Shown here: positions 1-64,000 of the stretch, piece by piece
Numbering within the stretch: position 1 is the stretch's first letter
Layout: every line of letters begins with the position of its first letter
Assembly: GCF_000615445.1 (NCBI RefSeq)
Contig: NZ_BALY01000001.1
Span: 1 to 64,000 of the forward strand
DNA from: Lactobacillus hamsteri DSM 5661 = JCM 6256
Lineage (GTDB): Bacteria; Bacillota; Bacilli; Lactobacillales; Lactobacillaceae
Direction of reading: 5' to 3'
Length of the DNA: 64,000 nt
Program-made: the position numbers and the translations under genes
The notes under the pieces: generated by a model
Database searches by the model: none
What the model was told of the DNA's origin: nothing
What the model saw: the letters and a program-made list of their open reading frames with translations, nothing else

Positions 1-35
1 GTCTTTTTTGTATGGTATTATAATTAAAAAATCAA

Positions 36-104
36 AGAAAACGGTTTTATATGTAAGCGTTTTTTGATACAATAGATAAGGATTCATTTTTGATCTAGAG
101 GAGG
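36..104 (+). promoter_or_regulatory. man operon promoter with cre-like boxes and strong RBS
   Basis: An extended -10 (TGATACAAT, 65-73) is preceded by a cre-like box TGTAAGCGTTTTTT at 52-65 that matches the CcpA consensus at 13 of 14 positions. A weaker dyad, AGAAAACGGTTTTA, lies at 36-49. The RBS AGAGGAGG (97-104) sits 7 bases before the ATG. The cre overlaps the promoter spacer, so carbon catabolite control by CcpA is likely; this is inference. I see no sigma-54 type -24/-12 element. Confidence 0.6.
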
Positions 105-111
105 AAATAAC

Positions 112-1125
112 ATGGTAGGAATTGTTTTAGCCAGCCATGGTGGTTTTGCCGATGGTATTGCTCAATCAGCTCAAATGCTATTTGGCGAACAAACAAATTT
201 TGCTCATGTCATTTTGAAGCCTAATGAAGGCCCAGATGATATTCGTGGCAAAATGGAAAAAGCAATTGCTTCATTTGATAGCCAAGATGAAGTGTTGTTT
301 TTAGTTGACTTATGGGGAGGCACGCCTTTCAATCAAGCAAACGGTCTTTGTGAAAAGCATGCTGACAAATGGGCAATCGTTGCTGGTATGAATTTACCAA
401 TGGTTGTACAAGCATTAACTGAAAGAATGATGAATGCTAATGCAACTGCTCATCAAATTGCAACTGCTGTAGTTGAACCTGCAAAGGATGGTATTAAGAC
501 TAAGCCTTCAGATTTGATGCCTAAGACTGAAAAGGCAGCTCCAGCAGAAGCTAAGGGTAATAATTCTGGTTCTAAGAAGACTATTCCAGAAGGTACTGTT
601 CTTGGTGATGGTCATATCAAATATGTTTTAGCTAGAATTGACTCACGTTTACTTCACGGACAAGTTGCTACTGGTTGGATTCCGGCAACTCACCCAGATC
701 GTGTAATTGTTGTTTCAGATAGTGTAGCAAAAGACGAATTGCGTAAGAGTATGATTCGTGAAGCTGCACCAGCTGGTGTTAAGGCACATACTGTTCCATT
801 GAAGAAGATGGAAGAAATTGCTAAAGATCCACGCTTTGGTGAAACTCATGCACTTCTTTTGTTTGAAAACCCAGAAGATGTTTTACGTGCTATTAAAGAT
901 GGTATCGATCTTAAGGAAATCAATGTTGGTTCAATGTCATACAAGGAAGGCGATGTTAACGCCAACAATGTATTATCTATGAATCAAGAAGACGTTGATA
1001 CTTTCCACGAACTTGAAAAGTTAGGTGTGAAGTTTGACGTACGTAAGGTTCCTGCAGATAATCCAGGTAATATGGATGCTATCTTGAATAAAGCACAAAA
1101 TTTACTTGATGAACAAAAGAAATAA
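112..1125 (+). CDS. manL: Mannose/glucose PTS EIIAB (ManL)
   Basis: This is the cytoplasmic phosphotransfer component of the mannose-family PTS, which passes phosphate from HPr to incoming hexose (glucose, mannose, glucosamine). The EIIA domain (about 1-135) has the phospho-histidine at H9 in LASHGG. A flexible Ala/Lys/Ser linker (about 140-165) leads to the EIIB domain (about 170-337), whose phospho-histidine is H182 in DSRLLHGQ. The 337-residue length fits fused ManL/ManX proteins. It is the first gene of a four-gene operon and reads into EIIC 18 bases downstream. Expression is probably CcpA-controlled through the upstream cre. Confidence 0.95.
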   Translation: MVGIVLASHGGFADGIAQSAQMLFGEQTNFAHVILKPNEGPDDIRGKMEKAIASFDSQDEVLFLVDLWGGTPFNQANGLCEKHADKWAIVAGMNLPMVVQALTERMMNANATAHQIATAVVEPAKDGIKTKPSDLMPKTEKAAPAEAKGNNSGSKKTIPEGTVLGDGHIKYVLARIDSRLLHGQVATGWIPATHPDRVIVVSDSVAKDELRKSMIREAAPAGVKAHTVPLKKMEEIAKDPRFGETHALLLFENPEDVLRAIKDGIDLKEINVGSMSYKEGDVNANNVLSMNQEDVDTFHELEKLGVKFDVRKVPADNPGNMDAILNKAQNLLDEQKK

Positions 1126-1143
1126 TTAATTAGGAGTAAATAA

Positions 1144-1956
1144 ATGGACTTAAACGCTATACAAATGATTTTGGTAGTGGTTGTTGCCTTTCTTGCAGGT
1201 ATGGAAGGTATCTTGGATGAATGGCAATTCCACCAACCATTAGTTGCATGTACTTTAATTGGTTTAGTAACTGGCCACTTGGACTTAGGTGTTATTTTAG
1301 GTGGTTCATTACAAATGATCGCTATGGGTTGGGCAAACATTGGTGCCGCTGTTGCACCAGATGCTGCTTTAGCTTCTGTAGCTTCAGCAATTATTTTGGT
1401 AGAAAGTGGTCAAGGTACTAAGGGTATCGGTATGGCCACTGGTATTGCTATCCCATTAGCTGTTGCTGGTTTGTTCTTAACTATGATCGTACGTACTATT
1501 TCTACTGCTATCGTTCACATTATGGATGCACAAGCTAAGAAGGGTAATTGGCGCATGATCAACGTATGGCAATGGATTGCTGTATGTTTGCAAGGTTTAA
1601 GAATTGCTATCCCAGCTGCATTGCTTCTTGCCATTCCTGCACACTACGTACAATCATGGCTTGCAATGATGCCAACTTGGCTTAGTGAAGGTATGACTAT
1701 TGGTGGTGCTATGGTTGTTGCCGTAGGTTATGCAATGGTTATTAACATGATGGCTTCTAAGGAAGTTTGGCCATTCTTCGCAATTGGTTTTGCTTTAGCT
1801 GCTGTTAAGGACTTAACTTTAATTGCCCTTGGTGCTATCGGCTTGTCACTTGCTTTGATCTACTTAGCTCTTGAAGCTAAAGGTGGTAAAGGCGGTTCTA
1901 ACTCAGGTGACGCAGGTACCGGTGATCCACTCGGCGATATTATTGATGACTATTAA
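1144..1956 (+). CDS. manM: Mannose PTS permease EIIC (ManM)
   Basis: Integral membrane EIIC subunit of the mannose-family PTS. It is 270 residues with repeated hydrophobic helices, and the N-terminal stretch MEGILDEWQFHQPLVACTL carries the usual glycine- and proline-rich family signature. EIIC and EIID together form the sugar channel; this complex is also the known receptor for pediocin-like (class IIa) bacteriocins and the entry route of some phages in related species. The RBS TAGGAGTAAATAA lies directly upstream. The C-terminal tail is Gly/Asp rich and probably cytoplasmic. Confidence 0.95.
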   Translation: MDLNAIQMILVVVVAFLAGMEGILDEWQFHQPLVACTLIGLVTGHLDLGVILGGSLQMIAMGWANIGAAVAPDAALASVASAIILVESGQGTKGIGMATGIAIPLAVAGLFLTMIVRTISTAIVHIMDAQAKKGNWRMINVWQWIAVCLQGLRIAIPAALLLAIPAHYVQSWLAMMPTWLSEGMTIGGAMVVAVGYAMVINMMASKEVWPFFAIGFALAAVKDLTLIALGAIGLSLALIYLALEAKGGKGGSNSGDAGTGDPLGDIIDDY

Positions 1957-1984
1957 AATTGGCGCTTAGAGGAGGATTTTTATA

Positions 1985-2905
1985 ATGGCTGATAAGAAAA
2001 TTAAATTAACTAAGCGTGACCGCTTTAACGTTATGTGGCATTCTCAATTCCTTCAAGGTTCATGGAACTATGAAAGAATGCAGAACGGTGGTTTTGCTTA
2101 TGCTATGATTCCAGCATTGAGAAAGTTATATCCAGACAAGAAGGATTTATCTGCTGCATTACAAAGACACTTAGTATTCTTTAACACTCACCCATACTTG
2201 GCATCACCTGTTCTTGGTGTTACCTTGGCTTTGGAAGAAGATAAAGCTAATGGTGCTCCAGTTGAAGATGAAGCAATTCAAGGTGTTAAGGTTGGTATGA
2301 TGGGACCTTTAGCCGGTGTTGGTGACCCTGTATTCTGGTACACTGTTCGTCCAATTATTGGTGCTTTAGGTGCATCAATGGCCTTAACTGGTAATATTCT
2401 TGGACCTATCTTGTTCTTCGTTCTTTGGAACTTAATCAGAATTGGTTTCTTATGGTACTCACAAGAATTTGGTTACAAGGCTGGTTCTGCTATTACTAAT
2501 GACATGTCAGGTGGTTTGCTTCAAAAGGTAACTCGTGGAGCTTCCATGATGGGTATGTTCGTTTTAGGTGCCTTAATTGAACGTTGGGTTAACATCAAGT
2601 TCACTCCAATCGTTTCACAAACCCCTATCCAAAAGGGTGGATACATCGAATGGGACAAGCTTCCTTCAGGTGCAAAGGGTATTCAAGAAGCACTTTTGCA
2701 ATGGAACATGGGCAATGGTAAGGCCTTAACTAATACTAAGGTAACTACTTTGCAAGATAACTTGGATCAATTAATTCCAGGTTTAGCAGGTCTTCTTTTG
2801 ACTTTCCTTTGCATGTGGTTATTAAAGAAGAAAGTTTCACCAATTTGGATCATTATTGGTATCTTCGTTGTTGGTGTTGTATTCCACGTTTGGGGAATCC
2901 TTTAA
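1985..2905 (+). CDS. manN: Mannose PTS permease EIID (ManN)
   Basis: EIID subunit of the mannose-family PTS, 306 residues, partner of the EIIC encoded upstream. The N-terminal half is amphipathic and carries the family motifs QGSWNYERMQNGGFAYAM and GMMGPLAGVGDP. Hydrophobic helices follow at about 120-160 and 180-200, with a C-terminal anchor at about 265-305. The RBS GAGGAGG lies 8 bases before the ATG. The order EIIAB-EIIC-EIID is the standard lactobacillus man operon. Confidence 0.95.
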   Translation: MADKKIKLTKRDRFNVMWHSQFLQGSWNYERMQNGGFAYAMIPALRKLYPDKKDLSAALQRHLVFFNTHPYLASPVLGVTLALEEDKANGAPVEDEAIQGVKVGMMGPLAGVGDPVFWYTVRPIIGALGASMALTGNILGPILFFVLWNLIRIGFLWYSQEFGYKAGSAITNDMSGGLLQKVTRGASMMGMFVLGALIERWVNIKFTPIVSQTPIQKGGYIEWDKLPSGAKGIQEALLQWNMGNGKALTNTKVTTLQDNLDQLIPGLAGLLLTFLCMWLLKKKVSPIWIIIGIFVVGVVFHVWGIL

Positions 2906-2913
2906 TCTGAAAA

Positions 2914-3282
2914 ATGGTTAAATCAATTAATACGAAGGTCGATCTTACTGTAAATGGTACCTGGTTTAGAGGAATGCCATCTTATGGTAAAGTTATGATC
3001 GGTGATAAAGCTTTTGAATTTTATAACGAGAGGAATGTAACAGACTTTGTGCAAATACCTTGGGAAGAAGTAACATATGTAGTTGCTGATGTACATTTCC
3101 ATGGAAAATATATTCCAAGATTTGAAATTCGAACTAGACAAAATGGTAATTTCATTTTTGTAACTAAAGATGTAAAAAGGACCTTGCGTGTAATTCGAAA
3201 TTATATTCCTGCTCAAAGAATGCGAAAATCTTTGACATTATGGCAAGGATTAAAGCAACGCTTTACTCGAAAGAGTAAATAA
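2914..3282 (+). CDS. manO: DUF956 family protein (ManO)
   Basis: A 122-residue soluble DUF956 protein, the usual last gene of Firmicute mannose-PTS operons, where it is often called ManO. Its biochemical role is not established; a regulatory or accessory function for the PTS is assumed from its constant position. The start lies 8 bases after the manN stop and has no good Shine-Dalgarno sequence of its own, so it is probably translated by coupling to manN. The operon ends at the hairpin just downstream. Confidence 0.85.
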   Translation: MVKSINTKVDLTVNGTWFRGMPSYGKVMIGDKAFEFYNERNVTDFVQIPWEEVTYVVADVHFHGKYIPRFEIRTRQNGNFIFVTKDVKRTLRVIRNYIPAQRMRKSLTLWQGLKQRFTRKSK

Positions 3283-3322
3283 AAATAGCTCCTAACTTCA
3301 ATCAGAAGTTAGGAGCTATTTT
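3282..3322. terminator. Bidirectional intrinsic terminator between manO and permease
   Basis: A perfect 18-bp stem (3282-3299 with 3305-3322) has a 5-base loop, with A-runs on one side and T-runs on the other. It can terminate manO on the plus strand and the convergent permease on the minus strand. Confidence 0.9.
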
Positions 3323-3323
3323 A

Positions 3324-4697
3324 TTATTCAGCCTTTTCTTTATCCCATATTTTAGAAATCACATATAGTATCAAAAAGATTAACATAGCTGCAATCATTG
3401 GGATGCGATAACTTGGTAAAATCAATAATAAAATTATCATTAATATAAAGAAAGTTAAAATTAGATAATCAAGATAAGGGAAACCAGGCATTTTAAAGTC
3501 ATTTAATTGATCTGTAGGAGTGTGATGGCGATATGAAATGTGTGTTAATACCATCAAGCACCAAATGATCAAAAACATACTAGTTGATGTGGATGAAATA
3601 AAATTAAAAGCTTGGTCGCCAATTACTAATGTGATTAATGGTGCTAATCCCATTAAAATAGCTGATAAAATTAAACCATTTTGGGGTAATTGTCGATGTG
3701 ACAAATGACCAAAGGTTTGATTCCATTTCCCTTTTTCATTGAAAGTAACAGAAAATAATAATCGACCAGCGCTATATAGAAAACTATTTGTTGATGATAC
3801 AGCGGCTGAAATTACAACAAAATTAATAATTGAACTTGCACTGCGAATACCGGTAGCGCCTAAGGCTTGAACAAATGGACTAGAATTTGTAGAAACTTTA
3901 GACCATGGAATTACCAATAGAATTGCTAAAATTGCTAAGACGTAAAAAAGAATAATTCTAATTGGTAATTGATTGATAGCATTTCTTAAAGTTACTTTAG
4001 GATTTTGAGCTTCAGCGGCAGTTAGTCCTATCAATTCAACACCGATAAAACTAAAGATTACCATTTGAAATCCTTGTAAAAATCCCTTGCTGCCGCGTGC
4101 AAAGAAGCCACCATGATCTTCAAGGTTAGCAAAAGCAACGGGGCCAAATGAAGTTTTTCCACCAGTAAGTAACAAATAGATAATTAAAACTACAAAAGCT
4201 AAAATTGTAACTATTTTAATTATGGCAAATGAAAATTCTAGGTTTCCAAATACTCTTGCTGAAATCAAGTTAATAATTAATAAAACTACAATTGTAACTA
4301 GGCCAGGAATCCAAGGTTTTAAACTTGGAAACCAATATTGGAAGTAAATTCCTAAGGCAGTTGTTTCAGCCATCCCTAAGGTGATCCAACTAATCCAATA
4401 AAGATATCCAGTGATAAAACCGATATTTTTTCCTAAATATTTTTCAATAAAATCAATATACGTGTGCTTGCTGAGGTCGGACATGATTAGTTCGCCTAGC
4501 GCTCTCATTAAGAGGAATAAGAAAATTCCTACAATGATGTAAATTAGAATAACACTCGGGCCCGCTCGGTGAATACTGTCGCCAACACCTAAAAATAAAC
4601 CGGTTCCGATAGTTCCACCTAAGGCAATCAACTGAATATGAGCATTGCTCAGCGTTCGTTTATAGCCTGAGTTAGTTTGCGAATCTTTTTCAGTCAT
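3324..4697 (-). CDS. Amino acid permease, APC superfamily (AAT type)
   Basis: A 457-residue transporter with about 12 membrane helices. The N-terminal signature IQLIALGGTIGTGLFLGVG is typical of the APC superfamily amino acid transporter (AAT) subfamily (ProY, CycA, LysP, AnsP), so it imports an amino acid in symport with a proton. The substrate cannot be read from the sequence. The RBS GGGGAG lies just upstream of the ATG on the minus strand. It is monocistronic, convergent with the man operon and divergent from adhE. Confidence 0.85.
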   Translation of the reverse strand: MTEKDSQTNSGYKRTLSNAHIQLIALGGTIGTGLFLGVGDSIHRAGPSVILIYIIVGIFLFLLMRALGELIMSDLSKHTYIDFIEKYLGKNIGFITGYLYWISWITLGMAETTALGIYFQYWFPSLKPWIPGLVTIVVLLIINLISARVFGNLEFSFAIIKIVTILAFVVLIIYLLLTGGKTSFGPVAFANLEDHGGFFARGSKGFLQGFQMVIFSFIGVELIGLTAAEAQNPKVTLRNAINQLPIRIILFYVLAILAILLVIPWSKVSTNSSPFVQALGATGIRSASSIINFVVISAAVSSTNSFLYSAGRLLFSVTFNEKGKWNQTFGHLSHRQLPQNGLILSAILMGLAPLITLVIGDQAFNFISSTSTSMFLIIWCLMVLTHISYRHHTPTDQLNDFKMPGFPYLDYLILTFFILMIILLLILPSYRIPMIAAMLIFLILYVISKIWDKEKAE

Positions 4698-4847
4698 TTA
4701 ATCTCCCCAATATATTTAATGTATATTAAATATTTTATCATTTGAGTTTTTCTCTTCCATAATTTTTAAGATTTTTTTAAAAAATAATTGCTAAAAAACA
4801 AAGAAATAACAAATTCAAAAGTTTGTTAATTCACAAACAATTATTAA

Positions 4848-4861
4848 AGACAGCGCTTCCA
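4848..4861 (-). promoter_or_regulatory. cre-like box upstream of adhE
   Basis: On the minus strand the sequence reads TGGAAGCGCTGTCT, 12 of 14 matches to the CcpA consensus. It lies 70-80 bases upstream of the adhE -35, a position compatible with activation or modulation. It is a candidate only. Confidence 0.35.
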
Positions 4862-4930
4862 TTACCGGAATTATGAAATTGTTGGCCTTAAAAAATGCTT
4901 GTTCACTAGTAATAATGAGGAAATTTAGCA

Positions 4931-4981
4931 TTTACATTTCAAATTAAAGTGATATAGTGGGCATTGTAAATTAGTTCACAA
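4931..4981 (+). promoter_or_regulatory. adhE promoter with Rex operator
   Basis: The -35 TTTACA (4931-4936), a 16-bp spacer and the extended -10 TGATATAGT (4950-4958) form a clear promoter. Directly behind it, TTGTAAATTAGTTCACAA (4964-4981) matches the Rex consensus (TTGTGAA, 4 bases, TTCACAA) at all but one half-site position and covers the predicted start site. A second compact dyad, TTTGTTAATTCACAAA, lies at 4822-4837. Rex senses NADH/NAD+, so adhE would be de-repressed when NADH accumulates. Confidence 0.75.
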
Positions 4982-5010
4982 GAATTAGTATATCTTAGAG
5001 GTAATTTTAA

Positions 5011-7629
5011 ATGGCTAAGGCACAACAAAAACAAGATCTCACTGAAGATGAGAAAAACAAGCAAATTTATGACATGGTTGATAATTTGGTAAAAAAATCA
5101 CATGTCGCTTTAAATAAAATGGCTGATTTCTCACAAGAACAAGTTGATAAAATTTGTGAAGCTATTGCAACTGCCGGTGAACAAAATGCTTATCCACTAG
5201 CAAAAATGGCTATTGAAGAAACCAAACGTGGTGTTCTTGAAGATAAAACTACTAAGAACATGTACGCAAGTGAAAATATTTGGAACAGTCTTCGTCATGA
5301 AAAGACTGTTGGCATTATTGATGAAGATAAAGAACAAGGCTTAGTTAAGATTGCTGAACCTAAAGGTGTTATTGCTGGTGTTACTCCAGTTACTAACCCA
5401 ACTTCAACTGTTATTTTCAAGACAATGCTTGCTTTGAAGACTAGAAATACTATTATTTTTGGTTTTCACCCACAAGCTCAAAAATGCTGTGTAGAAACTG
5501 GAAAAATTTTACAAAAAGCCGCTGTTGCTGCTGGTGCTCCAAAAGATGCAATTCAATGGATCGAAGAACCAAGTTTGCAAGCAACTACTGATTTGATGAC
5601 CAATCCAGGTGTTCAAACTATTTTGGCAACTGGTGGTCCAGGTATGGTTAAGGCCGCTTATTCATCAGGTAAGCCAGCAATTGGTGTTGGTCCTGGTAAC
5701 GGCCCATCATATATTGAAAAGACTGCTAACATTGATCGTGCTGTTTACGATATCGTTTTATCAAAGACTTTTGATAACGGTATGGTTTGTGCTTCAGAAA
5801 ACTCAGTTGTAGTTGATACTGAAATCTATGACAAAGTTAAGGAAGAATTTAAGAACTGGAATTGTTACTTTTTAAACAAAGAAGAAATTACTAAGTTCGA
5901 AAAGCACTTTATTGATCCAAGAAGAGGAACTGTAGCTGGTCCTGTAGCTGGTAAGTCAGCTTATGAAATTGCTAAGCTTTGTGGTGTTGATGTACCAAAG
6001 GACACTAAAGTTATTATTGCTGAATATCACGGTGTCGGTAAGGAATTCCCACTTTCAGCTGAAAAACTTTCACCTGTATTTACTTTGTATCGTGCTAAGA
6101 GCCATGATGATGCATTTAAGATTTGTACAGACCTTCTTAACTATGGTGGTCGTGGTCATACTGCAGGTCTTCACTCAAGCGATAAAGAATTAATTAGAAA
6201 ATTTGCTTTGAAGATGGAAGCTTGCCGTATCTTGGTTAACTCTCCAGCTGCCTTGGGTGGTATTGGCGATCTTTACAACAATATGCTTCCATCCTTGACT
6301 TTGGGTACAGGTTCATATGGTGCTAATACTTTCTCACACAATATTGGTGCAAGAGACTTGCTTAACATCAAAACTGTTGCAATGCGCCGTGACAATATGC
6401 AATGGGTAAAAGTTCCAGCAAAAACATACTTTGAACATAATGCTGCAAACTACCTACGTCATATGCCAAATGTAAATCGTTTCTTTATCGTTACTGATGA
6501 AGGGGTTTCTGACCAAGGATTCGCTGATGAAATTACTGATATTATTTCTAAGCGCCGTGGTGCTAAAGAATATGAAGTATTCAAGGCTGTAACTCTTGAT
6601 CCAAATACTGACGTAATTAAAGATGGTGTTCACCGTATGAACATCTTTAAGCCTGACGTTGTTGTTGCCATCGGTGGTGGTTCAGTAATGGATGCTGCTA
6701 AGGCAATGCGTTTATTCTACGAAAATCCAAATATGACTTTTGATGAAGCTTACCAAAAGTTTTTGGATATTAGAAAAAGAGTAGTTCGTTTCCCAAAGAT
6801 TAATGGCGTTCAATTGGTATGTATTCCAACTACTTCAGGTACAGGTTCCGAGGTTTCACCAATTTCTGTAATTAGTGATGCTAAGACTGGTATTAAGCAT
6901 ACTTTATGTGATTATGCTTTAACTCCTGATGTTTCAATTGTTGATGATCAATTTGTACAAACTTTGCCAAAACGCTTAATTGCTTGGTCAGGTTTTGAAG
7001 CTTTAGGTCATGCTATTGAAAGTTATGTTTCAACTATGGCTACTGACTTCACTCGTGGTTGGTCACTTGAAGCTATTAAGACTATTTTTGAAACTTTGAA
7101 ACCTTCATATGATGGTGATTTAGATGCACGTAAGAGAATGCATGATGCAGCTACAATTGCCGGTATGGCATACTCAAATGCATTCCTTGGTTTGGAACAC
7201 TCAATTGCCCATACTGTAGGTTCAACATTTGATATTCCAAGTGGCGTAAGTGATGCGATCGTTTTACCACAAGTAATTCGTTTTAATGCTAAACGTCCAC
7301 AAAAACTTGCTATGTGGCCTCATTACTCAGTTTACCGTGCTGAAAGAGATTATGCTGATATTGCTAGAGCTTTAGGTTTAACTGGCTCAACCGATCATGA
7401 ATTAGTTGAAAAGTTAGTTGAAAAGATTATTGAATTAGCTCATTCAGTTGATATCAAGTTAGCCTTCAAAGAATATGGTGTTGATAAGAGCAAATTTGAC
7501 AGCAAAGTTGATGAATTGGCTGTTGAAGCTTATGGTGATCAAAATACTGTAACTAACCCAGTTGCTCCATTAATTACTCAAATTACTAGTTTGATGAAGG
7601 ACTGTTACTTGGGCAAGGGTATTAAGTAA
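5011..7629 (+). CDS. adhE: Bifunctional acetaldehyde-CoA / alcohol dehydrogenase AdhE
   Basis: An 872-residue fusion enzyme that reduces acetyl-CoA to acetaldehyde and then to ethanol, regenerating two NAD+. The N-terminal aldehyde dehydrogenase domain (about 15-440) has the catalytic Cys260 in GMVCASEN. The C-terminal iron-dependent alcohol dehydrogenase domain (about 465-872) has the glycine-rich GGGSVMDAAKA, the GTGSEVSP motif, and the metal-ligand region GHAIESY and LEHSIAHTVGS. Length and domain order are normal, and AdhE forms spirosomes in other bacteria. The upstream Rex site links it to NADH level. It is transcribed alone and ends at a terminator. Confidence 0.97.
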   Translation: MAKAQQKQDLTEDEKNKQIYDMVDNLVKKSHVALNKMADFSQEQVDKICEAIATAGEQNAYPLAKMAIEETKRGVLEDKTTKNMYASENIWNSLRHEKTVGIIDEDKEQGLVKIAEPKGVIAGVTPVTNPTSTVIFKTMLALKTRNTIIFGFHPQAQKCCVETGKILQKAAVAAGAPKDAIQWIEEPSLQATTDLMTNPGVQTILATGGPGMVKAAYSSGKPAIGVGPGNGPSYIEKTANIDRAVYDIVLSKTFDNGMVCASENSVVVDTEIYDKVKEEFKNWNCYFLNKEEITKFEKHFIDPRRGTVAGPVAGKSAYEIAKLCGVDVPKDTKVIIAEYHGVGKEFPLSAEKLSPVFTLYRAKSHDDAFKICTDLLNYGGRGHTAGLHSSDKELIRKFALKMEACRILVNSPAALGGIGDLYNNMLPSLTLGTGSYGANTFSHNIGARDLLNIKTVAMRRDNMQWVKVPAKTYFEHNAANYLRHMPNVNRFFIVTDEGVSDQGFADEITDIISKRRGAKEYEVFKAVTLDPNTDVIKDGVHRMNIFKPDVVVAIGGGSVMDAAKAMRLFYENPNMTFDEAYQKFLDIRKRVVRFPKINGVQLVCIPTTSGTGSEVSPISVISDAKTGIKHTLCDYALTPDVSIVDDQFVQTLPKRLIAWSGFEALGHAIESYVSTMATDFTRGWSLEAIKTIFETLKPSYDGDLDARKRMHDAATIAGMAYSNAFLGLEHSIAHTVGSTFDIPSGVSDAIVLPQVIRFNAKRPQKLAMWPHYSVYRAERDYADIARALGLTGSTDHELVEKLVEKIIELAHSVDIKLAFKEYGVDKSKFDSKVDELAVEAYGDQNTVTNPVAPLITQITSLMKDCYLGKGIK

Positions 7630-7696
7630 TACAATATAAAATCGCGTTAATTAGTTAATCGTAATACCAACATTGTCTAACTTTTGAGATAAATAA

Positions 7697-7730
7697 AAGA
7701 ATCGTAGTTAAGTACTACGGTTCTTTTTTA
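7697..7730 (+). terminator. adhE terminator
   Basis: A 12-bp stem (7697-7708 with 7714-7725, one G-T pair) and a 5-base loop are followed by a run of T. Confidence 0.85.
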
Positions 7731-7838
7731 CTATAAGCGAAAGTTATTTTTATGAATTTAATATAAGTATTTTTCAAATAATTGAAAATGATCTTTAATA
7801 AAAGTGAAGATAAATTGATGTAGAAGGGAAGAAACAAT

Positions 7839-8564
7839 ATGTCAATTAAAGAAGATGCCCAAAGAGCACATGCAAACTTATTAGAAAAAACTGATCCTGA
7901 AGCCTTAGAAAGAATTAACCATTTTACTTTTGATGAAGTTCAAGAAGATGTTGATTTGCCAGATAGAACCAAAATGCTTTCAACATTAGCTTATTTGTTG
8001 GGATGTCAAGGAGTAGATGAATATAAAATTATGCTTCCTGTTGCACTTGACAATGGTGTAAGTCCGGTTGAAGCAAAAGAAGTTTTATATCAAGCAATAG
8101 ATTACTTAGGCTTAGGCCGAGTAATGCCATTCTTTAAGGTTACTAATGACGTACTAACTGTACGTGGAGTTAAAATGCCGCTTGAAGGCCAAGCCACTAC
8201 GACAATGGAAGATCGTCTTGAAAAAGGTGAAGAGACACAAATGCGGTTATTTGGCCCACAAATGAAAGGATTTGCTGAAAAAGGAATTATTAATAAATGG
8301 TTAGTCGATAATTGTTTTGGTGATTATTACACTAGAAAAGGTTTAGATGATAATGATCGTGAAATGATTACCTTCTGCTATTTAGCCGCTCAAGGTGGGG
8401 TGGAACCACAACTTTTGGCACATGCTAAAGCAAATATTGGTTTAGGCAATGATAAAGAATTTTTGACAAAAATTGTTTTGCAAAATGAACCATTTATTGG
8501 TTATCCTCGTAGTTTAAATGCAATTAGTGTTGTTAACCAAGCCGACAGTGAACTTAATAAGTAA
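7839..8564 (+). CDS. Carboxymuconolactone decarboxylase (CMD) family protein
   Basis: A 241-residue, all-helical protein with two CMD-like repeats (about 35-120 and 145-225; the second includes FCYLAAQGGVEPQLLAHAKA). Family members include 4-carboxymuconolactone decarboxylase and AhpD-type peroxidases. The CXXC pair of AhpD is absent here, with only isolated cysteines in LLGCQG, NCFG and FCYL, so a thiol peroxidase role is doubtful. The actual substrate is unknown. RBS AGAAGGGAAG lies upstream. It stands alone between terminators. Confidence 0.75.
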   Translation: MSIKEDAQRAHANLLEKTDPEALERINHFTFDEVQEDVDLPDRTKMLSTLAYLLGCQGVDEYKIMLPVALDNGVSPVEAKEVLYQAIDYLGLGRVMPFFKVTNDVLTVRGVKMPLEGQATTTMEDRLEKGEETQMRLFGPQMKGFAEKGIINKWLVDNCFGDYYTRKGLDDNDREMITFCYLAAQGGVEPQLLAHAKANIGLGNDKEFLTKIVLQNEPFIGYPRSLNAISVVNQADSELNK

Positions 8565-8583
8565 TTTTGATATTAAAGAAAAT

Positions 8584-8618
8584 AAAAAGAAGATTGGATT
8601 TGTCCAATCTTCTTTTTT
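8584..8618. terminator. Bidirectional terminator between CMD gene and pckA
   Basis: A perfect 15-bp stem (8584-8598 with 8603-8617), loop TTTG. The A-run and T-run ends allow termination of both convergent genes. Confidence 0.88.
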
Positions 8619-8669
8619 AGTAGTAATTAAGAAATTCTATAATATTTTACTGTCATTAATTATTTATTG

Positions 8670-10328
8670 TTAACTTAATTCCTTGATAATACCTTCCAAG
8701 GTTTCCTTAGCTTCATCTTGGATAGGAGTTTCTGGATGCTCCTTATCATAATTGTTAAGCCAATCAAGACGATCTTGCATTCTTCTAGCTAAAGTCTTTT
8801 GATATTCAGGATCATCTAAGTGAACTTCATAGCCATCAATTGGTAAGTAAGATACGCCTTTGAAGTTGCCGAATGCTTTGAAGTCATTGTCAGTAATAGT
8901 ACCGTTGGCTAAATCTTCAATAATTTTCTTGGTAACTTCCTTAGGTATGTTTTTGCCCATAAATGCATCAGTATTCAAAATGTAGCAACTTGCGCCACGC
9001 TTAGTGAACAATTCCTTGAAGTCTCTATAGTCACCAGATACTGGATATGCACGGAATGGGTCTGCGAATGGTTCAATTACCAAGGTATTCATATCAAAGC
9101 CTTTAGGTAAGTTTTCTGCAGAAGTTCTCTTAGTTGCTAAAGTACAACCCATGGTTGTTGCTAAAACTGGATCATCAATCTTGAGAAGTGGAGGCAATGA
9201 ACCATCTTTCATAATCCAGAATAAAGCAGTAATTGGAGCCTTTTCAAAGTCGACACGATGAGGTGAAGTATAACGAGTCTTGATAACACGACCATTGTTG
9301 TTACGTAAGTCTTCAGTTACGATAACTTTTTTACCATTTGAGTCTAACGTTACGTCACAGTTCATAATGGTAGTGTAGTATTTGGTTTCATGGTGACCTG
9401 CTGGATAATCGTGAGTCTTGTCGAAGTATGAAGGCTCAAGAGCTACAGAAGAACCATCTTCACGAGAAATAATGAAAGCATCGTCGTGCAATACTGTGAT
9501 ATCGTATTTGCCATCGTACATTTCGTGAGTCAAGGTTGATTTACCTGAACCTGACAAACCATAGAATGCAAATACTTTATCATCTTTATCAGTAAAGTGG
9601 AATGACTTTTCACCACCATGACATGCTGTGTAACCATGACGGTGAGCAATTGCCCAAGCTAAGGTTAAAGTACCTTTCTTAAGTTCACCAAAGTAACGAA
9701 GGTTGAAGACAGCGGCACAGTTGTGAGGAGCGTCAAAGACACCTAAGCCCTTTGGGTAATCTGGATCTTGAACATTAGGGTCAAAGTAGAAGTAAATATC
9801 AGGTTCATCATATGCCTTTGACTTCTTATACATTTCGGCAGCTTCGTCATCAAAGAAGTGGAAGTTTAAAATGTATGAAAGTAAGTTGAATGCTTGATCT
9901 TCAGGCATCATAACGTGCGCTTTAACGGTAAATGATGGATCAAGACCTACTAAAACGGTAGCCTTTAAGTACTTTTGCTCGTGACCTGCGTAAATATCTT
10001 CACGCAAATTGCCGGCTAATGCTTCTGCATCTTCTTTAGGATCATCAGTAAAGTGACGGGCACTTGCAGTTCTTCCCAAGATTTTACCGTGATTATAAAC
10101 TAATTGAGTAGCACCTTGTGGCAAGCCTAATTCTTTAGTATGCAAAATTGGCAAGTCAGTAACGATAACTCCTGATTGTTTTTTGGCTAAGTTGTAGGCT
10201 TCTGCAACACTGGTAACTTCGTGAACGTTGTTGCCGTAAAAGGCACTTTCAATAGTGGCGCGTACACGACTGAACATTGGGTTAGCTTTTTTTAATTCAT
10301 CTTGTGAATAACGTTCTTTTGTACTCAT
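8670..10328 (-). CDS. pckA: ATP-dependent phosphoenolpyruvate carboxykinase
   Basis: A 552-residue PEPCK (ATP) that interconverts oxaloacetate + ATP with PEP + CO2 + ADP. In a fermenter without a full TCA cycle it probably works in amino-acid-linked carbon metabolism or anaplerosis; that is inference. The kinase P-loop [10 protein letters not shown] and the downstream HDDAF metal-binding motif are clear. I place the start at 10328 (MSTKERYSQ) because GGAGG (10340-10344) precedes it at normal distance. The longer in-frame ATG at 10373 has no RBS and falls inside the cre box. Confidence 0.95.
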   Translation of the reverse strand: MSTKERYSQDELKKANPMFSRVRATIESAFYGNNVHEVTSVAEAYNLAKKQSGVIVTDLPILHTKELGLPQGATQLVYNHGKILGRTASARHFTDDPKEDAEALAGNLREDIYAGHEQKYLKATVLVGLDPSFTVKAHVMMPEDQAFNLLSYILNFHFFDDEAAEMYKKSKAYDEPDIYFYFDPNVQDPDYPKGLGVFDAPHNCAAVFNLRYFGELKKGTLTLAWAIAHRHGYTACHGGEKSFHFTDKDDKVFAFYGLSGSGKSTLTHEMYDGKYDITVLHDDAFIISREDGSSVALEPSYFDKTHDYPAGHHETKYYTTIMNCDVTLDSNGKKVIVTEDLRNNNGRVIKTRYTSPHRVDFEKAPITALFWIMKDGSLPPLLKIDDPVLATTMGCTLATKRTSAENLPKGFDMNTLVIEPFADPFRAYPVSGDYRDFKELFTKRGASCYILNTDAFMGKNIPKEVTKKIIEDLANGTITDNDFKAFGNFKGVSYLPIDGYEVHLDDPEYQKTLARRMQDRLDWLNNYDKEHPETPIQDEAKETLEGIIKELS

Positions 10329-10339
10329 TAGTGATTTTT

Positions 10340-10369
10340 CCTCCTTCGAAACCAAAGAAAGCGGTTTCA
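10340..10369 (-). promoter_or_regulatory. pckA RBS and cre box
   Basis: On the minus strand, TGAAACCGCTTTCT (10356-10369) matches the CcpA consensus with one deviation. It lies in the pckA leader just before the GGAGG at 10340-10344. CcpA binding here would block transcription when preferred sugar is present, as expected for PEPCK. Confidence 0.65.
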
Positions 10370-10477
10370 TCAATTAACAAATATATAATAACATAATTAG
10401 CTGGCCGTAACTAGTTAATATTAAAAAATATATATTTTAGGTAACGATAACAAGTATTTTAATTGAAGACTTAAAAC

Positions 10478-10512
10478 TGTTATAATGTTTGAACGTATGT
10501 ACGAATTGGAGG
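10478..10512 (+). promoter_or_regulatory. Promoter of the TerB/ATPase/helicase operon
   Basis: An extended -10 TGTTATAAT occupies 10478-10486, and GGAGG at 10508-10512 is followed by a GTG at 10521. The -10 covers the ATG at 10485, so that ATG cannot be the translation start. The leader would be only about 25 bases long. Confidence 0.7.
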
Positions 10513-10520
10513 CGACACAA

Positions 10521-12401
10521 GTGGATTTCAATGATTTAAGCAAATATGTTTATCAAAAATATGGTTTAAAATTTCAGCCTGCTATACCGGGTTCAAAGGA
10601 ATTATATGTATTGATGTCGCCACTTGATAGTTCATATTTTGCGATGATGTCACGAATAAAAAAAGATGATGCCGGCATTGATGGACCAGGTCATATTGCA
10701 ACTCTTGATTTACGGTGTGGAGATTTTTCTGATATGATTCGTGATTTGCCGGGATTTACTTCGGCTTTTCGTTTAAAAAGTAAAGATTGGGTTGGCGTGT
10801 GGCTTGATAGAGGAAATGATCAAGCTATCAAAAATGCGCTTGACTATGCTTTTAAGTTGGCAATGAATGGCGATAAGTTAAATATTGCTGATACCCAATA
10901 TATTTATGTTCCTGGCGAAAAAACGGATGAGAAATATCAAGAACAAAAAATAAAGCCACGTAGGGAAGTGATTAGGCGCAATAAACAAAAGCAAGTTCCT
11001 GATCAAATTCAAAAAATGCTTGAAAGTTATGATTACAGTATTTTGCCAGCAAAAGGCAGAGCGAAAAATTTCTATAATCAAGCTAAAATGATGGCAGATT
11101 ATTCAGAAGAATATGATCAACCTGCAGCTTTTAAACGCTACTATCCAACTTATCACGATATGATGGTGCCACAGTTAAGGACATACTTTACTTGGCGTAA
11201 AAAAATTAGAGAGGGAAAGTTTGAAAAGACTAGCACATCATATGCTTATGTTTATATCTATGAATTATTGAATAATATTGGCGTTAAAAATTCGGATGAT
11301 GGTTTTGAAAAACTGAATAAATTTAAAGAATATTATGCCCAGAAATACGATGTTGAGATAGTAGGCAATCTTGATAGATGGCTCAAAGATTATGTGTTGT
11401 ATTATCATTTAGATCGTGAAAAAGTTAATCAAGTTTTTGAAAATGAGATAGCAACGGATAAAGATTATCATGTTTTGTTACATCCTAATGATTATTCAAT
11501 TTCTGAGCTTGTTGAAGTTTTTAAACGATTGTCGCCGTATCTTTCTACTTGCTTGTCTTACAAGAAGTTAGGAGATAATTTCGATCAAGTCTTTGCAGAA
11601 ATATGGAATCGAATTTTAGTTTTAAAAAGAAAAAATAATATTTCCTTTTTCAGTAAATACGTCGCTCATCGTAATTTACTTGTTGAAAATCTGTTTACGG
11701 GCGCAGTTTTTTATCCGCAAAAAAATGAATTGCAAAGCTATATTATTGACCCGGAACGAAAATATTTATATAAGGCTGATAAATGGTATGTTAGTGTATT
11801 GCATCCTGTTAAAAGGCAGCGTAGCGAGCTTAATACTTTTATTCATGAAGTAGATCGCTTAATGCGGATAAAATTTCGACTTGGACGGCCGCTTAAGCCA
11901 AGAAAATTAGAAAAAGTTTTTTTACAAGCAATTGAAACTGGGATAGATACTTACCAGCAAAAAGTAGAAGACGCTAAACGGCCTAAAATTGAAATTAATT
12001 TTGCAAGTTTGGGACAAATTCGTGCGGATGCTTCTGTAACGCGAGACAGTTTGTTAACAGATGAAGAAAAACAACTGGAAGCAGAAGAGGAGAAAAAAGA
12101 AACGCAAAAGATTAAAGAAAGTAATCCACCTGTGGAAAAAGAGCCACAAACAAAAGAAACTTACGGTTTAAGTAAAGATGAGCTGTTTTTCTTAATGTCC
12201 TTACTAACTAAAAAGTCATGGCAGGATTACGTTAAAAAGCGCCATTTAATGGCTTCAATTTTAGCGGATAATATTAATGATAAGTTATTCGATGAAATCG
12301 GGGATGCCGTTATCGAGTTCAATGATCAAGACCAACCAGAAATTATTGCTGATTATTTGCCGGATTTAGAAGAAATGTTTTTATCAGATGAAGGAGAATG
12401 A
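10521..12401 (+). CDS. TerB-N/TerB-C domain protein, SngA-like (Shango defense)
   Basis: A 626-residue protein with a TerB N-type region at about 190-330 (LRTYFTWRKKIREGKF is the best-conserved stretch) and a TerB C-type region at about 500-626, joined by a charged Glu/Lys linker. TerB domains occur in membrane-associated stress and defense modules. It is the first of three tightly spaced genes (TerB, ATPase, helicase), the composition described for the Shango anti-phage system, where the TerB protein is SngA. The GTG start at 10521 is chosen for its GGAGG; upstream starts fall in the promoter. Function here is inferred from operon architecture. Confidence 0.72.
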   Translation: MDFNDLSKYVYQKYGLKFQPAIPGSKELYVLMSPLDSSYFAMMSRIKKDDAGIDGPGHIATLDLRCGDFSDMIRDLPGFTSAFRLKSKDWVGVWLDRGNDQAIKNALDYAFKLAMNGDKLNIADTQYIYVPGEKTDEKYQEQKIKPRREVIRRNKQKQVPDQIQKMLESYDYSILPAKGRAKNFYNQAKMMADYSEEYDQPAAFKRYYPTYHDMMVPQLRTYFTWRKKIREGKFEKTSTSYAYVYIYELLNNIGVKNSDDGFEKLNKFKEYYAQKYDVEIVGNLDRWLKDYVLYYHLDREKVNQVFENEIATDKDYHVLLHPNDYSISELVEVFKRLSPYLSTCLSYKKLGDNFDQVFAEIWNRILVLKRKNNISFFSKYVAHRNLLVENLFTGAVFYPQKNELQSYIIDPERKYLYKADKWYVSVLHPVKRQRSELNTFIHEVDRLMRIKFRLGRPLKPRKLEKVFLQAIETGIDTYQQKVEDAKRPKIEINFASLGQIRADASVTRDSLLTDEEKQLEAEEEKKETQKIKESNPPVEKEPQTKETYGLSKDELFFLMSLLTKKSWQDYVKKRHLMASILADNINDKLFDEIGDAVIEFNDQDQPEIIADYLPDLEEMFLSDEGE

Positions 12402-12405
12402 TGAA

Positions 12406-13737
12406 ATGCCAGAAAGAAAACGCAGAGTACCAAAAAGAATAGCTCAAACAGTTTTAAATTCTTTAAAAGGTGGAGTTGTACCGCGAATTGGCCTTCCTTA
12501 TATTACTGTTGGTCGAAAAGCAGAGATTGAAGCCTTGCTTCATGATGTTGATGTAATTTCTGAAGGTGGTGCATCTTTTCGCTTTGTTGTAGGGCGCTAT
12601 GGTTCTGGAAAAAGTTTTTTGCTACAAACTATTCGTAATTATGTAATGGATAAAAATTTTGTCGTTGTAGATGGTGATTTATCCCCAGAACGACGTTTGC
12701 AAGGCACTAAAGGACAAGGACTTGCGACATACCGTGAACTTATTCAGAACTTATCCACAAAAACGCGCCCTGAAGGCGGTGCATTAACCCTAATTTTGGA
12801 TCGCTGGATCAATTCTGTGCAATCAGAAGTTGCTCAAGAAACAGGACTTAGTGATTCTGATCCTAAATTTACTACCGAAATGGATAAGAAAATTTATGCG
12901 GTAATTGCCAACTTGAACGAAATGGTACATGGTTTTGATTTTGCCAAATTATTAAATATGTATTATCACGCCTATCTTGAAGGTGATGACGAAACTAAAG
13001 CCAAAGTAATTAAGTGGTTCCGTGGTGAATATGCACACAAAACAGAAGCTAAAAAAGAGTTAGGCGTTAGCATTATCATTTCAGATGATGATTGGTACGA
13101 ATACTTAAAACTTTTCGCAGCCTTTTTCAGACAAGCAGGCTATGCTGGTTTGATGATTATGATTGATGAATTGGTCAATATTTATAAGATACCAAATTCA
13201 ATTAGTCGTCAGTACAATTATGAGAAGATTTTGACCATGTACAATGATACTTTGCAAGGCAAAGCCAAATATCTTGGTATTATTATGGCTGGGACTCCAC
13301 AGGCTATTGAAGATCGGCGCCGTGGCGTTTATTCATACGAAGCTCTCCGTTCTCGTCTTTCAGAAGGTAAATTTTCTAAAGCTGGAGCACGAGATATGTA
13401 TGCACCTGTGATTAAGCTTGATCCATTGACTGCCGAAGAAATGTTGGTTTTGACAGAAAAGTTAGCGGATATGCACGCCAATCTCTATGGCTATGAACGT
13501 ACAATTACTGACGATGATTTAGCAAAATTTATCAAGATTGAATATGCTCGCATTGGTGCCGATACTAATATTACGCCTCGTGAAGTTATTCGTGACTTTA
13601 TTGAACTTCTCGATATTGTTTGGCAAAATCCCCAAACCAATATTGAAGAATTGCTCAATTCAGATCAATTTTCTTATACCAAGTCTGAAGCAGTGTCCGA
13701 CAAGAAGGATGAAGATTATACAGAATTTACAATTTAG
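12406..13737 (+). CDS. BREX-type P-loop ATPase (DUF2791/BrxD-like), SngB-like
   Basis: A 443-residue ATPase of the DUF2791/BrxD-like family. Walker A is GRYGSGKS at about 62-70 and Walker B is LMIMIDEL at about 250-257. The start at 12406 (MPERKRR) is preceded by AGGAGA at 12392-12397; the earlier ATG at 12388 overlaps that RBS. The gene starts 4 bases after the previous stop and leaves 15 bases to the helicase gene, so the three are co-transcribed. In Shango the middle component is an ATPase of this kind, and in BREX the related protein is BrxD, but no other BREX gene is present here. Confidence 0.78.
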   Translation: MPERKRRVPKRIAQTVLNSLKGGVVPRIGLPYITVGRKAEIEALLHDVDVISEGGASFRFVVGRYGSGKSFLLQTIRNYVMDKNFVVVDGDLSPERRLQGTKGQGLATYRELIQNLSTKTRPEGGALTLILDRWINSVQSEVAQETGLSDSDPKFTTEMDKKIYAVIANLNEMVHGFDFAKLLNMYYHAYLEGDDETKAKVIKWFRGEYAHKTEAKKELGVSIIISDDDWYEYLKLFAAFFRQAGYAGLMIMIDELVNIYKIPNSISRQYNYEKILTMYNDTLQGKAKYLGIIMAGTPQAIEDRRRGVYSYEALRSRLSEGKFSKAGARDMYAPVIKLDPLTAEEMLVLTEKLADMHANLYGYERTITDDDLAKFIKIEYARIGADTNITPREVIRDFIELLDIVWQNPQTNIEELLNSDQFSYTKSEAVSDKKDEDYTEFTI

Positions 13738-13752
13738 AAAAGGAAACTAGCA

Positions 13753-15969
13753 ATGGACGTTTTTGATCATTATGCACCCTTTATTCAAAATTATATTTAT
13801 GAGCATAATTGGCAGACTTTGCGTCCGATTCAAGTTGCAGCGGCCGAAGAAATATTTGAAACGGATCATAATGTGCTTTTGTCGGCATCAACGGCTTCAG
13901 GAAAAACTGAGGCAGCTTTTTTTCCAATTTTGTCAGAAATTTATGAAGAACCCAGTGATTCAATTCAAGTTTTGTATATTGCGCCATTGAAGGCATTAAT
14001 CAATGATCAGTATGATCGTTTAACGGATTTGTGTGTTGATACGAATATAAAAGTTTGGCGCTGGCATGGGGATGTTGCCCAATCCCAGAAGAGGCGCATG
14101 TTAAAAAAGCCATCAGGAATTTTGCAAATAACGCCTGAATCTCTTGAAAGTTTCATGATCAATAAGCATATGGATATTCCGCGACTTTTTCATGGTTTGA
14201 AATTTATTGTCGTTGACGAGCTTCATTCTTTTCTTAGAAGCGATCGTGGCGGGCAAACTTTTTCTCTAATTGAAAGAATTTCAAAATTAGCCAATATAAA
14301 TCCACGCCGAATTGGCCTTTCTGCAACGATCGGTAATCTTGATGCAGCAAGTAAATTTCTGGGAGCAGGCAGTAGACACGCGACAGTTGCTCCGAAAGTT
14401 CAAAATGATCGCCAAGTTTGGCGACTTTCAATGGAGCATTTTTATCAAACTAATCCACAGGCCGCCAGCGAAGATTTTGACCCAGCAGAAATTGTCGAAC
14501 CAAAAACCGATAAAGCTCCGGCTCTAGCTGATCCAGGAATTGGCTATATTTTTGAACATACTCGTGGCAAAAAGTGCTTGGTTTTTACAAATAGTCGTGA
14601 GGAATGTGAAGCTGTTTGTCAGGAACTTAGAGAATATTGTCGCTACAATCATGAGCCTGATCGCTTTCTAATTCATCATGGTAATTTGTCGCCGGCCCTT
14701 AGGGAGACAGCCGAACAGGCGATGAAAGATGAAGATTCTTACATGACGACATGTGCGACAGCCACTTTGGAATTAGGAATCGATATTGGAAAACTAGAGT
14801 CAGCTTTTCAAATTGATGCACCGTTTACTGTCTCGGGCTTTTTGCAAAGAATGGGAAGAACCGGACGACGTGGTGATCCGCCAGAAATGCACTTTGTCAT
14901 GCGTGAAGAGCATCCTGAATCTAGAACTATGCTTCCAGATTTAATTCCATGGTCGCTTCTTCAGGGGATTGCTTTGGTTCAGCTTTATATCGAAGAAAAA
15001 TGGGTTGAGCCACCTGAACCTAATCGTTTGCCGTACAGTCTTTTATACCATCAAACGATGAGCACGCTTGCTTCAAGTGGAGAAATGACTCCGGCTGAAC
15101 TTGCTTCACGCGTTTTGACTTTGTCATATTTTCATAATGTTAGTCAAGATGATTACAAGGTATTATTAAGACATTTGCTTAAAACAGATCAGATTCAGCG
15201 AACGGAAAATGGCGGTTTGATTTTGGGCCTTGCTGGTGAAAGAGTTGTGAATAACTTTAAGTTTTATGCCGTTTTCCAAGAAAATGAGGAATTCAGTGTT
15301 CATGCCGGCAGTGAAGAATTGGGAACGATCGTTAAGCCGCCTCCTGTTGGAGATAAAATTGCGATTGCAGGCCGTGTTTGGGTAGTCGAATATATTGATC
15401 GCAAGCGGCATCAGGTTTATTGTCATGGTGTTGAAGGCAGAATTCCCGCTTATTTTGGGGATGTTCCAGGTAATATTCATCCGCATATTTTGCATAGAAT
15501 GCGAAAGATTTTAAATGAAAAAACAATGTATCCATATTTGATGAAAAATGCGAAGGCGCGTTTGACGCAAGTGCGTGATACTTGTAATATCGCGGGGTTA
15601 CCACAGAAGCAATTGATTAATTTAGGCGGGAAAATGTGGGCATTCTTTCCGTGGACTGGTTCGTATGCCTTTTTAGCATTGGAACGTTTAATCAGGATAA
15701 AATGTAGCGATCGTTTGAACTTGCGTGGTTTTAATTCATCGCGTCCTTATTATATGGAATTTGCGATGGATGCAACTGAAGAAGAATTTTTCAAAATTTT
15801 GAAAGAGGAAGCTGCAAAAGATTTCAATCCAATGGATTTAGTTTATCCAAAAGAAGTGCCTGTGTTTGACAAATATGATGAATATTTGCCTGATGAATTA
15901 ATTCGTAAAGAGTTTGCGGAAAGCGTGCTTGATGTTAAAGAAATGAAAGGGTGCGTTGCACAAATGTAA
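13753..15969 (+). CDS. Lhr-like DEAD/DEAH superfamily 2 helicase, SngC/BrxHI-like
   Basis: A 738-residue superfamily 2 helicase. Motif I is STASGKTEAAF (about 45-55), motif II DELH (about 155), motif III SATIG (about 190) and motif VI QRMGRTGRRGD (about 364), which gives a complete catalytic core. A long C-terminal region (about 420-738) resembles Lhr/BrxHI accessory domains. RBS AAAAGGAAAC precedes the ATG. It is the last gene of the TerB-ATPase-helicase operon, which closes at a strong terminator. All motifs look intact, so the system is probably functional. Confidence 0.82.
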   Translation: MDVFDHYAPFIQNYIYEHNWQTLRPIQVAAAEEIFETDHNVLLSASTASGKTEAAFFPILSEIYEEPSDSIQVLYIAPLKALINDQYDRLTDLCVDTNIKVWRWHGDVAQSQKRRMLKKPSGILQITPESLESFMINKHMDIPRLFHGLKFIVVDELHSFLRSDRGGQTFSLIERISKLANINPRRIGLSATIGNLDAASKFLGAGSRHATVAPKVQNDRQVWRLSMEHFYQTNPQAASEDFDPAEIVEPKTDKAPALADPGIGYIFEHTRGKKCLVFTNSREECEAVCQELREYCRYNHEPDRFLIHHGNLSPALRETAEQAMKDEDSYMTTCATATLELGIDIGKLESAFQIDAPFTVSGFLQRMGRTGRRGDPPEMHFVMREEHPESRTMLPDLIPWSLLQGIALVQLYIEEKWVEPPEPNRLPYSLLYHQTMSTLASSGEMTPAELASRVLTLSYFHNVSQDDYKVLLRHLLKTDQIQRTENGGLILGLAGERVVNNFKFYAVFQENEEFSVHAGSEELGTIVKPPPVGDKIAIAGRVWVVEYIDRKRHQVYCHGVEGRIPAYFGDVPGNIHPHILHRMRKILNEKTMYPYLMKNAKARLTQVRDTCNIAGLPQKQLINLGGKMWAFFPWTGSYAFLALERLIRIKCSDRLNLRGFNSSRPYYMEFAMDATEEEFFKILKEEAAKDFNPMDLVYPKEVPVFDKYDEYLPDELIRKEFAESVLDVKEMKGCVAQM

Positions 15970-15998
15970 AAGCCAGAGTCAAGCGACTCTGGCTTTTT
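15969..15998 (+). terminator. Terminator of the TerB/ATPase/helicase operon
   Basis: A perfect 12-bp stem (15969-15980 with 15985-15996), loop AAGC and T-run, directly at the helicase stop codon. Confidence 0.9.
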
Positions 15999-16086
15999 AT
16001 GCTTGCCAATTATTACTTTATTAGCCATAATTTTCAAAACACTTATACATGTATCTTAAATGATATGCGATGAATATACAACAAAA

Positions 16087-16497
16087 TTACAATTTAGAAT
16101 TTACTTTTCTGACATGACGGAGAACGGATTGATAGATAATTAACCAGATAATTCCATATGCAATCCAATATATAATTGAAAAAATGCTAAAACCTGACCA
16201 ATTTCGTGGAATCCAAGCATTTATGAAGTAAAAGAAAAGTAAAGAGACATAGATAACCAAGCTTTGAATTAAAGTTGCCTTGCCTAATGATAAGCGCTCA
16301 ATTTGATATACAACGCCTATGCCACCCTCAATGAACCCAATTAATAAACTGGAAATAATCGCTAAGTTTAAAGTGGGAATAGGAATACTATGGACAATAT
16401 TTGCTTGATTAAGACCGAGATAGATAAATACTAAAATAATTGGCCCAAAGCCCATAGCGATTAATCCACGTAAACAGAAAGTTTTAAAGTATCTCAT
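16087..16497 (-). CDS. DUF3021 family membrane protein
   Basis: A 136-residue protein with four predicted membrane helices, of the DUF3021 family. These proteins are almost always encoded with a small LytTR regulator and are thought to act as its membrane partner or inhibitor. Its ATG overlaps the stop of the LytTR gene by 4 bases (ATGA), with AAGGAGC inside the upstream gene, so the two are translationally coupled. The signal sensed is unknown. Confidence 0.8.
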   Translation of the reverse strand: MRYFKTFCLRGLIAMGFGPIILVFIYLGLNQANIVHSIPIPTLNLAIISSLLIGFIEGGIGVVYQIERLSLGKATLIQSLVIYVSLLFFYFINAWIPRNWSGFSIFSIIYWIAYGIIWLIIYQSVLRHVRKVNSKL

Positions 16498-16934
16498 GAT
16501 TCAAGCTCCTTTCTAATTTGAGAGAAACATCGTCTAGAAACATAATCACTAATACCGTTTTTCATAATGACATTTACACCTGTACCAGAAATAACATTGA
16601 AGCGTTCGATTTCGTGGCGATTTACAATGCTAGACTTATTTATTTTCCAGAAATAATCAGGTAATTTTTGAGCTATTTGGTAAAGACGCTCCTTAAGAAG
16701 ATATTTTTTATTCTCCTTAGTTATGAGATATAGTTTTTCAGAAATTATGGTAATGAACGCAATATTTTCGAAAGAAATTTGCACCAAATCATTATCATCG
16801 TAAGCAATAAGTTTATTTGAATTTCCTTGGCTTAATACAAATTCTTTTAAATCGTTCGAAAAAGTTGATTCTTGGTGAAGTTGAGCAGTAACTTTTTCTT
16901 CTTCGTGAGGTGTAATTAATAAATGGAATTTCAT
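16494..16934 (-). CDS. LytTR DNA-binding transcriptional regulator
   Basis: A 146-residue protein with a short N-terminal region and a LytTR DNA-binding domain (about 45-146, including WKINKSSIVNRHEIERF). There is no receiver domain, so it is not a response regulator; it belongs to the LytTR/membrane-inhibitor two-gene class and probably autoregulates. RBS AAAGGAGG is present on the minus strand. The 187-bp space to the divergent oxidoreductase gene is where its binding sites would be expected. Confidence 0.85.
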   Translation of the reverse strand: MKFHLLITPHEEEKVTAQLHQESTFSNDLKEFVLSQGNSNKLIAYDDNDLVQISFENIAFITIISEKLYLITKENKKYLLKERLYQIAQKLPDYFWKINKSSIVNRHEIERFNVISGTGVNVIMKNGISDYVSRRCFSQIRKELES

Positions 16935-17079
16935 TGGAATCCTCCTTTCACTTTGAAGTATATATAAAAATGTAAAAAAATACTTGGTAATTACAATTAT
17001 CGGTTAATTTTTAAAAGTAATCGGCAGTATTTTCTTCTGTAAGCATATTTAGTGACAAATTCTTGTCGTAGCATTACAT

Positions 17080-17118
17080 TATAGCTAGTAATTATTACTT
17101 ACTATTAGTGAGGAAGGA
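17080..17118 (+). promoter_or_regulatory. Promoter region of RclA-like gene with palindrome
   Basis: A -10 like TATAGC (17080s) is followed by the odd palindrome AGTAATTATTACT (17087-17099, 6+1+6) over the likely start site, then GAGGAAGG before the ATG. The palindrome is a plausible repressor operator. Which protein binds it is unknown. Confidence 0.4.
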
Positions 17119-17121
17119 TTT

Positions 17122-18450
17122 ATGAAAAAAGTAAAAAATATGATTATTGGCTTTGGTAAAGGCGGAAAAACTTTGGCTAAGTTTTTAGCACAAAAGGGTG
17201 AAGAAGTTTTAATCATTGAAAAATCTAATCAAATGTATGGCGGTACCTGCATCAATATTGCTTGCCTTCCTTCAAAGCGTCTAATAATTGAAGCGGCAAA
17301 TGGTGTTGAGTTTACTGATGCGATTAACGGTAAAAATGAAATGACCGCATTTTTGCGCGATAAAAATTATCATATGTTGGCTGATGAACAAACAGTAACT
17401 GTTCTTGATGGAGAAGCTCACTTTATTGATGATCATCAAATTGAAGTGCAAACGGCAGATGGCATTAAGCAATATGAAGGTGAAAGAATTTTTATCAATA
17501 CAGGAGCACTTCCAAATATATTGCCGATTCCCGGTCTTCAAAACAGCAAATTTGTTTTAGATTCAACACAGGCAATGGATGAAAGCAGCTTGCCTAAAAA
17601 GTTAGTCATTATTGGTGCAGGTTATATTGGTCTTGAATTTGCTTCAATGTTTGCGGAATATGGTTCAGAAGTAACTGTTTTGGATAATCATACTGATTTC
17701 ATGCCACGTGAAGATACTGATATTTCAGCAATGATTAAACAGAATTTAGAAGAAATTGGCGTAAAGTTCGAATTAGGAGTTAAGATTCAAAAAGTTGTCG
17801 ATCATCAAGATAAAGCCGAAGTTGTTTATGAAAAAGATGGGCAAATTTTGACAGCTAAAGGTCAAAGAATTCTTGCAGCTACGGGCAGAAAACCTAATAC
17901 TGAGGGATTGGATTTAGAAAATACGCATATTAAAACTACTGATCGTGGTGCAATCGAAGTAGATGATTATCTTAGAACAAGTGTGGATAATGTGTGGGCA
18001 ATTGGCGATGTAAAAGGTGGCTTACAGTTTACTTATATTTCTTTAGATGATTTTAGAATTATCAAAGATCAACTATTTGGGGATGGCAAACGTAAAGTAA
18101 GCGATCGAATTAATGTACCATATAGCGTCTTTATTGAACCGGCATTGTCACAAGTGGGGTTGAATGAGAAGCAAGCAAAAGAAAGAGGAATTGAATACGA
18201 ATTAAAGAAATTACCTGTTGCTGCTATTCCTAAGGCTAGAGTAGCTAAGGACCCAAGAGGATTATTTAAGGCATTAGTTGATCCAGCAAGTGGTCAAATT
18301 TTAGGTGCTACTTTGTATGGTATTGAATCATATGAATTAATTAATATGATTTCGTTAGCAATTAATCAAAAAATCCCAGCAAGTGTGCTTAGAGATCAAA
18401 TTTACACTCATCCGACTATGAGTGAAGCATTTAATGATTTATTTAAATAA
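17122..18450 (+). CDS. FAD-dependent disulfide reductase, RclA/Har-like
   Basis: A 442-residue flavoprotein disulfide reductase. The redox-active pair C43/C48 lies in GGTCINIACLPSK, the second dinucleotide-binding Rossmann motif is IIGAGYIGLEFASMFAEYG (about 162-180), and the dimerization domain ends with THPTMSE. It belongs to the mercuric-reductase-like group containing RclA and streptococcal Har, which reduce hypothiocyanous acid or protect from reactive chlorine. The MerA C-terminal cysteines are absent. Next comes a nitroreductase-type gene, which fits an oxidant-defense pair. The substrate assignment is inference. Confidence 0.82.
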   Translation: MKKVKNMIIGFGKGGKTLAKFLAQKGEEVLIIEKSNQMYGGTCINIACLPSKRLIIEAANGVEFTDAINGKNEMTAFLRDKNYHMLADEQTVTVLDGEAHFIDDHQIEVQTADGIKQYEGERIFINTGALPNILPIPGLQNSKFVLDSTQAMDESSLPKKLVIIGAGYIGLEFASMFAEYGSEVTVLDNHTDFMPREDTDISAMIKQNLEEIGVKFELGVKIQKVVDHQDKAEVVYEKDGQILTAKGQRILAATGRKPNTEGLDLENTHIKTTDRGAIEVDDYLRTSVDNVWAIGDVKGGLQFTYISLDDFRIIKDQLFGDGKRKVSDRINVPYSVFIEPALSQVGLNEKQAKERGIEYELKKLPVAAIPKARVAKDPRGLFKALVDPASGQILGATLYGIESYELINMISLAINQKIPASVLRDQIYTHPTMSEAFNDLFK

Positions 18451-18531
18451 GTTAAAAGTAATTGGTGTATTTTGCCAATTGCTTGTTGATTGTTATATAC
18501 TTTTAGTAAGTAAATGGAAAGAAGTAAATTT

Positions 18532-19290
18532 ATGATTCATAATTCAACAATTGATACCCAAATTAATCATCGTTCAATCAGAAAATTTAAAGATCAAACT
18601 TTAAATAAGGAACAACTCACAACTTTATACACGGTCTTCCAGCGTACAGCGACAAGCATGTTCATGCAAAATGCTTCGCTTCTTCATATTACGGATCCTG
18701 ATAAAAAGAAGAAAATTCAGGAGCTTTGTGGTCAAAATTATGTTGGTGCAGAAGGCGACTTATTTATTTTTGTCGTAGATTTGTACCGCAACCAGCAAAT
18801 TCGTAAGCAATTAGGTAAAGATGATGGCCGTGTTCACACAACTGATATTTTCTTCCAAGCAATGGAAGACACGCTTTTAGCATTTCAAAACGTAGCTAAC
18901 GCTGTGGAGAGCATGGATTTAGGCTATGTGCCTCTTGGTACAGTGAATGATCATCCTAAGAAAATGCTGGCTACGCTTGACTTACCTAAGCTTACTTTTC
19001 CTGTTTTAGGGATGCAGGTTGGCGTGCCTGATCAAAAGCCACAATTAAAGCCAAGATTGCCACTTGAATTTACCTGCTTTGAAGATGAATATAAGAAGGA
19101 TTTTGATGTTAAAGATTTGGCTGATTACGATAAAGTAGTAACTACTTACTATGACTTGCGGGATGCCAATCGAAGAATTGATTCTTTCACTAAACAAATC
19201 ACAGGTGCAAAACTCAATAATCATGAAACTGATCGAGATGAATTGCCTGAACTTCTTCACGCTCAAGAACTTTGCTTGGATTGGAAGTAA
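18532..19290 (+). CDS. Nitroreductase family flavoprotein (NfsA-like)
   Basis: A 253-residue member of the FMN-dependent nitroreductase superfamily. The N-terminal HRSIRKFKDQTL motif is the usual FMN-binding start and VPLGTVNDHPKK is the family's central loop. These enzymes reduce quinones, nitro-compounds or flavins with NADPH. I choose the ATG at 18532 because GGAAAGAAG lies just upstream; the ATG at 18514 overlaps this RBS. It lies about 80 bases after the RclA-like gene and may be co-transcribed. Confidence 0.82.
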   Translation: MIHNSTIDTQINHRSIRKFKDQTLNKEQLTTLYTVFQRTATSMFMQNASLLHITDPDKKKKIQELCGQNYVGAEGDLFIFVVDLYRNQQIRKQLGKDDGRVHTTDIFFQAMEDTLLAFQNVANAVESMDLGYVPLGTVNDHPKKMLATLDLPKLTFPVLGMQVGVPDQKPQLKPRLPLEFTCFEDEYKKDFDVKDLADYDKVVTTYYDLRDANRRIDSFTKQITGAKLNNHETDRDELPELLHAQELCLDWK

Positions 19291-19308
19291 ACCCTAGTAT
19301 TAAGAATA

Positions 19309-19337
19309 TTGAACCTAACATGTAAATTTGGTATAAT
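19309..19337 (+). promoter_or_regulatory. tRNA-Thr promoter
   Basis: -35 TTGAAC (19309-19314), 17-bp spacer, -10 TATAAT (19332-19337). Confidence 0.8.
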
Positions 19338-19354
19338 TTACATGTTACGGGTAT

Positions 19355-19427
19355 GCTGATTTAGCTCAGTCGGTAGAGCGTTTCCCTCGTAAAGAAAAGG
19401 TCGCCAGTTCGATTCTGGCAATCAGCA
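19355..19427 (+). tRNA. tRNA-Thr (anticodon CGT) with a mismatched anticodon stem
   Basis: A 73-base cloverleaf: acceptor GCTGATT/AATCAGC, D-stem GCTC/GAGC, T-stem GCCAG/CTGGC, anticodon CGT at 19388-19390. The anticodon stem TTTCC/AGAAA has four pairs and a C31-A39 mismatch next to the loop, where a G at 19393 would pair. It has its own promoter and a terminator, so it is transcribed. It may be fully functional with a C-A wobble, or the A may be a base error. Confidence 0.85.
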
Positions 19428-19441
19428 CTCAGAGTACTAAC

Positions 19442-19480
19442 AAAAAGCGTTTCTAGATAATTCTAGAGACGCTTTTTTTA
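19442..19480 (+). terminator. tRNA-Thr terminator
   Basis: A 16-bp stem (19442-19457 with 19462-19477, one G-T pair), loop TAAT and T-run. Confidence 0.88.
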
Positions 19481-19492
19481 TTTTTGATAATA

Positions 19493-20347
19493 TTATCCGT
19501 AAATTCGTTTAATTTGTTTGAAGCCTGTTTGAAAACCATCTTCAAGTTCAGGTAAATCTAAAAATTTTATATATTCAATTATACGTTGTATTTCTATGTC
19601 ATTTTTTGTTTCTATATAATTAATATAAGCTTGAAACATTTTTGCATGTATCTTTTCATATGCATGCCGATCTGAAATTTGTAGTTTATTAAATTTATTA
19701 AGTAATAATTGAGCCTTTTTATAATCTTTTCGTATTAAGCTAGTTATAGCATTAAGAAGAGTATTAAGGACATCATCGTACCATTTTCTATTGAATATTT
19801 TTTCATTGTTTGAGTAATTGATTAATGAAATAGATAAACGATAAATACTTGATGAATCTAACAATCCTAAAGTATTACCAAAATAAAAAAGGTATTCATA
19901 GTTCCATTCGTCAATATTTATTAAATTTGATGTTAATTGATTTATTTCTTTATAATTTAAAAGATTTTCATTAAATAAGTCATTATAGAAATTACAAGCT
20001 ATGCAAGATTCAAAGAATGAATTTATATCTTGAGGATTTGATCTATATTTTGCTATATTTTCTAAAGCATATTTATGTAATGCCTGTTTATCACTTTTTA
20101 CATAAGCTATGTTAATTTTGTTGGCTATTCTGTACAGTTGTGAAGAAGTAATAGTTTCTAAAAATTCCATTGGCTGGATGTGTATTCGTTTTAAAAGTAG
20201 AAGAACTTGGTTAAAAGATAAATTGTCTTTTCCTTGTTCCCATCTTTGAAGACTAGATTTAGATGTGATGCCATTAGCTGCCTCAACTAAAGTTATATGT
20301 TGCCTTTTTCTTAAATTACGAAATTTTAATCCATATTTATTATTCAT
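19493..20347 (-). CDS. Rgg/GadR/MutR family transcriptional regulator
   Basis: A 284-residue regulator with an N-terminal XRE-type helix-turn-helix (about 7-62, including SSLQRWEQGKDNLSF) and a long helical C-terminal domain of the Rgg/GadR/MutR kind. Rgg proteins often bind short peptides and control a neighbouring surface or bacteriocin gene. No SHP-like pheromone gene was recognised nearby, but the divergent side holds a decayed gene that may have been its target. The coding sequence is markedly more AT-rich than its neighbours. Confidence 0.82.
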   Translation of the reverse strand: MNNKYGLKFRNLRKRQHITLVEAANGITSKSSLQRWEQGKDNLSFNQVLLLLKRIHIQPMEFLETITSSQLYRIANKINIAYVKSDKQALHKYALENIAKYRSNPQDINSFFESCIACNFYNDLFNENLLNYKEINQLTSNLINIDEWNYEYLFYFGNTLGLLDSSSIYRLSISLINYSNNEKIFNRKWYDDVLNTLLNAITSLIRKDYKKAQLLLNKFNKLQISDRHAYEKIHAKMFQAYINYIETKNDIEIQRIIEYIKFLDLPELEDGFQTGFKQIKRIYG

Positions 20348-20691
20348 AGTATTTGCCTTAATTATAATTTTGATTAAATATATCTTACCTCCCTAGATAC
20401 AAAAAAATTATTATTTTCCCAATACAGGGAATAAAAAGAAAAATAAATTTAAAATAGTAAAAAGGATTTATAAATCAATATTTATATCTAAAGATTATCA
20501 ATTCTTTTTTAATACATTATGGATAAGATTGGCTTTAATAAAAATTAATAATAAATTTTCCCAGGAATGGTCAATCTTCATATTTTTATTTTTAATAATG
20601 AATATAATATAAGGCAAGCAAGATAATATTGTTTGTTTTTAGAAAGTGAGGATTTTATTATAATTCCAGCAACTAATGTCTCAGCTAATTA
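20348..20691. other. AT-rich intergenic region upstream of Rgg
   Basis: About 340 bases of very AT-rich DNA divergent from the Rgg gene. AGAAAGTGAGG at about 20641 resembles an RBS and is followed by a short stop-interrupted frame reading ...PATNVSAN, possibly the decayed signal peptide of the next remnant. No intact gene is visible. Confidence 0.4.
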
Positions 20692-20979
20692 GAGTACAAT
20701 TTAAATCATTATAGTGATAATGGTGCTAACTATTATGATTCAAGTCAATTTGCTGGTAACACAGATAGAAAAATTGTTAAAATTTCTGGGAGAAGTACAG
20801 ATTCAGCTAATTGGGAAGAAGTTTCTTTAACGAATGTTTCATCGTTAAATGAAAGTGGATATTCCACCGAGTTAGAGGGTATTCAACTTATTAGCGATAA
20901 TGATTTAATACTTAACAGTTACATATCATAGAATTCTGATGCTTTAACTTATGTGAACAGAATTAATTTACAAAGTTAA
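20692..20979 (+). pseudogene. Decayed exported-protein remnant, possibly helveticin J-like
   Basis: One frame reads EYNLNHYSDNGANYYDSSQ, RKIVKISGRSTDSANWEE and ELEGIQLISDND, then an in-frame TAG (20929-20931) and 15 more codons to TAA at 20979. The upstream part is out of frame and there is no start codon. The closing segment (IQLISDNDLILNSY, then DALTYVNRI) reminds me of the C-terminus of helveticin J family class III bacteriocins. That is a weak resemblance from memory. Its position next to an Rgg regulator would fit a lost bacteriocin gene. Confidence 0.4.
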
Positions 20980-21085
20980 CTGGACTTCTAATATTTAAAT
21001 AGATTATCTATAAGTTTCTAGTCAGCTAGACAACTGATTGGAAACTTTCTTTATATATTTATATTGACCGAAAGGAATGATTTAT

Positions 21086-22111
21086 ATGAAAAAAACAAAA
21101 ATTATTGGCTTGACTGCAGCTGCACTTTTGGCTGTCGCACCAATTGCTTCAACTTCAATCGTAAGTGCCGCAGATGCTACACAGACAGGCAATACAGTTA
21201 CACAAAATACTAATACAAATCCAATTTCAGATTTTCCAATTGCTATTCAATTTACCCAAGACGGCAAGACGCAAAGCATTAATCCGGATGGGATGTACTT
21301 CCAAGTATCTCCAAATTCCAGCTTCAATCCTACAGAATTTACTGGAAGCAACGGCAATCAATTTAAGATTGTTGCTGCTAATAATCAAAAGGTGACCGTT
21401 GATTCTAACACAGTTGATACGTCAAAGGCTGGCAGCGTTGGAACGGTAAAGTTGACTGTTGGAACGGATACTGTAACCTATAAGATTTTCGTAGCGCCAA
21501 CGGGACAAAAGACACTTAATATTGCTCCTCGTCAATGGATTAAGGCTTTAGGAGATTCGAATATATTCTTTAGTCAAGGCCAAAAAATTTATGTAGGCAA
21601 TAATACTCAAATTATTAATGGCATATCATATTCTCCAATTTCTTCTGTTTCTCAAGAAGAAGCCAACAGCAAGGCAAAGGGCTGGCTGGTTGAAACCAAA
21701 TATTTAGCCAATGAAACTCCTGCTCCAGAAACTGTTGAAAAAACTGTAATGCATAAGGCTTTGGTTTACGATGATGTTGGCGGATCAAAAGTTAGACACA
21801 TAGCTGCTTTTACAACCGTAACAGTTGATCAAGAAATTAAAACAATTCAAGGTACAAGATATTATAAGATTTCTGATCGTCCAGATTATCTCAAGGTTTC
21901 AAACATTGACGGCACCAAGCGTACTTTAACCAAGAATGCCTACATCTACGCAACAAGCAAGCGTCGTGCAGACAGAACAGTTCTTAAAAAGGGCGAAACA
22001 ATCACAACATACGGTGGCTCATACAAGTTCAAGAACGGCAAACGTTACTACAGAATTGAAGGCGCCACAGCTACTAACAAGCGCTATGTTAAAGTAGCAA
22101 ATTTTGAATAA
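21086..22111 (+). CDS. Secreted SLAP-domain (S-layer type) protein
   Basis: A 341-residue exported protein. The signal peptide (about 1-28) ends at a VSA/AD site. A central beta-rich region follows, and the C-terminus holds two SLAP repeats (about 215-275 and 277-341, including GTKRTLTKNAYIYATSKRRA and TTYGGSYKFKNGKRYY) that attach non-covalently to wall polymers. The start at 21086 is chosen over 21077 because GAAAGGA lies 10 bases before it. It is smaller than the S-layer protein at 42060 and is probably an S-layer-associated protein. Confidence 0.88.
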   Translation: MKKTKIIGLTAAALLAVAPIASTSIVSAADATQTGNTVTQNTNTNPISDFPIAIQFTQDGKTQSINPDGMYFQVSPNSSFNPTEFTGSNGNQFKIVAANNQKVTVDSNTVDTSKAGSVGTVKLTVGTDTVTYKIFVAPTGQKTLNIAPRQWIKALGDSNIFFSQGQKIYVGNNTQIINGISYSPISSVSQEEANSKAKGWLVETKYLANETPAPETVEKTVMHKALVYDDVGGSKVRHIAAFTTVTVDQEIKTIQGTRYYKISDRPDYLKVSNIDGTKRTLTKNAYIYATSKRRADRTVLKKGETITTYGGSYKFKNGKRYYRIEGATATNKRYVKVANFE

Positions 22112-22147
22112 TCCCTAGGCTCACATAAGAAAGTAATAATCACAATG

Positions 22148-22180
22148 AAAAGAAGCTAAATTTTCATTAGCTTCTTTTTT
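22148..22180. terminator. Bidirectional terminator between SLAP gene and psiE
   Basis: A perfect 12-bp stem (22148-22159 with 22167-22178), 7-base loop, A-run and T-run ends. Confidence 0.85.
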
Positions 22181-22181
22181 G

Positions 22182-22592
22182 CTATATATCATCTTTAAAA
22201 TGCTTATTGTAAACCACCATGCTAATAGCCAAAAGCAGAATAGAAACAGAGTTAATCAAAATGTCCTCTATATTGCCGTGAGCCGTAAGTAAGTTTCTGG
22301 TTAATGCCGTTACGCCCAAACCTAACAAAAAGTTAATACTTGTGTGGCCATGATGCATTAAAGCCGAAATGGTCATTGCTGTAAATTCAAATAGTAAGAA
22401 AAAGACAATTACCTCATCTAAAATTTTGTTATTGCTGGACGTAATTGAACCGGAAATAACTTCCTGAACTAAAGGAACAAGTTCTCTGAATAAAGCAAAA
22501 ATTAAAATAATTCCTAGAATTGCCATTGCTAATATAAGCAATCCCTGTAAAAGATGACCAAATTGTTTAGTTATTTCTTCAAGTTTTTTCAT
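22182..22592 (-). CDS. Phosphate-starvation-inducible PsiE-like membrane protein
   Basis: A 136-residue protein with four membrane helices (about 16-38, 60-80, 85-103 and 112-130) and the acidic/His patch EFTAMTISALMHHGHTS typical of the PsiE family. Its function is unknown; in enterobacteria psiE responds to phosphate starvation. It is a single gene with no visible operon partner. Confidence 0.75.
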   Translation of the reverse strand: MKKLEEITKQFGHLLQGLLILAMAILGIILIFALFRELVPLVQEVISGSITSSNNKILDEVIVFFLLFEFTAMTISALMHHGHTSINFLLGLGVTALTRNLLTAHGNIEDILINSVSILLLAISMVVYNKHFKDDI

Positions 22593-22699
22593 ATTTTTTC
22601 CTCGCTAACAATATTATACCTAAAAGTATTAGTTAAAAGTTTGGAGTTACCCGCCCAAAAATTATTGCTTATTAAAAATTAGTTTGCTAAGATAATAGC

Positions 22700-22793
22700 G
22701 TAAAAAGTAAATATTCCCACCGGGGAAAAATAAAGCGAGATAGCGCCTGTTTTCATTAGGTCTTTGAAGAGAACAGCGACTATCTCGTTTTTT
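22700..22793 (+). promoter_or_regulatory. Structured attenuator leader, probable guanidine riboswitch
   Basis: Two hairpins precede the gdx gene. The first is TTCCC/GGGAA (22714-22718 with 22723-22727) with loop ACCG. The second has outer stem 22736-22743 with 22780-22787, inner stem 22747-22754 with 22769-22776, and a 14-base loop carrying AGGT, followed by TTTTTT. The two loops can pair (ACC with GGT). A terminator at the 3' end means transcription attenuation. Placement before a guanidinium exporter and the kissing-loop layout suggest a guanidine class, possibly class IV; I cannot confirm the class consensus. Confidence 0.5.
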
Positions 22794-22814
22794 GTTTTGG
22801 AAAGGAAAAGTATA

Positions 22815-23134
22815 ATGGCTTGGATTTATTTAATTATTGCAGGAATTTTTGAAGTAGTGTGGTCAACTTTTATGAAGCTTAGCCACGGCTTCAGTATTTT
22901 ATCTTATTCAATTCTTACTATTGTAGCATGATCCTTAGTTTTGCGGGCCTGATTATTGCCACTAAGCATTTGCCAATTAGTATTGCGTACCCAGTTTGGA
23001 CAGGAATCGGCGCAGTTGGTTCAGTTCTGGTCGGTATTTTTCTATTTCACGAAGACCTTAATTGGATCACGCTCTTATTTGTAGGGCTTTTAATAGTAGG
23101 AATTATTGGAATTAAAATTACTTCTGGTGAATAG
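22815..23134 (+). pseudogene. gdx: SMR-family guanidinium exporter Gdx, frameshifted as read
   Basis: The N-terminal half (MAWIYLIIAGIFEVVW...) starts at 22815 after AAAGGAAAAG and meets a stop at about 22927. The second half continues in another frame from 22928 (MILSFAGLIIATKHLPISIA) to 23134. Adding one base near 22925 (C to CC) joins them into a normal 106-residue four-helix SMR protein with the Glu13 of the transport site. The sequence resembles the Gdx/SugE guanidinium-exporter subtype more than EmrE. The leader upstream is a probable guanidine switch. It is either a pseudogene or a base-call error. Confidence 0.8.
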
Positions 23135-23908
23135 TTAAATGACGTTGAAGTGTTTCAAAGCATTATAAATACCGTCTTTATCAATATCATCAGTAACATA
23201 ATCAGCGGTCTTTTTAACTTCTTCGATACCGTTGCCCATAGCTACACTTGTGCCGGCATGTTTAAGCATTTCTAAATCATTATCACCATCGCCAAAGACA
23301 ATAATTTCGTCCTCTTTTAAGTCAAAATGCTTCATCATTTTTTCGATGCCGACCATTTTACTGCCGTCTTTAGGGATGATGTCAAAGCCAAGGGGATTCC
23401 ATTGTGTTAATTTACAATTTGGAAGTTTAGCAATTAACTGTCTAGCAAGGGTTCCATCACCATAAGTCATGCATTGATAAATTTTCTTACCATTATATGT
23501 ACCGATATCTGGCAAAGGTGACAAAATTCGCTTCAAAGTAATTTTTACATCATCATTGATAAAGTTGATAAAAATCTTGTCTTCTTCAACCATATTGACA
23601 GTGATCTTTTTATCGGCAAATGCTTGTGCCAAAATTTTAGTATCATGTTCATCAATTGGATTATCGAAAATGATTTTTTGATCTTTGTCTAATCCAATTT
23701 GACCATTCAGTGTAACGTAGCCATCAAATTTTAAATCTTTAACTGGCATGCGGCGCAATTCTAAAATGTGGCGTCCAGTTGCCGTGAAAATTTTAATACC
23801 GTTTTTGTGCATTTCGTCAAAGGCACACTTGGTACTTTCTGGCACGCTATTGCTTGTATGAGAAAAGAGGGTCCCGTCGACGTCGAAAAATGCTGCTTTA
23901 ATTGTCAT
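23135..23908 (-). CDS. Cof-type HAD superfamily phosphatase
   Basis: A 257-residue HAD hydrolase of the Cof/YidA type. Motif I is FFDVDGTLFSH (nucleophile Asp9), motif II is the Thr in FTATGRH, the lysine is in the PKDGSKMVG region, and motif IV is GDGDNDLEML. These enzymes dephosphorylate small phosphometabolites such as sugar phosphates or flavin precursors; the substrate is not predictable. Its stop codon abuts the convergent gdx stop. Confidence 0.88.
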   Translation of the reverse strand: MTIKAAFFDVDGTLFSHTSNSVPESTKCAFDEMHKNGIKIFTATGRHILELRRMPVKDLKFDGYVTLNGQIGLDKDQKIIFDNPIDEHDTKILAQAFADKKITVNMVEEDKIFINFINDDVKITLKRILSPLPDIGTYNGKKIYQCMTYGDGTLARQLIAKLPNCKLTQWNPLGFDIIPKDGSKMVGIEKMMKHFDLKEDEIIVFGDGDNDLEMLKHAGTSVAMGNGIEEVKKTADYVTDDIDKDGIYNALKHFNVI

Positions 23909-23947
23909 GATAATTCTTTCTATTCTATGTATTTCTATATCAATATC

Positions 23948-23985
23948 AAAAAAAGAGAGTTGGGTGATTCACCCAACTCCTTTTT
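23948..23985 (-). terminator. Terminator of the 37-codon gene
   Basis: A 9-bp stem (23957-23965 with 23971-23979), loop GATTC. On the minus strand it is followed by a run of T, so it ends transcripts of the small gene at 24003-24116 before the HAD gene. Confidence 0.75.
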
Positions 23986-24002
23986 GTCAGGAAACTAAAT
24001 AA

Positions 24003-24116
24003 TTAGTCTTCCTTCTTAGCTTCGTTCATAGCTTTCATGATTGAAGGGTTCTTTGAGTGGCAATCCTTAATCATTTGCAAGTCTTCTTCACTTAATTCAA
24101 CAACATATTTAGTCAT
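24003..24116 (-). CDS. Small conserved-looking protein, 37 residues, unknown
   Basis: A short reading frame coding for MTKYVVELSEEDLQMIKD, then CHSKNPSIMKAMNEAKKED. GAGGAA precedes the ATG at good distance and a terminator follows, so it is a complete transcription unit. The composition is charged and helical with no membrane segment. I do not recognise the family, and function is unknown. Its signals are better than those of a chance frame. Confidence 0.6.
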   Translation of the reverse strand: MTKYVVELSEEDLQMIKDCHSKNPSIMKAMNEAKKED

Positions 24117-24542
24117 AATTAATTCCTCGCTTTTTGAAATTTACACTTTCAATTATATTACTTACATCATATAAATCCATGTTATTAACTAAAAAACTTG
24201 AATTTGACGATATAACAATTTTGAAAAAACAGATATTCGCCATGTAATTATTGCAAAATTGAAATGAAAAATATAGCAAAATACATAGCGAACATAAGTG
24301 CTTTTTGCTTAAAAATTAGTTATAAATGTTGATGTAACAACATCTTATAGTACAAAAAGCAATTTTTATAAATATTACAAATGTTACAAAAATGTCACAT
24401 TCGGTAATATTTTCTTAATGCTTGAGTGATATTCCTGTTATGGTTCTGAAATTTTCTCCCTGTAATATATAGGCTGTCAATTGGAAAGACAGACAAACAT
24501 AAACAGAATTCAAATACTTTAACTTTTAAGGAGAGAATTTTT
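24117..24542 (+). promoter_or_regulatory. apf upstream region: dyad and WalR-type box
   Basis: This gene-free 426 bp is very AT-rich. TGTTAC-AAAAA-TGTCAC at 24382-24398 matches the WalR (YycF) box TGTWAH-N5-TGTWAH with one mismatch. Upstream, TGCTTTTTG (24299-24307) pairs with CAAAAAGCA (24353-24361) and encloses a second dyad, ATGTTG/CAACAT (24326-24331 with 24338-24343). AAGGAGAG (24528-24535) is the RBS of the next gene. WalRK control of a wall-active surface protein would be logical. Confidence 0.5.
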
Positions 24543-25195
24543 TTGAAAATCAAATCTATCTTAACCAAGTCAATTACAGCAGCTGCTTTTACTTTAGTAG
24601 GTGCTGTCGCAATGAATAACGTTAACAACAATGACGTTCAAGCTGCTGTTGTTCAAAACGATGCAGCAGTTTACACAACTCACACTTCAGCTACTGTATA
24701 CAACAACTACGAAAATGGTCAAGCTACTGGACAAGTTTTAGCAGCAAATACTTCATGGAAAGTTATCAAGACTGCTTACGATGCACAAGGAAACAAGTGG
24801 TACGATCTTGGTAAGCACCAATGGGTTATGGCTGAAAAGCATGAAACTGTTAAGGTTTCAGCTCCAAAGGCTCAAGTAAATACTGTAAACAACACAAACA
24901 CTCAAACTGTTTCAAACAATGCTTCAGTAACTACTAATACTTCAAACGTATCTTACACTTCAAATGCTTCAGGTTCAGAAGCTAGTGCAAAGGCTTGGAT
25001 TGCAGGTCGTGAATCAGGTGTTCATACGGTGCAAGAAATGGTCAATACGTTGGTAAGTACCAATTATCAGCATCATACCTTAATGGTGATTACTCAGCTG
25101 CTAACCAAGAAAGAGTTGCTGACAACTATGTAAAGGGCCGTTACGGTTCATGGTCAGCTGCTAAGAGTTTCTGGCAAGCAAATGGCTGGTACTAA
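24543..25195 (+). pseudogene. apf: Aggregation-promoting factor (Apf)-like surface protein, frameshifted as read
   Basis: The gene begins with TTG at 24543 after AAGGAGAG and codes for a secreted protein with a signal peptide ending near VQAA, an SH3-like region (about 35-100) and an Asn/Thr-rich linker. The C-terminal domain AKAWIAGRESG is interrupted: after 25018 it continues in another frame as SYGARNGQYVGKYQLSASYL to SFWQANGWY and TAA at 25195. One base restored (GG for G near 25019) gives a normal 217-residue Apf, a lactobacillus surface protein linked to aggregation and cell shape with a transglycosylase-like tail. Confidence 0.8.
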
Positions 25196-25217
25196 AATTA
25201 AATAGATAATTATGTAG

Positions 25218-25256
25218 AAAGGGATTTAAGAAAGGGTAGTTCTTAAATCCTTTTTT
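25218..25256 (+). terminator. apf terminator
   Basis: An 11-bp stem (25222-25232 with 25240-25250), loop AGGGTAG and T-run. Confidence 0.85.
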
Positions 25257-25305
25257 CATTAAGATATAGTCAGATGAAAATAGTGACTAGAATGTTGGAG
25301 AAAAT

Positions 25306-26171
25306 ATGAATTTTAAGAAAACACTGACAGCAGTAACTATTGCTTTGGGATTAACTGTTGGAATGCAAACAATTACTGAAAGTAGCAATTTGTTTAATCC
25401 TCAAACTGTTCAAGCTGCAAGTAAAAAATATGTAAAAGCTAAAATGAAACTGCCTAAAGGCTACACACGGTCAGCGCTTCTTAAAGCATATCAGGGCAAG
25501 CCTAGTGCTAGTTTTATTAAGGCTTCAATGAAAGGTATGAAGGACAATGACTTCAGCCGTATTAAGCTGGTGAAAGTGCCCGTGATAATAAGACTAAAAT
25601 CAATATTAATAAGCTGACTGCTAAGCAAAAGAAAGAACTAGCAAATTTTGCTTTAAAAATGATTAATGAAGCTCGAGCTGATTTAAAATTAAAACCTTGG
25701 AAGTATAGTTCTGGCGTTCAAACTTTGGCAAACGATATTGCAAAAGAATATACGCAAAATAAACGTGGAATTAACAATGGCAGTCACTATGTTCCCGGTA
25801 TTGTCCGTGCTTGCCAAAAAAATGGTTTAAACTTAGAAGATAATTATGTAGAAGATATGGCCGGATTCACTTCTCCAACTCCTAAGATGACGATGACCGC
25901 AATGAAGAAAAACATTTACTTTGGTTTAAAACAAATGATGTTTGGCTATGTTGGCAGCAATGAAAAAGGCCGCAACAAGAAGAACAATTATCGTGAATGG
26001 GAGCATGCCGGTGATTTATTTAACACGCAGGGTTCTAAAAATACGGATGGTGATTATAATTACTTTGGCTTTAGCGTGTCTAAAAACGGTAAAGTTTACT
26101 CAATGCATTTTATCAGTGTGCCAACTTTTGTAGTGAACAGCAGTAAATACAATTTATCTTTTAGACCTTAA
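25306..26171 (+). pseudogene. Secreted CAP-domain (SCP/PR1-like) protein, frameshifted as read
   Basis: The signal peptide (MNFKKTLTAVTIALGLTVG..., ending near VQAA) and about 60 further residues are followed near 25563 by a shift into another frame. That frame carries a CAP/SCP domain: MINEARADLKLKPW, GSHYVPGI, EDMAGF and FGFSVSKNGKVYSMHF. Restoring one A (AAA for AA at about 25563) yields a continuous protein of about 288 residues. CAP proteins of lactobacilli are exported, often S-layer associated, and of unknown activity. RBS TTGGAGAA precedes the ATG. Confidence 0.8.
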
Positions 26172-26176
26172 TTATG

Positions 26177-26205
26177 AAAAGTGCATCAAATGATGCGCTT
26201 TTTTT
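26177..26205 (+). terminator. CAP gene terminator
   Basis: Hairpin AAAAGTGCAT/ATGCGCTTTT with a 6-base loop and T-run, right after the CAP stop codon. Confidence 0.75.
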
Positions 26206-26240
26206 GTTATAGTAATTACGAGAATAAGCGGAGGATAAAA

Positions 26241-26816
26241 ATGACAAAAACAATTTATTTAGTAAGACATGGCCAAACTTATTTTAATTATTACCACAAG
26301 GTACAAGGCCGTTGTGATTCCCCATTAAATGAAACAGGAATTCGTCAAGTAGAAACTACGCGTGATTATTTTAAGGAAAATAATATCAACTTTGATGTCG
26401 CTTTTTCATCAACACAAGAACGTGCTAGTGATACGCTTGAAATTATTACTGATCACAAGATGAAATACACTCGTTTGAAGGATTTACGCGAAAAATGTTA
26501 CGGCATCTTTGAAGGTCGCGATGAATTCCTTTTGCCATGGAATTATGGTAACGATAATGTCGATCCAACTATGGAACCTAATGAAGAAGTAGTGGCTAGA
26601 ATGCGTCGTGCTGTTTTGGAAGTTCTTGATGGCATGGAAGATGGTCAAACTGCATTGGTTGTTGGTCATGGCGATATTTTAGCAAGATACGTGCGCGATG
26701 CAACCGAAAATAAAGATTTTGCAGGTTTTGGCAATGCCAGTGTTGTTAAGTTGACTTTTGAAGGAGAAAAGCCACATTACGAAAGTTATGTCTGGCCAGC
26801 AGAGGAAGTTAAATAA
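26241..26816 (+). CDS. Histidine phosphatase family protein (first of a tandem pair)
   Basis: A 191-residue phosphoglycerate-mutase-like enzyme with the catalytic LVRHGQT near the N-terminus and VVGHGDIL as the second histidine motif. The start at 26241 follows GCGGAGGATAAAA; the longer frame upstream runs through the preceding terminator. Such enzymes hydrolyse phosphate esters, and the substrate is unknown. A close paralogue follows 6 bases downstream. Confidence 0.85.
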   Translation: MTKTIYLVRHGQTYFNYYHKVQGRCDSPLNETGIRQVETTRDYFKENNINFDVAFSSTQERASDTLEIITDHKMKYTRLKDLREKCYGIFEGRDEFLLPWNYGNDNVDPTMEPNEEVVARMRRAVLEVLDGMEDGQTALVVGHGDILARYVRDATENKDFAGFGNASVVKLTFEGEKPHYESYVWPAEEVK

Positions 26817-26822
26817 ACAAAA

Positions 26823-27407
26823 ATGACGGCAAGCTTATATTTAATGCGACATGGTCAAACAAGATTTAATGCTCAGCATCGCATGCAAGGCAGTTCGGAT
26901 TCCCGCTTAACTAAATTGGGTGTTAAGCAAGTGGAAGCCACGCGTGATTATTTCATTAAGCATGGTATTGAATTTAATAAAGCATATTGTTCAACACAGG
27001 AGCGTGCTAGTGAAACACTTGAAATAGTTACTAATCACCAGCTAGATTATGAGCGAATCAAAGATCTTCGTGAAAAAGATTATGGCTTTTTTGATGGTAA
27101 GAAAAATTTCTTGTGGGTATTTCATCATTTTCTAGTTCGTCCAAAAGTTGAAGATAATCATGATGTTGTTGAACGCATGGAACGTGGAATGAATTTAGTT
27201 TTGCGGGATGCACAAGATGGCGATAAGATTTTGGTTGTGGGCCATGGCGATAGTCTTAGTCAGTATATTCGTGCTAAAAGTGGAAATACGAAATTTAAAG
27301 GATTTCAGAATGCTCAGTTTGTAAAACTGGTGACTGATGGTCAAACTATTGATTATGATAGTACGGTGTGGCCAGCAAAAAATGTAAGATTAGGCTTAAG
27401 TGAATAA
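26823..27407 (+). CDS. Histidine phosphatase family protein (second of a tandem pair)
   Basis: A 194-residue paralogue of the preceding protein. The shared stretches RHGQTRFNAQHRMQG, YCSTQERASETLEIVT and VVGHGDSL point to a local gene duplication. It begins 6 bases after its neighbour's stop with no strong RBS, so translation is probably coupled. Substrate unknown. Confidence 0.85.
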   Translation: MTASLYLMRHGQTRFNAQHRMQGSSDSRLTKLGVKQVEATRDYFIKHGIEFNKAYCSTQERASETLEIVTNHQLDYERIKDLREKDYGFFDGKKNFLWVFHHFLVRPKVEDNHDVVERMERGMNLVLRDAQDGDKILVVGHGDSLSQYIRAKSGNTKFKGFQNAQFVKLVTDGQTIDYDSTVWPAKNVRLGLSE

Positions 27408-27414
27408 AAGTAAC

Positions 27415-27447
27415 AAAAAGCTTGGGACTCCATGTCTCAAGCTTTTT
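27415..27447. terminator. Bidirectional terminator after the phosphatase pair
   Basis: A 14-base stem (27415-27428 with 27434-27447, with weak pairs), loop TCCAT, A-run and T-run ends. It lies between convergent genes. Confidence 0.8.
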
Positions 27448-28252
27448 TAATTAGATTAAAATACAAATTTATCAAATACTTTGCTAATGCCATCCTCATC
27501 ATTTGATGCAGTGACAAAATCGGCTTTTTCCTTTGCTTCTTTACCGCCATTTCCCATGCAGACGCTTGTGCTAGCAAAGTCAAACATGGTAATATCATTT
27601 CTTTCATCACCAATAGCCATAACCTCATCGGCAGAAAGATTTAATTTGTCGCATAATTGTTTCAGTGCAGCACCTTTATTAACGTCAAAGTGAAGAAGTT
27701 CAAGGAAGTGGGCCTCAGCTCTGACCACGTAAAGTTCTTTGCCAAATTCCTTTCTAACTAAAGGTTCAACTTGGTCAAGCAAGTTAGGGTCACCAACGAA
27801 GCATCCCTTAGCAATACGAATCTTATTTTCATCAAGTTGATCAGGCGTACGAATGTAAAGCGGATCTTGGTTCTCATAAGCTTGTTGGTAAACCATCGGA
27901 TCAACGTTGTGATCAGCTGTAATGATGCGAGAGTTTGAATCCACAATATTGAAAGGAACGTTATGCTCAATTCCAAAAGCAATCATTTTTCTGTAAAAGC
28001 TATTTGCAACTAGATTTTGACTAATAATGTCATCATCGGTGTTGCGAATGATTGCCCCGTTAAGAGTTACAACGTATTGGGCTGAACCACGAATACTCAA
28101 TTCTTCCATATAATGTTTCAAGCCGTTAATAGGACGACCAGAGCAAAGGACCACTTTATACCTTTGCTCAATGCTTTTTTGACAGCTTCTTTAGTGCTAG
28201 ATAAAATTTTGCTTTTTGAATTTAATGAAAAACGCCCGAAAATCCCCTTACT

Positions 28253-28717
28253 TTAGTGAGGGGATGGATAGGACTTGCCGCCAGAAACGGCATTGTAGAT
28301 CTGGTCATTGATATACTTTTCTACTACTTCTTTAGACATATTTCCTACACTGCTAAAGTAATAGCTTGGTGACCATAAATGGCCGCCCCACATCTTACTT
28401 TGCTTAATTTCGGGATGATTCTGGAAAAATAAAAAAGCACTTCTTCCTTTGAGTGCTTTGACCACACTTGAACCTGATTTCGATGGCCTAAAGCTAATAA
28501 GCAAATGAATATGCTCAGGCATTACCTCCATTTTTTCGATTTTGATTTGATTATCTGCGGCTATTTGCTTGAGCAGGTCTTGCATTTCTTGCGCCAGGTC
28601 TTGATTATTAAAGATTTGATTGCGGTATTTAGTACACCAAATCAAATGATAGTGCGCATTATAGACGTAGTGCTTTTCATAGCCTGCGTCTTTTATTTTG
28701 TCTCTTTTATTATTCAT
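28253..28717 (-). CDS. tnpA: IS200/IS605 transposase TnpA (Y1 HUH)
   Basis: A 154-residue Y1 HUH single-strand transposase. The HUH motif is H69-x-H71 in MPEHIHLLI and the catalytic tyrosine is probably Y135 in EVVEKYINDQ. It cuts and joins single-stranded element ends at the subterminal hairpins. Length is normal and no disruption is visible, so the element may still be mobile. Its stop overlaps the left-end hairpin. Confidence 0.93.
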   Translation of the reverse strand: MNNKRDKIKDAGYEKHYVYNAHYHLIWCTKYRNQIFNNQDLAQEMQDLLKQIAADNQIKIEKMEVMPEHIHLLISFRPSKSGSSVVKALKGRSAFLFFQNHPEIKQSKMWGGHLWSPSYYFSSVGNMSKEVVEKYINDQIYNAVSGGKSYPSPH

Positions 28718-28815
28718 AGTATAATCCTCTTTTGCTTATTATGTACCTGCTTACTGTTGATTATAAGATATACATAGGCTATAATCAAACTGCAATAATA
28801 CGAGGAGGTGAAAAT

Positions 28816-30147
28816 ATGAAGAGAATGAGCAGTTTAGCCTACCATTTTGGCATTAAGCTTCGCTTTTATCCTAGTTCCAAACAAAAGAAAATGATCAAGC
28901 TGAACTATGATGCGCAGCGCTTTGTCTACAACTCTTATGTAGGACGCAATCGGACTAATTATCATGCTCGACGTTTTCTGGCTGCTAAACAGCACCAAGC
29001 AATGCCATTTGCTTTCTCTGCTCTCAATAGCTATGAAACCAAGCTGGCAGAAACAATAGCTGCTAATGACGAGTTATTAGCTAAACCCAAGAGCATTCGT
29101 GATGCCTATGATTTTTTGCGGGTTAAGGAAATTGATAGTTTAGCGCTTGCCAATGCTATTCAAAATTATCATAAAGCTTGGAACAATTACCGTAAAATCG
29201 GACATGGAATCCCGACTTTCCACAAGAAAAGCAGCGCTTGGTCATACCAGACTAATTGCCAATACCCCAAGCAGTCAGAAGCTTATCTTGATAACGGAAC
29301 AGCTAAGTTCATTGATGTTAAACATGTTAAGTTGCCTAAGCTGGGAGTCGTCCGCATTGCTGGTTTTAGAAAACTAATTAAAGATCGTTTGCTTAATCAT
29401 ATTCCAACTAGAATCGGGACAGTTACAATTAAAAAGACGGCTGATGATCAGTTCTATTTATCAATGCAATTAGGCAGCGATATTTCTTTTGTCCAAGAAT
29501 TGCCCACAACGCAGAGTCAAATTGGGATAGATCTTAACCTTGATAATTTCTTGACGGAGTCAAACGGATCAATGGTTGCCAATCCACGTTTTTACTGTAA
29601 AGCAAAAAAGAAGCTTGCCCGCGCTCAACGTGTGCTCTCTCGCAGACAAAGACGAGCAAAGCAAGAAGGACGCAATTTGCGGACAGCAAGGAATTACCAA
29701 AAGCAGCGCCTGGCAGTCGCTAAGCTGCATGACAAGATTCGCAGGCAGCGTGAAAACCTCTTGCAAGTCCTCTCAACTGCATTAATCAAAAACCACGATT
29801 TAGTAGTTGCCGAGGAACTAAGAAGCAAAAACATGTTAAAGAATCATGCTCTTTCTCAATCCATTTCAGATGCAGGCTGGCGCAGCTTTCTTAACATGCT
29901 GGCTTATAAAGCAGATTTATATGGCAAGCAGTTCAAGACAATTGATCCAAAATTTACCACGCAAAGGTGTCATCAATGCGGCACGATTATGGGACAAAAT
30001 GGCTATTGCAAGCTTAAGCTGCAGGATCGTGAATGGACTTGTCCTGTCTGTCAGACTCACCACATTCGAGATTGGAATGCGGCAGTGAATATCTTAGAAA
30101 AAGGACAGGGAATTTGGCAGAATCCCAGAAAAGAAAAAGCAGCCTAA
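28816..30147 (+). CDS. tnpB: RNA-guided nuclease TnpB (IS605 OrfB)
   Basis: A 443-residue TnpB, the ancestor-type nuclease of Cas12. The RuvC-like residues are D at about 239 (GIDLNLDN), E at about 333 (VVAEELRS) and D at about 418 (RDWNAAVNI). The zinc-ribbon cysteines CHQC and CPVC lie between the last two. AGGAGGTG precedes the ATG at 28816. All catalytic positions look intact. Known TnpBs use an omega-RNA made from the 3' end of the element to cut the empty donor site and so promote element retention. Confidence 0.92.
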   Translation: MKRMSSLAYHFGIKLRFYPSSKQKKMIKLNYDAQRFVYNSYVGRNRTNYHARRFLAAKQHQAMPFAFSALNSYETKLAETIAANDELLAKPKSIRDAYDFLRVKEIDSLALANAIQNYHKAWNNYRKIGHGIPTFHKKSSAWSYQTNCQYPKQSEAYLDNGTAKFIDVKHVKLPKLGVVRIAGFRKLIKDRLLNHIPTRIGTVTIKKTADDQFYLSMQLGSDISFVQELPTTQSQIGIDLNLDNFLTESNGSMVANPRFYCKAKKKLARAQRVLSRRQRRAKQEGRNLRTARNYQKQRLAVAKLHDKIRRQRENLLQVLSTALIKNHDLVVAEELRSKNMLKNHALSQSISDAGWRSFLNMLAYKADLYGKQFKTIDPKFTTQRCHQCGTIMGQNGYCKLKLQDREWTCPVCQTHHIRDWNAAVNILEKGQGIWQNPRKEKAA

Positions 30148-30329
30148 AACAGGCTGCAGTCCGTTAGCAACCCACGGACTCAAACGGCTTTGGTAATTGG
30201 GTGGCCTCTGCTGGTAATAGTCGTAAGATTATTAGTAGTAAGTCAAGCCTGTATCTAAGCAAGTTGGTGTTCTGGTTAGCGCAAGCTAACGAGCTACCAA
30301 GCCCCAGAATTTATTCTGGGGTAGTTGAC
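30050..30329 (+). ncRNA. Probable omega-RNA (reRNA) scaffold of the TnpB element
   Basis: The tnpB 3' end and the 182 bases after it are rich in hairpins (for example GTTAGC/GCTAAC around a GCAA loop) and end at the element's right-end hairpin. In characterised TnpB systems this stretch is the guide-RNA scaffold, with the guide taken from the flank just outside the element. The 5' limit is a guess. The guide would start at 30330 with AAGAGTACCATCTGTG and the TAM would be TTTAA. Confidence 0.6.
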
Positions 30330-30471
30330 AAGAGTACCATCTGTGTCTAGTGCAATAAGTTTAATAGCCATATTTTCCCTCCATCTGTAATCGATTTCAT
30401 TATAATTCAAAAAGAAAAGCAATCATAGCTTCTAGTTACTACAATTGCTTATGAAGAGGGAAATTTAAGAG

Positions 30472-30792
30472 TTAAGCTAATGAAATATCTTTTTTGTTGC
30501 TTGGAATTATCGGTTTAATTTTTTTGAAAATAGCAGCATGATTTCGCTTAGCTACACGAGTATCAATATCATTTTGAATGTTTAATAAATAGTCTTCGGG
30601 AAGATTGAAATATTTACCTAAGCGAATTGATAAATCGGCAGATACTTTTTCTTTACCATCCAGTACATTTTTAATTTTTGATTCTGGAACTTGAATATCA
30701 TGAGCGAGTTGGCTTGTTGAAATATGAAGTGGCTTCATGAATTCATCCCAAATAAATTCTTTCATAGTTGGTATGGGGATTAATTTTTCCAT
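30472..30792 (-). CDS. higA: HigA family antitoxin (XRE type)
   Basis: A 106-residue helix-turn-helix protein with the HigA signature STSQLAHDIQVPESKIKN in the recognition region. It would bind and neutralise the toxin encoded just upstream and repress the pair. It follows the toxin gene by 10 bases, giving the toxin-first order typical of higBA. The tail from about residue 80 is basic. Confidence 0.85.
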   Translation of the reverse strand: MEKLIPIPTMKEFIWDEFMKPLHISTSQLAHDIQVPESKIKNVLDGKEKVSADLSIRLGKYFNLPEDYLLNIQNDIDTRVAKRNHAAIFKKIKPIIPSNKKDISLA

Positions 30793-30802
30793 ATAAAAAC
30801 TC

Positions 30803-31090
30803 CTAATGATAATCTACAATTTCTACGTGGTAGAAATTATTATTTTGATACATAAAACAAATTCTCCATTGTGAATTAATGGCAATGCTATATTGTCCTT
30901 GACGATCACCCTCTAATTTTTCAAGATGATTTGAAGGAGGACTTCTGAGTACATTAATATTTGTAGCATGATCAATCATAATAAGCTTGATCTGTGCTTT
31001 TCGTGCTAAATAGGATGGAAATCTTTTAACGAATTTTCCTTGATAAATTCGTTTAGTATCTTTGTTTGCGAAAGATTTTATATAATTCAT
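30803..31090 (-). CDS. higB: HigB family toxin (RelE superfamily mRNA interferase)
   Basis: A 95-residue RelE/HigB-fold toxin. The motif GDRQGQYSIAINSQWRICF and the C-terminal VEIVDYH are characteristic of the family, including the arginine of QWRI and the terminal His. It cleaves ribosome-bound mRNA in studied systems. It is the first gene of the pair, and expression is probably autoregulated by HigA. Sited beside an IS-disrupted gene, the pair marks an accessory spot. Confidence 0.88.
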   Translation of the reverse strand: MNYIKSFANKDTKRIYQGKFVKRFPSYLARKAQIKLIMIDHATNINVLRSPPSNHLEKLEGDRQGQYSIAINSQWRICFMYQNNNFYHVEIVDYH

Positions 31091-31205
31091 TGTAAACGTA
31101 CTTTCTAAATATATAAACGAAAACGATTGATTTTTCCTTCCCTAATTAAGTACGCAAAAAATGGCAATAATTTTTTATATTAAACAAATTATTTGTAATC
31201 CGTCC

Positions 31206-31335
31206 TTGACACCGCTTACATATATTGCTAATATAATAACCGTAAAGAAGCGGATTACTGATTCGATCAGGTCTTAGCTATCATAGATAAGTAGCGTGAT
31301 TTTAGCGTATACTTATTTGTGATAGCTTATTTTTT
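31206..31335 (+). promoter_or_regulatory. Beta-glucoside operon promoter, RAT and terminator 1
   Basis: The promoter is -35 TTGACA (31206-31211), 17-bp spacer and -10 TAATAT (31229-31234). A ribonucleic antiterminator (RAT) at about 31250-31278 contains GGATTACTGATTCGATCAGG. It overlaps the 5' arm of a terminator whose arms are about 31275-31293 and 31310-31329, followed by T residues. Binding of the LicT-type protein to the RAT would prevent terminator folding. Confidence 0.82.
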
Positions 31336-31361
31336 ACAAAAAATTGTTAGGTGATTCGTTG

Positions 31362-32204
31362 ATGAAATTTCTGAGAACTTTAAACAATAGTGCCGCCATA
31401 GTAGAGGATGATGGAAAAGAAGAAGTTGTTCTAGGCAAGGGAATTGGTTTTGGCCTTAAAAAAGGTGATCAAGTTGATGAGTCAAAAATAGAGCGCAGAT
31501 TTATCACGGCTGATGATCAAGAAAGCTTTGATCAGGTTAAGGATATCAGCGCCTCTACACTTGATGTAACCAATAAGGCTGTCAAAATGGTTGAACCACT
31601 GCTTAATATTAAATTTAATGATTATCAATATTTAGCTTTAGCGGATCATATTGATTTTGCTCTTACAAGAGTTAAGGACAATATTGATCTAAGTGATAAC
31701 AATACGCGTTGGGAAGTAAAAAATCTTTTCCCACAAGAATATGCAATTGCTAAAAAGGTTGTAAAGTTGATTAATCAAGAATTAGATGTTGAGCTTCCTG
31801 AAAGTGAATCGGTCCTAATGACTTATCACTTAGTAAATGCTTCTTCTAATGATTCGCAGGTTCAAGAAACTGTTGAAATTACCAACTTGATTTCAGGAGT
31901 TATTAATATTATTCAGCTTGATTATCAAATGGTTTTAGATACAGAATCTTTCAACTATAGTCGGTTCATTACTCACTTAAGAGCACTGTTAATTAGATTG
32001 ATCAGAGATCAAAAAGCAGACACTGAAGAACTTGATCCTTCTTTACTCGGATTCATGAAGATCAAATATAATCATGCTTATGAAACCGCAGAGCGGATAG
32101 CAGTATATTTGCATTCAAAGATGGGCTGGAATTTAGGCCCGGATGACAAGTTTTATCTTGTTTTACATATTTGGCGTGTAACTAGTCGCCAAAATAAAAA
32201 TTAA
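31362..32204 (+). CDS. licT: BglG/LicT family transcriptional antiterminator
   Basis: A 280-residue RNA-binding antiterminator. The N-terminal CAT RNA-binding domain (about 1-55) is followed by two PRD domains (about 65-165 and 170-280) with the regulatory histidines in ADHIDFAL and ITHLRALL. PTS phosphorylation of these histidines sets activity: EIIB inhibits via PRD1 and HPr activates via PRD2. ATG 31362 follows AGGTGA; the TTG at 31344 is too far upstream to use that RBS. It controls its own leader and the RAT in front of the EII gene. Confidence 0.92.
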   Translation: MKFLRTLNNSAAIVEDDGKEEVVLGKGIGFGLKKGDQVDESKIERRFITADDQESFDQVKDISASTLDVTNKAVKMVEPLLNIKFNDYQYLALADHIDFALTRVKDNIDLSDNNTRWEVKNLFPQEYAIAKKVVKLINQELDVELPESESVLMTYHLVNASSNDSQVQETVEITNLISGVINIIQLDYQMVLDTESFNYSRFITHLRALLIRLIRDQKADTEELDPSLLGFMKIKYNHAYETAERIAVYLHSKMGWNLGPDDKFYLVLHIWRVTSRQNKN

Positions 32205-32224
32205 ATACCTAGATACATTTCTGA

Positions 32225-32315
32225 GGTGTGTTACTAAAGATTAGGCATTAACCCAAGTTATTGTATGATAATGAATTTTTGTCTTCATTATTATGCATTA
32301 GCTTGGGTTTTATTA
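32225..32315 (+). promoter_or_regulatory. Second RAT/terminator between licT and bglP
   Basis: A second RAT lies at 32225-32253 (GGTGTGTTACT, then TTAGGCATTAACC) and overlaps the 5' arm of a long terminator (about 32250-32276 with 32284-32308, AACCCAAG/CTTGGGTT, then T residues). The antiterminator therefore acts twice in the same operon. Confidence 0.85.
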
Positions 32316-32338
32316 TTTCCATGAGGGGGAAACAGATT

Positions 32339-34318
32339 ATGGCTAACAATTATGATGACTTGGCAAAAACAATCATCAAAGATGTTGGTGGTAAAGATAA
32401 TGTTAACAGTGTTGTCCACTGTACGACACGTCTTCGCTTTAAGTTAAAAGATGAAAAAAAGGCAAATGATGATGCCTTGAAAGATACTGATGGTGTTGTA
32501 ACTGTCGTAAAAGCGGCAGGACAATATCAAGTTGTTATTGGTAATGAAGTTGCAGATGTTTATGACGCTGTAATTAAAGAAGGTGGCTTTGCTGGTGGCG
32601 GCGAAGTTCCAGCTGATGATGAAGACGACAATTCAAGCTTCATGGATAAAGCTATTTCATTAATTTCAGGAATCTTTACCGATATCTTAGGACCACTTAG
32701 TGCTGGAGGTATCATCAAAGGTTTAGTTGTTATGGCTGCTTCATTTGGCTGGCTTTCAAAAACTTCAGGTGCATATCAAATGCTTTATGCAATCGGAGAT
32801 AGTATTTTCTACTTCCTTCCAATTTTCTTGGGTGTAACATGTGCCAGAAGATTTAAGATGAATCAATTTATTGGTTTAGCTATTGGTGGTGTTTTAACTT
32901 ATCCAACAATGGTAGCTTTGGCTTCAAGCAAAACTATCTTAGGAACAATTTTCCAAGGAACGCCGTTTGCTTCAGAAATTCATACTAATTTCTTTGGGAT
33001 TCCTGTTATTACCATGAACTATACTTCAATGGTTTTGCCAATTATCTTTACTGTGTGGTTCGCTTCAATTATTGAACACTGGGCAAAGAAATGGATCCCA
33101 ACTGTTGTTCAAACATTCTTAGTTCCTGTAGTAACAATGATTATTGCTTTGCCTGTTGCATTTATCGTTATTGGCCCTGTAACTACTTGGGTTGGGGATG
33201 CAATCGGTGCTGTTATGTCAGCTGTTTACCACTTTAGTCCAATTTTGGCCGGCGTTATCATGGGTGCTCTTTGGCAAGTTTTAGTTATCTTCGGTGTTCA
33301 CTGGGGAATTGTGGCTGTTACAACTGCTGACCTTGCTGCTTTGGGTTATGATCCAATTTTGGCCTTATCTTTAATGGTTTGTTACGCACAAGTTGGTGTT
33401 GTTTTAGCAATTATTAAACAAACTAAGGATCCAAGTTTGAAGAAGAACGCTATTGGTGCTTTCTTCTCAGGATTATTTGGTGTTACAGAACCCGCTATTT
33501 ATGGTGTAACTTTACCAAGAAAAGTTCCATTTGTTTTAAGTTGTATTGGTGGTGCAGTAAGTGGCGCAATCATTGGAGCTTTTGGCTCAGTTGTTTACAT
33601 GCTTCCTTCAATGGGGATTTTCGCAATTCCTGCATATACTAACCCTAAAGGTGGTTCAGGTATGCAAATTATCGGTGTTATCATTGCCGGTGTTGTTGCC
33701 TTTGTTGTAGGTTTAGTTCTTCAATTATTATTCGGTAAGAAGAGTGTTGATCAAGAATACGATGAAAAACAAGCTAAGAAAGCAGAAGAAGCTGCCCAAG
33801 CTCCAGCTGCTCCTCAATTAAATATTTCAACTGATTTAGTAAGTCCATTAAATGGTGAAGCAATTTCACTTTCAGATGTAAAAGATGAAGTCTTCTCAAG
33901 CGGTGCAATGGGTAAAGGCATGGCTATTAAGCCAAGCGAAGGTTTACTTCACGCACCTGCAGATGGCGAAATTATTATGACTTTCCCAACTAGCCACGCA
34001 ATTGGCATGAGAACTAATGATGGTGCAGAAGTTTTAATGCATATTGGTATGGATACTGTTAACCTTCAAGGGAAAGGTTTTGAAACTTTAGTTAAGAAGG
34101 GCCAGCAAGTTAAGGCTGGCGATGAATTAGTTAAATTTGATATTCCAGCAATTGAAAAAGCAGGCTACACTGTAACAACTCCAATTGTTATTACTAATTC
34201 TAAGAACTATGAAGATATTAAGCCTATTGTTAATGGTGCAGTTAAGGCTGGGCAAAAGATTATGATTTTGCAAGGTGCAGATGAAAAGTCCGTACAGACT
34301 AATGTTCAACCTAAATAG
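32339..34318 (+). CDS. bglP: Beta-glucoside PTS EIIBCA
   Basis: A 659-residue three-domain permease that imports and phosphorylates aryl- or oligo-beta-glucosides (cellobiose, salicin, arbutin or similar). EIIB (about 1-85) has phospho-cysteine C28 in VHCTTRLRF. EIIC (about 105-465) is the membrane domain. The EIIA domain (about 505-640) has H568 in VLMHIGMDTV. ATG 32339 follows GAGGGGGAAA; the frame upstream runs through the RAT/terminator and is not coding. It is followed by its partner phospho-beta-glucosidase. Confidence 0.93.
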   Translation: MANNYDDLAKTIIKDVGGKDNVNSVVHCTTRLRFKLKDEKKANDDALKDTDGVVTVVKAAGQYQVVIGNEVADVYDAVIKEGGFAGGGEVPADDEDDNSSFMDKAISLISGIFTDILGPLSAGGIIKGLVVMAASFGWLSKTSGAYQMLYAIGDSIFYFLPIFLGVTCARRFKMNQFIGLAIGGVLTYPTMVALASSKTILGTIFQGTPFASEIHTNFFGIPVITMNYTSMVLPIIFTVWFASIIEHWAKKWIPTVVQTFLVPVVTMIIALPVAFIVIGPVTTWVGDAIGAVMSAVYHFSPILAGVIMGALWQVLVIFGVHWGIVAVTTADLAALGYDPILALSLMVCYAQVGVVLAIIKQTKDPSLKKNAIGAFFSGLFGVTEPAIYGVTLPRKVPFVLSCIGGAVSGAIIGAFGSVVYMLPSMGIFAIPAYTNPKGGSGMQIIGVIIAGVVAFVVGLVLQLLFGKKSVDQEYDEKQAKKAEEAAQAPAAPQLNISTDLVSPLNGEAISLSDVKDEVFSSGAMGKGMAIKPSEGLLHAPADGEIIMTFPTSHAIGMRTNDGAEVLMHIGMDTVNLQGKGFETLVKKGQQVKAGDELVKFDIPAIEKAGYTVTTPIVITNSKNYEDIKPIVNGAVKAGQKIMILQGADEKSVQTNVQPK

Positions 34319-34335
34319 CATAATAATTTTGAATA

Positions 34336-34349
34336 AGTAATCGCTTTCA
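34336..34349 (-). promoter_or_regulatory. cre box upstream of bglA
   Basis: On the minus strand it reads TGAAAGCGATTACT, 13 of 14 matches to the CcpA consensus. It lies in the 74-bp space between bglP and the glucosidase gene, where bound CcpA could act as a roadblock or control an internal promoter. Confidence 0.5.
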
Positions 34350-34389
34350 GTTACAATAAACTATGACGATTAAAAATAGAAGGAGATAA

Positions 34390-35868
<1,479 letters not shown>

Positions 35869-35898
35869 AAATAATTCCTACATGTTATTGGCTATAAG

Positions 35899-35932
35899 AA
35901 AATCGTTACTCAAATATGAGTAGCGATTTTTC
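35899..35932 (+). terminator. Beta-glucoside operon terminator
   Basis: A 13-bp stem (35899-35911 with 35918-35930, one G-T pair), loop AAATAT and T-run. Confidence 0.88.
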
Positions 35933-36007
35933 TGTTAATTAAATTATTGACTATGCCGTCGCGTTACAGCTTATCCTTGAATTAAAGGTTATAAGGAGGA
36001 AATTCGT

Positions 36008-36270
36008 ATGCGTAAAGATGTCCCTAAATTAAATGATCAAGTTACTAAGGAAGATTTCTTAGATATGATCGTCGAAAGCTTTCAAACTGTGATTTTTGCG
36101 ACGGTAGATGATGCAGGTCACCCCCGCAGCAATGCAGCCGATATTGAGTTGCGTGAAAATAATAAATTAATTTTTTCTACTATTAAAGATGGCAACTTTC
36201 ATTTAAAACCTATCAAAAAATATACAAAGAATTAAGAGTAGATCCCCAGATCGCGCTAATCAAGAAGTAA
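36008..36270 (+). pseudogene. Pyridoxamine 5'-phosphate oxidase-like flavoprotein, broken
   Basis: The frame begins MRKDVPKLNDQV after ATAAGGAGG and follows the PPOx-fold pattern (TVIFATVDDAGHPRSNAADIE). After 36199 the open frame becomes unrelated, while the next frame continues the fold (FKTYQKIYKELRVDPQIAL) to TAA at 36270. One extra C near 36200 would join them as NFPFKTYQKI. Even then the protein is only about 87 residues, shorter than the usual 120-150, so this is probably a true pseudogene with a lost C-terminus as well as a frameshift. Confidence 0.65.
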
Positions 36271-36378
36271 TAATTTTTAGTGCGTGGGGGCATTATGCTA
36301 GTGGTAACCAAAGTTTGATTCATCATAAGTTGTAAAAAATCTAGTTTTGTAAGGATAACTCTTTTTTATTTTAATCAA

Positions 36379-36461
36379 TTATAAAAAAAGTATAAAATAA
36401 TAGATGGAAATTATAAAAAAACTATAAAATTGAAATCTGGATTATAAAAAGTGTATAAAAG
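36379..36461 (+). repeat. Three phased 20-bp direct repeats upstream of the AAA ATPase gene
   Basis: TTATAAAAAAAGTATAAAAT (36379-36398), TTATAAAAAAACTATAAAAT (36411-36430) and TTATAAAAAGTGTATAAAAG (36442-36461) are spaced 32 and 31 bases apart, three helical turns each. The last ends 9 bases before the gene's first ATG. Each has two TATAAA half-elements. They look like a regulatory array for a DNA-binding protein, possibly the wHTH-tailed ATPase itself. Confidence 0.8.
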
Positions 36462-36469
36462 AGGCTCTT

Positions 36470-37585
36470 ATGGAAGGAAAAATGTTAAATCCCTTTATGC
36501 CTAGCTTCGGTCGTTTCCCTAAAATTATTATCGATCAACAAGAGGCATTGACTGATTATTTGACAGGATTACAAACACATGATGCTAAATATCAAACTTC
36601 TTTGGTCTACGGCGCAAGAGGATCAGGAAAAACAGTTTTTCTTTTAAACGTTCAAAGATCTTTAGAAAAATTGGATAATTGGGTATTCATTCGGTTAAAC
36701 AATGGCCAAGGCAATTTGCTTTTTCAATTGATGCATGGTTTACAACGTGCTGCAGGTGTTTCATTGGTTGACCTGTTAAAAAGTGTTAAAAGTCTAAACA
36801 TTATGGGGAATGGAATTACCTGGCAGACGTTACAAGAATCGCGACAGATTGATTATGATGAATATATTTCGCTTTTATTAAGTAGATTAAAGAAGCAAGG
36901 AAAATCAGTTTTAATCGGAATAGATGAAATTGAAATTAGTGATGATGTTCGAGCTTTTGGATCAGAATATCAAACATTGATTGGTGATGAATATGACCTT
37001 TCATTAATAATGACGGGGTTACCAAGTCGGATTTCAGAAGTTCAGAATGATAATACGTTAACTTTTTTATTACGTAGCAATCGTGTTTACTTATCACCAT
37101 TAGATGAGGAAACAATAGCTTATAGCTATGAAAAGGCGTTTACTAAAGGTAAACGTGAAATTGATTTCATGATATTAGATGAAATGAGCCACGCAGTTAA
37201 AGGGTATGCTTATGCTTTTCAAACTATTGGTTACTATGCTTGGCGTTTTAGTCAAGAATCTTTGCAGCTTAATGAAGAGGTCTTAAGGAAAACTATTCAA
37301 GCTACAAAAATAGATCTGTTTAGAAATGCTTATGAAAGAATGTATATGGATATTTCTAAAACTGATCGTGATTTTATTAATGCAATTATTCAGGCCGGAA
37401 CTGAACGAGTATCAACAAAACAATTACAGAATATTTTGCATAAACCGATTAATTATATTTCAGTTTATCGAGCAAGATTATTAGATGATCAGTTAATTAC
37501 GTCACCTCAAAGAGGGGTGGTGCAATTGGCATTACCGTTTTTTGCAGAATTTGTTGAAAAGTATAATTTAGAACATTTATCTTAA
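36470..37585 (+). CDS. AAA/STAND-type ATPase with C-terminal winged helix
   Basis: A 371-residue P-loop ATPase. Walker A is GARGSGKT (about 48-55) and Walker B is VLIGIDEIE (about 146-154). A sensor region follows around MTGLPSR, and the C-terminal 80 residues (from about DRDFINAIIQAG) look like a winged helix. The layout resembles Orc1/Cdc6-like archaeal-type ATPases found in mobile or defense contexts; the role is unknown. Start is either ATG 36470 or ATG 36482; neither has an ideal RBS. It sits just behind three phased repeats and 21 bases before a small partner gene. Confidence 0.75.
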   Translation: MEGKMLNPFMPSFGRFPKIIIDQQEALTDYLTGLQTHDAKYQTSLVYGARGSGKTVFLLNVQRSLEKLDNWVFIRLNNGQGNLLFQLMHGLQRAAGVSLVDLLKSVKSLNIMGNGITWQTLQESRQIDYDEYISLLLSRLKKQGKSVLIGIDEIEISDDVRAFGSEYQTLIGDEYDLSLIMTGLPSRISEVQNDNTLTFLLRSNRVYLSPLDEETIAYSYEKAFTKGKREIDFMILDEMSHAVKGYAYAFQTIGYYAWRFSQESLQLNEEVLRKTIQATKIDLFRNAYERMYMDISKTDRDFINAIIQAGTERVSTKQLQNILHKPINYISVYRARLLDDQLITSPQRGVVQLALPFFAEFVEKYNLEHLS

Positions 37586-37606
37586 AAATTTGAAAGAAGT
37601 ATAAAT

Positions 37607-37810
37607 ATGAGTAAATATAATCAATTATGGCAATACATCAAAGATAACGAAAGTGGAGATTTTGACCTTTCATTTGATGCAATTGAAAAAGCAGCAGGTT
37701 TACCAATCGACCATTCCTTTTTACGGTATAAAAAAGAATTATCTAATTATGGTTTTGAAGTGGAGAAAATTTCACTCAAAAATAAGACTGTAAAGTTTCA
37801 TCAATTATAG
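37607..37810 (+). CDS. Small DUF7662-like protein
   Basis: A 67-residue protein (MSKYNQLWQYIKDNESGDF...) with the pattern YxxLWxYI...LSFDxIEKxxGxPIDHSFLRYKKEL, which I associate with the DUF7662 family; that call is from memory. Such small proteins are probably DNA- or protein-binding adaptors. GAAAGAAG lies upstream. It follows the AAA ATPase by 21 bases and precedes the UvrA paralogue by 27, so it may share their transcript. Confidence 0.6.
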   Translation: MSKYNQLWQYIKDNESGDFDLSFDAIEKAAGLPIDHSFLRYKKELSNYGFEVEKISLKNKTVKFHQL

Positions 37811-37837
37811 TGGCAGGAATTAAAAAGAGGTTAACTG

Positions 37838-40336
37838 ATGTTGCCAACTCAAATTGAAGTTCGTGGTGGAAAAGTTCATAATCTTAAAAATATTAATGTA
37901 GATATTCCGCTTCACAAGTTTGTAGCTATTTCAGGACTTTCGGGTTCAGGAAAATCATCTTGCAATGGGGATTCTCTATGAAGAAGGTTCGCGCAGATAT
38001 TTAGACGCACTTTCAACTTATATGAGAAGACGAATCAAGCAAGGCAGTCAGGCTAACGTGGAAAGCGTTAAGCATATTCCATCAGCTTTAGCACTTCGTC
38101 AGCGTCCAAGCGTGCCAAATGAACGAGCAACGGTTGGTACGATGAGTGAAACTTTTAACGTTCTTAGATTGATTTTTTCAAGATTAGGTTCGCCTGTTTG
38201 TCCAAATGGACACTATTTAAAGCCGAGCTTAGAAATTGCTAAGGCAATGAGTAAATCCGGTGAAGAAATGGGCCAACTTACTTGTCCTGTCTGCGGTGAG
38301 AAGTTTTATGCACCAAGTGCTGAAGAATTTGCTTTTAACTCTGATGGAGCCTGTGAAGAGTGTGGCGGAACAGGAAAGGTTCGTCAACTTGATGAAAGTA
38401 AATTGATTGTTGATGAAAATTTGACAATTAAAGATGGTGCTGTTGCTTCTTGGAGTTTGCCAGGTCGTAACTTCATGCCTAATGTGGCTGAACATGCGGG
38501 CGTGCGGATTGATGTTCCGTTTAAGGATTTAACTGCTAAAGAAAAAGACTTTGTTTTAAATGGTCCTGAGAAAAAGTACAAGATGGATTTTCTTTCGGGA
38601 ACTGGTCGCGTCTTTCATGATTTTAATGCTTTGTATGAAAATGCTCACCAAGCCGTTATTCGTTCTGCCCAGACGAGCAAGAGTGAACGTGCGCAAAAGC
38701 GAATCGCAGAATTCTTTACTTATTCAACTTGCCCGGTTTGTCATGGTTCACGCTTGAAGCCAAAACTTCTTAAGCAGCTTGTTGGTGGAAAAAACATCAA
38801 TGAAGTTGCCAACATGCAGCTGGGTAATTTGCCTGCTTGGCGTGATGAAGTTTTAGCTAAACTTCCTGATGATATGCAAAAAATGTCCAAGGCTGTGTTT
38901 AACGAAATGATTGAAAATCTTCAGCCTTTGCTTGATTTAGGTTTGGATTATTTAACCATGGCGCGTAGCGGCAATACCTTATCAACAGGAGAACTACAAA
39001 GAATTCAGTTAGCGAGAACGCTTCGCACGGAAACAACAGGCGTCTTGTATGTTTTGGATGAACCATCTATTGGTCTTCATCCAGCGAATGTTGATGGTTT
39101 GATTAAGGTTTTAAGAAAATTGGTTGCGCAAGGCAATTCTTTAGTTGTGGTTGATCATAACGTTGATATTATCAAGGCAGCCGATCAAATCATCGAAATC
39201 GGCCCCAGATCAGGTGAGCTTGGTGGTAAGATTTTAGATCAAGGTACACCTGATGAGATCAAGCAGGACAAGCAGTCACTCATTCGACCATATCTTGATA
39301 GCACGGCGAAACTTTTTGCAAGAAAAGTTGCGACAAAGTTAATACTGAGCAAATAACTTTTGAAGTTGATGATTACTTTAACCTGAAAAATGTGAAGGCC
39401 GGTATTCCAATAAATCAAATTACGGCTGTAACAGGCTTTTCTGGTGCGGGGAAGACAAGTCTTATTTTGGATAGTTTGGTTCCCGCGATTAAGGCGCAAA
39501 GCAAAAAAGAAGCTTTGCCAAAGCAAATCAAGAGTTTTAATTCTTCCATTAATAATGTCGTTAGTGTCGATGCTTCCCCAATTGGCAAAAGTACGCGCTC
39601 AACGGTCGCAACTTACACTTCGATTATGGATAATTTGCGAAAATTATTTGCTCGGCAAGAGTTAGCGAAAAAACGTCATTATACAGCTAGCTGGTTTTCT
39701 TACAATAATAAGCAGGGGGCTTGCCCTACTTGTGGCGGAACAGGAATCATGACGCTGGATATTCAATTCTTGCCGGATATGGAACAGACTTGTTCAACTT
39801 GTCATGGCGATCGTTTTGATAAGAAAATTGAAGATGTTAAATGGAACGGGATGTCCATTGTCGATGTTTTGAACTTAGATGTTAATGAAGCCTTGCCAAT
39901 TTTTAAAAAGGTACCGAAGATTGAGCAAGAATTAAAACTTCTCAAGGAAGTGGGCTTGGATTATCTTCATTTGGGTGAAAGCACGCCAACGCTTTCTGGT
40001 GGTGAAGCACAACGCTTGAAGCTTGTTACGCACCTTAGTCATAAGCAAAATGACACCTTGTTTGTCTTTGATGAACCAACGATTGGTCTTCATCCTTTAG
40101 ATGTGAAGACTTTGACTGAAGTTATGCAAAAGTTGATTGATCAAGGCGCAACAATTATCACAATCACGCATGATATGAATTTAATGGTTAATGCAGATTA
40201 TCTTTTAGACTTGGGACCACGTGGCGGTGAAAACGGCGGACAAATTGTCGCTCAGGGCCGTCCAGGTGATTTGATTAAAGATCCACAAAGCTTGACTACG
40301 AAATATTTAGCCGAATACTGGCAACAATTTGAATAA
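37838..40336 (+). pseudogene. UvrA paralogue (UvrA2-like ABC ATPase), two frameshifts as read
   Basis: The start is ATG 37838 after [23 protein letters not shown], and the Walker [11 protein letters not shown] runs out of frame at about 37955. The frame from 37965 carries the zinc modules (CPVCGEKFY, CEECGGTGK), LSTGELQRIQLARTL and LDEPSIGLHP. After about 39345 the last third (Walker A GFSGAGKTS, zinc CPTCGGTG, LSGGEAQRLKL) is in a third frame to 40336. Restoring two bases and one base gives about 833 residues, shorter than UvrA (about 940), as in UvrA2-type paralogues implicated in drug or DNA-damage tolerance. Confidence 0.82.
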
Positions 40337-40341
40337 TCTCA

Positions 40342-40398
40342 AAAATTATCTCTCATTTTTTCTAAAGAACATTAGAATAAAAGAGGAGATAATTTTTA
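40342..40398 (+). terminator. Terminator after the UvrA paralogue
   Basis: A long imperfect hairpin: AAAATTATCTC pairs with GGAGATAATTTT, with an inner TTCTAA/TTAGAA stem, followed by T residues. It could also be a leader structure of the next gene. Confidence 0.55.
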
Positions 40399-40418
40399 TT
40401 TATTAGAAGGCGTAAAGA

Positions 40419-41078
40419 ATGGATAATAAACCTATTTTTAAAATTACAAAATTAAACATTAAAAAAGAAGATCGTGCTGGCTTTATTAAGGAACAAGAAG
40501 CTGAACTTGAAAACTCAATTCCAGCTGAAGAAGGAACTTTGCTCTTTGCCAGCGGTCACGAAGATGCCCAAGGCTTGGAAAACTATGTTGTTGAACTCTA
40601 CCGTAATCCTAAGGCTTACGAAGCTCACAGTATGGCAAATTACTTTGATCACTATGACAAGACAATTAGTGATATGACAGTTGACAAAAAAGTTTACGAT
40701 TTGAACGGCGAATGGATTACTACTAAGCCTAAGGAAGCTCTTGATGCTTACGCAAACAATTTTGTCATTCGTGTTGCTAAGGTTGAAGTTGAAGACGGCA
40801 AGCATGATCAATTCGCTGCAACTGTAAAGAAGGAGATGCGTCGTGCTATTGCTCAAGAACCTGGCGTTGAAATTTTAATGGCTGGTTCTAACAAGGAAAA
40901 CGAAAATGAATGGTTGTTCTTCGAAGTTTACGCAAATGACGAAGCCTATGACAAGCATGTTAAGAGCAAGTGGTTCATTGACTACATTAAAGGCAGCGAA
41001 GACATTGTTAAGGACAAGCAACTTCATGAATTAGTTCGCGATGTAATGGCAACGCAAGGCCCAATCGTTATGGACTAA
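40419..41078 (+). CDS. Tandem antibiotic-biosynthesis-monooxygenase (ABM) domain protein
   Basis: A 219-residue cytoplasmic protein made of two ABM-like ferredoxin folds (about 5-95 and 112-205). Each carries the family pattern of a central EE/EP-G turn, a conserved Y/W-EVY strand and a HxxS/WF helix (EAHSMANYF and KHVKSKWFIDY). Members are heme-degrading or quinol monooxygenases, but many are uncharacterised. The reaction here is not predictable. It is transcribed alone. Confidence 0.7.
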   Translation: MDNKPIFKITKLNIKKEDRAGFIKEQEAELENSIPAEEGTLLFASGHEDAQGLENYVVELYRNPKAYEAHSMANYFDHYDKTISDMTVDKKVYDLNGEWITTKPKEALDAYANNFVIRVAKVEVEDGKHDQFAATVKKEMRRAIAQEPGVEILMAGSNKENENEWLFFEVYANDEAYDKHVKSKWFIDYIKGSEDIVKDKQLHELVRDVMATQGPIVMD

Positions 41079-41171
41079 ATAATTAAGAAATAGTAGAAAG
41101 GCATTGGAAGGTGATTCTAATGCCTTTTTTGATGCTTTGGAAAATTAATTCAAAAAAATTCAAATTTTTCC

Positions 41172-41200
41172 TTGACGAAATCCACCATATCCCATATACT
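41172..41200 (+). promoter_or_regulatory. tRNA-Gln promoter
   Basis: -35 TTGACG (41172-41177), 17-bp spacer, -10 TATACT (41195-41200). Confidence 0.78.
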
Positions 41201-41263
41201 ATTAACTGTTGAGTGATCGAGAGGTCATTCAAATAGAACCAATCAAGTAAAAGGTTTGAAGAT

Positions 41264-41335
41264 TGGGTTATAGCCAAGTGGTAAGGCAATGGTTTTTGGT
41301 ACCATCATGCGCTGGTTCGAATCCAGCTAACCCAA
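41264..41335 (+). tRNA. tRNA-Gln (anticodon TTG), copy 1
   Basis: A complete cloverleaf with acceptor TGGGTTA/TAACCCA and T-arm GCTGG-TTCGAAT-CCAGC; the anticodon loop reads TTTTGGT. It is identical in sequence to the copy at 44956-45027. Confidence 0.93.
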
Positions 41336-41341
41336 TAATAT

Positions 41342-41371
41342 AAAAGATCAGGCTTTGGCCTGATCTTTTTT
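41342..41371 (+). terminator. tRNA-Gln terminator
   Basis: A perfect 12-bp stem (41342-41353 with 41358-41369), loop TTTG and T-run. Confidence 0.9.
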
Positions 41372-41408
41372 TGTGCATTGAAAAGCAAAGATAGAAAGTG
41401 GCTTTAGA

Positions 41409-41729
41409 TTGGAAACTAAATACGGAAGAAATTCATTTTTTGATGGTGGCTTGTTTGCTTTAATTGGTTGGCATATTTTAGGATTTTTAGTTACATTTTT
41501 TACTTTAGGAATTTGTTATCCATGGGCAATTTGCATGATCTATGGATGGCGGATCAATCATACGGTAATTGAAGGCAGAAGAATGAAATTCATCGGCAGT
41601 GCTTGGGGATTGTTTGGCAACTGGATTAAATGGTTGCTCCTTTCAATTATTACTTTAGGTATTTACTCATTTTGGGTGAGAATTAAGCTTCTGGATTGGA
41701 AGGCTAAGAATACCCGATTTAGAAATTAG
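41409..41729 (+). CDS. DUF898-like small membrane protein
   Basis: A 106-residue membrane protein starting with TTG. Two hydrophobic segments (about 14-45 and 66-88) and the repeated pattern FFTLGICYPWAICMIYGWRI / IITLGIYSFWVRIKL, with Trp- and Arg-rich turns, fit the DUF898 (YjgN-like) family. Function is unknown. It is a single gene between tRNA-Gln and the S-layer gene. Confidence 0.65.
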   Translation: METKYGRNSFFDGGLFALIGWHILGFLVTFFTLGICYPWAICMIYGWRINHTVIEGRRMKFIGSAWGLFGNWIKWLLLSIITLGIYSFWVRIKLLDWKAKNTRFRN

Positions 41730-41830
41730 TAGTAGGGATGTATGACTACTACACTTTTTACACATGGGTGCGTTTTTTTTAGATTGTATTATACAAAACT
41801 GATGATTAATATATTTCAAATATAACAAGT

Positions 41831-42020
41831 TTTGTAATGCTTATTTAACAAGATGTAAGTCATTTGTAACGCTTACGGTGATCTTTTATAGTATTATATT
41901 ATTTGCAATGGAAAAGGACCTCATCTTAAAATTAAGTACTAATTATGAGCTGAAAGTTATCTTTTAGTTTGTAAGCGTTGTATAATATAGAGGTAAACGA
42001 TAGATAAAGGTTTTATCTAT
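41831..42020 (+). promoter_or_regulatory. S-layer gene promoter region and leader hairpin
   Basis: P1 has -35 TTGTAA (41864-41869), 17-bp spacer and -10 TATAGT (41887-41892). A second -10, TATAAT (41981-41986), suggests P2. The motif TTTGTAA recurs at 41831, 41863 and 41968; the first two are 32 bases apart. In the leader, ATAGATAAA/TTTATCTAT (42000-42008 with 42012-42020) forms a hairpin ahead of the AGAAAGGAAAG RBS. A long structured leader is typical of highly expressed S-layer genes. Confidence 0.65.
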
Positions 42021-42059
42021 TGCCATGTTTTATTCCATTCAGAAAGGAAAGACCACATA

Positions 42060-43829
42060 ATGAAAAAGAATTTAAGAATTGTTAGTGTTGCTGCCGCTGC
42101 TTTATTGGCAGTTGCTCCTGTAGCTACTGGCGTTGTTCCAGTTTCAGGTGTAAATACTGTGCAAGCTGGTAGCAATGCTAAATCTACTAAGACTGCAAAT
42201 TTATCTACTAATATTCTTTCTATTAATAATTCAGTTAAAGTTTCTGACATTACTCCTAGTTGGGTACAAAATAATGTTAAGTTGTCATCAGGTTTAATTG
42301 CAGGTGTAGAATCTGTAGTAATTAAAGATGGAGACAATACTGTTACTTCTAAGGATAGTTTACAAGGTGGAAAGACCTATACTTTACAAGTGGCAGCTAA
42401 CTTAAACGGCTTAACTGGTTATAATAGTGTAACAGTTAATAAGAGTTCAGCTGTAGATGTTAATGGTGGTGGTGTATCAAAGACTGTAACTTTTGATGTT
42501 TCTATGCATGTCTACGATCCAAATGCAGCTGGCATTCCTCAATTTATTTTGAATAATAATGGTTCAATTTTAAATAATAATGCTATTGCACCACTTGCTG
42601 ATGGCTTGAGTGTTACTAATGGTGAAACTATTGACAATATTATCAAAGCTGCAGAAGGTGTTGTAACTTTCCGTGATACTATGAATAATGATGTTAATAA
42701 TGCTCAAATTATTACTACTCCTTCAGATGTAATTAATGAATTAAAGCAACAAGGTGTTACTGTAAATGGTAATGACGGAAGTGCGAAGGTAACGGCTGCT
42801 AGTGGTTTCAACGTAACTTTAACAGGTAGAACATTAACTAATGGAAAGACAGCTACTGTTAAGATTCCATTTGTTCCAGCAGGTTCCGTTCAAACTGATG
42901 CTCCAGAAATCCAAGTTGCAGTTAAGGCTATGGGACAATCAACTTTTGGTACAGCAACTAAGGCAGCAAATAATCAGTATTATCAAATTGCTTCAGGTTC
43001 TAACTTTAATCCTTTAGACTTTACTACAAGTAATGGTGATGAGATTAAATTCTCAGCTATTCAAAGTAATAAGAACTCTCAAGCTGCTGAAATAACTGCA
43101 ACTTCAAATCCTGTAAATACTTCAGAAGCAGGTAAGTTCTATCACGTAACTTTAACAGCAACTAATAACGGTAAGAAGACTTCAACATATTCATATACTG
43201 TTTTAGTTGTATCAAATGGTTTACAAGAACTTTATGCAGATGCTAAGACTTACAATATTTATGGTGATAATGTTCAAGCTACTGGCAATACTATTGCTAA
43301 AGGTAATAAAGTTTATGTAGGTAATGATACTAAGACTATTGGTAATGTATCTTACTCAAAGGTTTCAACTCAATCTAAAGCTGCAGCAGATGCAGGAAAT
43401 ACTTGGATTGAAACTTCTGCATTAGCTAAGCCTGCAGGCGATACTAACGTTGCAACTCATACCATCATGGTAAACTCAAGAGCTTACGACAAGAATGGTA
43501 ACTACTTAGGCAAGGATTACTATGCATACAACAGTATTGACATTGTTCCAGAAGTTGTAACTATCAAGGGTAAGACTTACTACAAGGTAGCTAACAAGGA
43601 CGAATATGTTCGTGTAACTAACATTACTGGTAACAAGCGTAAGTTACGCCACAATGCTTATGTTTACTGGTCATCAAACCGTCGTACACCAGGCGCTCGC
43701 AAGATGTACAAGGGTGAAACCGTTACTACTTACGGTGGTAAGATGACATTTAAGAACGGTAAGAAGTACTACAGAATTGAAGGCTGCAGAAACAACAACA
43801 AGAGATACATCAAGGCAGCAAACTTCTAA
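42060..43829 (+). CDS. S-layer protein (SLAP domain)
   Basis: A 589-residue exported protein with a signal peptide (MKKNLRIVSVAAAALLAVAP..., cleaved after about VQA), a Thr/Asn/Val-rich self-assembly region (about 35-460), and two C-terminal SLAP repeats (about 465-525 and 527-589, with GNKRKLRHNAYVYWSSNRRT and VTTYGGKMTFKNGKKYYRIE) that bind wall teichoic acid or polysaccharide. It is larger than the main acidophilus-group S-layer proteins (about 440) and contains Cys near the end, so it may be a variant or auxiliary S-layer protein. Strong RBS and leader suggest high expression. Confidence 0.88.
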   Translation: MKKNLRIVSVAAAALLAVAPVATGVVPVSGVNTVQAGSNAKSTKTANLSTNILSINNSVKVSDITPSWVQNNVKLSSGLIAGVESVVIKDGDNTVTSKDSLQGGKTYTLQVAANLNGLTGYNSVTVNKSSAVDVNGGGVSKTVTFDVSMHVYDPNAAGIPQFILNNNGSILNNNAIAPLADGLSVTNGETIDNIIKAAEGVVTFRDTMNNDVNNAQIITTPSDVINELKQQGVTVNGNDGSAKVTAASGFNVTLTGRTLTNGKTATVKIPFVPAGSVQTDAPEIQVAVKAMGQSTFGTATKAANNQYYQIASGSNFNPLDFTTSNGDEIKFSAIQSNKNSQAAEITATSNPVNTSEAGKFYHVTLTATNNGKKTSTYSYTVLVVSNGLQELYADAKTYNIYGDNVQATGNTIAKGNKVYVGNDTKTIGNVSYSKVSTQSKAAADAGNTWIETSALAKPAGDTNVATHTIMVNSRAYDKNGNYLGKDYYAYNSIDIVPEVVTIKGKTYYKVANKDEYVRVTNITGNKRKLRHNAYVYWSSNRRTPGARKMYKGETVTTYGGKMTFKNGKKYYRIEGCRNNNKRYIKAANF

Positions 43830-43848
43830 ATCAAATTAGATAATATTG

Positions 43849-43878
43849 AAAAGGCGATGCTTCGGCATCGTCTTTTTT
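43849..43878 (+). terminator. S-layer gene terminator
   Basis: A 12-bp stem (43849-43860 with 43865-43876) closed by a stable TTCG tetraloop and followed by T residues. Confidence 0.92.
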
Positions 43879-43961
43879 CTTTCTATTATAAAAGCAATAT
43901 TTTTAATTTTAGGTGCAAATATGCAGAATAATAAAAATATATAGTTTTTATTTATACGAAG

Positions 43962-44077
43962 TGATATACTAGCTGTGCAAGGAAGCTTATGTAACTTTGC
44001 ATTATAACATCTATACACTATATACTTATTACACACTTTATTCCTGGGGACTAATCATTTTGATTAGTCCTTTCTTT
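43962..44077 (+). ncRNA. Candidate small RNA downstream of the S-layer gene
   Basis: A free-standing extended -10 TGATATACT (43962-43970) is followed by about 100 bases with no reading frame. The 5' end can fold (TGCAAGG with CTTTGCA), and the 3' end is a perfect terminator (44048-44057 with 44061-44070, then TTTCTTTTT). The unit is complete as an RNA gene, but nothing shows a function. Confidence 0.45.
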
Positions 44078-44203
44078 TTGTTTAAAAATTAAAATTACTA
44101 CTATAATTTTTATTGTTTTTGGAATTTGACTAGATATCTGGCTCTTTTACTTTGCAGAAAAGCGTATACTAGAGTGAATTGATTATGAAAGTGATATGTA
44201 ATT

Positions 44204-44755
44204 ATGGGCTTATGGATATTTTTGTTAATTTTGATTTATTTCTTTGTGAAGGAAACTTTTGAAGAGGAAACAGCAACACGCGTTTCGCTGGTTATTATTC
44301 CAATTTATTCAGCATTAATGATGATTTTTACTATTGGACAAAATTTCACGCCACAGACGCTATTAATTACGCTAGGATTAATTATCGTAGGAATCACGGT
44401 GGGACTTTTTCAAACAAAGAAAGTGCAAGTCACTGTAACGGATGAATTGAATAAGTATCAATTACCAAAAGTAAAAATTAAACGTGGCTGGTATTATTTG
44501 ATTGGCTGGATCGCTATTTTTGTTATTAGCATTTTGGTAGAAATGGCATATGGTGCTGAGATTAATCACGAAGAATTATCAGAAAAATTAGCGATTGAAA
44601 TTTTACGTGATATGTCGAGCATTGTGATGTTTACGAATGAAAGTTCATGGTTTATCTGGGTGCTTAACTTTAGTTCAAGCTGGACATATGATACTTATTT
44701 GTTTTTCAAGTATCCAAAATTGCGTCAATACGTAGTTTTACGAAAAAAGAATTAA
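44204..44755 (+). CDS. Hypothetical membrane protein, 183 residues
   Basis: A protein with four hydrophobic segments (about 2-16, 25-45, 52-68 and 98-115) and a C-terminal cytoplasmic part. I do not recognise the family. It lacks a signal peptide, and its basic patch KIKRGWYYLIGW precedes the last helix. GAAAGTGAT may serve as a weak RBS. It lies alone between a small terminator and the tRNA-Tyr gene. Confidence 0.6.
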   Translation: MGLWIFLLILIYFFVKETFEEETATRVSLVIIPIYSALMMIFTIGQNFTPQTLLITLGLIIVGITVGLFQTKKVQVTVTDELNKYQLPKVKIKRGWYYLIGWIAIFVISILVEMAYGAEINHEELSEKLAIEILRDMSSIVMFTNESSWFIWVLNFSSSWTYDTYLFFKYPKLRQYVVLRKKN

Positions 44756-44772
44756 TTTTTTAATTTTTTTAC

Positions 44773-44804
44773 TTGCATTTTTAGTGTGATTTAGTTATTA
44801 TAAT
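44773..44804 (+). promoter_or_regulatory. tRNA-Tyr/tRNA-Gln promoter
   Basis: -35 TTGCAT (44773-44778), 17-bp spacer, -10 TATTAT (44796-44801). Confidence 0.7.
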
Positions 44805-44818
44805 AAACGTGCTGTTAC

Positions 44819-44900
44819 GGAGGAGTAGCGAAGTGGCTAAACGCGGCGGTCTGTAAAACCGCTCTCTCTGAGTTCGGCGGTTCGAATCCACCCTCCTCCA
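44819..44900 (+). tRNA. tRNA-Tyr (anticodon GTA)
   Basis: An 82-base class II cloverleaf with acceptor GGAGGAG/CTCCTCC, anticodon loop CTGTAAA and a long variable arm. It is the first gene of a two-tRNA transcript. Confidence 0.92.
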
Positions 44901-44955
44901 TTGCTGAAGTTTTCTTCAGCTGGTACATTGAACAACAAGTAAAAGTTCAAGCGAA

Positions 44956-45027
44956 TGGGTTATAGCCAAGTGGTAAGGCAATGGTTTTTGGTACCATCAT
45001 GCGCTGGTTCGAATCCAGCTAACCCAA
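44956..45027 (+). tRNA. tRNA-Gln (anticodon TTG), copy 2
   Basis: Identical to the copy at 41264-41335. It follows tRNA-Tyr by 55 bases in the same transcript. Confidence 0.93.
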
Positions 45028-45055
45028 TTGTTCTAAGAAATGAACACCCAACCCG

Positions 45056-45093
45056 AAAAAGAGACAAGTTCACATGAGCTTGTTTCTTTTTTT
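45056..45093 (+). terminator. tRNA-Tyr/tRNA-Gln terminator
   Basis: Hairpin AAAAAGAGACAAG/CTTGTTTCTTTTT with a short loop and T-run. Confidence 0.85.
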
Positions 45094-45184
45094 GCCTTTA
45101 AACAAGTAAGCATTATTTTCGTACTTATGGAAAATAACGAGTAAACTAGGAATAGTTTGCAAATTTTAGAGAGGGATTTCTTAT

Positions 45185-46300
45185 ATGGCAAGAATAATTA
45201 AAGTAGGTGCTGGCGGGAGTGAAATCGATTGGCATGAAGCTTTAAAGGATTTACGTGCTGATGATGTGCTTTTAATTGAGCCGGGATTTTATGAATTGCC
45301 TCAAGGTTTGGAGTTAACTGACATTACTTTGAAAGGCATGGGCTCAACACCAGAAGATACGACGATCTTAGGCTATATTAGTACTTCTGAAGATAGCAGA
45401 TTCGTTAACTTGGAAAATCTCTGCATTAATACAAATACGGATCATAACAGCTTATCTGTACCTACAGAAGCAAATGGTTATCTAAGCTTACGCAACTGCA
45501 TTATTAAAGGAACGAATACCGATACAGCAGCTATTGCTATTAATGGTAAAACGACTTTAGAGTTGTATTCGACTAAGGTGATAAATGGCTCACTTTCCAT
45601 GTTTGCCAATTCAGATTTTCGTCTGGAAATGAATGATTCAGTGATTGATTATGCTTCAGATGAGTTTTGTGCCCTCGCTTTGGAAGGAAAAGGAACGGCA
45701 ATTATCAACAACTCGTGCATTCATGGTTCAACTAATACTTTTGAAAAAACCAACATGGAACTTGATATCAATAATTCAAAGTTGGATTATATTTTGCTTC
45801 GTGGTCAAACTTGGCTGAATATGCTTAATTCAGAAATTTTATCAACGGAAGATTCGTGTCTTTATATCAGCGATTCATGTTGGAGCAATATTGTCGGTTC
45901 TAAGTTTCATGGCGGCGTCTTTTTGGATAAGGAAACGAGGACAATTATTCAAAATTGCACGATTAATAGAATGATTGCCGTAGATAAAGCCAAAATCACC
46001 ATGACTAATTCACAAATCATTGCTCACGCTGATTTTCAAGATGAGGCAAATGCTGATGCAACACGTGTTGGGTTCAACGGTAATATGGATTATGAATATT
46101 TCCTTGCTTTAAGCGGTCGTGCTCGTCTTGCTGGCCATGATTTAATACTTAATGCCAATGATTCACAACTTGCAGTTCAAGATGATGCTCACTTTAATAC
46201 CAATGTTCTTGCTAGTGACAAGAGCAGCATTGAAGTAGAATGCAATAAAGTTCCGAATGTTAAAATTATGGGCATGCATTGGACAGCGAAGAAAAAGTAA
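45185..46300 (+). CDS. Cytoplasmic right-handed beta-helix (pectate-lyase-fold) protein
   Basis: A 371-residue protein made almost wholly of short beta repeats of the pectin-lyase-fold type (for example LENLCINT, LRNCIIKG, MNDSVIDY, INNSCIHG, MLNSEILS, IQNCTINR, MTNSQIIA). There is no signal peptide and no SLAP or wall anchor, so it should stay in the cytoplasm. I see no pectate-lyase calcium-binding or catalytic residues. Function is unknown. RBS AGAGAGGG precedes the ATG. A GntR-family regulator follows 58 bases downstream. Confidence 0.65.
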   Translation: MARIIKVGAGGSEIDWHEALKDLRADDVLLIEPGFYELPQGLELTDITLKGMGSTPEDTTILGYISTSEDSRFVNLENLCINTNTDHNSLSVPTEANGYLSLRNCIIKGTNTDTAAIAINGKTTLELYSTKVINGSLSMFANSDFRLEMNDSVIDYASDEFCALALEGKGTAIINNSCIHGSTNTFEKTNMELDINNSKLDYILLRGQTWLNMLNSEILSTEDSCLYISDSCWSNIVGSKFHGGVFLDKETRTIIQNCTINRMIAVDKAKITMTNSQIIAHADFQDEANADATRVGFNGNMDYEYFLALSGRARLAGHDLILNANDSQLAVQDDAHFNTNVLASDKSSIEVECNKVPNVKIMGMHWTAKKK

Positions 46301-46357
46301 TGCAATCTAGACCAATTTGTCATATAATGATAATGGTGTTGGAGGAGGTGCGTGTTC

Positions 46358-47056
46358 ATGGAAGAACCAATGTACATCAGAATTCATAATCAAATTAAAC
46401 GCGATATTGAAAAGCACGTTTATAAAGTGGGAGATAGAATTCCGGCTGAAAGACAATTAGCAGTTAAATTTGGTGTTTCAAGAATGACTTTACGTCAAGC
46501 TATTAAGACGCTGGAAGATGAGGGAATCCTTGAACGTCGTTTGGGTAGCGGAACTTATGTGGCTAGCCAAAAAGTCCAAGAAAAAATGTCAGGAATTATG
46601 TCCTTTACTGAAATTACCGAAGCGAATGGCCAAACGCCTTCAAGTAAGTTGATTACTTATCAAATTGGCAAGCCATCTCTTTCTGAAAAGGAACGCTTGG
46701 GAATCAAGCCGGATGACGAAGTTCTTCGAATGGAACGAATCAGATTTGCGGATGATACGCCAATTTGTCACGAAGTAGTTACGATTCCTTACAAACTCGT
46801 AGAAAATATTTCTAAAGATGATATTTCAACTCATTTATATGAGACTTTAGAAAAGAACGGCTATCAAATCGGTCGAGTAACTGAACATATTTCTGCGGCT
46901 GTCTGCAATGAAAATGATGCTCGTCTTCTTAAAGCTAAGAAGGGTGAAGCATTAATTACTCGTCGTCAGGTTACTGAACTTTCTGATGGCAAGCCGTTTG
47001 AATACACGCGTGCGCGCTATGTTGCTGAAAGATTTGAATTTACTTTTTCTAAGTAG
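46358..47056 (+). CDS. GntR/HutC family regulator with UTRA domain
   Basis: A 232-residue repressor. The winged helix (about 5-72, with FGVSRMTLRQAIKTLEDEGI and RRLGSGTYV) is followed by a UTRA effector-binding domain (about 92-232). HutC-type proteins commonly sense amino-sugar or other sugar phosphates (NagR/YvoA, TreR). The ATG at 46358 has GGAGGAGGTG 9 bases upstream. The target is unknown; the neighbouring beta-helix gene and itself are candidates. Confidence 0.88.
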   Translation: MEEPMYIRIHNQIKRDIEKHVYKVGDRIPAERQLAVKFGVSRMTLRQAIKTLEDEGILERRLGSGTYVASQKVQEKMSGIMSFTEITEANGQTPSSKLITYQIGKPSLSEKERLGIKPDDEVLRMERIRFADDTPICHEVVTIPYKLVENISKDDISTHLYETLEKNGYQIGRVTEHISAAVCNENDARLLKAKKGEALITRRQVTELSDGKPFEYTRARYVAERFEFTFSK

Positions 47057-47076
47057 AAAATAATTTATGAAACTAA

Positions 47077-47106
47077 AAAAGCATTGTCAATCGGCAATGC
47101 TTTTAT
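47077..47106. terminator. Bidirectional terminator between the GntR gene and tagD
   Basis: A 10-bp stem (47077-47086 with 47095-47104), 8-base loop, A-run and T-run ends. Confidence 0.85.
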
Positions 47107-47108
47107 TT

Positions 47109-47495
47109 TTACTTCAAGTCTTCTTTAATTTTAGTAGTAGAAATTCCTGGTGTGCGTGGCAAGTAGATAACATCGCAGTAAGGCTTTAAAAAGTCAAACT
47201 TGCCTTTCCAGTCGTCGCCCATAACAAAGGTATCAACATCGTATTTTTGGACATCAGAAATTTTTTGATCCCAATCTTTTTCAGGGATGACTTCGTCTAC
47301 GTAACGGATGGCTTCCAAAATATATTTTCTTTCAGGATAAGTATTGTAAGCCTCTTTATGCTTTTTAAATTCATTGAATTCATCAGTAGAAAGACCAACG
47401 ATTAAGTAATCGCCAAGTTCTCGTGCACGTTTTAAAAGACGAATATGACCGTAATGCAAGAGGTCAAAGGTGCCGTAAGTAATAACTTTTTTCAT
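47109..47495 (-). CDS. tagD: Glycerol-3-phosphate cytidylyltransferase
   Basis: A 128-residue enzyme that makes CDP-glycerol, the donor for glycerol-phosphate units of wall teichoic acid. The nucleotidyltransferase HxGH motif is H14-Y-G-H17, and the second signature RTPGISTT is at about 113-120. GGAGC precedes the ATG on the minus strand. It is divergent from tagA, with which it shares the 133-bp promoter region. Confidence 0.94.
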   Translation of the reverse strand: MKKVITYGTFDLLHYGHIRLLKRARELGDYLIVGLSTDEFNEFKKHKEAYNTYPERKYILEAIRYVDEVIPEKDWDQKISDVQKYDVDTFVMGDDWKGKFDFLKPYCDVIYLPRTPGISTTKIKEDLK

Positions 47496-47628
47496 TTAAA
47501 GCTCCTAATTCATTAAACGGTATTAAACGAATTAATCATAGCATAATTGAAGAAAAGGTAAAGGGATGCCCACCTATGACGATCTTTTGATAAAATAAAG
47601 TTAAATAATTTAGGATGAGGTATTTACG

Positions 47629-48372
47629 ATGGATAAAGTAAATGTTTTAGGGGTTAATTTTGATAATAAAACTTTTAAGCAATTTCAAAATGAATTTGTT
47701 AATCGCATGAATAATCACCTGTCGACTTTTGTCGTCACTGCTAATCCGGAAATTGTGATGGCAGCCAATGAAAATCCTGAATTTATGAAGATTTTAAAAG
47801 AAGATGCTGACTACATTACTGCTGATGGAATTGGTATTGTAAAGGCAGCTAAGATGCTTAAAAAGCCACTTCCAGAGCGAGTAACAGGATATGATCTTTT
47901 TACTTGGTTAATGAAGCTGGCTAATGAACGTGGTTTGCGTGTTTTCTTAATCGGGGCTAAGCCTGCTGTTATCCACGCTGTGCAGGCAAAAATTGCTAAA
48001 GAATATCCTGATATTCAATTGGTGGGCGCAGAAAACGGCTACTTTACTGAAGATCTTGATCTGGTTGCGCGCAGAATTCAAAGAACACAGCCTGATCTAG
48101 TCTTTGCAGCATTAGGCTTTCCAAAGCAGGAAAAATTGCTTTCTATCTTACGTAAAAATGCGACGCCAGCTTTGATGATGGGGGTTGGTGGCAGTTTTGA
48201 TGTTTTTTCCGGACAAGTCAGACGTGCTCCTGAAGCATTTCAAAAGTCGCATCTTGAGTGGTTTTATCGTTTAATTACTAATCCAACCAGATTTAAGCGG
48301 ATGATGGTTTTGCCACAATTTGTTGTAAAAGTTAAACAATCACAATTCAAGAAAAAGAGAGGTAAAAAATAA
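47629..48372 (+). CDS. tagA: N-acetylglucosaminyldiphosphoundecaprenol ManNAc transferase
   Basis: A 247-residue WecG/TagA/CpsF-family transferase that adds the second sugar (ManNAc) to the undecaprenyl-PP-GlcNAc linkage unit of wall teichoic acid. Family motifs are TANPEIVMAA, DADGIGIVK-like (YITADGIGIVKAAK), and the C-terminal GVGGSFDVFSG with basic residues. RBS AGGATGAGG-type sequence is upstream. A glycosyltransferase gene follows after 3 bases, so they are co-transcribed. Confidence 0.92.
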   Translation: MDKVNVLGVNFDNKTFKQFQNEFVNRMNNHLSTFVVTANPEIVMAANENPEFMKILKEDADYITADGIGIVKAAKMLKKPLPERVTGYDLFTWLMKLANERGLRVFLIGAKPAVIHAVQAKIAKEYPDIQLVGAENGYFTEDLDLVARRIQRTQPDLVFAALGFPKQEKLLSILRKNATPALMMGVGGSFDVFSGQVRRAPEAFQKSHLEWFYRLITNPTRFKRMMVLPQFVVKVKQSQFKKKRGKK

Positions 48373-48375
48373 TTA

Positions 48376-49464
48376 ATGAAAGTTTTGCATGTTAACGCTG
48401 GTCTTGAAAATGGCGGTGGATTATCGCACATTGTTAACCTGCTTAAAGAAGCTAAAATTGAGGGCAAGGATTTTGAACTTTTGACTTTAGCCGAAGGGCC
48501 TGTTGCTAAGGCGGCGCGTGAAGCCGGTATTGATACATACGTCTTAGGTGCTGGCAGCCGCTATGATTTAGCAAGTTTGAAGAGACTGGCAGCTTTTATT
48601 AATGATCGCCACTATGATATTGTTCATACGCACGGTGCGCGAGCTAACTTGTTTTTATCTCTGATTCATAAAAAAATTAGAGCAACTTGGTGCATTACTG
48701 TTCATTCAGATCCATATTTGGACTTTGAAGGACGAGGAATTTTAGGAAAAATTTTTACGAAGCTTAATTTACATGCTTTGCGCAAAGCAGATTGTGTTTT
48801 TGCCGTCACCAGACGTTTTGCTCAACTTATGATTAATAAAGTAAATGTACCTGCTTCTAAAGTTCATGTGATTTATAATGGTATCTTTTTCCATGATGAT
48901 AGTGAAATCCCTGCTAAATATGAGCATATGTATTTCAACATTATTAACGTTGCACGAACCGAGAAAGTAAAGGGACAGGAACTTTTGCTTAAAGCACTTA
49001 AAAAGATCGACGATTCGCATATTCGCTTATATATTGCTGGTGACGGCAGTCAGCTTGATACTTTGAAGGAGCTGGCTCAAGAACTCGATATCGCGCCTCA
49101 AGTTACTTTCAATGGTTTCATGACGCAAAAGCAACTTACCAATTTATATCGTCGTATGAATTTAGCGGTGCTGACCTCTTATTCAGAAAGCTTCCCGCTT
49201 GTGCTTTTAGAAGCTAGTGATAATCAAATTCCTATTTTATCTACAGATATTGGCGATATTAAAATGATGATCCCTGATGAGGAACATGGTTTTATAGCAA
49301 AAATCGGCGATGTTGATTCAATTGCAGCCCAACTTAAAAAGGCAATCAATGAATCTCCAGAGAAGCTTGAACAAATGGCTGCTCGTGAGAAAAAGTACGT
49401 TGCCAGTCATTTTTCTGTTAAAAATCAGCTTGATTCAATTGAAAAGGTATACCAAGATTTGTAA
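48376..49464 (+). CDS. GT4 family glycosyltransferase
   Basis: A 362-residue retaining glycosyltransferase with a GT-B fold. The N-terminal MKVLHVNAGLENGGGLSHIV binds the acceptor side, and the C-terminal SYSESFPLVLLEA carries the E-x7-E type donor-binding motif. The acceptor is probably an undecaprenyl-linked wall glycan given its coupling to tagA, but this is inference. RBS AGAGAGG lies within the tagA end. Confidence 0.88.
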   Translation: MKVLHVNAGLENGGGLSHIVNLLKEAKIEGKDFELLTLAEGPVAKAAREAGIDTYVLGAGSRYDLASLKRLAAFINDRHYDIVHTHGARANLFLSLIHKKIRATWCITVHSDPYLDFEGRGILGKIFTKLNLHALRKADCVFAVTRRFAQLMINKVNVPASKVHVIYNGIFFHDDSEIPAKYEHMYFNIINVARTEKVKGQELLLKALKKIDDSHIRLYIAGDGSQLDTLKELAQELDIAPQVTFNGFMTQKQLTNLYRRMNLAVLTSYSESFPLVLLEASDNQIPILSTDIGDIKMMIPDEEHGFIAKIGDVDSIAAQLKKAINESPEKLEQMAAREKKYVASHFSVKNQLDSIEKVYQDL

Positions 49465-49547
49465 TTATCGTAGCAAATCGTTGATGATATAACATTACAT
49501 GGTTATAATTAAAACAAACTTTATTATAGTTTGACTGAGAGGAAAGA

Positions 49548-51026
49548 ATGTTTTACCAAGAAATAGACAAAGACGATTCTTTGGCTTTACATACAGATTT
49601 GTATGAAATTAACATGATGTACACGTATTTCAAGAAAGGAATTGCCGATCGCAATGCCGTTTTTGAAACTTTTTATCGTCAAGAACCATTTGGCAACGGT
49701 TATGCCGTTTATGCCGGTCTTGAACATATTATTGAATATTTGCAAAACCTTAAGTTTAAGGAAAGCGATTTGCAATATTTGAAAGAAACGCAAGATTACG
49801 ATGATGACTTTATCGATTACTTGCGTAATTTAAAATTGAAATTAACAATTCGTTCTATGAAAGAAGGGGAATTGGTTTTTGCCAATGAACCTATTATTCA
49901 AGTTGAAGGTCCGCTTGCTCAATGTCAGTTAGTGGAAACTGCAATTTTGAATATTGTTAACTTCCAAACTTTGCTTGCTACTAAGGCAGCTAGAATCAAA
50001 CTTGCTGTTCAAGGTGATGGCTTGATGGAATTCGGTTCACGTCGTGCACAAGAAACTGATGCAGCAATTTGGGGTGCGCGTGCCGCTTATATCGGTGGTT
50101 TTGATTCAACCAGTAACGTTCGTGCCGGAAAATTATTTGGTATTCCAATTTCAGGTACACACGCTCATGCTTTAGTTGAAGCCTTCGGCAGTGAATATGA
50201 TGCTTTTAAGGCTTACGCTGAAACTCATAAAAATTGCGTATTCCTTGTGGATACTTATGATACTGTTCGCAGTGGTGTTCCAAATGCAATTAAAGTTGCT
50301 AATGAAATGGGCGACAAGATCAACTTCTTAGGCGTTCGTATCGATTCAGGTGACATGGCATATATTTCTAAACAGGTTCGTAAAGAACTTGATGATGCTG
50401 GTTATACTGATGCCAAGATTTTTGCTTCTAACGATCTTGATGAATACACAATTACCAACTTGAAGATGCAAGGCGCTAAAATCGATGTTTGGGGAATCGG
50501 AACTAAATATATTACCGCTTATGATCAACCAGCTCTTGGTGCTGTTTACAAGCTTGTTGCTATTGAAGATGAAGTTCATGCTATGCGTGATACTTTGAAG
50601 ATCTCTTCTAATGCTATTAAGGTTTCAACTCCTGGTAAGAAGCAAGTTTGGAGAATTAGTGCCAACACTGCCAAGAAGAACGAAGGCGACTGGGTAAGTC
50701 GTGCTGATGAAGATCCACGTAAGTTTAATGCTTTATTCATGTTCCATCCACAATATAATTACATTAATAAGGTGGTAACTAACTATACTGCTATTCCGCT
50801 TTTGCATGATATTTTTAAAGAAGGAAAATTGGTTTACAAGCAACCACCTTTGAAAGATATCAAGAAGTTTGTAGCTGACAATCTTGATGGCTTGTGGGAT
50901 GAATATAAACGTAGCTTGAACCCACAAGAATATCCGGTTGATTTGTCACAAGATCTTTATGAAAGCAAGATGGAGCTTATTCAAGAAATCCGTCGCAAGA
51001 TTAGAGAAAGAAGCATTGGTCGATGA
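49548..51026 (+). CDS. pncB: Nicotinate phosphoribosyltransferase
   Basis: A 492-residue enzyme of the Preiss-Handler NAD salvage pathway that joins nicotinate to PRPP. Signature parts are HTDLYEINM near the start, EFGSRRAQ (about 165), [14 protein letters not shown] and [12 protein letters not shown] in the barrel. Lactobacilli lack de novo NAD synthesis, so this is a key entry step. GAGAGGAAAG precedes the ATG. It overlaps nadE by 4 bases. Confidence 0.95.
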
Positions 51027-51853
51027 GAGAATTACAAAAAGAAATTATTGCTTATGAACATGTTTTACCAGAAATTGATCCTAAAAAGGAAATTAGACGT
51101 TCAATTGATTTCTTAAAGGATTACTTAAAGGCTAATCCATTTCTTAAGACTTACGTTTTAGGAATTTCTGGTGGCCAAGATTCAACTTTGACTGGTAAGC
51201 TTTGCCAAATGGCTATGGAAGAAATGCGTGAAGAAACTGGCGATGATTCTTATCAATTTATCGCTGTTCGTTTGCCATACGGCGTTCAAGCCGATGCTGA
51301 TGATGCGGCAGATGCCGTAGCTTTCCAAAAGCCAGACCAAGATTTAATCGTTAACATCAAGGAACCTGTTGATGCAATGGTTAAAGTTGTTGAAGCAACT
51401 GGCCAAAAGATTACTGATTTTAATAAGGGTAATATAAAGGCTCGTCAAAGAATGGTTGTTCAATACGCAATTGCCGGTGCTAACCAGGGGGCTGTTGTAG
51501 GTACTGACCATGCGGCTGAAAACTTCTGCGGTTTTTACACTAAATTTGGTGACGGTGCCGCTGACTTGACACCATTATTCCGTTTGGACAAACGTCAAGG
51601 CAAGGCTCTTCTTAAGGAATTAGGCTGTCCAGCCCATCTTTATGAAAAAGCTCCAACAGCTGACCTTGAAGAAGATAAGCCTGACTTGCCAGATGAAGTA
51701 GCTTTAGGTGTAACTTACAAGGATATTGACGATTATCTTGAAGGCAAGGAAGTTCCAGAAAAATCTGCTGAACAAATCGAAAGACTTTGGAACAAGAGTA
51801 AACACAAGCGTCATTTACCAGTTACTATTTTTGATGATTTTTATAAAAAATAA
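51023..51853 (+). CDS. nadE: Ammonia-dependent NAD+ synthetase
   Basis: A 276-residue enzyme that converts nicotinate adenine dinucleotide to NAD+ with ammonia and ATP. The PP-loop [11 protein letters not shown] (about 45-55) binds ATP, and the C-terminal HKRHLPV loop is typical. It lacks the glutaminase domain. Its ATG overlaps the pncB stop (ATGA), so the two salvage enzymes are translationally coupled. Confidence 0.95.
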
Positions 51854-51894
51854 TTGTTTAAAAATTGAATTATCATTTTATAATGAATTTCGTC

Positions 51895-52008
51895 ATAAGG
51901 AGTAACAGCAATTAGTTTGCGATAAGCCCAACAGCCGAAGCAAAACGCTTCTGGACTTATCTTAATTTGTGAGACTTATGTGCGTAAGGCATGTAGGTCT
52001 CTTTTTTC
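51895..52008 (+). promoter_or_regulatory. yybP-ykoY-like (Mn2+) riboswitch with terminator
   Basis: The leader carries the pattern AAGGAGTAAC, a hairpin, GCCCAACAG, the arm GAAGC/GCTTC, and GTGAGAC, in the order of the Mn2+-sensing yybP-ykoY family. It ends in a terminator (GAGACTTATG with CATGTAGGTCTC, then TTTTTT at 52002-52007). A homologous P2A ATPase gene in Lactococcus (yoaB) is controlled by this class. Mn2+ would stabilise the aptamer and allow read-through. Confidence 0.7.
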
Positions 52009-52022
52009 ATAAGGAGGTAAAA

Positions 52023-54692
52023 ATGGTTAAGAAATATTACACCGAGACAATTCCCGATGTGGAAAAAGATTTAAATACTTCTCTAGCCGATGGCTTAACT
52101 AATGATGAGGCTAAAAAAAGGTTAGAAAAGTACGGTGAAAATGTATTAGCTGCTAAAAAGAAGAAAAGCATGTTTATGCGCTTTATTGATCAATTCAAAG
52201 ATTTCATGATCATTGTTTTGATTATCGCAGCTGTTCTTTCGGGTGTCGTGGCTAAAGAATGGACTGACGCCGCAATTATCATGATCGTGGTTATTTTGAA
52301 TGCCATTTTGGGTGTTTTCCAAGAAGCGCGTTCTGAGGCTGCGATTGAAGCTTTAAAAGAAATGGCGACGCCGAATGCGCATGTTAAACGCGGAGGCGCG
52401 ATTGTAGAAATTCTAAGTACGGACTTGGTTCCTGGCGATGTGGTTTTGCTTGAAGCTGGGGATGTTGTTCCTGCCGACCTTCGTTTGACTGCTGCTCATA
52501 GTTTGAAAATTGAAGAATCAGCTTTGACAGGTGAATCTGTTCCTGTTGATAAAAGTGACGAAACTTTGCAAGGTAAAGATGTTGCTCTGGGTGATCGCAT
52601 CAACATGGCTTATTCAAACACCAACGTAACTTATGGACGCGGTGAAGGTGTGGTTGTAAGCACGGGAATGAATACGGAAGTTGGTAAGATTGCCACGATG
52701 CTTAACAACGCTGATGAAACCGATACTCCTTTGAAAGAAAATTTGAATCATCTTGGTAAGACTTTAACTATTATGATTTTGGCAATCTGTGTGATTGTCT
52801 TCGTTGTTGGAGTTCTTAAGGCCAATCCAGCTGATCGAAACTCAACTTTGATGATCAATATGTTCTTAGTTGCTGTTTCCTTGGCTGTTGCAGCAATCCC
52901 TGAAGGTTTGCCAGCAATTGTAACCATTATTTTGGCTCTTGGTACGCAAACTATGGCTAAGCACAAGGCAATTGTTAGAAAGCTTCCAGCCGTTGAAACT
53001 TTGGGTGCGACTGACATTATTTGCTCAGATAAAACCGGTACGCTTACTCAAAACAGAATGACAGTGGAAAAGGTTTATTACCAAGGCACTATTCATAACG
53101 ATGATGAAGCAATTGAAGAAACTAATCCTGCTCTTTTATCTATGGTTTTGGCTAATGATACCAAAATTGAAAACGGTGGTGATTTGCTTGGTGATCCAAC
53201 CGAAACTTCATTAATTCAATACGCTTTTGATAAAAATATTGACGTTGATGCCATGCTTGATAAATACAAGCGTGTGCAAGAAGTTCCTTTCGATTCAGAG
53301 CGTAAACTTATGAGTACAGTCAACAAAGATGGCGATAACTACTTCGTTGCTGTTAAAGGCGCTCCTGATGAACTTATGAAGCGAGTAACTTCTGTTGTTG
53401 TTAATGGTGAAATTTCTCCAATTTCAGATGCTCAAAAACAAGATATTCTTAATACCAACCAAGCAATGGCTAAAAAAGCCTTGCGTGTACTTGGTTTAGC
53501 TTACAAAAAAGTGGATGAGCCTTATGACGATCCATCTACTGAAAATGTTGAACAAGATTTGATCTTTGCTGGTCTTGTCGGCATGATTGATCCTGAACGA
53601 CCAGAAGCTAAGGCTGCCGTTGCCGAAGCTCATAGTGCCGGCATTCGCACTGTTATGATCACAGGTGACCACCAAGTTACAGCTCAAGCGATTGCTGAAA
53701 GATTGGGTATTTTGAAACCTGGTCAAGACAAGCGCGTTTTAACGGGAGCTCAACTTGATGAATTAAGCGATGATTACTTCACGAAGCACGTTAGTGATTA
53801 CAGCGTTTATGCGCGTGTTTCTCCTGAACACAAAGTTAGAATCGTTAAGGCATGGCAAGCTAATGAAAAAATTGTTGCCATGACAGGTGACGGTGTAAAC
53901 GATGCTCCAAGTTTAAAGCAAGCTGATATTGGTATCGGAATGGGAATTACCGGTACAGAAGTATCTAAAGGCGCCAGCGATATGGTTTTAGCAGATGACA
54001 ACTTCGCTACAATCGTTGAAGCTGTTGAGCAAGGCCGTAAAGTCTTCAGCAATATTCAAAAGGCAATTCTTTACCTTATGAGTTGTAACGTTGGGGAAGT
54101 TTTAACTGTCTTCATGATGACTATGCTTGGTTGGGATATTTTAGCTCCTGTTCAACTTCTCTGGATCAACTTGGTAACGGATACTTTGCCAGCTATTGCT
54201 TTGGGGGTTGAACCCGTTGAAGATGGAATTATGAAGCGCAAGCCTCGTGGTAAAAAGTCAAACTTCTTCAGCGGCGGTGTAGCTAGTTCAATTATTTACC
54301 AAGGTATTTTAGAAGGGATTCTTGTTTTAGGAGCTTACCAAATTGGCCTTCATGTTGGTCCGCATATTGATAATCCAAGCTTGCAACATGGGGATGCATT
54401 AACAATGGCCTTCCTTACTTTGGGCCTTATTCAATTATTCCACGCTATTAATTCTAAATATGTTCACCAATCAATTTTCAGAAAGCATATTTTCTCAAAT
54501 AAATGGTTTAATGGGGCGATCATTATTGCCGCATTGATTATGTCTGCTGTTGAGTTGCCATTTATGACTAAGTTCTTTGACGTAACTGAACTTGATGGCG
54601 GTCAATGGTTGGTAATTCTTATTGCTGGACTTTGCATGATCTTCATTGTAGAAATTGTGAAGTTCTTCCAAAGAAAAGCCGGCAAAGAATAA
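52023..54692 (+). CDS. P2A-type cation-transporting ATPase (Ca2+/Mn2+ exporter)
   Basis: An 889-residue P-type ATPase. The actuator TGES, the TM4 ion-site motif AIPEGLPA, the phosphorylated D336 in SDKTGTLTQN, and the hinge GDGVNDAPSLKQAD are all present. Ten helices are expected. The PEGLP form places it in the P2A (SERCA/PMR1) group, and the Mn2+-type riboswitch upstream points to manganese export as in Lactococcus YoaB. Start 52023 has AAGGAGGTAAAA; the frame upstream is the riboswitch terminator. No frame disruption is seen. Confidence 0.9.
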   Translation: MVKKYYTETIPDVEKDLNTSLADGLTNDEAKKRLEKYGENVLAAKKKKSMFMRFIDQFKDFMIIVLIIAAVLSGVVAKEWTDAAIIMIVVILNAILGVFQEARSEAAIEALKEMATPNAHVKRGGAIVEILSTDLVPGDVVLLEAGDVVPADLRLTAAHSLKIEESALTGESVPVDKSDETLQGKDVALGDRINMAYSNTNVTYGRGEGVVVSTGMNTEVGKIATMLNNADETDTPLKENLNHLGKTLTIMILAICVIVFVVGVLKANPADRNSTLMINMFLVAVSLAVAAIPEGLPAIVTIILALGTQTMAKHKAIVRKLPAVETLGATDIICSDKTGTLTQNRMTVEKVYYQGTIHNDDEAIEETNPALLSMVLANDTKIENGGDLLGDPTETSLIQYAFDKNIDVDAMLDKYKRVQEVPFDSERKLMSTVNKDGDNYFVAVKGAPDELMKRVTSVVVNGEISPISDAQKQDILNTNQAMAKKALRVLGLAYKKVDEPYDDPSTENVEQDLIFAGLVGMIDPERPEAKAAVAEAHSAGIRTVMITGDHQVTAQAIAERLGILKPGQDKRVLTGAQLDELSDDYFTKHVSDYSVYARVSPEHKVRIVKAWQANEKIVAMTGDGVNDAPSLKQADIGIGMGITGTEVSKGASDMVLADDNFATIVEAVEQGRKVFSNIQKAILYLMSCNVGEVLTVFMMTMLGWDILAPVQLLWINLVTDTLPAIALGVEPVEDGIMKRKPRGKKSNFFSGGVASSIIYQGILEGILVLGAYQIGLHVGPHIDNPSLQHGDALTMAFLTLGLIQLFHAINSKYVHQSIFRKHIFSNKWFNGAIIIAALIMSAVELPFMTKFFDVTELDGGQWLVILIAGLCMIFIVEIVKFFQRKAGKE

Positions 54693-54712
54693 ATTTTATA
54701 AAAATACGCAAG

Positions 54713-54741
54713 AAAAGCTTGAGTTTACTCAGGCTTTTTTT
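54713..54741 (+). terminator. P-type ATPase terminator
   Basis: An 11-bp stem (54713-54723 with 54728-54738, one G-T pair), loop TTTA and T-run. Confidence 0.85.
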
Positions 54742-54782
54742 GTACCCTAAAAAGTAAGTATATTTTTTAGGAAGTTTATTGA

Positions 54783-55931
54783 ATGAAAAGTTTTTTATTT
54801 CGTCTTTATTTAAAATGGATGAGTTTTTTAGCAAAATTCACCACTATGGAAGACAATAATGTCGTAATTTTAAATGGGTCGGGACGATCAGGTTCTAACG
54901 GATATTTATTTTATAAATATTTGCAAACGAATCATCCCGAATACAATGTCACTTTGGTTGAGCCATGGCCTTCTTCACATTTTAAGTGGGAGACTTGGCA
55001 AAAAATTGGTGCTGCTCGTTACGTAATTACTACGCACCAGCCATTTAAAGTAAGGAAAAATCAGATTAACTTACAATTTTGGCATGGCGTACCGCTCAAG
55101 CGAATGGGAATTATGGCCAATAATACCCGCCGCAAGGATAATAAGCGCAATGAAAAGTTGTGGCATAAAAACGCAGATATTGTGGCTTCTAGTTCGGATT
55201 TATATGAAACTTTGATGAGTTCGTGCTTAGCGATTGAAACTGAAAAGTATCGCAAAGTTGGTTTTCCAAGATTGGATTATTTGCAAAATCCAGTAATTTC
55301 TAAAGAACAACTCCTTAAAGACTTGTTTAATACTGAAGATAAGCAAGCTGAAATTGGAATCTATATGCCAACTTTCCGCTATGAATTAGAAGATCAATCA
55401 ATCATGGAGAAAATAAAAGAGGGAAACTTCTTTGCTTTTGAGGACTTTGATGGTGACGAACTAAATGATGCTTTAAAAGCACGTCATCAATATTTAATTG
55501 TGAAACTCCATCCCTACGAAATGCGTCTGTTTGCCAACTTCGATAGCAAATATTCCAACATAGCCTTTTTAAATAATGATTATTTGTTTGATCACAACTA
55601 TGATTTATACGAATTGCTCGGTGATACAGATTTCTTAATGACCGATTTCTCATCAATTTATTTTGACTATTTGCAATTAAACAAGCCGATCGTATTCGTC
55701 ACTAATTTTCTTAAACAATATGAAAAAACGCGGGGCCTTCTTATGGGACCATATGAAGAAATTACGCCTGGAATTAGCGTTAATTCACAACGTGAGCTAG
55801 TTCAAAGCCTTGATCAGTTAGATAACCAGCAGATCAAGAATCGCCGTTTATATTGGCTTGATTTAACTAATCAACTTAAAGGCGATAATTATTGTGAAAA
55901 AGCCTTTAAATGCATGACTAATGGCGAATAG
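54783..55931 (+). CDS. CDP-glycerol glycerophosphotransferase family (TagB/TagF-like)
   Basis: A 382-residue membrane-associated enzyme that transfers glycerol phosphate from CDP-glycerol to the teichoic acid chain. The C-terminal domain has LQFWHGVPLKRMG and the donor-site motif TDFSSIYFDYLQ. The length fits a primase (TagB) or a short polymerase, and the sequence alone does not separate them. It works with the tagD product encoded 7 kb away and precedes the flippase gene by 10 bases. Confidence 0.88.
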   Translation: MKSFLFRLYLKWMSFLAKFTTMEDNNVVILNGSGRSGSNGYLFYKYLQTNHPEYNVTLVEPWPSSHFKWETWQKIGAARYVITTHQPFKVRKNQINLQFWHGVPLKRMGIMANNTRRKDNKRNEKLWHKNADIVASSSDLYETLMSSCLAIETEKYRKVGFPRLDYLQNPVISKEQLLKDLFNTEDKQAEIGIYMPTFRYELEDQSIMEKIKEGNFFAFEDFDGDELNDALKARHQYLIVKLHPYEMRLFANFDSKYSNIAFLNNDYLFDHNYDLYELLGDTDFLMTDFSSIYFDYLQLNKPIVFVTNFLKQYEKTRGLLMGPYEEITPGISVNSQRELVQSLDQLDNQQIKNRRLYWLDLTNQLKGDNYCEKAFKCMTNGE

Positions 55932-55941
55932 GTGATAAAGA

Positions 55942-57371
55942 GTGAAAAAGACTTTTTTAAATATTGTATATAATGCGGTATATCAAATCTTTTTAGTACT
56001 TGTGCCGCTAATTACTGTTCCATATTTATCGCGAGTATTAGGACCGAAAACTTATGGTATTTACAGCAGCGTTAACAATACCATGCAGTTTTTAATGGTC
56101 TTTTGTACGTTATCCGTGTCTTATATTGGGATGCGAACAATCTCAAGGGTAAGAGCGTATGGCGATCCTCAGGACCTAACAGAGGCCTTTTGGGGCTTGT
56201 GGTATTTTCAGGGACTAGCTGGTATTGTAACTATTGCATTAACAGCTTCAGCTTGTATATTTTTTAGAATTCAATATTGGAATTATATTTTGCTGATGGC
56301 CCCATATTTGATTTCTGCTCAAGTAGATATTTCTTGGTTCTTCCAAGGATTAGCGGATTTCGGCCGCGTTGTTTTGAAAAATACTGCTGTTAAATTAGTT
56401 AGCGTTATCCTTATTTTGCTTTGGGTTAAATCATCAGCTGATTTGTGGAAATATCTACTCATTATGTCTGTCTCAACCATGCTGGGATCATTTGTATTTT
56501 GGTTTGATATTCATCGCTATGTTGGTCGACCTGTTAATCATTTTTATAAATATAAGTCGACAATTGTATCTATTGTCACTCTAATGATTCCACAGATCGC
56601 TACACAAATTTATACGTCTCTTGATAAGCCGATTTTAGGAATTTTCCAAAATTCAACGCAGGTAGCTTTTTATGATAATTCGCAACGAATTTCTAATATG
56701 ATTTTAGGTGTGATTACCAGTATTTCATTGGTTATTATGCCAAAAATGGCAAGTGAAGGCGAAAAGACACAAAAGATTGTTTTGAAAAAGTCATTAGAAG
56801 CAACAGTAATGCTTGGAACCCTATTTTCAGTAATTATCATGGCTAATACTAAACAATTTGTGCCATTTTTCTTTGGGCAAAAATTTATACCAATGACGCC
56901 ACTTATGTTTTTCTTTACATTAACAATTATTATGATTCCTACTGGTGGTGTATTTGCTAATCAATTTGCTTTGGCTAATAGGCGTGATAAGGATTATGCT
57001 TTTCCTGTTGTTATTGGTGCTATTTTAGAAATTGTTTTAAGTTACTTGCTTGATCGTCCCTATGGCGCTATGGGAGCATGATTGCAATTTTGACTACAGA
57101 ATTTGTTGTTTTGATTTTGCGATTATGGGTGGTTAGAGATGCCTATAACTTTAAATATGTTTTTCATGATGTTCCAAAATATTTATTAATAGCAATCATT
57201 ACTTTGGTGGTGGGGATGATTATACCTAACATCATCCCATCTGTCTTTTTCAATATGACATTAAAATCAATAATAATGATAATGGTATATACGATTTTGA
57301 TGTTTATTATGAAGTTGGATTTTAATCAAGATATAATTAAACTGGTCAAAAATTTCTTTAAACGAGGATAA
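55942..57371 (+). pseudogene. Polysaccharide flippase (Wzx/RfbX type), frameshifted as read
   Basis: It starts with GTG 55942 after AGGTGATAAAG and codes for a multi-helix MATE/MVF-fold exporter (VPLITVPYLSRVLGPKTYGIYS, PQIATQIYTSLDKPILGIF). The frame stops at 57081 after YGAMGA and resumes at 57078 as MIAILTTEFVVLILR to 57371. One A restored (GCAATG for GCATG near 57079) gives a normal 476-residue protein. It would flip lipid-linked glycan repeat units outward. A capsular-type glycosyltransferase follows. Confidence 0.88.
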
Positions 57372-57375
57372 TAAA

Positions 57376-58074
57376 ATGATTCCAAAAATTATTCATTATG
57401 TTTGGGTAGGACACAATCCTAAATCAAAGATTATTGAAGAATGTATTAAAACTTGGCATGAAAAATTACCCGATTATAAAATTATCGAATGGAATGAAGA
57501 AAACTTTGATATGCACGAAAATCGTTATATTGAAGAAGCATATGCGGCTAAAAAATGGGCGTTTGTTTCTGATTATATTCGTGCGCGTGTTATTTATGAT
57601 CAAGGTGGTATTTATTTAGATACAGATGTACGTGTAATTGATAAATTAGATGAATTATTAATTAATAGTGCATTTATTGGTTTTGAAAATAAAGATTATC
57701 TTTCAGCTGCAATTTTTGGCGCGGAAAATGGACATCCTTTTATTAAAGATATTTTGGATTATTATATAAATCGTGATTTTAAATTTGATAAAAATAATCA
57801 AATGGCAGGTGTAAATAGTTTATCTGTTACTGATATTTTGAAAGAGAATTATGATTTAAAAACAGGAAATTTTGAGCAATTGTTAAAAGATGATATTCAT
57901 GTTTATTCTGATGGTGTTCTTTGTAATCCAAGTGCTTACTCTAAGACAATTCATCTATTTACAGGAACTTGGATGGATGGTGGGCATAGCTTTAAACAGA
58001 AAGTAGTTACTGCTTTAAAACGTCGTATTTCGACGCCTAGAGAAGCAGCGATTTATCAAAAAATAATTCGCTAA
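57376..58074 (+). CDS. GT32-type glycosyltransferase (DXD sugar transferase)
   Basis: A 232-residue glycosyltransferase of the Gly_transf_sug (GT32, OCH1-like) family. IPKIIHYVWVG opens the fold and the metal-binding DXD lies in GGIYLDTDVRV (about 76-84). Such enzymes add hexoses in capsule or exopolysaccharide synthesis. RBS AACGAGGATAATAA lies upstream and it follows the flippase by 4 bases. Its coding sequence is somewhat more AT-rich than the neighbours. Confidence 0.87.
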   Translation: MIPKIIHYVWVGHNPKSKIIEECIKTWHEKLPDYKIIEWNEENFDMHENRYIEEAYAAKKWAFVSDYIRARVIYDQGGIYLDTDVRVIDKLDELLINSAFIGFENKDYLSAAIFGAENGHPFIKDILDYYINRDFKFDKNNQMAGVNSLSVTDILKENYDLKTGNFEQLLKDDIHVYSDGVLCNPSAYSKTIHLFTGTWMDGGHSFKQKVVTALKRRISTPREAAIYQKIIR

Positions 58075-58076
58075 AA

Positions 58077-58535
58077 ATGAATCAAACTGAATTACAAAAT
58101 TTAGTTGAAAAAATTTCATTAAAATATTTTAGCCGGCCGTTTATTCATCAGGTGAAAATCAATCGTCGCATGAAGACAACCGGTGGCCGTTATCATTTAG
58201 ACGATCATCATATTGAAATTAATGCTCATTTTTTAACAGCTGAACATTATGATGATTTAGTTGGTATTATTAAACATGAGTTGTGTCATTATCATTTGCA
58301 TTTATTAGGTAGAGGCTATCAACATCGCAATCGTGATTTTAAATTCTTATTGCAAAAAGTCGGTGGCAGTCGTTATGCACCTGATATTGGTTTACGGCAA
58401 AAAAGAAAAATAAATTATCTTTATATTTGCCAAAGCTGCAAGCAACAATATCCGCGCAATCGTCGCATTAATACTAGACGTTATCGGTGCGGTAAATGTC
58501 AGGGAAAATTGATTTTAGCAAAAAAATTCAAATAA
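58077..58535 (+). CDS. SprT-like zinc metalloprotein
   Basis: A 152-residue SprT/SprL family protein with the HExxH zinc-protease motif in IIKHELCHYHLHLLG (about 60-74) and a C-terminal zinc ribbon (CQSC about 118-121 and CGKC about 138-141). Its role in bacteria is unknown; homologues are related to the DNA-protein crosslink protease Spartan. It starts 2 bases after the GT32 stop. Confidence 0.87.
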   Translation: MNQTELQNLVEKISLKYFSRPFIHQVKINRRMKTTGGRYHLDDHHIEINAHFLTAEHYDDLVGIIKHELCHYHLHLLGRGYQHRNRDFKFLLQKVGGSRYAPDIGLRQKRKINYLYICQSCKQQYPRNRRINTRRYRCGKCQGKLILAKKFK

Positions 58536-58549
58536 TTTTCAAATTTCCC

Positions 58550-58578
58550 TTGCATAAGTCCAATTTATGGGGTACTAT
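58550..58578 (+). promoter_or_regulatory. tRNA-Leu promoter
   Basis: -35 TTGCAT (58550-58555), 17-bp spacer, -10 TACTAT (58573-58578). Confidence 0.72.
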
Positions 58579-58589
58579 ATTGGAGTACC

Positions 58590-58674
58590 GCGGGCGTGGC
58601 GGAATGGCAGACGCGCAAGACTAAGGATCTTGTGATCGCTTTAGATCGTGGAAGTTCGAGTCTTCTCGCCCGCA
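58590..58674 (+). tRNA. tRNA-Leu (anticodon AAG)
   Basis: An 85-base class II tRNA with acceptor GCGGGCG/CGCCCGC, anticodon stem CAAGA/TCTTG around CTAAGGA, and a long variable arm. An A34 anticodon would be read as inosine or as unmodified A. Confidence 0.92.
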
Positions 58675-58681
58675 CCTGATG

Positions 58682-58713
58682 AAGAAGTCGCTGATGAGCG
58701 ACTTCTTTTTTTG
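58682..58713 (+). terminator. tRNA-Leu terminator
   Basis: A perfect 11-bp stem (58682-58692 with 58697-58707), loop GATG and T-run. Confidence 0.9.
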
Positions 58714-58804
58714 TATCTATAAAAATTAATATCAAGACTTCATTTTTCGTTTTGGCGGATTATACTTAATTTATATATAAAATAATTGAGATAAGGAAAA
58801 TTAT

Positions 58805-59442
58805 ATGGCTAAAAGGCGTAAGAAACATCGTATTCCTGTAGTTATTCGGGTATTTTTAATTCTATTTGTTTTAATAATTGCATTTGTCGCATTTAGATAT
58901 TATCGACGCTATGCGATTCAAACTGAACAAATTCGTCAAGAACAGCTTCAGCGTCAACAAGAGCAAGCTAGATTGATTCGTCAACGTAAAGCTTTCATTA
59001 AAAAAATCGGGCCAATTGCTCGTGAAGTTGATAAATCTTATGACTTGCTTCCAAGCATTACCGTTGCTCAGGCATGTCTTGAAAGTGACTATGGTCAAAG
59101 TGCACTTTCGCAAAAGTATAATAATTTGTTTGGGGTAAAAGGGACTAATCCCAATACTTCGGCTGTTTTAGTAACCAAAGAATATGAAAACGGCAAGTGG
59201 ATAAATGTCAAAGCACGCTTTCAAATTTATGATTCTTATGAGGCATCAATTCGTGCTCACGCAAGATTGTTCCAAAATGGTACAACTTGGAACCATAAGC
59301 AGTATAAGCATGTCTTAGCATCTAAGAATTACAAGCAGCAGGCTAAAGCTTGGTAACCGATGGTTACGCTACGGATCCAAATTATTCAGATAAATTAATT
59401 AGTTTGATTGAACAATATAATTTAGCCAAGTATGATAAATAG
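58805..59442 (+). pseudogene. GH73 N-acetylglucosaminidase, frameshifted as read
   Basis: A membrane-anchored peptidoglycan hydrolase: basic N-terminus, one helix (about 10-32), a Gln/Arg-rich coiled stretch, then a GH73 domain with the catalytic Glu in VAQACLESDYGQS and NNLFGVKG. The frame ends at 59356 after KQQAKAW. Restoring one T (GCTTTGG for GCTTGG near 59353) continues as LVTDGYATDPNYSDKLISL to TAG 59442, giving 212 residues, the usual end of this family. Confidence 0.85.
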
Positions 59443-59446
59443 ATAT

Positions 59447-59495
59447 AAAAAGAGAAGAATGAACACTCGTTCGTCCTTCTCTTTTTTGTTATAAT
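59447..59495 (+). terminator. GH73 terminator followed by the pcrA promoter
   Basis: Stem 59447-59457 with 59476-59486 and an inner GAAC/GTTC stem, then T residues. An extended -10 TGTTATAAT (59487-59495) begins right behind it and should drive pcrA. Confidence 0.75.
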
Positions 59496-59532
59496 AGTGA
59501 GGCTATATTTTTTATACGTGAAGGGAATCAAA

Positions 59533-61781
59533 ATGAGCAAAGAATCTATTTTAGATGGCTTAAATCCACAACAAAAACAAGCTGTTGAAACTACTGAAGG
59601 TCCGCTTTTAGTAGTTGCCGGAGCAGGATCAGGCAAAACTTCAGTTTTAACGCGTCGTATTGCTTACTTGGTTGAAGAAAATAATGTTGCCCCTTGGAAT
59701 ATTTTGGCAATTACCTTCACCAACAAGGCAGCAAACGAAATGCGTGAACGTGAGCAAAAATTATTAGGGCCTGCGGCTGAAAGTATTTGGATGTCAACTT
59801 TCCACGCTCTTTGTGTGCGTATTTTGCGCCGTGACGCTGATAAAATCGATTATAGTCATAACTTTTCAATTGCAGATTCAGCTGAACAATTGACTTTAGT
59901 GAAGCATATTGAAAAGGACATGAATATTGATCCTAAAATGTATGATCCACGTGGGATTTTGTCAGCAATTTCTAACGGCAAAAACGATTTGCTTACTCCT
60001 GAAGCTTTTGAAATGAGTGCTTCTTCACCATTTGAAAAGATGGCGGCTAAGATTTATACGGAATATCAACGTCGTCTTAAGCGTGATCAAATTATGGATT
60101 TTGATGATTTAATTATGCAAACTTTGGTTTTGTTTAAAAAAGATCCAGAGACTTTGCACTATTATCAAAATAAGTTCCAATATATTTTGGTTGATGAGTA
60201 CCAGGATACCAACGAAGCACAATATGAATTGACCCACGCTTTGGCTGCACAATACAAAAATATTTGCGTAGTTGGGGATGCCGATCAGTCAATTTATGGT
60301 TGGCGTGGCGCTAATATGGAAAACATCATGAATTTTGAAAATGACTACAAAAACGATGGTGTTAAAACCGTTAAATTGGAACAAAATTACCGTTCAACAG
60401 GCCATATTTTGTCAGCGGCTAATTCCGTTATTAAAAATAATCAAAACCGTAAAGCCAAGAATTTATGGACTGATCAAGCGACGGTAAAAAGATAACTTAT
60501 TACAAGGCCCAAAGCGGTGATGATGAAGCCCACTTTATTATTTCTAAGATTCAGGAAGAAGTTAAAGATAATAAGCGCAGCTATAAGGATTTTGCGGTTT
60601 TATACAGAACTAACGCACAATCACGTACAGTCGAAGAAGCTTTTGTTAAGTCAAATGTTCCTTATCAAATTGTTGGTGGACATAAATTTTACGATCGTAA
60701 AGAAATTAAAGATATCATGGCTTACCTTAAGCTTGTTGCCAATCCGGCCGATACAATGAGTCTTAACAGAATTATTAACACGCCAAAACGTGGAATTGGT
60801 GTAGCAACTGTAGATAAGTTGTTTGCTTTTGCGGATGAAAATCATTTTAATACTTTGGAAGCCATGGATAATGTGGGAATGTCCACAATTTCTAATCGTG
60901 CCGCTTCTAAATTAAGTGATTTTGGTACTAAACTTCATGATGCAATTAATTTTGCTAAGGATCACAGCGTAACAGGTTTAACTGAAAAGATTCTAGAAGA
61001 CTTTGATTACAGCTCAACTTTAAAGGCTGAGCATACTATTGAAGCAGATACGCGTTTGGAAAACTTGGATGAATTTCTTTCAGTAACCAAGCGTTTTGAT
61101 GATAGTTATGAACAAGAGGAAGATGATTCTAGCCCATTAAGCGATTTTCTTGCTGAAGTTTCGCTTCTTAGCGATCAGGATGATCTTGATGAAGATGATA
61201 ATCAAGTTGCTTTAATGACTTTGCACGCTGCTAAAGGTTTGGAATTTCCGGTTGTCTTCTTGATCGGTATGGAAGATGGGCTTTTCCCACTTTCACGTTC
61301 AATGATGGATGATGGCCAGCTTGAAGAAGAACGTCGTTTAGCCTACGTAGGGATTACCCGTGCTAAGAAGGAACTCTACTTAACCAATGCATATTCAAGA
61401 ATGATGTATGGCCGTATTCAAAATAATCCCCCTTCAAGATTTTTGGATGAAATTGACGCTAAGGATATGGATGTGGAAAATCCAAATGCTGGCAATTCGT
61501 TTTTGGCCGGTCATTCTTATCAATCCCAAGCTGCACCATTTGCCCGTAAAGATGAACGTGCTCGCGCACAAGTTTATACAACTGCTAAAAAGGCTTCAGG
61601 TGCTGTCGGTGCTGAAAAGAAAGGCTGGAATGTTGGCGACCAAGTTGAACATAAAGCATGGGGACGCGGCGTTGTTATGAAGGTTAATGGCGAAGGTGAA
61701 GATATGGAACTTGATATTGCATTTGCAAATAAGGGTGTAAAACGTCTTCTTGCTGCCTTTGCACCGATTAAGAAGGTATAA
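59533..61781 (+). pseudogene. pcrA: ATP-dependent DNA helicase PcrA (UvrD family), frameshifted as read
   Basis: A superfamily 1 helicase for repair and plasmid or phage replication. It starts at ATG 59533 ([17 protein letters not shown]) with GAAGGGA upstream. Walker A is AGAGSGKT, motif II is VDEYQD, and [13 protein letters not shown] follows. The frame stops at 60495 after QATVKR. Restoring one G (ACGGGT for ACGGT near 60487) continues as [18 protein letters not shown] through TLHAAKGLEFP and GITRAKKELYL to 61781, a normal 749-residue PcrA. pcrA is essential in related Gram-positives, so a sequence error is much more likely than a true mutation. Confidence 0.92.
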
Positions 61782-61799
61782 TTAACTTATGATTTTTAG

Positions 61800-63824
<2,025 letters not shown>

Positions 63825-63839
63825 AGGGACAATCTAATT

Positions 63840-64000
63840 GTGAAAAAATATTTGCAAGTTTTAGCTTTGCTTGGAGTAGCAACGACTTTAACTGCCTGCG
63901 GCAATTTGAAAAAGTCGAATTTGGCAAATAATGCTACAACTACTTCAAACGTAAAAACAAAAAGTTATCAAACAACTAATGCAGGAAAAAATGGTTATAC
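63840..64000 (+). CDS. camS: CamS family sex-pheromone lipoprotein, 5' part
   Basis: The frame starts with GTG 63840 and reads KKYLQVLALLGVATTLTACG, a lipoprotein signal with lipobox LTAC, then a Ser/Thr/Asn-rich stretch. AAAGGGAC is the RBS. It runs off the window end after 53 codons. The CamS call rests mainly on its place right after pcrA-ligA. Confidence 0.7.
   Translation, partial: MKKYLQVLALLGVATTLTACGNLKKSNLANNATTTSNVKTKSYQTTNAGKNGY

What the first reader, a model, noticed from the sequence alone, without database searches (positions are those of the whole stretch)
10478..15998. Intact three-gene Shango-type anti-phage operon in a Lactobacillus chromosome
Three tightly packed genes encode a TerB-N/TerB-C protein, a DUF2791/BrxD-like ATPase and an Lhr/BrxHI-like helicase, under one promoter and one terminator, between housekeeping genes. 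TerB + ATPase + helicase is the published Shango composition. All Walker and helicase motifs look intact. Shango was studied in Proteobacteria, so a Gram-positive version with a much larger bipartite TerB protein may act differently. No other BREX gene is present.
Basis: partly seen in the sequence, partly recalled or inferred. Interest (0 to 1): 0.75.

Follow-up and report, generated by a model that had tools for sequence, protein, structure and literature searches.

The report
Lactobacillus Shango defence operon, SOS-box promoter
A bacterial three-gene anti-virus system already known as Shango sits in this Lactobacillus chromosome, but with a remodelled, fast-evolving sensor-like protein and a promoter that appears to carry a DNA-damage (SOS) control site.

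Summary
In detail: three packed, intact genes (sngA, sngB, sngC) hit the PADLOC Shango profiles at 1e-80, 1e-198 and 3e-279. It is a Shango system, so a known kind, already catalogued in Gram-positives. What differs is architecture: SngA has a YjbR "double-wing" fold, TerB_N and TerB_C, but no TerB core and no N-terminal membrane helix. Three further findings are new to me. (1) SngA is far more divergent than SngB and SngC (median 38% against 82% and 77% identity), and one between-species recombination tract ends at the sngA/sngB junction. (2) A LexA-like box overlaps the promoter in 31 of 37 Lactobacillaceae operons (shuffle mean 1.5); with the -10 it is the only invariant part of a 14-promoter alignment. 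(3) In the genus the operon is mostly syntenic but patchy (32 of 75 species), with one clear fresh loss beside an insertion sequence. Best reading: an SOS-inducible defence in which SngA picks the target and SngB/SngC remodel phage DNA. Identity is near certain, LexA control likely, mechanism inferred.

The parts
10478..10486 (+). extended -10 promoter element TGtTATAAT
   Evidence: sequence; -10 conserved in the 14-promoter alignment
10491..10503 (+). LexA-like operator GAACGTATGTACG
10508..10512 (+). ribosome-binding site GGAGG for the GTG start at 10521
   Evidence: sequence
10485..12401 (+). sngA, ORF as called; likely true start GTG 10521 (626 aa)
10521..10868 (+). SngA N-terminal MmcQ/YjbR double-wing domain
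   Evidence: profile A4 vs 2kfp/3h9x 1.9e-14; Z 17.1, rmsd 2.0 over 115 residues
10980..11615 (+). SngA TerB_N domain
   Evidence: 3.1e-30
11946..12371 (+). SngA TerB_C domain
   Evidence: 1.8e-25
12388..13737 (+). sngB, BrxD-like AAA+ ATPase
12592..12615 (+). SngB Walker A GRYGSGKS
13153..13170 (+). SngB Walker B MIMIDE
13753..15969 (+). sngC, BrxHI/Lhr-like SF2 helicase
13888..13908 (+). SngC motif I STASGKT
14215..14226 (+). SngC motif II DELH
14845..14868 (+). SngC motif VI QRMGRTGR
15969..15996 (+). intrinsic terminator hairpin

Best explanation
It is a Shango anti-phage system of a Firmicute subtype. Shown: gene content, order, intact motifs, domain architecture, conserved promoter box, and much faster protein evolution of SngA. 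Inferred: LexA represses the operon through the box just downstream of the -10, so phage infection or other DNA damage raises its level. SngA is the recognition subunit; its double-wing domain (and perhaps a winged helix in TerB_C) contacts DNA or a phage product and is under arms-race pressure. SngB, an AAA+ ATPase of the BrxC/BrxD family, loads or activates SngC, a BrxHI-like helicase, on the marked DNA. SngC then unwinds or strips phage replication intermediates. No nuclease family was hit in any of the three proteins, so damage would come from unwinding itself or from host nucleases.
For: PADLOC SngA/B/C 1e-80, 1.2e-198, 2.9e-279. YjbR fold; the N-terminal profile is found in 43 of 44 complete Lactobacillaceae SngA rows, the miss being cut at a contig end. 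SngA less conserved than SngB in 560 of 561 Lactobacillaceae pairs and 990 of 990 pairs of other, mostly clostridial, operons; median dN ratio A/B 4.4 over 553 pairs. LexA-like box in 31 of 37 operons against a shuffle mean of 1.5, max 4; upstream of adhE 0/14, CMD 0/18, sngB 0/36, sngC 0/36, DLD 0/13, NTR 0/16, DUF3021 0/1. PEPCK 8/12 is the same sngA box in the shared divergent gap. LexA gene present; GAACNNNNGTTTG box at 42 of 44 lexA loci. Published anti-phage activity of P. aeruginosa Shango (PMC10250203, passages). BrxD proposed to load or activate BrxHI (PMC12839542, passages).
Against: No phage or LexA experiment. The window box GAACGTATGTACG differs by one base from GAACNNNNGTTC, and its right half differs from the genome's own lexA box (GTTTG). 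The strict pattern GAAYRNRYGTWCG occurs twice in the genome against 4 for the backward control, and one-mismatch matches in the window are at chance (19 against 18.1). The box is missing in the 3 Lentilactobacillus operons and less clear in the clostridial set (14 of 55, shuffle mean 3.4, max 10). The YjbR domain is in 38 of 56 clostridial-type SngA, not all, and Pfam alone is weak for the window's own stretch (0.055, below cut-off). SngA dN/dS is still about 0.15, so positive selection is not shown. Long syntenic residence is unusual for a defence system. The winged-helix match of TerB_C is weak (Z about 5-6).
Confidence: 0.6

Rival explanations
1. A host DNA-repair or replication-restart module, induced by DNA damage, that hinders phages only as a side effect.
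For: SOS-like box, mostly syntenic residence in the genus, no nuclease family hit and no PADLOC hit at 1e-10 among 10 nearby ORFs.
Against: SngA evolves several times faster than its partners; patchy presence and a fresh loss; SngB relatives on 691 plasmid records, 542 of them typed conjugative (three of the four opened have an annotated TerB-type gene); published anti-phage activity in P. aeruginosa.
Confidence: 0.2
2. Same system, but the promoter box is an operator for another regulator, or for SngA itself through its double-wing DNA-binding domain.
For: In most operons the box carries a preferred RTRY core and a GTWCG or GTGCG right half, whereas lexA boxes read GAACNNNNGTTTG; in the own genome only one other place matches the strict pattern.
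Against: Four divergent operons carry perfect GAACNNNNGTTC palindromes (L065, L067, L068, L072), three of them on the other side of the -10, as expected for LexA.
Confidence: 0.25
3. Abortive infection: SngA triggers SngB/SngC to attack host DNA and stop growth, rather than remove phage DNA.
For: Repression by LexA would fit a costly or toxic system; presence changes at least 5-7 times on the rpoB tree, with one clear loss.
Against: No toxin or nuclease family was hit; [quoted passage not shown]
Confidence: 0.2

Closest known systems
Shango of P. aeruginosa PA14 and E. coli (Johnson 2023, PMC10250203, passages; Millman 2022, cited there, not read)
   Same: Three genes: TerB-type protein, BrxD-like ATPase, BrxHI-like helicase; all three PADLOC profiles hit
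   Different: SngA here is smaller, has an N-terminal YjbR domain, lacks the PF05099 TerB core and the N-terminal hydrophobic helix seen in Salmonella, Phaeobacter and viral-contig SngA; LexA-like promoter box. PA14 SngA itself was not compared
BrxD-BrxHI pair of type 2 BREX
   Same: ATPase and helicase families and their linkage (PMC12839542 passages)
   Different: No PglZ match in the genome; SngB scores 658.6 on SngB against 176.2 on BrxD
Druantia DruE
   Same: DruE, SngC, BrxHI and DpdJ were placed in one potentially distinct SF2 clade (PMC12278908, passages)
   Different: DruE profiles have 1460-2055 positions and DruE carries nuclease (PLD) domains (PMC13192584, passages); no such family was hit in the 738-aa SngC
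MmcQ/YjbR proteins (PSPTO_3016, E. coli YjbR)
   Same: Fold and profile match of SngA residues 13-127; YjbR fusion to TerB mentioned in PMC7641849 (passages)
   Different: Here part of a defence operon protein; no paper in the library holds both 'Shango' and 'YjbR'

Membership tests
Shango (three-gene definition, PADLOC) | SngA, a TerB-type protein | tested here: met
   SngA profile 1e-80 over 71-631; TerB_N and TerB_C
Shango (three-gene definition, PADLOC) | SngB ATPase, better on SngB than BrxD | tested here: met
   658.6 vs 176.2 bits
Shango (three-gene definition, PADLOC) | SngC helicase, better on SngC than BrxHI | tested here: met
   926.8 vs 427.9 bits
Shango (three-gene definition, PADLOC) | Adjacent genes in the order A-B-C | tested here: met
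   same order in Salmonella, Phaeobacter and E. coli
Shango (three-gene definition, PADLOC) | Anti-phage activity | not testable with these tools
   no experiment
Proteobacterial-type Shango (a branch, not claimed here) | PF05099 TerB core in SngA (the Pfam listed for Shango in PMC10952713, passage) | tested here: not met
   0 of 55 Firmicute-type SngA at E<=0.1; found in 6 of 6 proteobacterial or viral-contig SngA scanned, two of them partial
Proteobacterial-type Shango (a branch, not claimed here) | N-terminal hydrophobic (membrane) helix | tested here: not met
   window max KD19 0.79; 5 of 5 Proteobacterial-type rows (4 distinct proteins) 1.99-2.5 at the N terminus; 1 of 79 other SngA >1.6
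BREX type 2 | PglZ | tested here: not met
   0 matches in the 96%-complete genome
BREX type 2 | separate BrxC besides BrxD | tested here: not met
   only one PF10923 match in the genome, SngB itself
LexA/SOS regulon | LexA box at the promoter | tested here: met
   GAACGTATGTAC, one mismatch from the recalled consensus, just after the -10
LexA/SOS regulon | Box identical in type to the genome's own lexA box | tested here: inconclusive
   same half-site spacing; right half GTACG vs GTTTG
LexA/SOS regulon | Binding and DNA-damage induction | not testable with these tools
   no experiment

The most novel reading that the evidence does not exclude
Lactobacillus Shango is an SOS-controlled immune system that is switched on by phage-caused DNA damage. 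SngA acts as an exchangeable, arms-race specificity subunit that binds DNA through a YjbR domain, in place of the membrane anchor and TerB core of the Proteobacterial form. One defence core (SngB/SngC) would then be driven by two different sensing heads.
Probability: 0.4. Interest if true: 0.7.

Novelty: new variant of a known kind. Interest (0 to 1): 0.5.

Why it matters
Shango's mechanism is listed as unknown in a 2026 review (PMC12926258, passages). The Firmicute form names concrete handles: a likely recognition subunit, a candidate DNA-binding domain with solved relatives, and a promoter site that predicts induction by mitomycin C. A defence operon under LexA control in lactobacilli would link phage damage, prophage induction and immunity in a way that is easy to test.

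Tried and rejected
Rejected: SngA being unusually large. Rejected: part of a larger BREX locus. Rejected for the genus as a whole: fresh mobile island (mostly syntenic). Not claimed: positive selection on SngA (dN/dS about 0.15). Not claimed: a known fold, or the lack of one, for the middle of SngA (barely tested). Led nowhere: the SngC model is poor (pLDDT 63.8) and was not searched; no SngA or SngB relative in the phage collection (five viral contigs in IMG/VR do hold SngB relatives); E. coli-type LexA pattern upstream of 5 Proteobacterial-type sngA: at best 2 mismatches; the promoter scan gave fewer hits than its shuffles (23 against 32.3) and was not used. The one other strict box in the genome lies on contig C50 among ORFs I did not recognise as SOS genes; they were not scanned. 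A perfect GAACNNNNGTTC at window 59461 lies before a pcrA-like gene but inside a terminator-like palindrome, so I do not use it as a positive control.

Rows dropped: one search left out L053 (contig end), L063 (ORF caller found no sngA) and L066 (broken frames); the set also lacks these three. The rise from 31 to 34 of 37 boxes came after re-reading three miscalled starts and is post hoc. The 14 promoters were picked by me out of those with a box. The rpoB tree used 60 of 75 genus genomes; 4 of the 15 left out carry Shango. One search kept 45 non-Lactobacillaceae operons with complete genes and SngA of 450-800 aa; its label 'Clostridia' includes bins titled Chloroflexi, Bacteroidia and others. 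The 44 lexA loci come from 43 genomes. The 44 and 56 SngA rows include some genomes twice and rows from which its profile was built.
Full report
What is there. Three plus-strand ORFs lie at 10485-12401, 12388-13737 and 13753-15969, overlapping by 14 nt and spaced by 15 nt, between a divergent PEPCK gene and a convergent DUF3021/LytTR pair. The PADLOC profiles SngA, SngB and SngC are hit at 1e-80, 1.2e-198 and 2.9e-279; SngB and SngC score far above their BREX cousins BrxD and BrxHI. Catalytic motifs are present. A 12-bp terminator hairpin follows sngC; the consensus scan had not listed it. The draft genome (96% complete) has no PglZ match and one BrxC/BrxD match.

Start site. ATG 10485 overlaps the -10 hexamer TATAAT (10481-10486). 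GTG 10521 follows GGAGG by 8 nt, and several relatives start at the equivalent codon. I take 626 aa as the likely product. Residue numbers below use the 638-aa ORF.

Architecture of SngA. Pfam finds only TerB_N and TerB_C. In 55 SngA of Firmicute type both are found in all 55, and PF05099 (TerB core) in none at E<=0.1. SngA of Salmonella (L091, 769 aa), Phaeobacter (L093, 841 aa) and two viral-contig records (L174, 746 aa; L177, 776 aa) carry the TerB core and begin with a hydrophobic helix. The E. coli TUM17543 CDS is 769 aa by its coordinates (not scanned). The Paenibacillus protein (573 aa) has TerB_N and TerB_C without the core. The N-terminal stretch of the window protein is only weakly YjbR by single-sequence searches (Pfam 0.055, below cut-off; phmmer to 2kfp 0.06). 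As a profile of 30 SngA it matches PSPTO_3016 (2kfp/3h9x) at 1.9e-14. AlphaFold (mean pLDDT 88.9) plus Foldseek (1.5e-6) and VIA-align (Z 17.1 for 3h9x, 9.8 for E. coli YjbR) agree. The profile finds the domain in 43 of 44 complete Lactobacillaceae SngA rows (the miss is cut at a contig end), 38 of 56 clostridial-type rows and 0 of 9 Proteobacterial, viral-contig and Paenibacillus rows. [quoted passage not shown] No paper in the library holds both 'Shango' and 'YjbR'. Matches of residues about 560-638 to winged helices are weak (Z 5-6) and may mean little.

SngA evolves fastest. In 34 Lactobacillaceae operons the median pairwise identity is 38% for SngA, 82% for SngB and 77% for SngC; SngA is below SngB in 560 of 561 pairs and below SngC in 559. 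The same holds in 990 of 990 pairs of 45 other, mostly clostridial operons. In close pairs dN/dS is about 0.15, 0.05 and 0.06 (6 non-independent pairs): relaxed or diversifying relative to its partners, but not above 1. One pair of species, G028 and G005, breaks the pattern: SngA has dS 0.04 while SngB and SngC have 0.93 and 1.22. The near-identical tract (95-100% in 150-nt steps) covers PEPCK and all of sngA and stops near the sngA/sngB junction. This is one event; the trees of SngA and SngB are otherwise broadly alike.

Promoter box. Right after the -10, most Lactobacillaceae operons carry GAAYRTRYGTWCG or close forms. With the Gram-positive LexA palindrome GAACNNNNGTTC (consensus recalled; two papers opened for it did not print it), 31 of 37 regions of -150..+60 have a match with at most one mismatch, against a mean of 1.5 and a maximum of 4 in 100 dinucleotide shuffles; 34 of 37 after three starts were re-read. 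The three Lentilactobacillus operons lack it. With homology-set starts the count is 33 of 35, and 0 of 14, 18, 36, 36, 13, 16 and 1 for adhE, CMD, sngB, sngC, DLD, NTR and DUF3021. PEPCK scores 8 of 12, and in all 8 the box is the one beside the sngA start in the shared divergent gap. These operons are related, so the counts are not independent; the shuffles do not correct for that. In an alignment of 14 promoters the invariant columns fall in the -10 and the box alone. In L065, L067, L068 and L072 the box is a perfect palindrome, and in the first three it lies upstream of the -10. LexA is encoded, and 42 of 44 lexA loci have GAACNNNNGTTTG upstream, so the Shango box is similar but not identical in its right half. 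Among clostridial and other loci 14 of 55 have a box against 3.4 expected and a shuffle maximum of 10: suggestive only. In the 64-kb window one-mismatch matches are as common as chance (19 against 18.1), and the stricter pattern is no commoner in the genome than its backward control (2 against 4), so a single box would mean nothing; the weight lies in its conservation at one place. A search for papers with at least three of LexA, anti-phage defense system, SOS response and Shango listed 10, none holding 'Shango'.

Distribution. SngB is in 32 of 75 species of the genus and in 17 of 301 sampled genomes and 4 of 40 genera of the family; one of the 17 is a 34% match beside which no SngA was found. 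Of 31 fetched genus loci 26 share a flank gene of the window (adhE, CMD, PEPCK, DLD or NTR). Three species have adhE, PEPCK and NTR together without Shango (L081-L083), and G008 has adhE and NTR without it. On an rpoB tree of 60 species presence needs at least 7 changes (5 forced by starred branches) against about 20 for shuffled labels; one 8-species clade has it throughout, one 21-species clade lacks it. Such counts cannot tell gain from loss. In G033, sister to a carrier, a transposase gene (IS3-like by my reading, not scanned) stands in place of the 3' part of sngA and all of sngB and sngC, leaving a 401-codon relic: a clear loss. The trees place Lentilactobacillus and Limosilactobacillus rows with Lactobacillus rows rather than outside them, in forks that are partly unresolved and rooted only at the midpoint, which suggests transfer between genera. 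Shango was already reported in the B. cereus group and in rumen bins (PMC11811056, PMC13356809; passages). So the Gram-positive form is not new as such. A search for Shango with Lactobacillus and 'defense system' listed 5 papers, none on this system by title.

How it may work. Nothing here shows mechanism. SngB belongs to the BrxC/BrxD ATPase family, and PMC12839542 (abstract, outline, passages) classes BrxD as ORC/Cdc6-type AAA+ and suggests that it loads or activates the BrxHI helicase. SngC groups with BrxHI, DruE and DpdJ (PMC12278908, passages). DruE acts late on ssDNA-containing replication intermediates (PMC13192584, abstract and passages). By analogy SngA marks the target and SngB/SngC act on phage DNA. 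Anti-phage activity of the PA14 system is published (PMC10250203, passages). My estimates: Shango membership 0.95, defence role 0.8, LexA control 0.65, this mechanism 0.4.

Noticed in passing
window 59497-60495 and 60717-61781: A PcrA/UvrD helicase appears as two ORFs (UvrD N-terminal part, then UvrD_C plus tudor part); a frameshift in the draft or a real split, not resolved.
   Followed up: no
window 59461-59472: Perfect GAACNNNNGTTC palindrome upstream of the pcrA-like gene, but inside a terminator-like inverted repeat.
   Followed up: partly
window 28253-30147: IS200/IS605-type pair: Y1 transposase and an OrfB/TnpB protein with a Cas12f1-like TNB domain.
   Followed up: no
window 21077-22111: Protein with SlpA surface-layer domains downstream of an Rgg-type regulator and a tRNA-Thr.
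   Followed up: no
L242 11901-14538: Fresh loss of Shango in G033: IS3-like transposase gene (by reading, not scanned) beside a 401-codon sngA relic.
   Followed up: yes
L046 about 5584-9560: Recombination tract of 95-100% identity between G028 and G005 covering PEPCK and sngA, ending near the sngA/sngB junction.
   Followed up: yes
L176 4063-5976: A resolvase N-terminal domain is in frame with the remainder of a Proteobacterial-type SngA (TerB, TerB_C) in a viral-contig record.
   Followed up: no
L247 1398-8484: E. coli Shango broken up by an IS3 element between TerB-type pieces and a frameshift in the ATPase gene, as annotated.
   Followed up: no
L066 7602-13071: In G011 sngA and sngC match in several pieces; real decay or assembly errors (its PEPCK is in pieces too), not resolved.
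   Followed up: no
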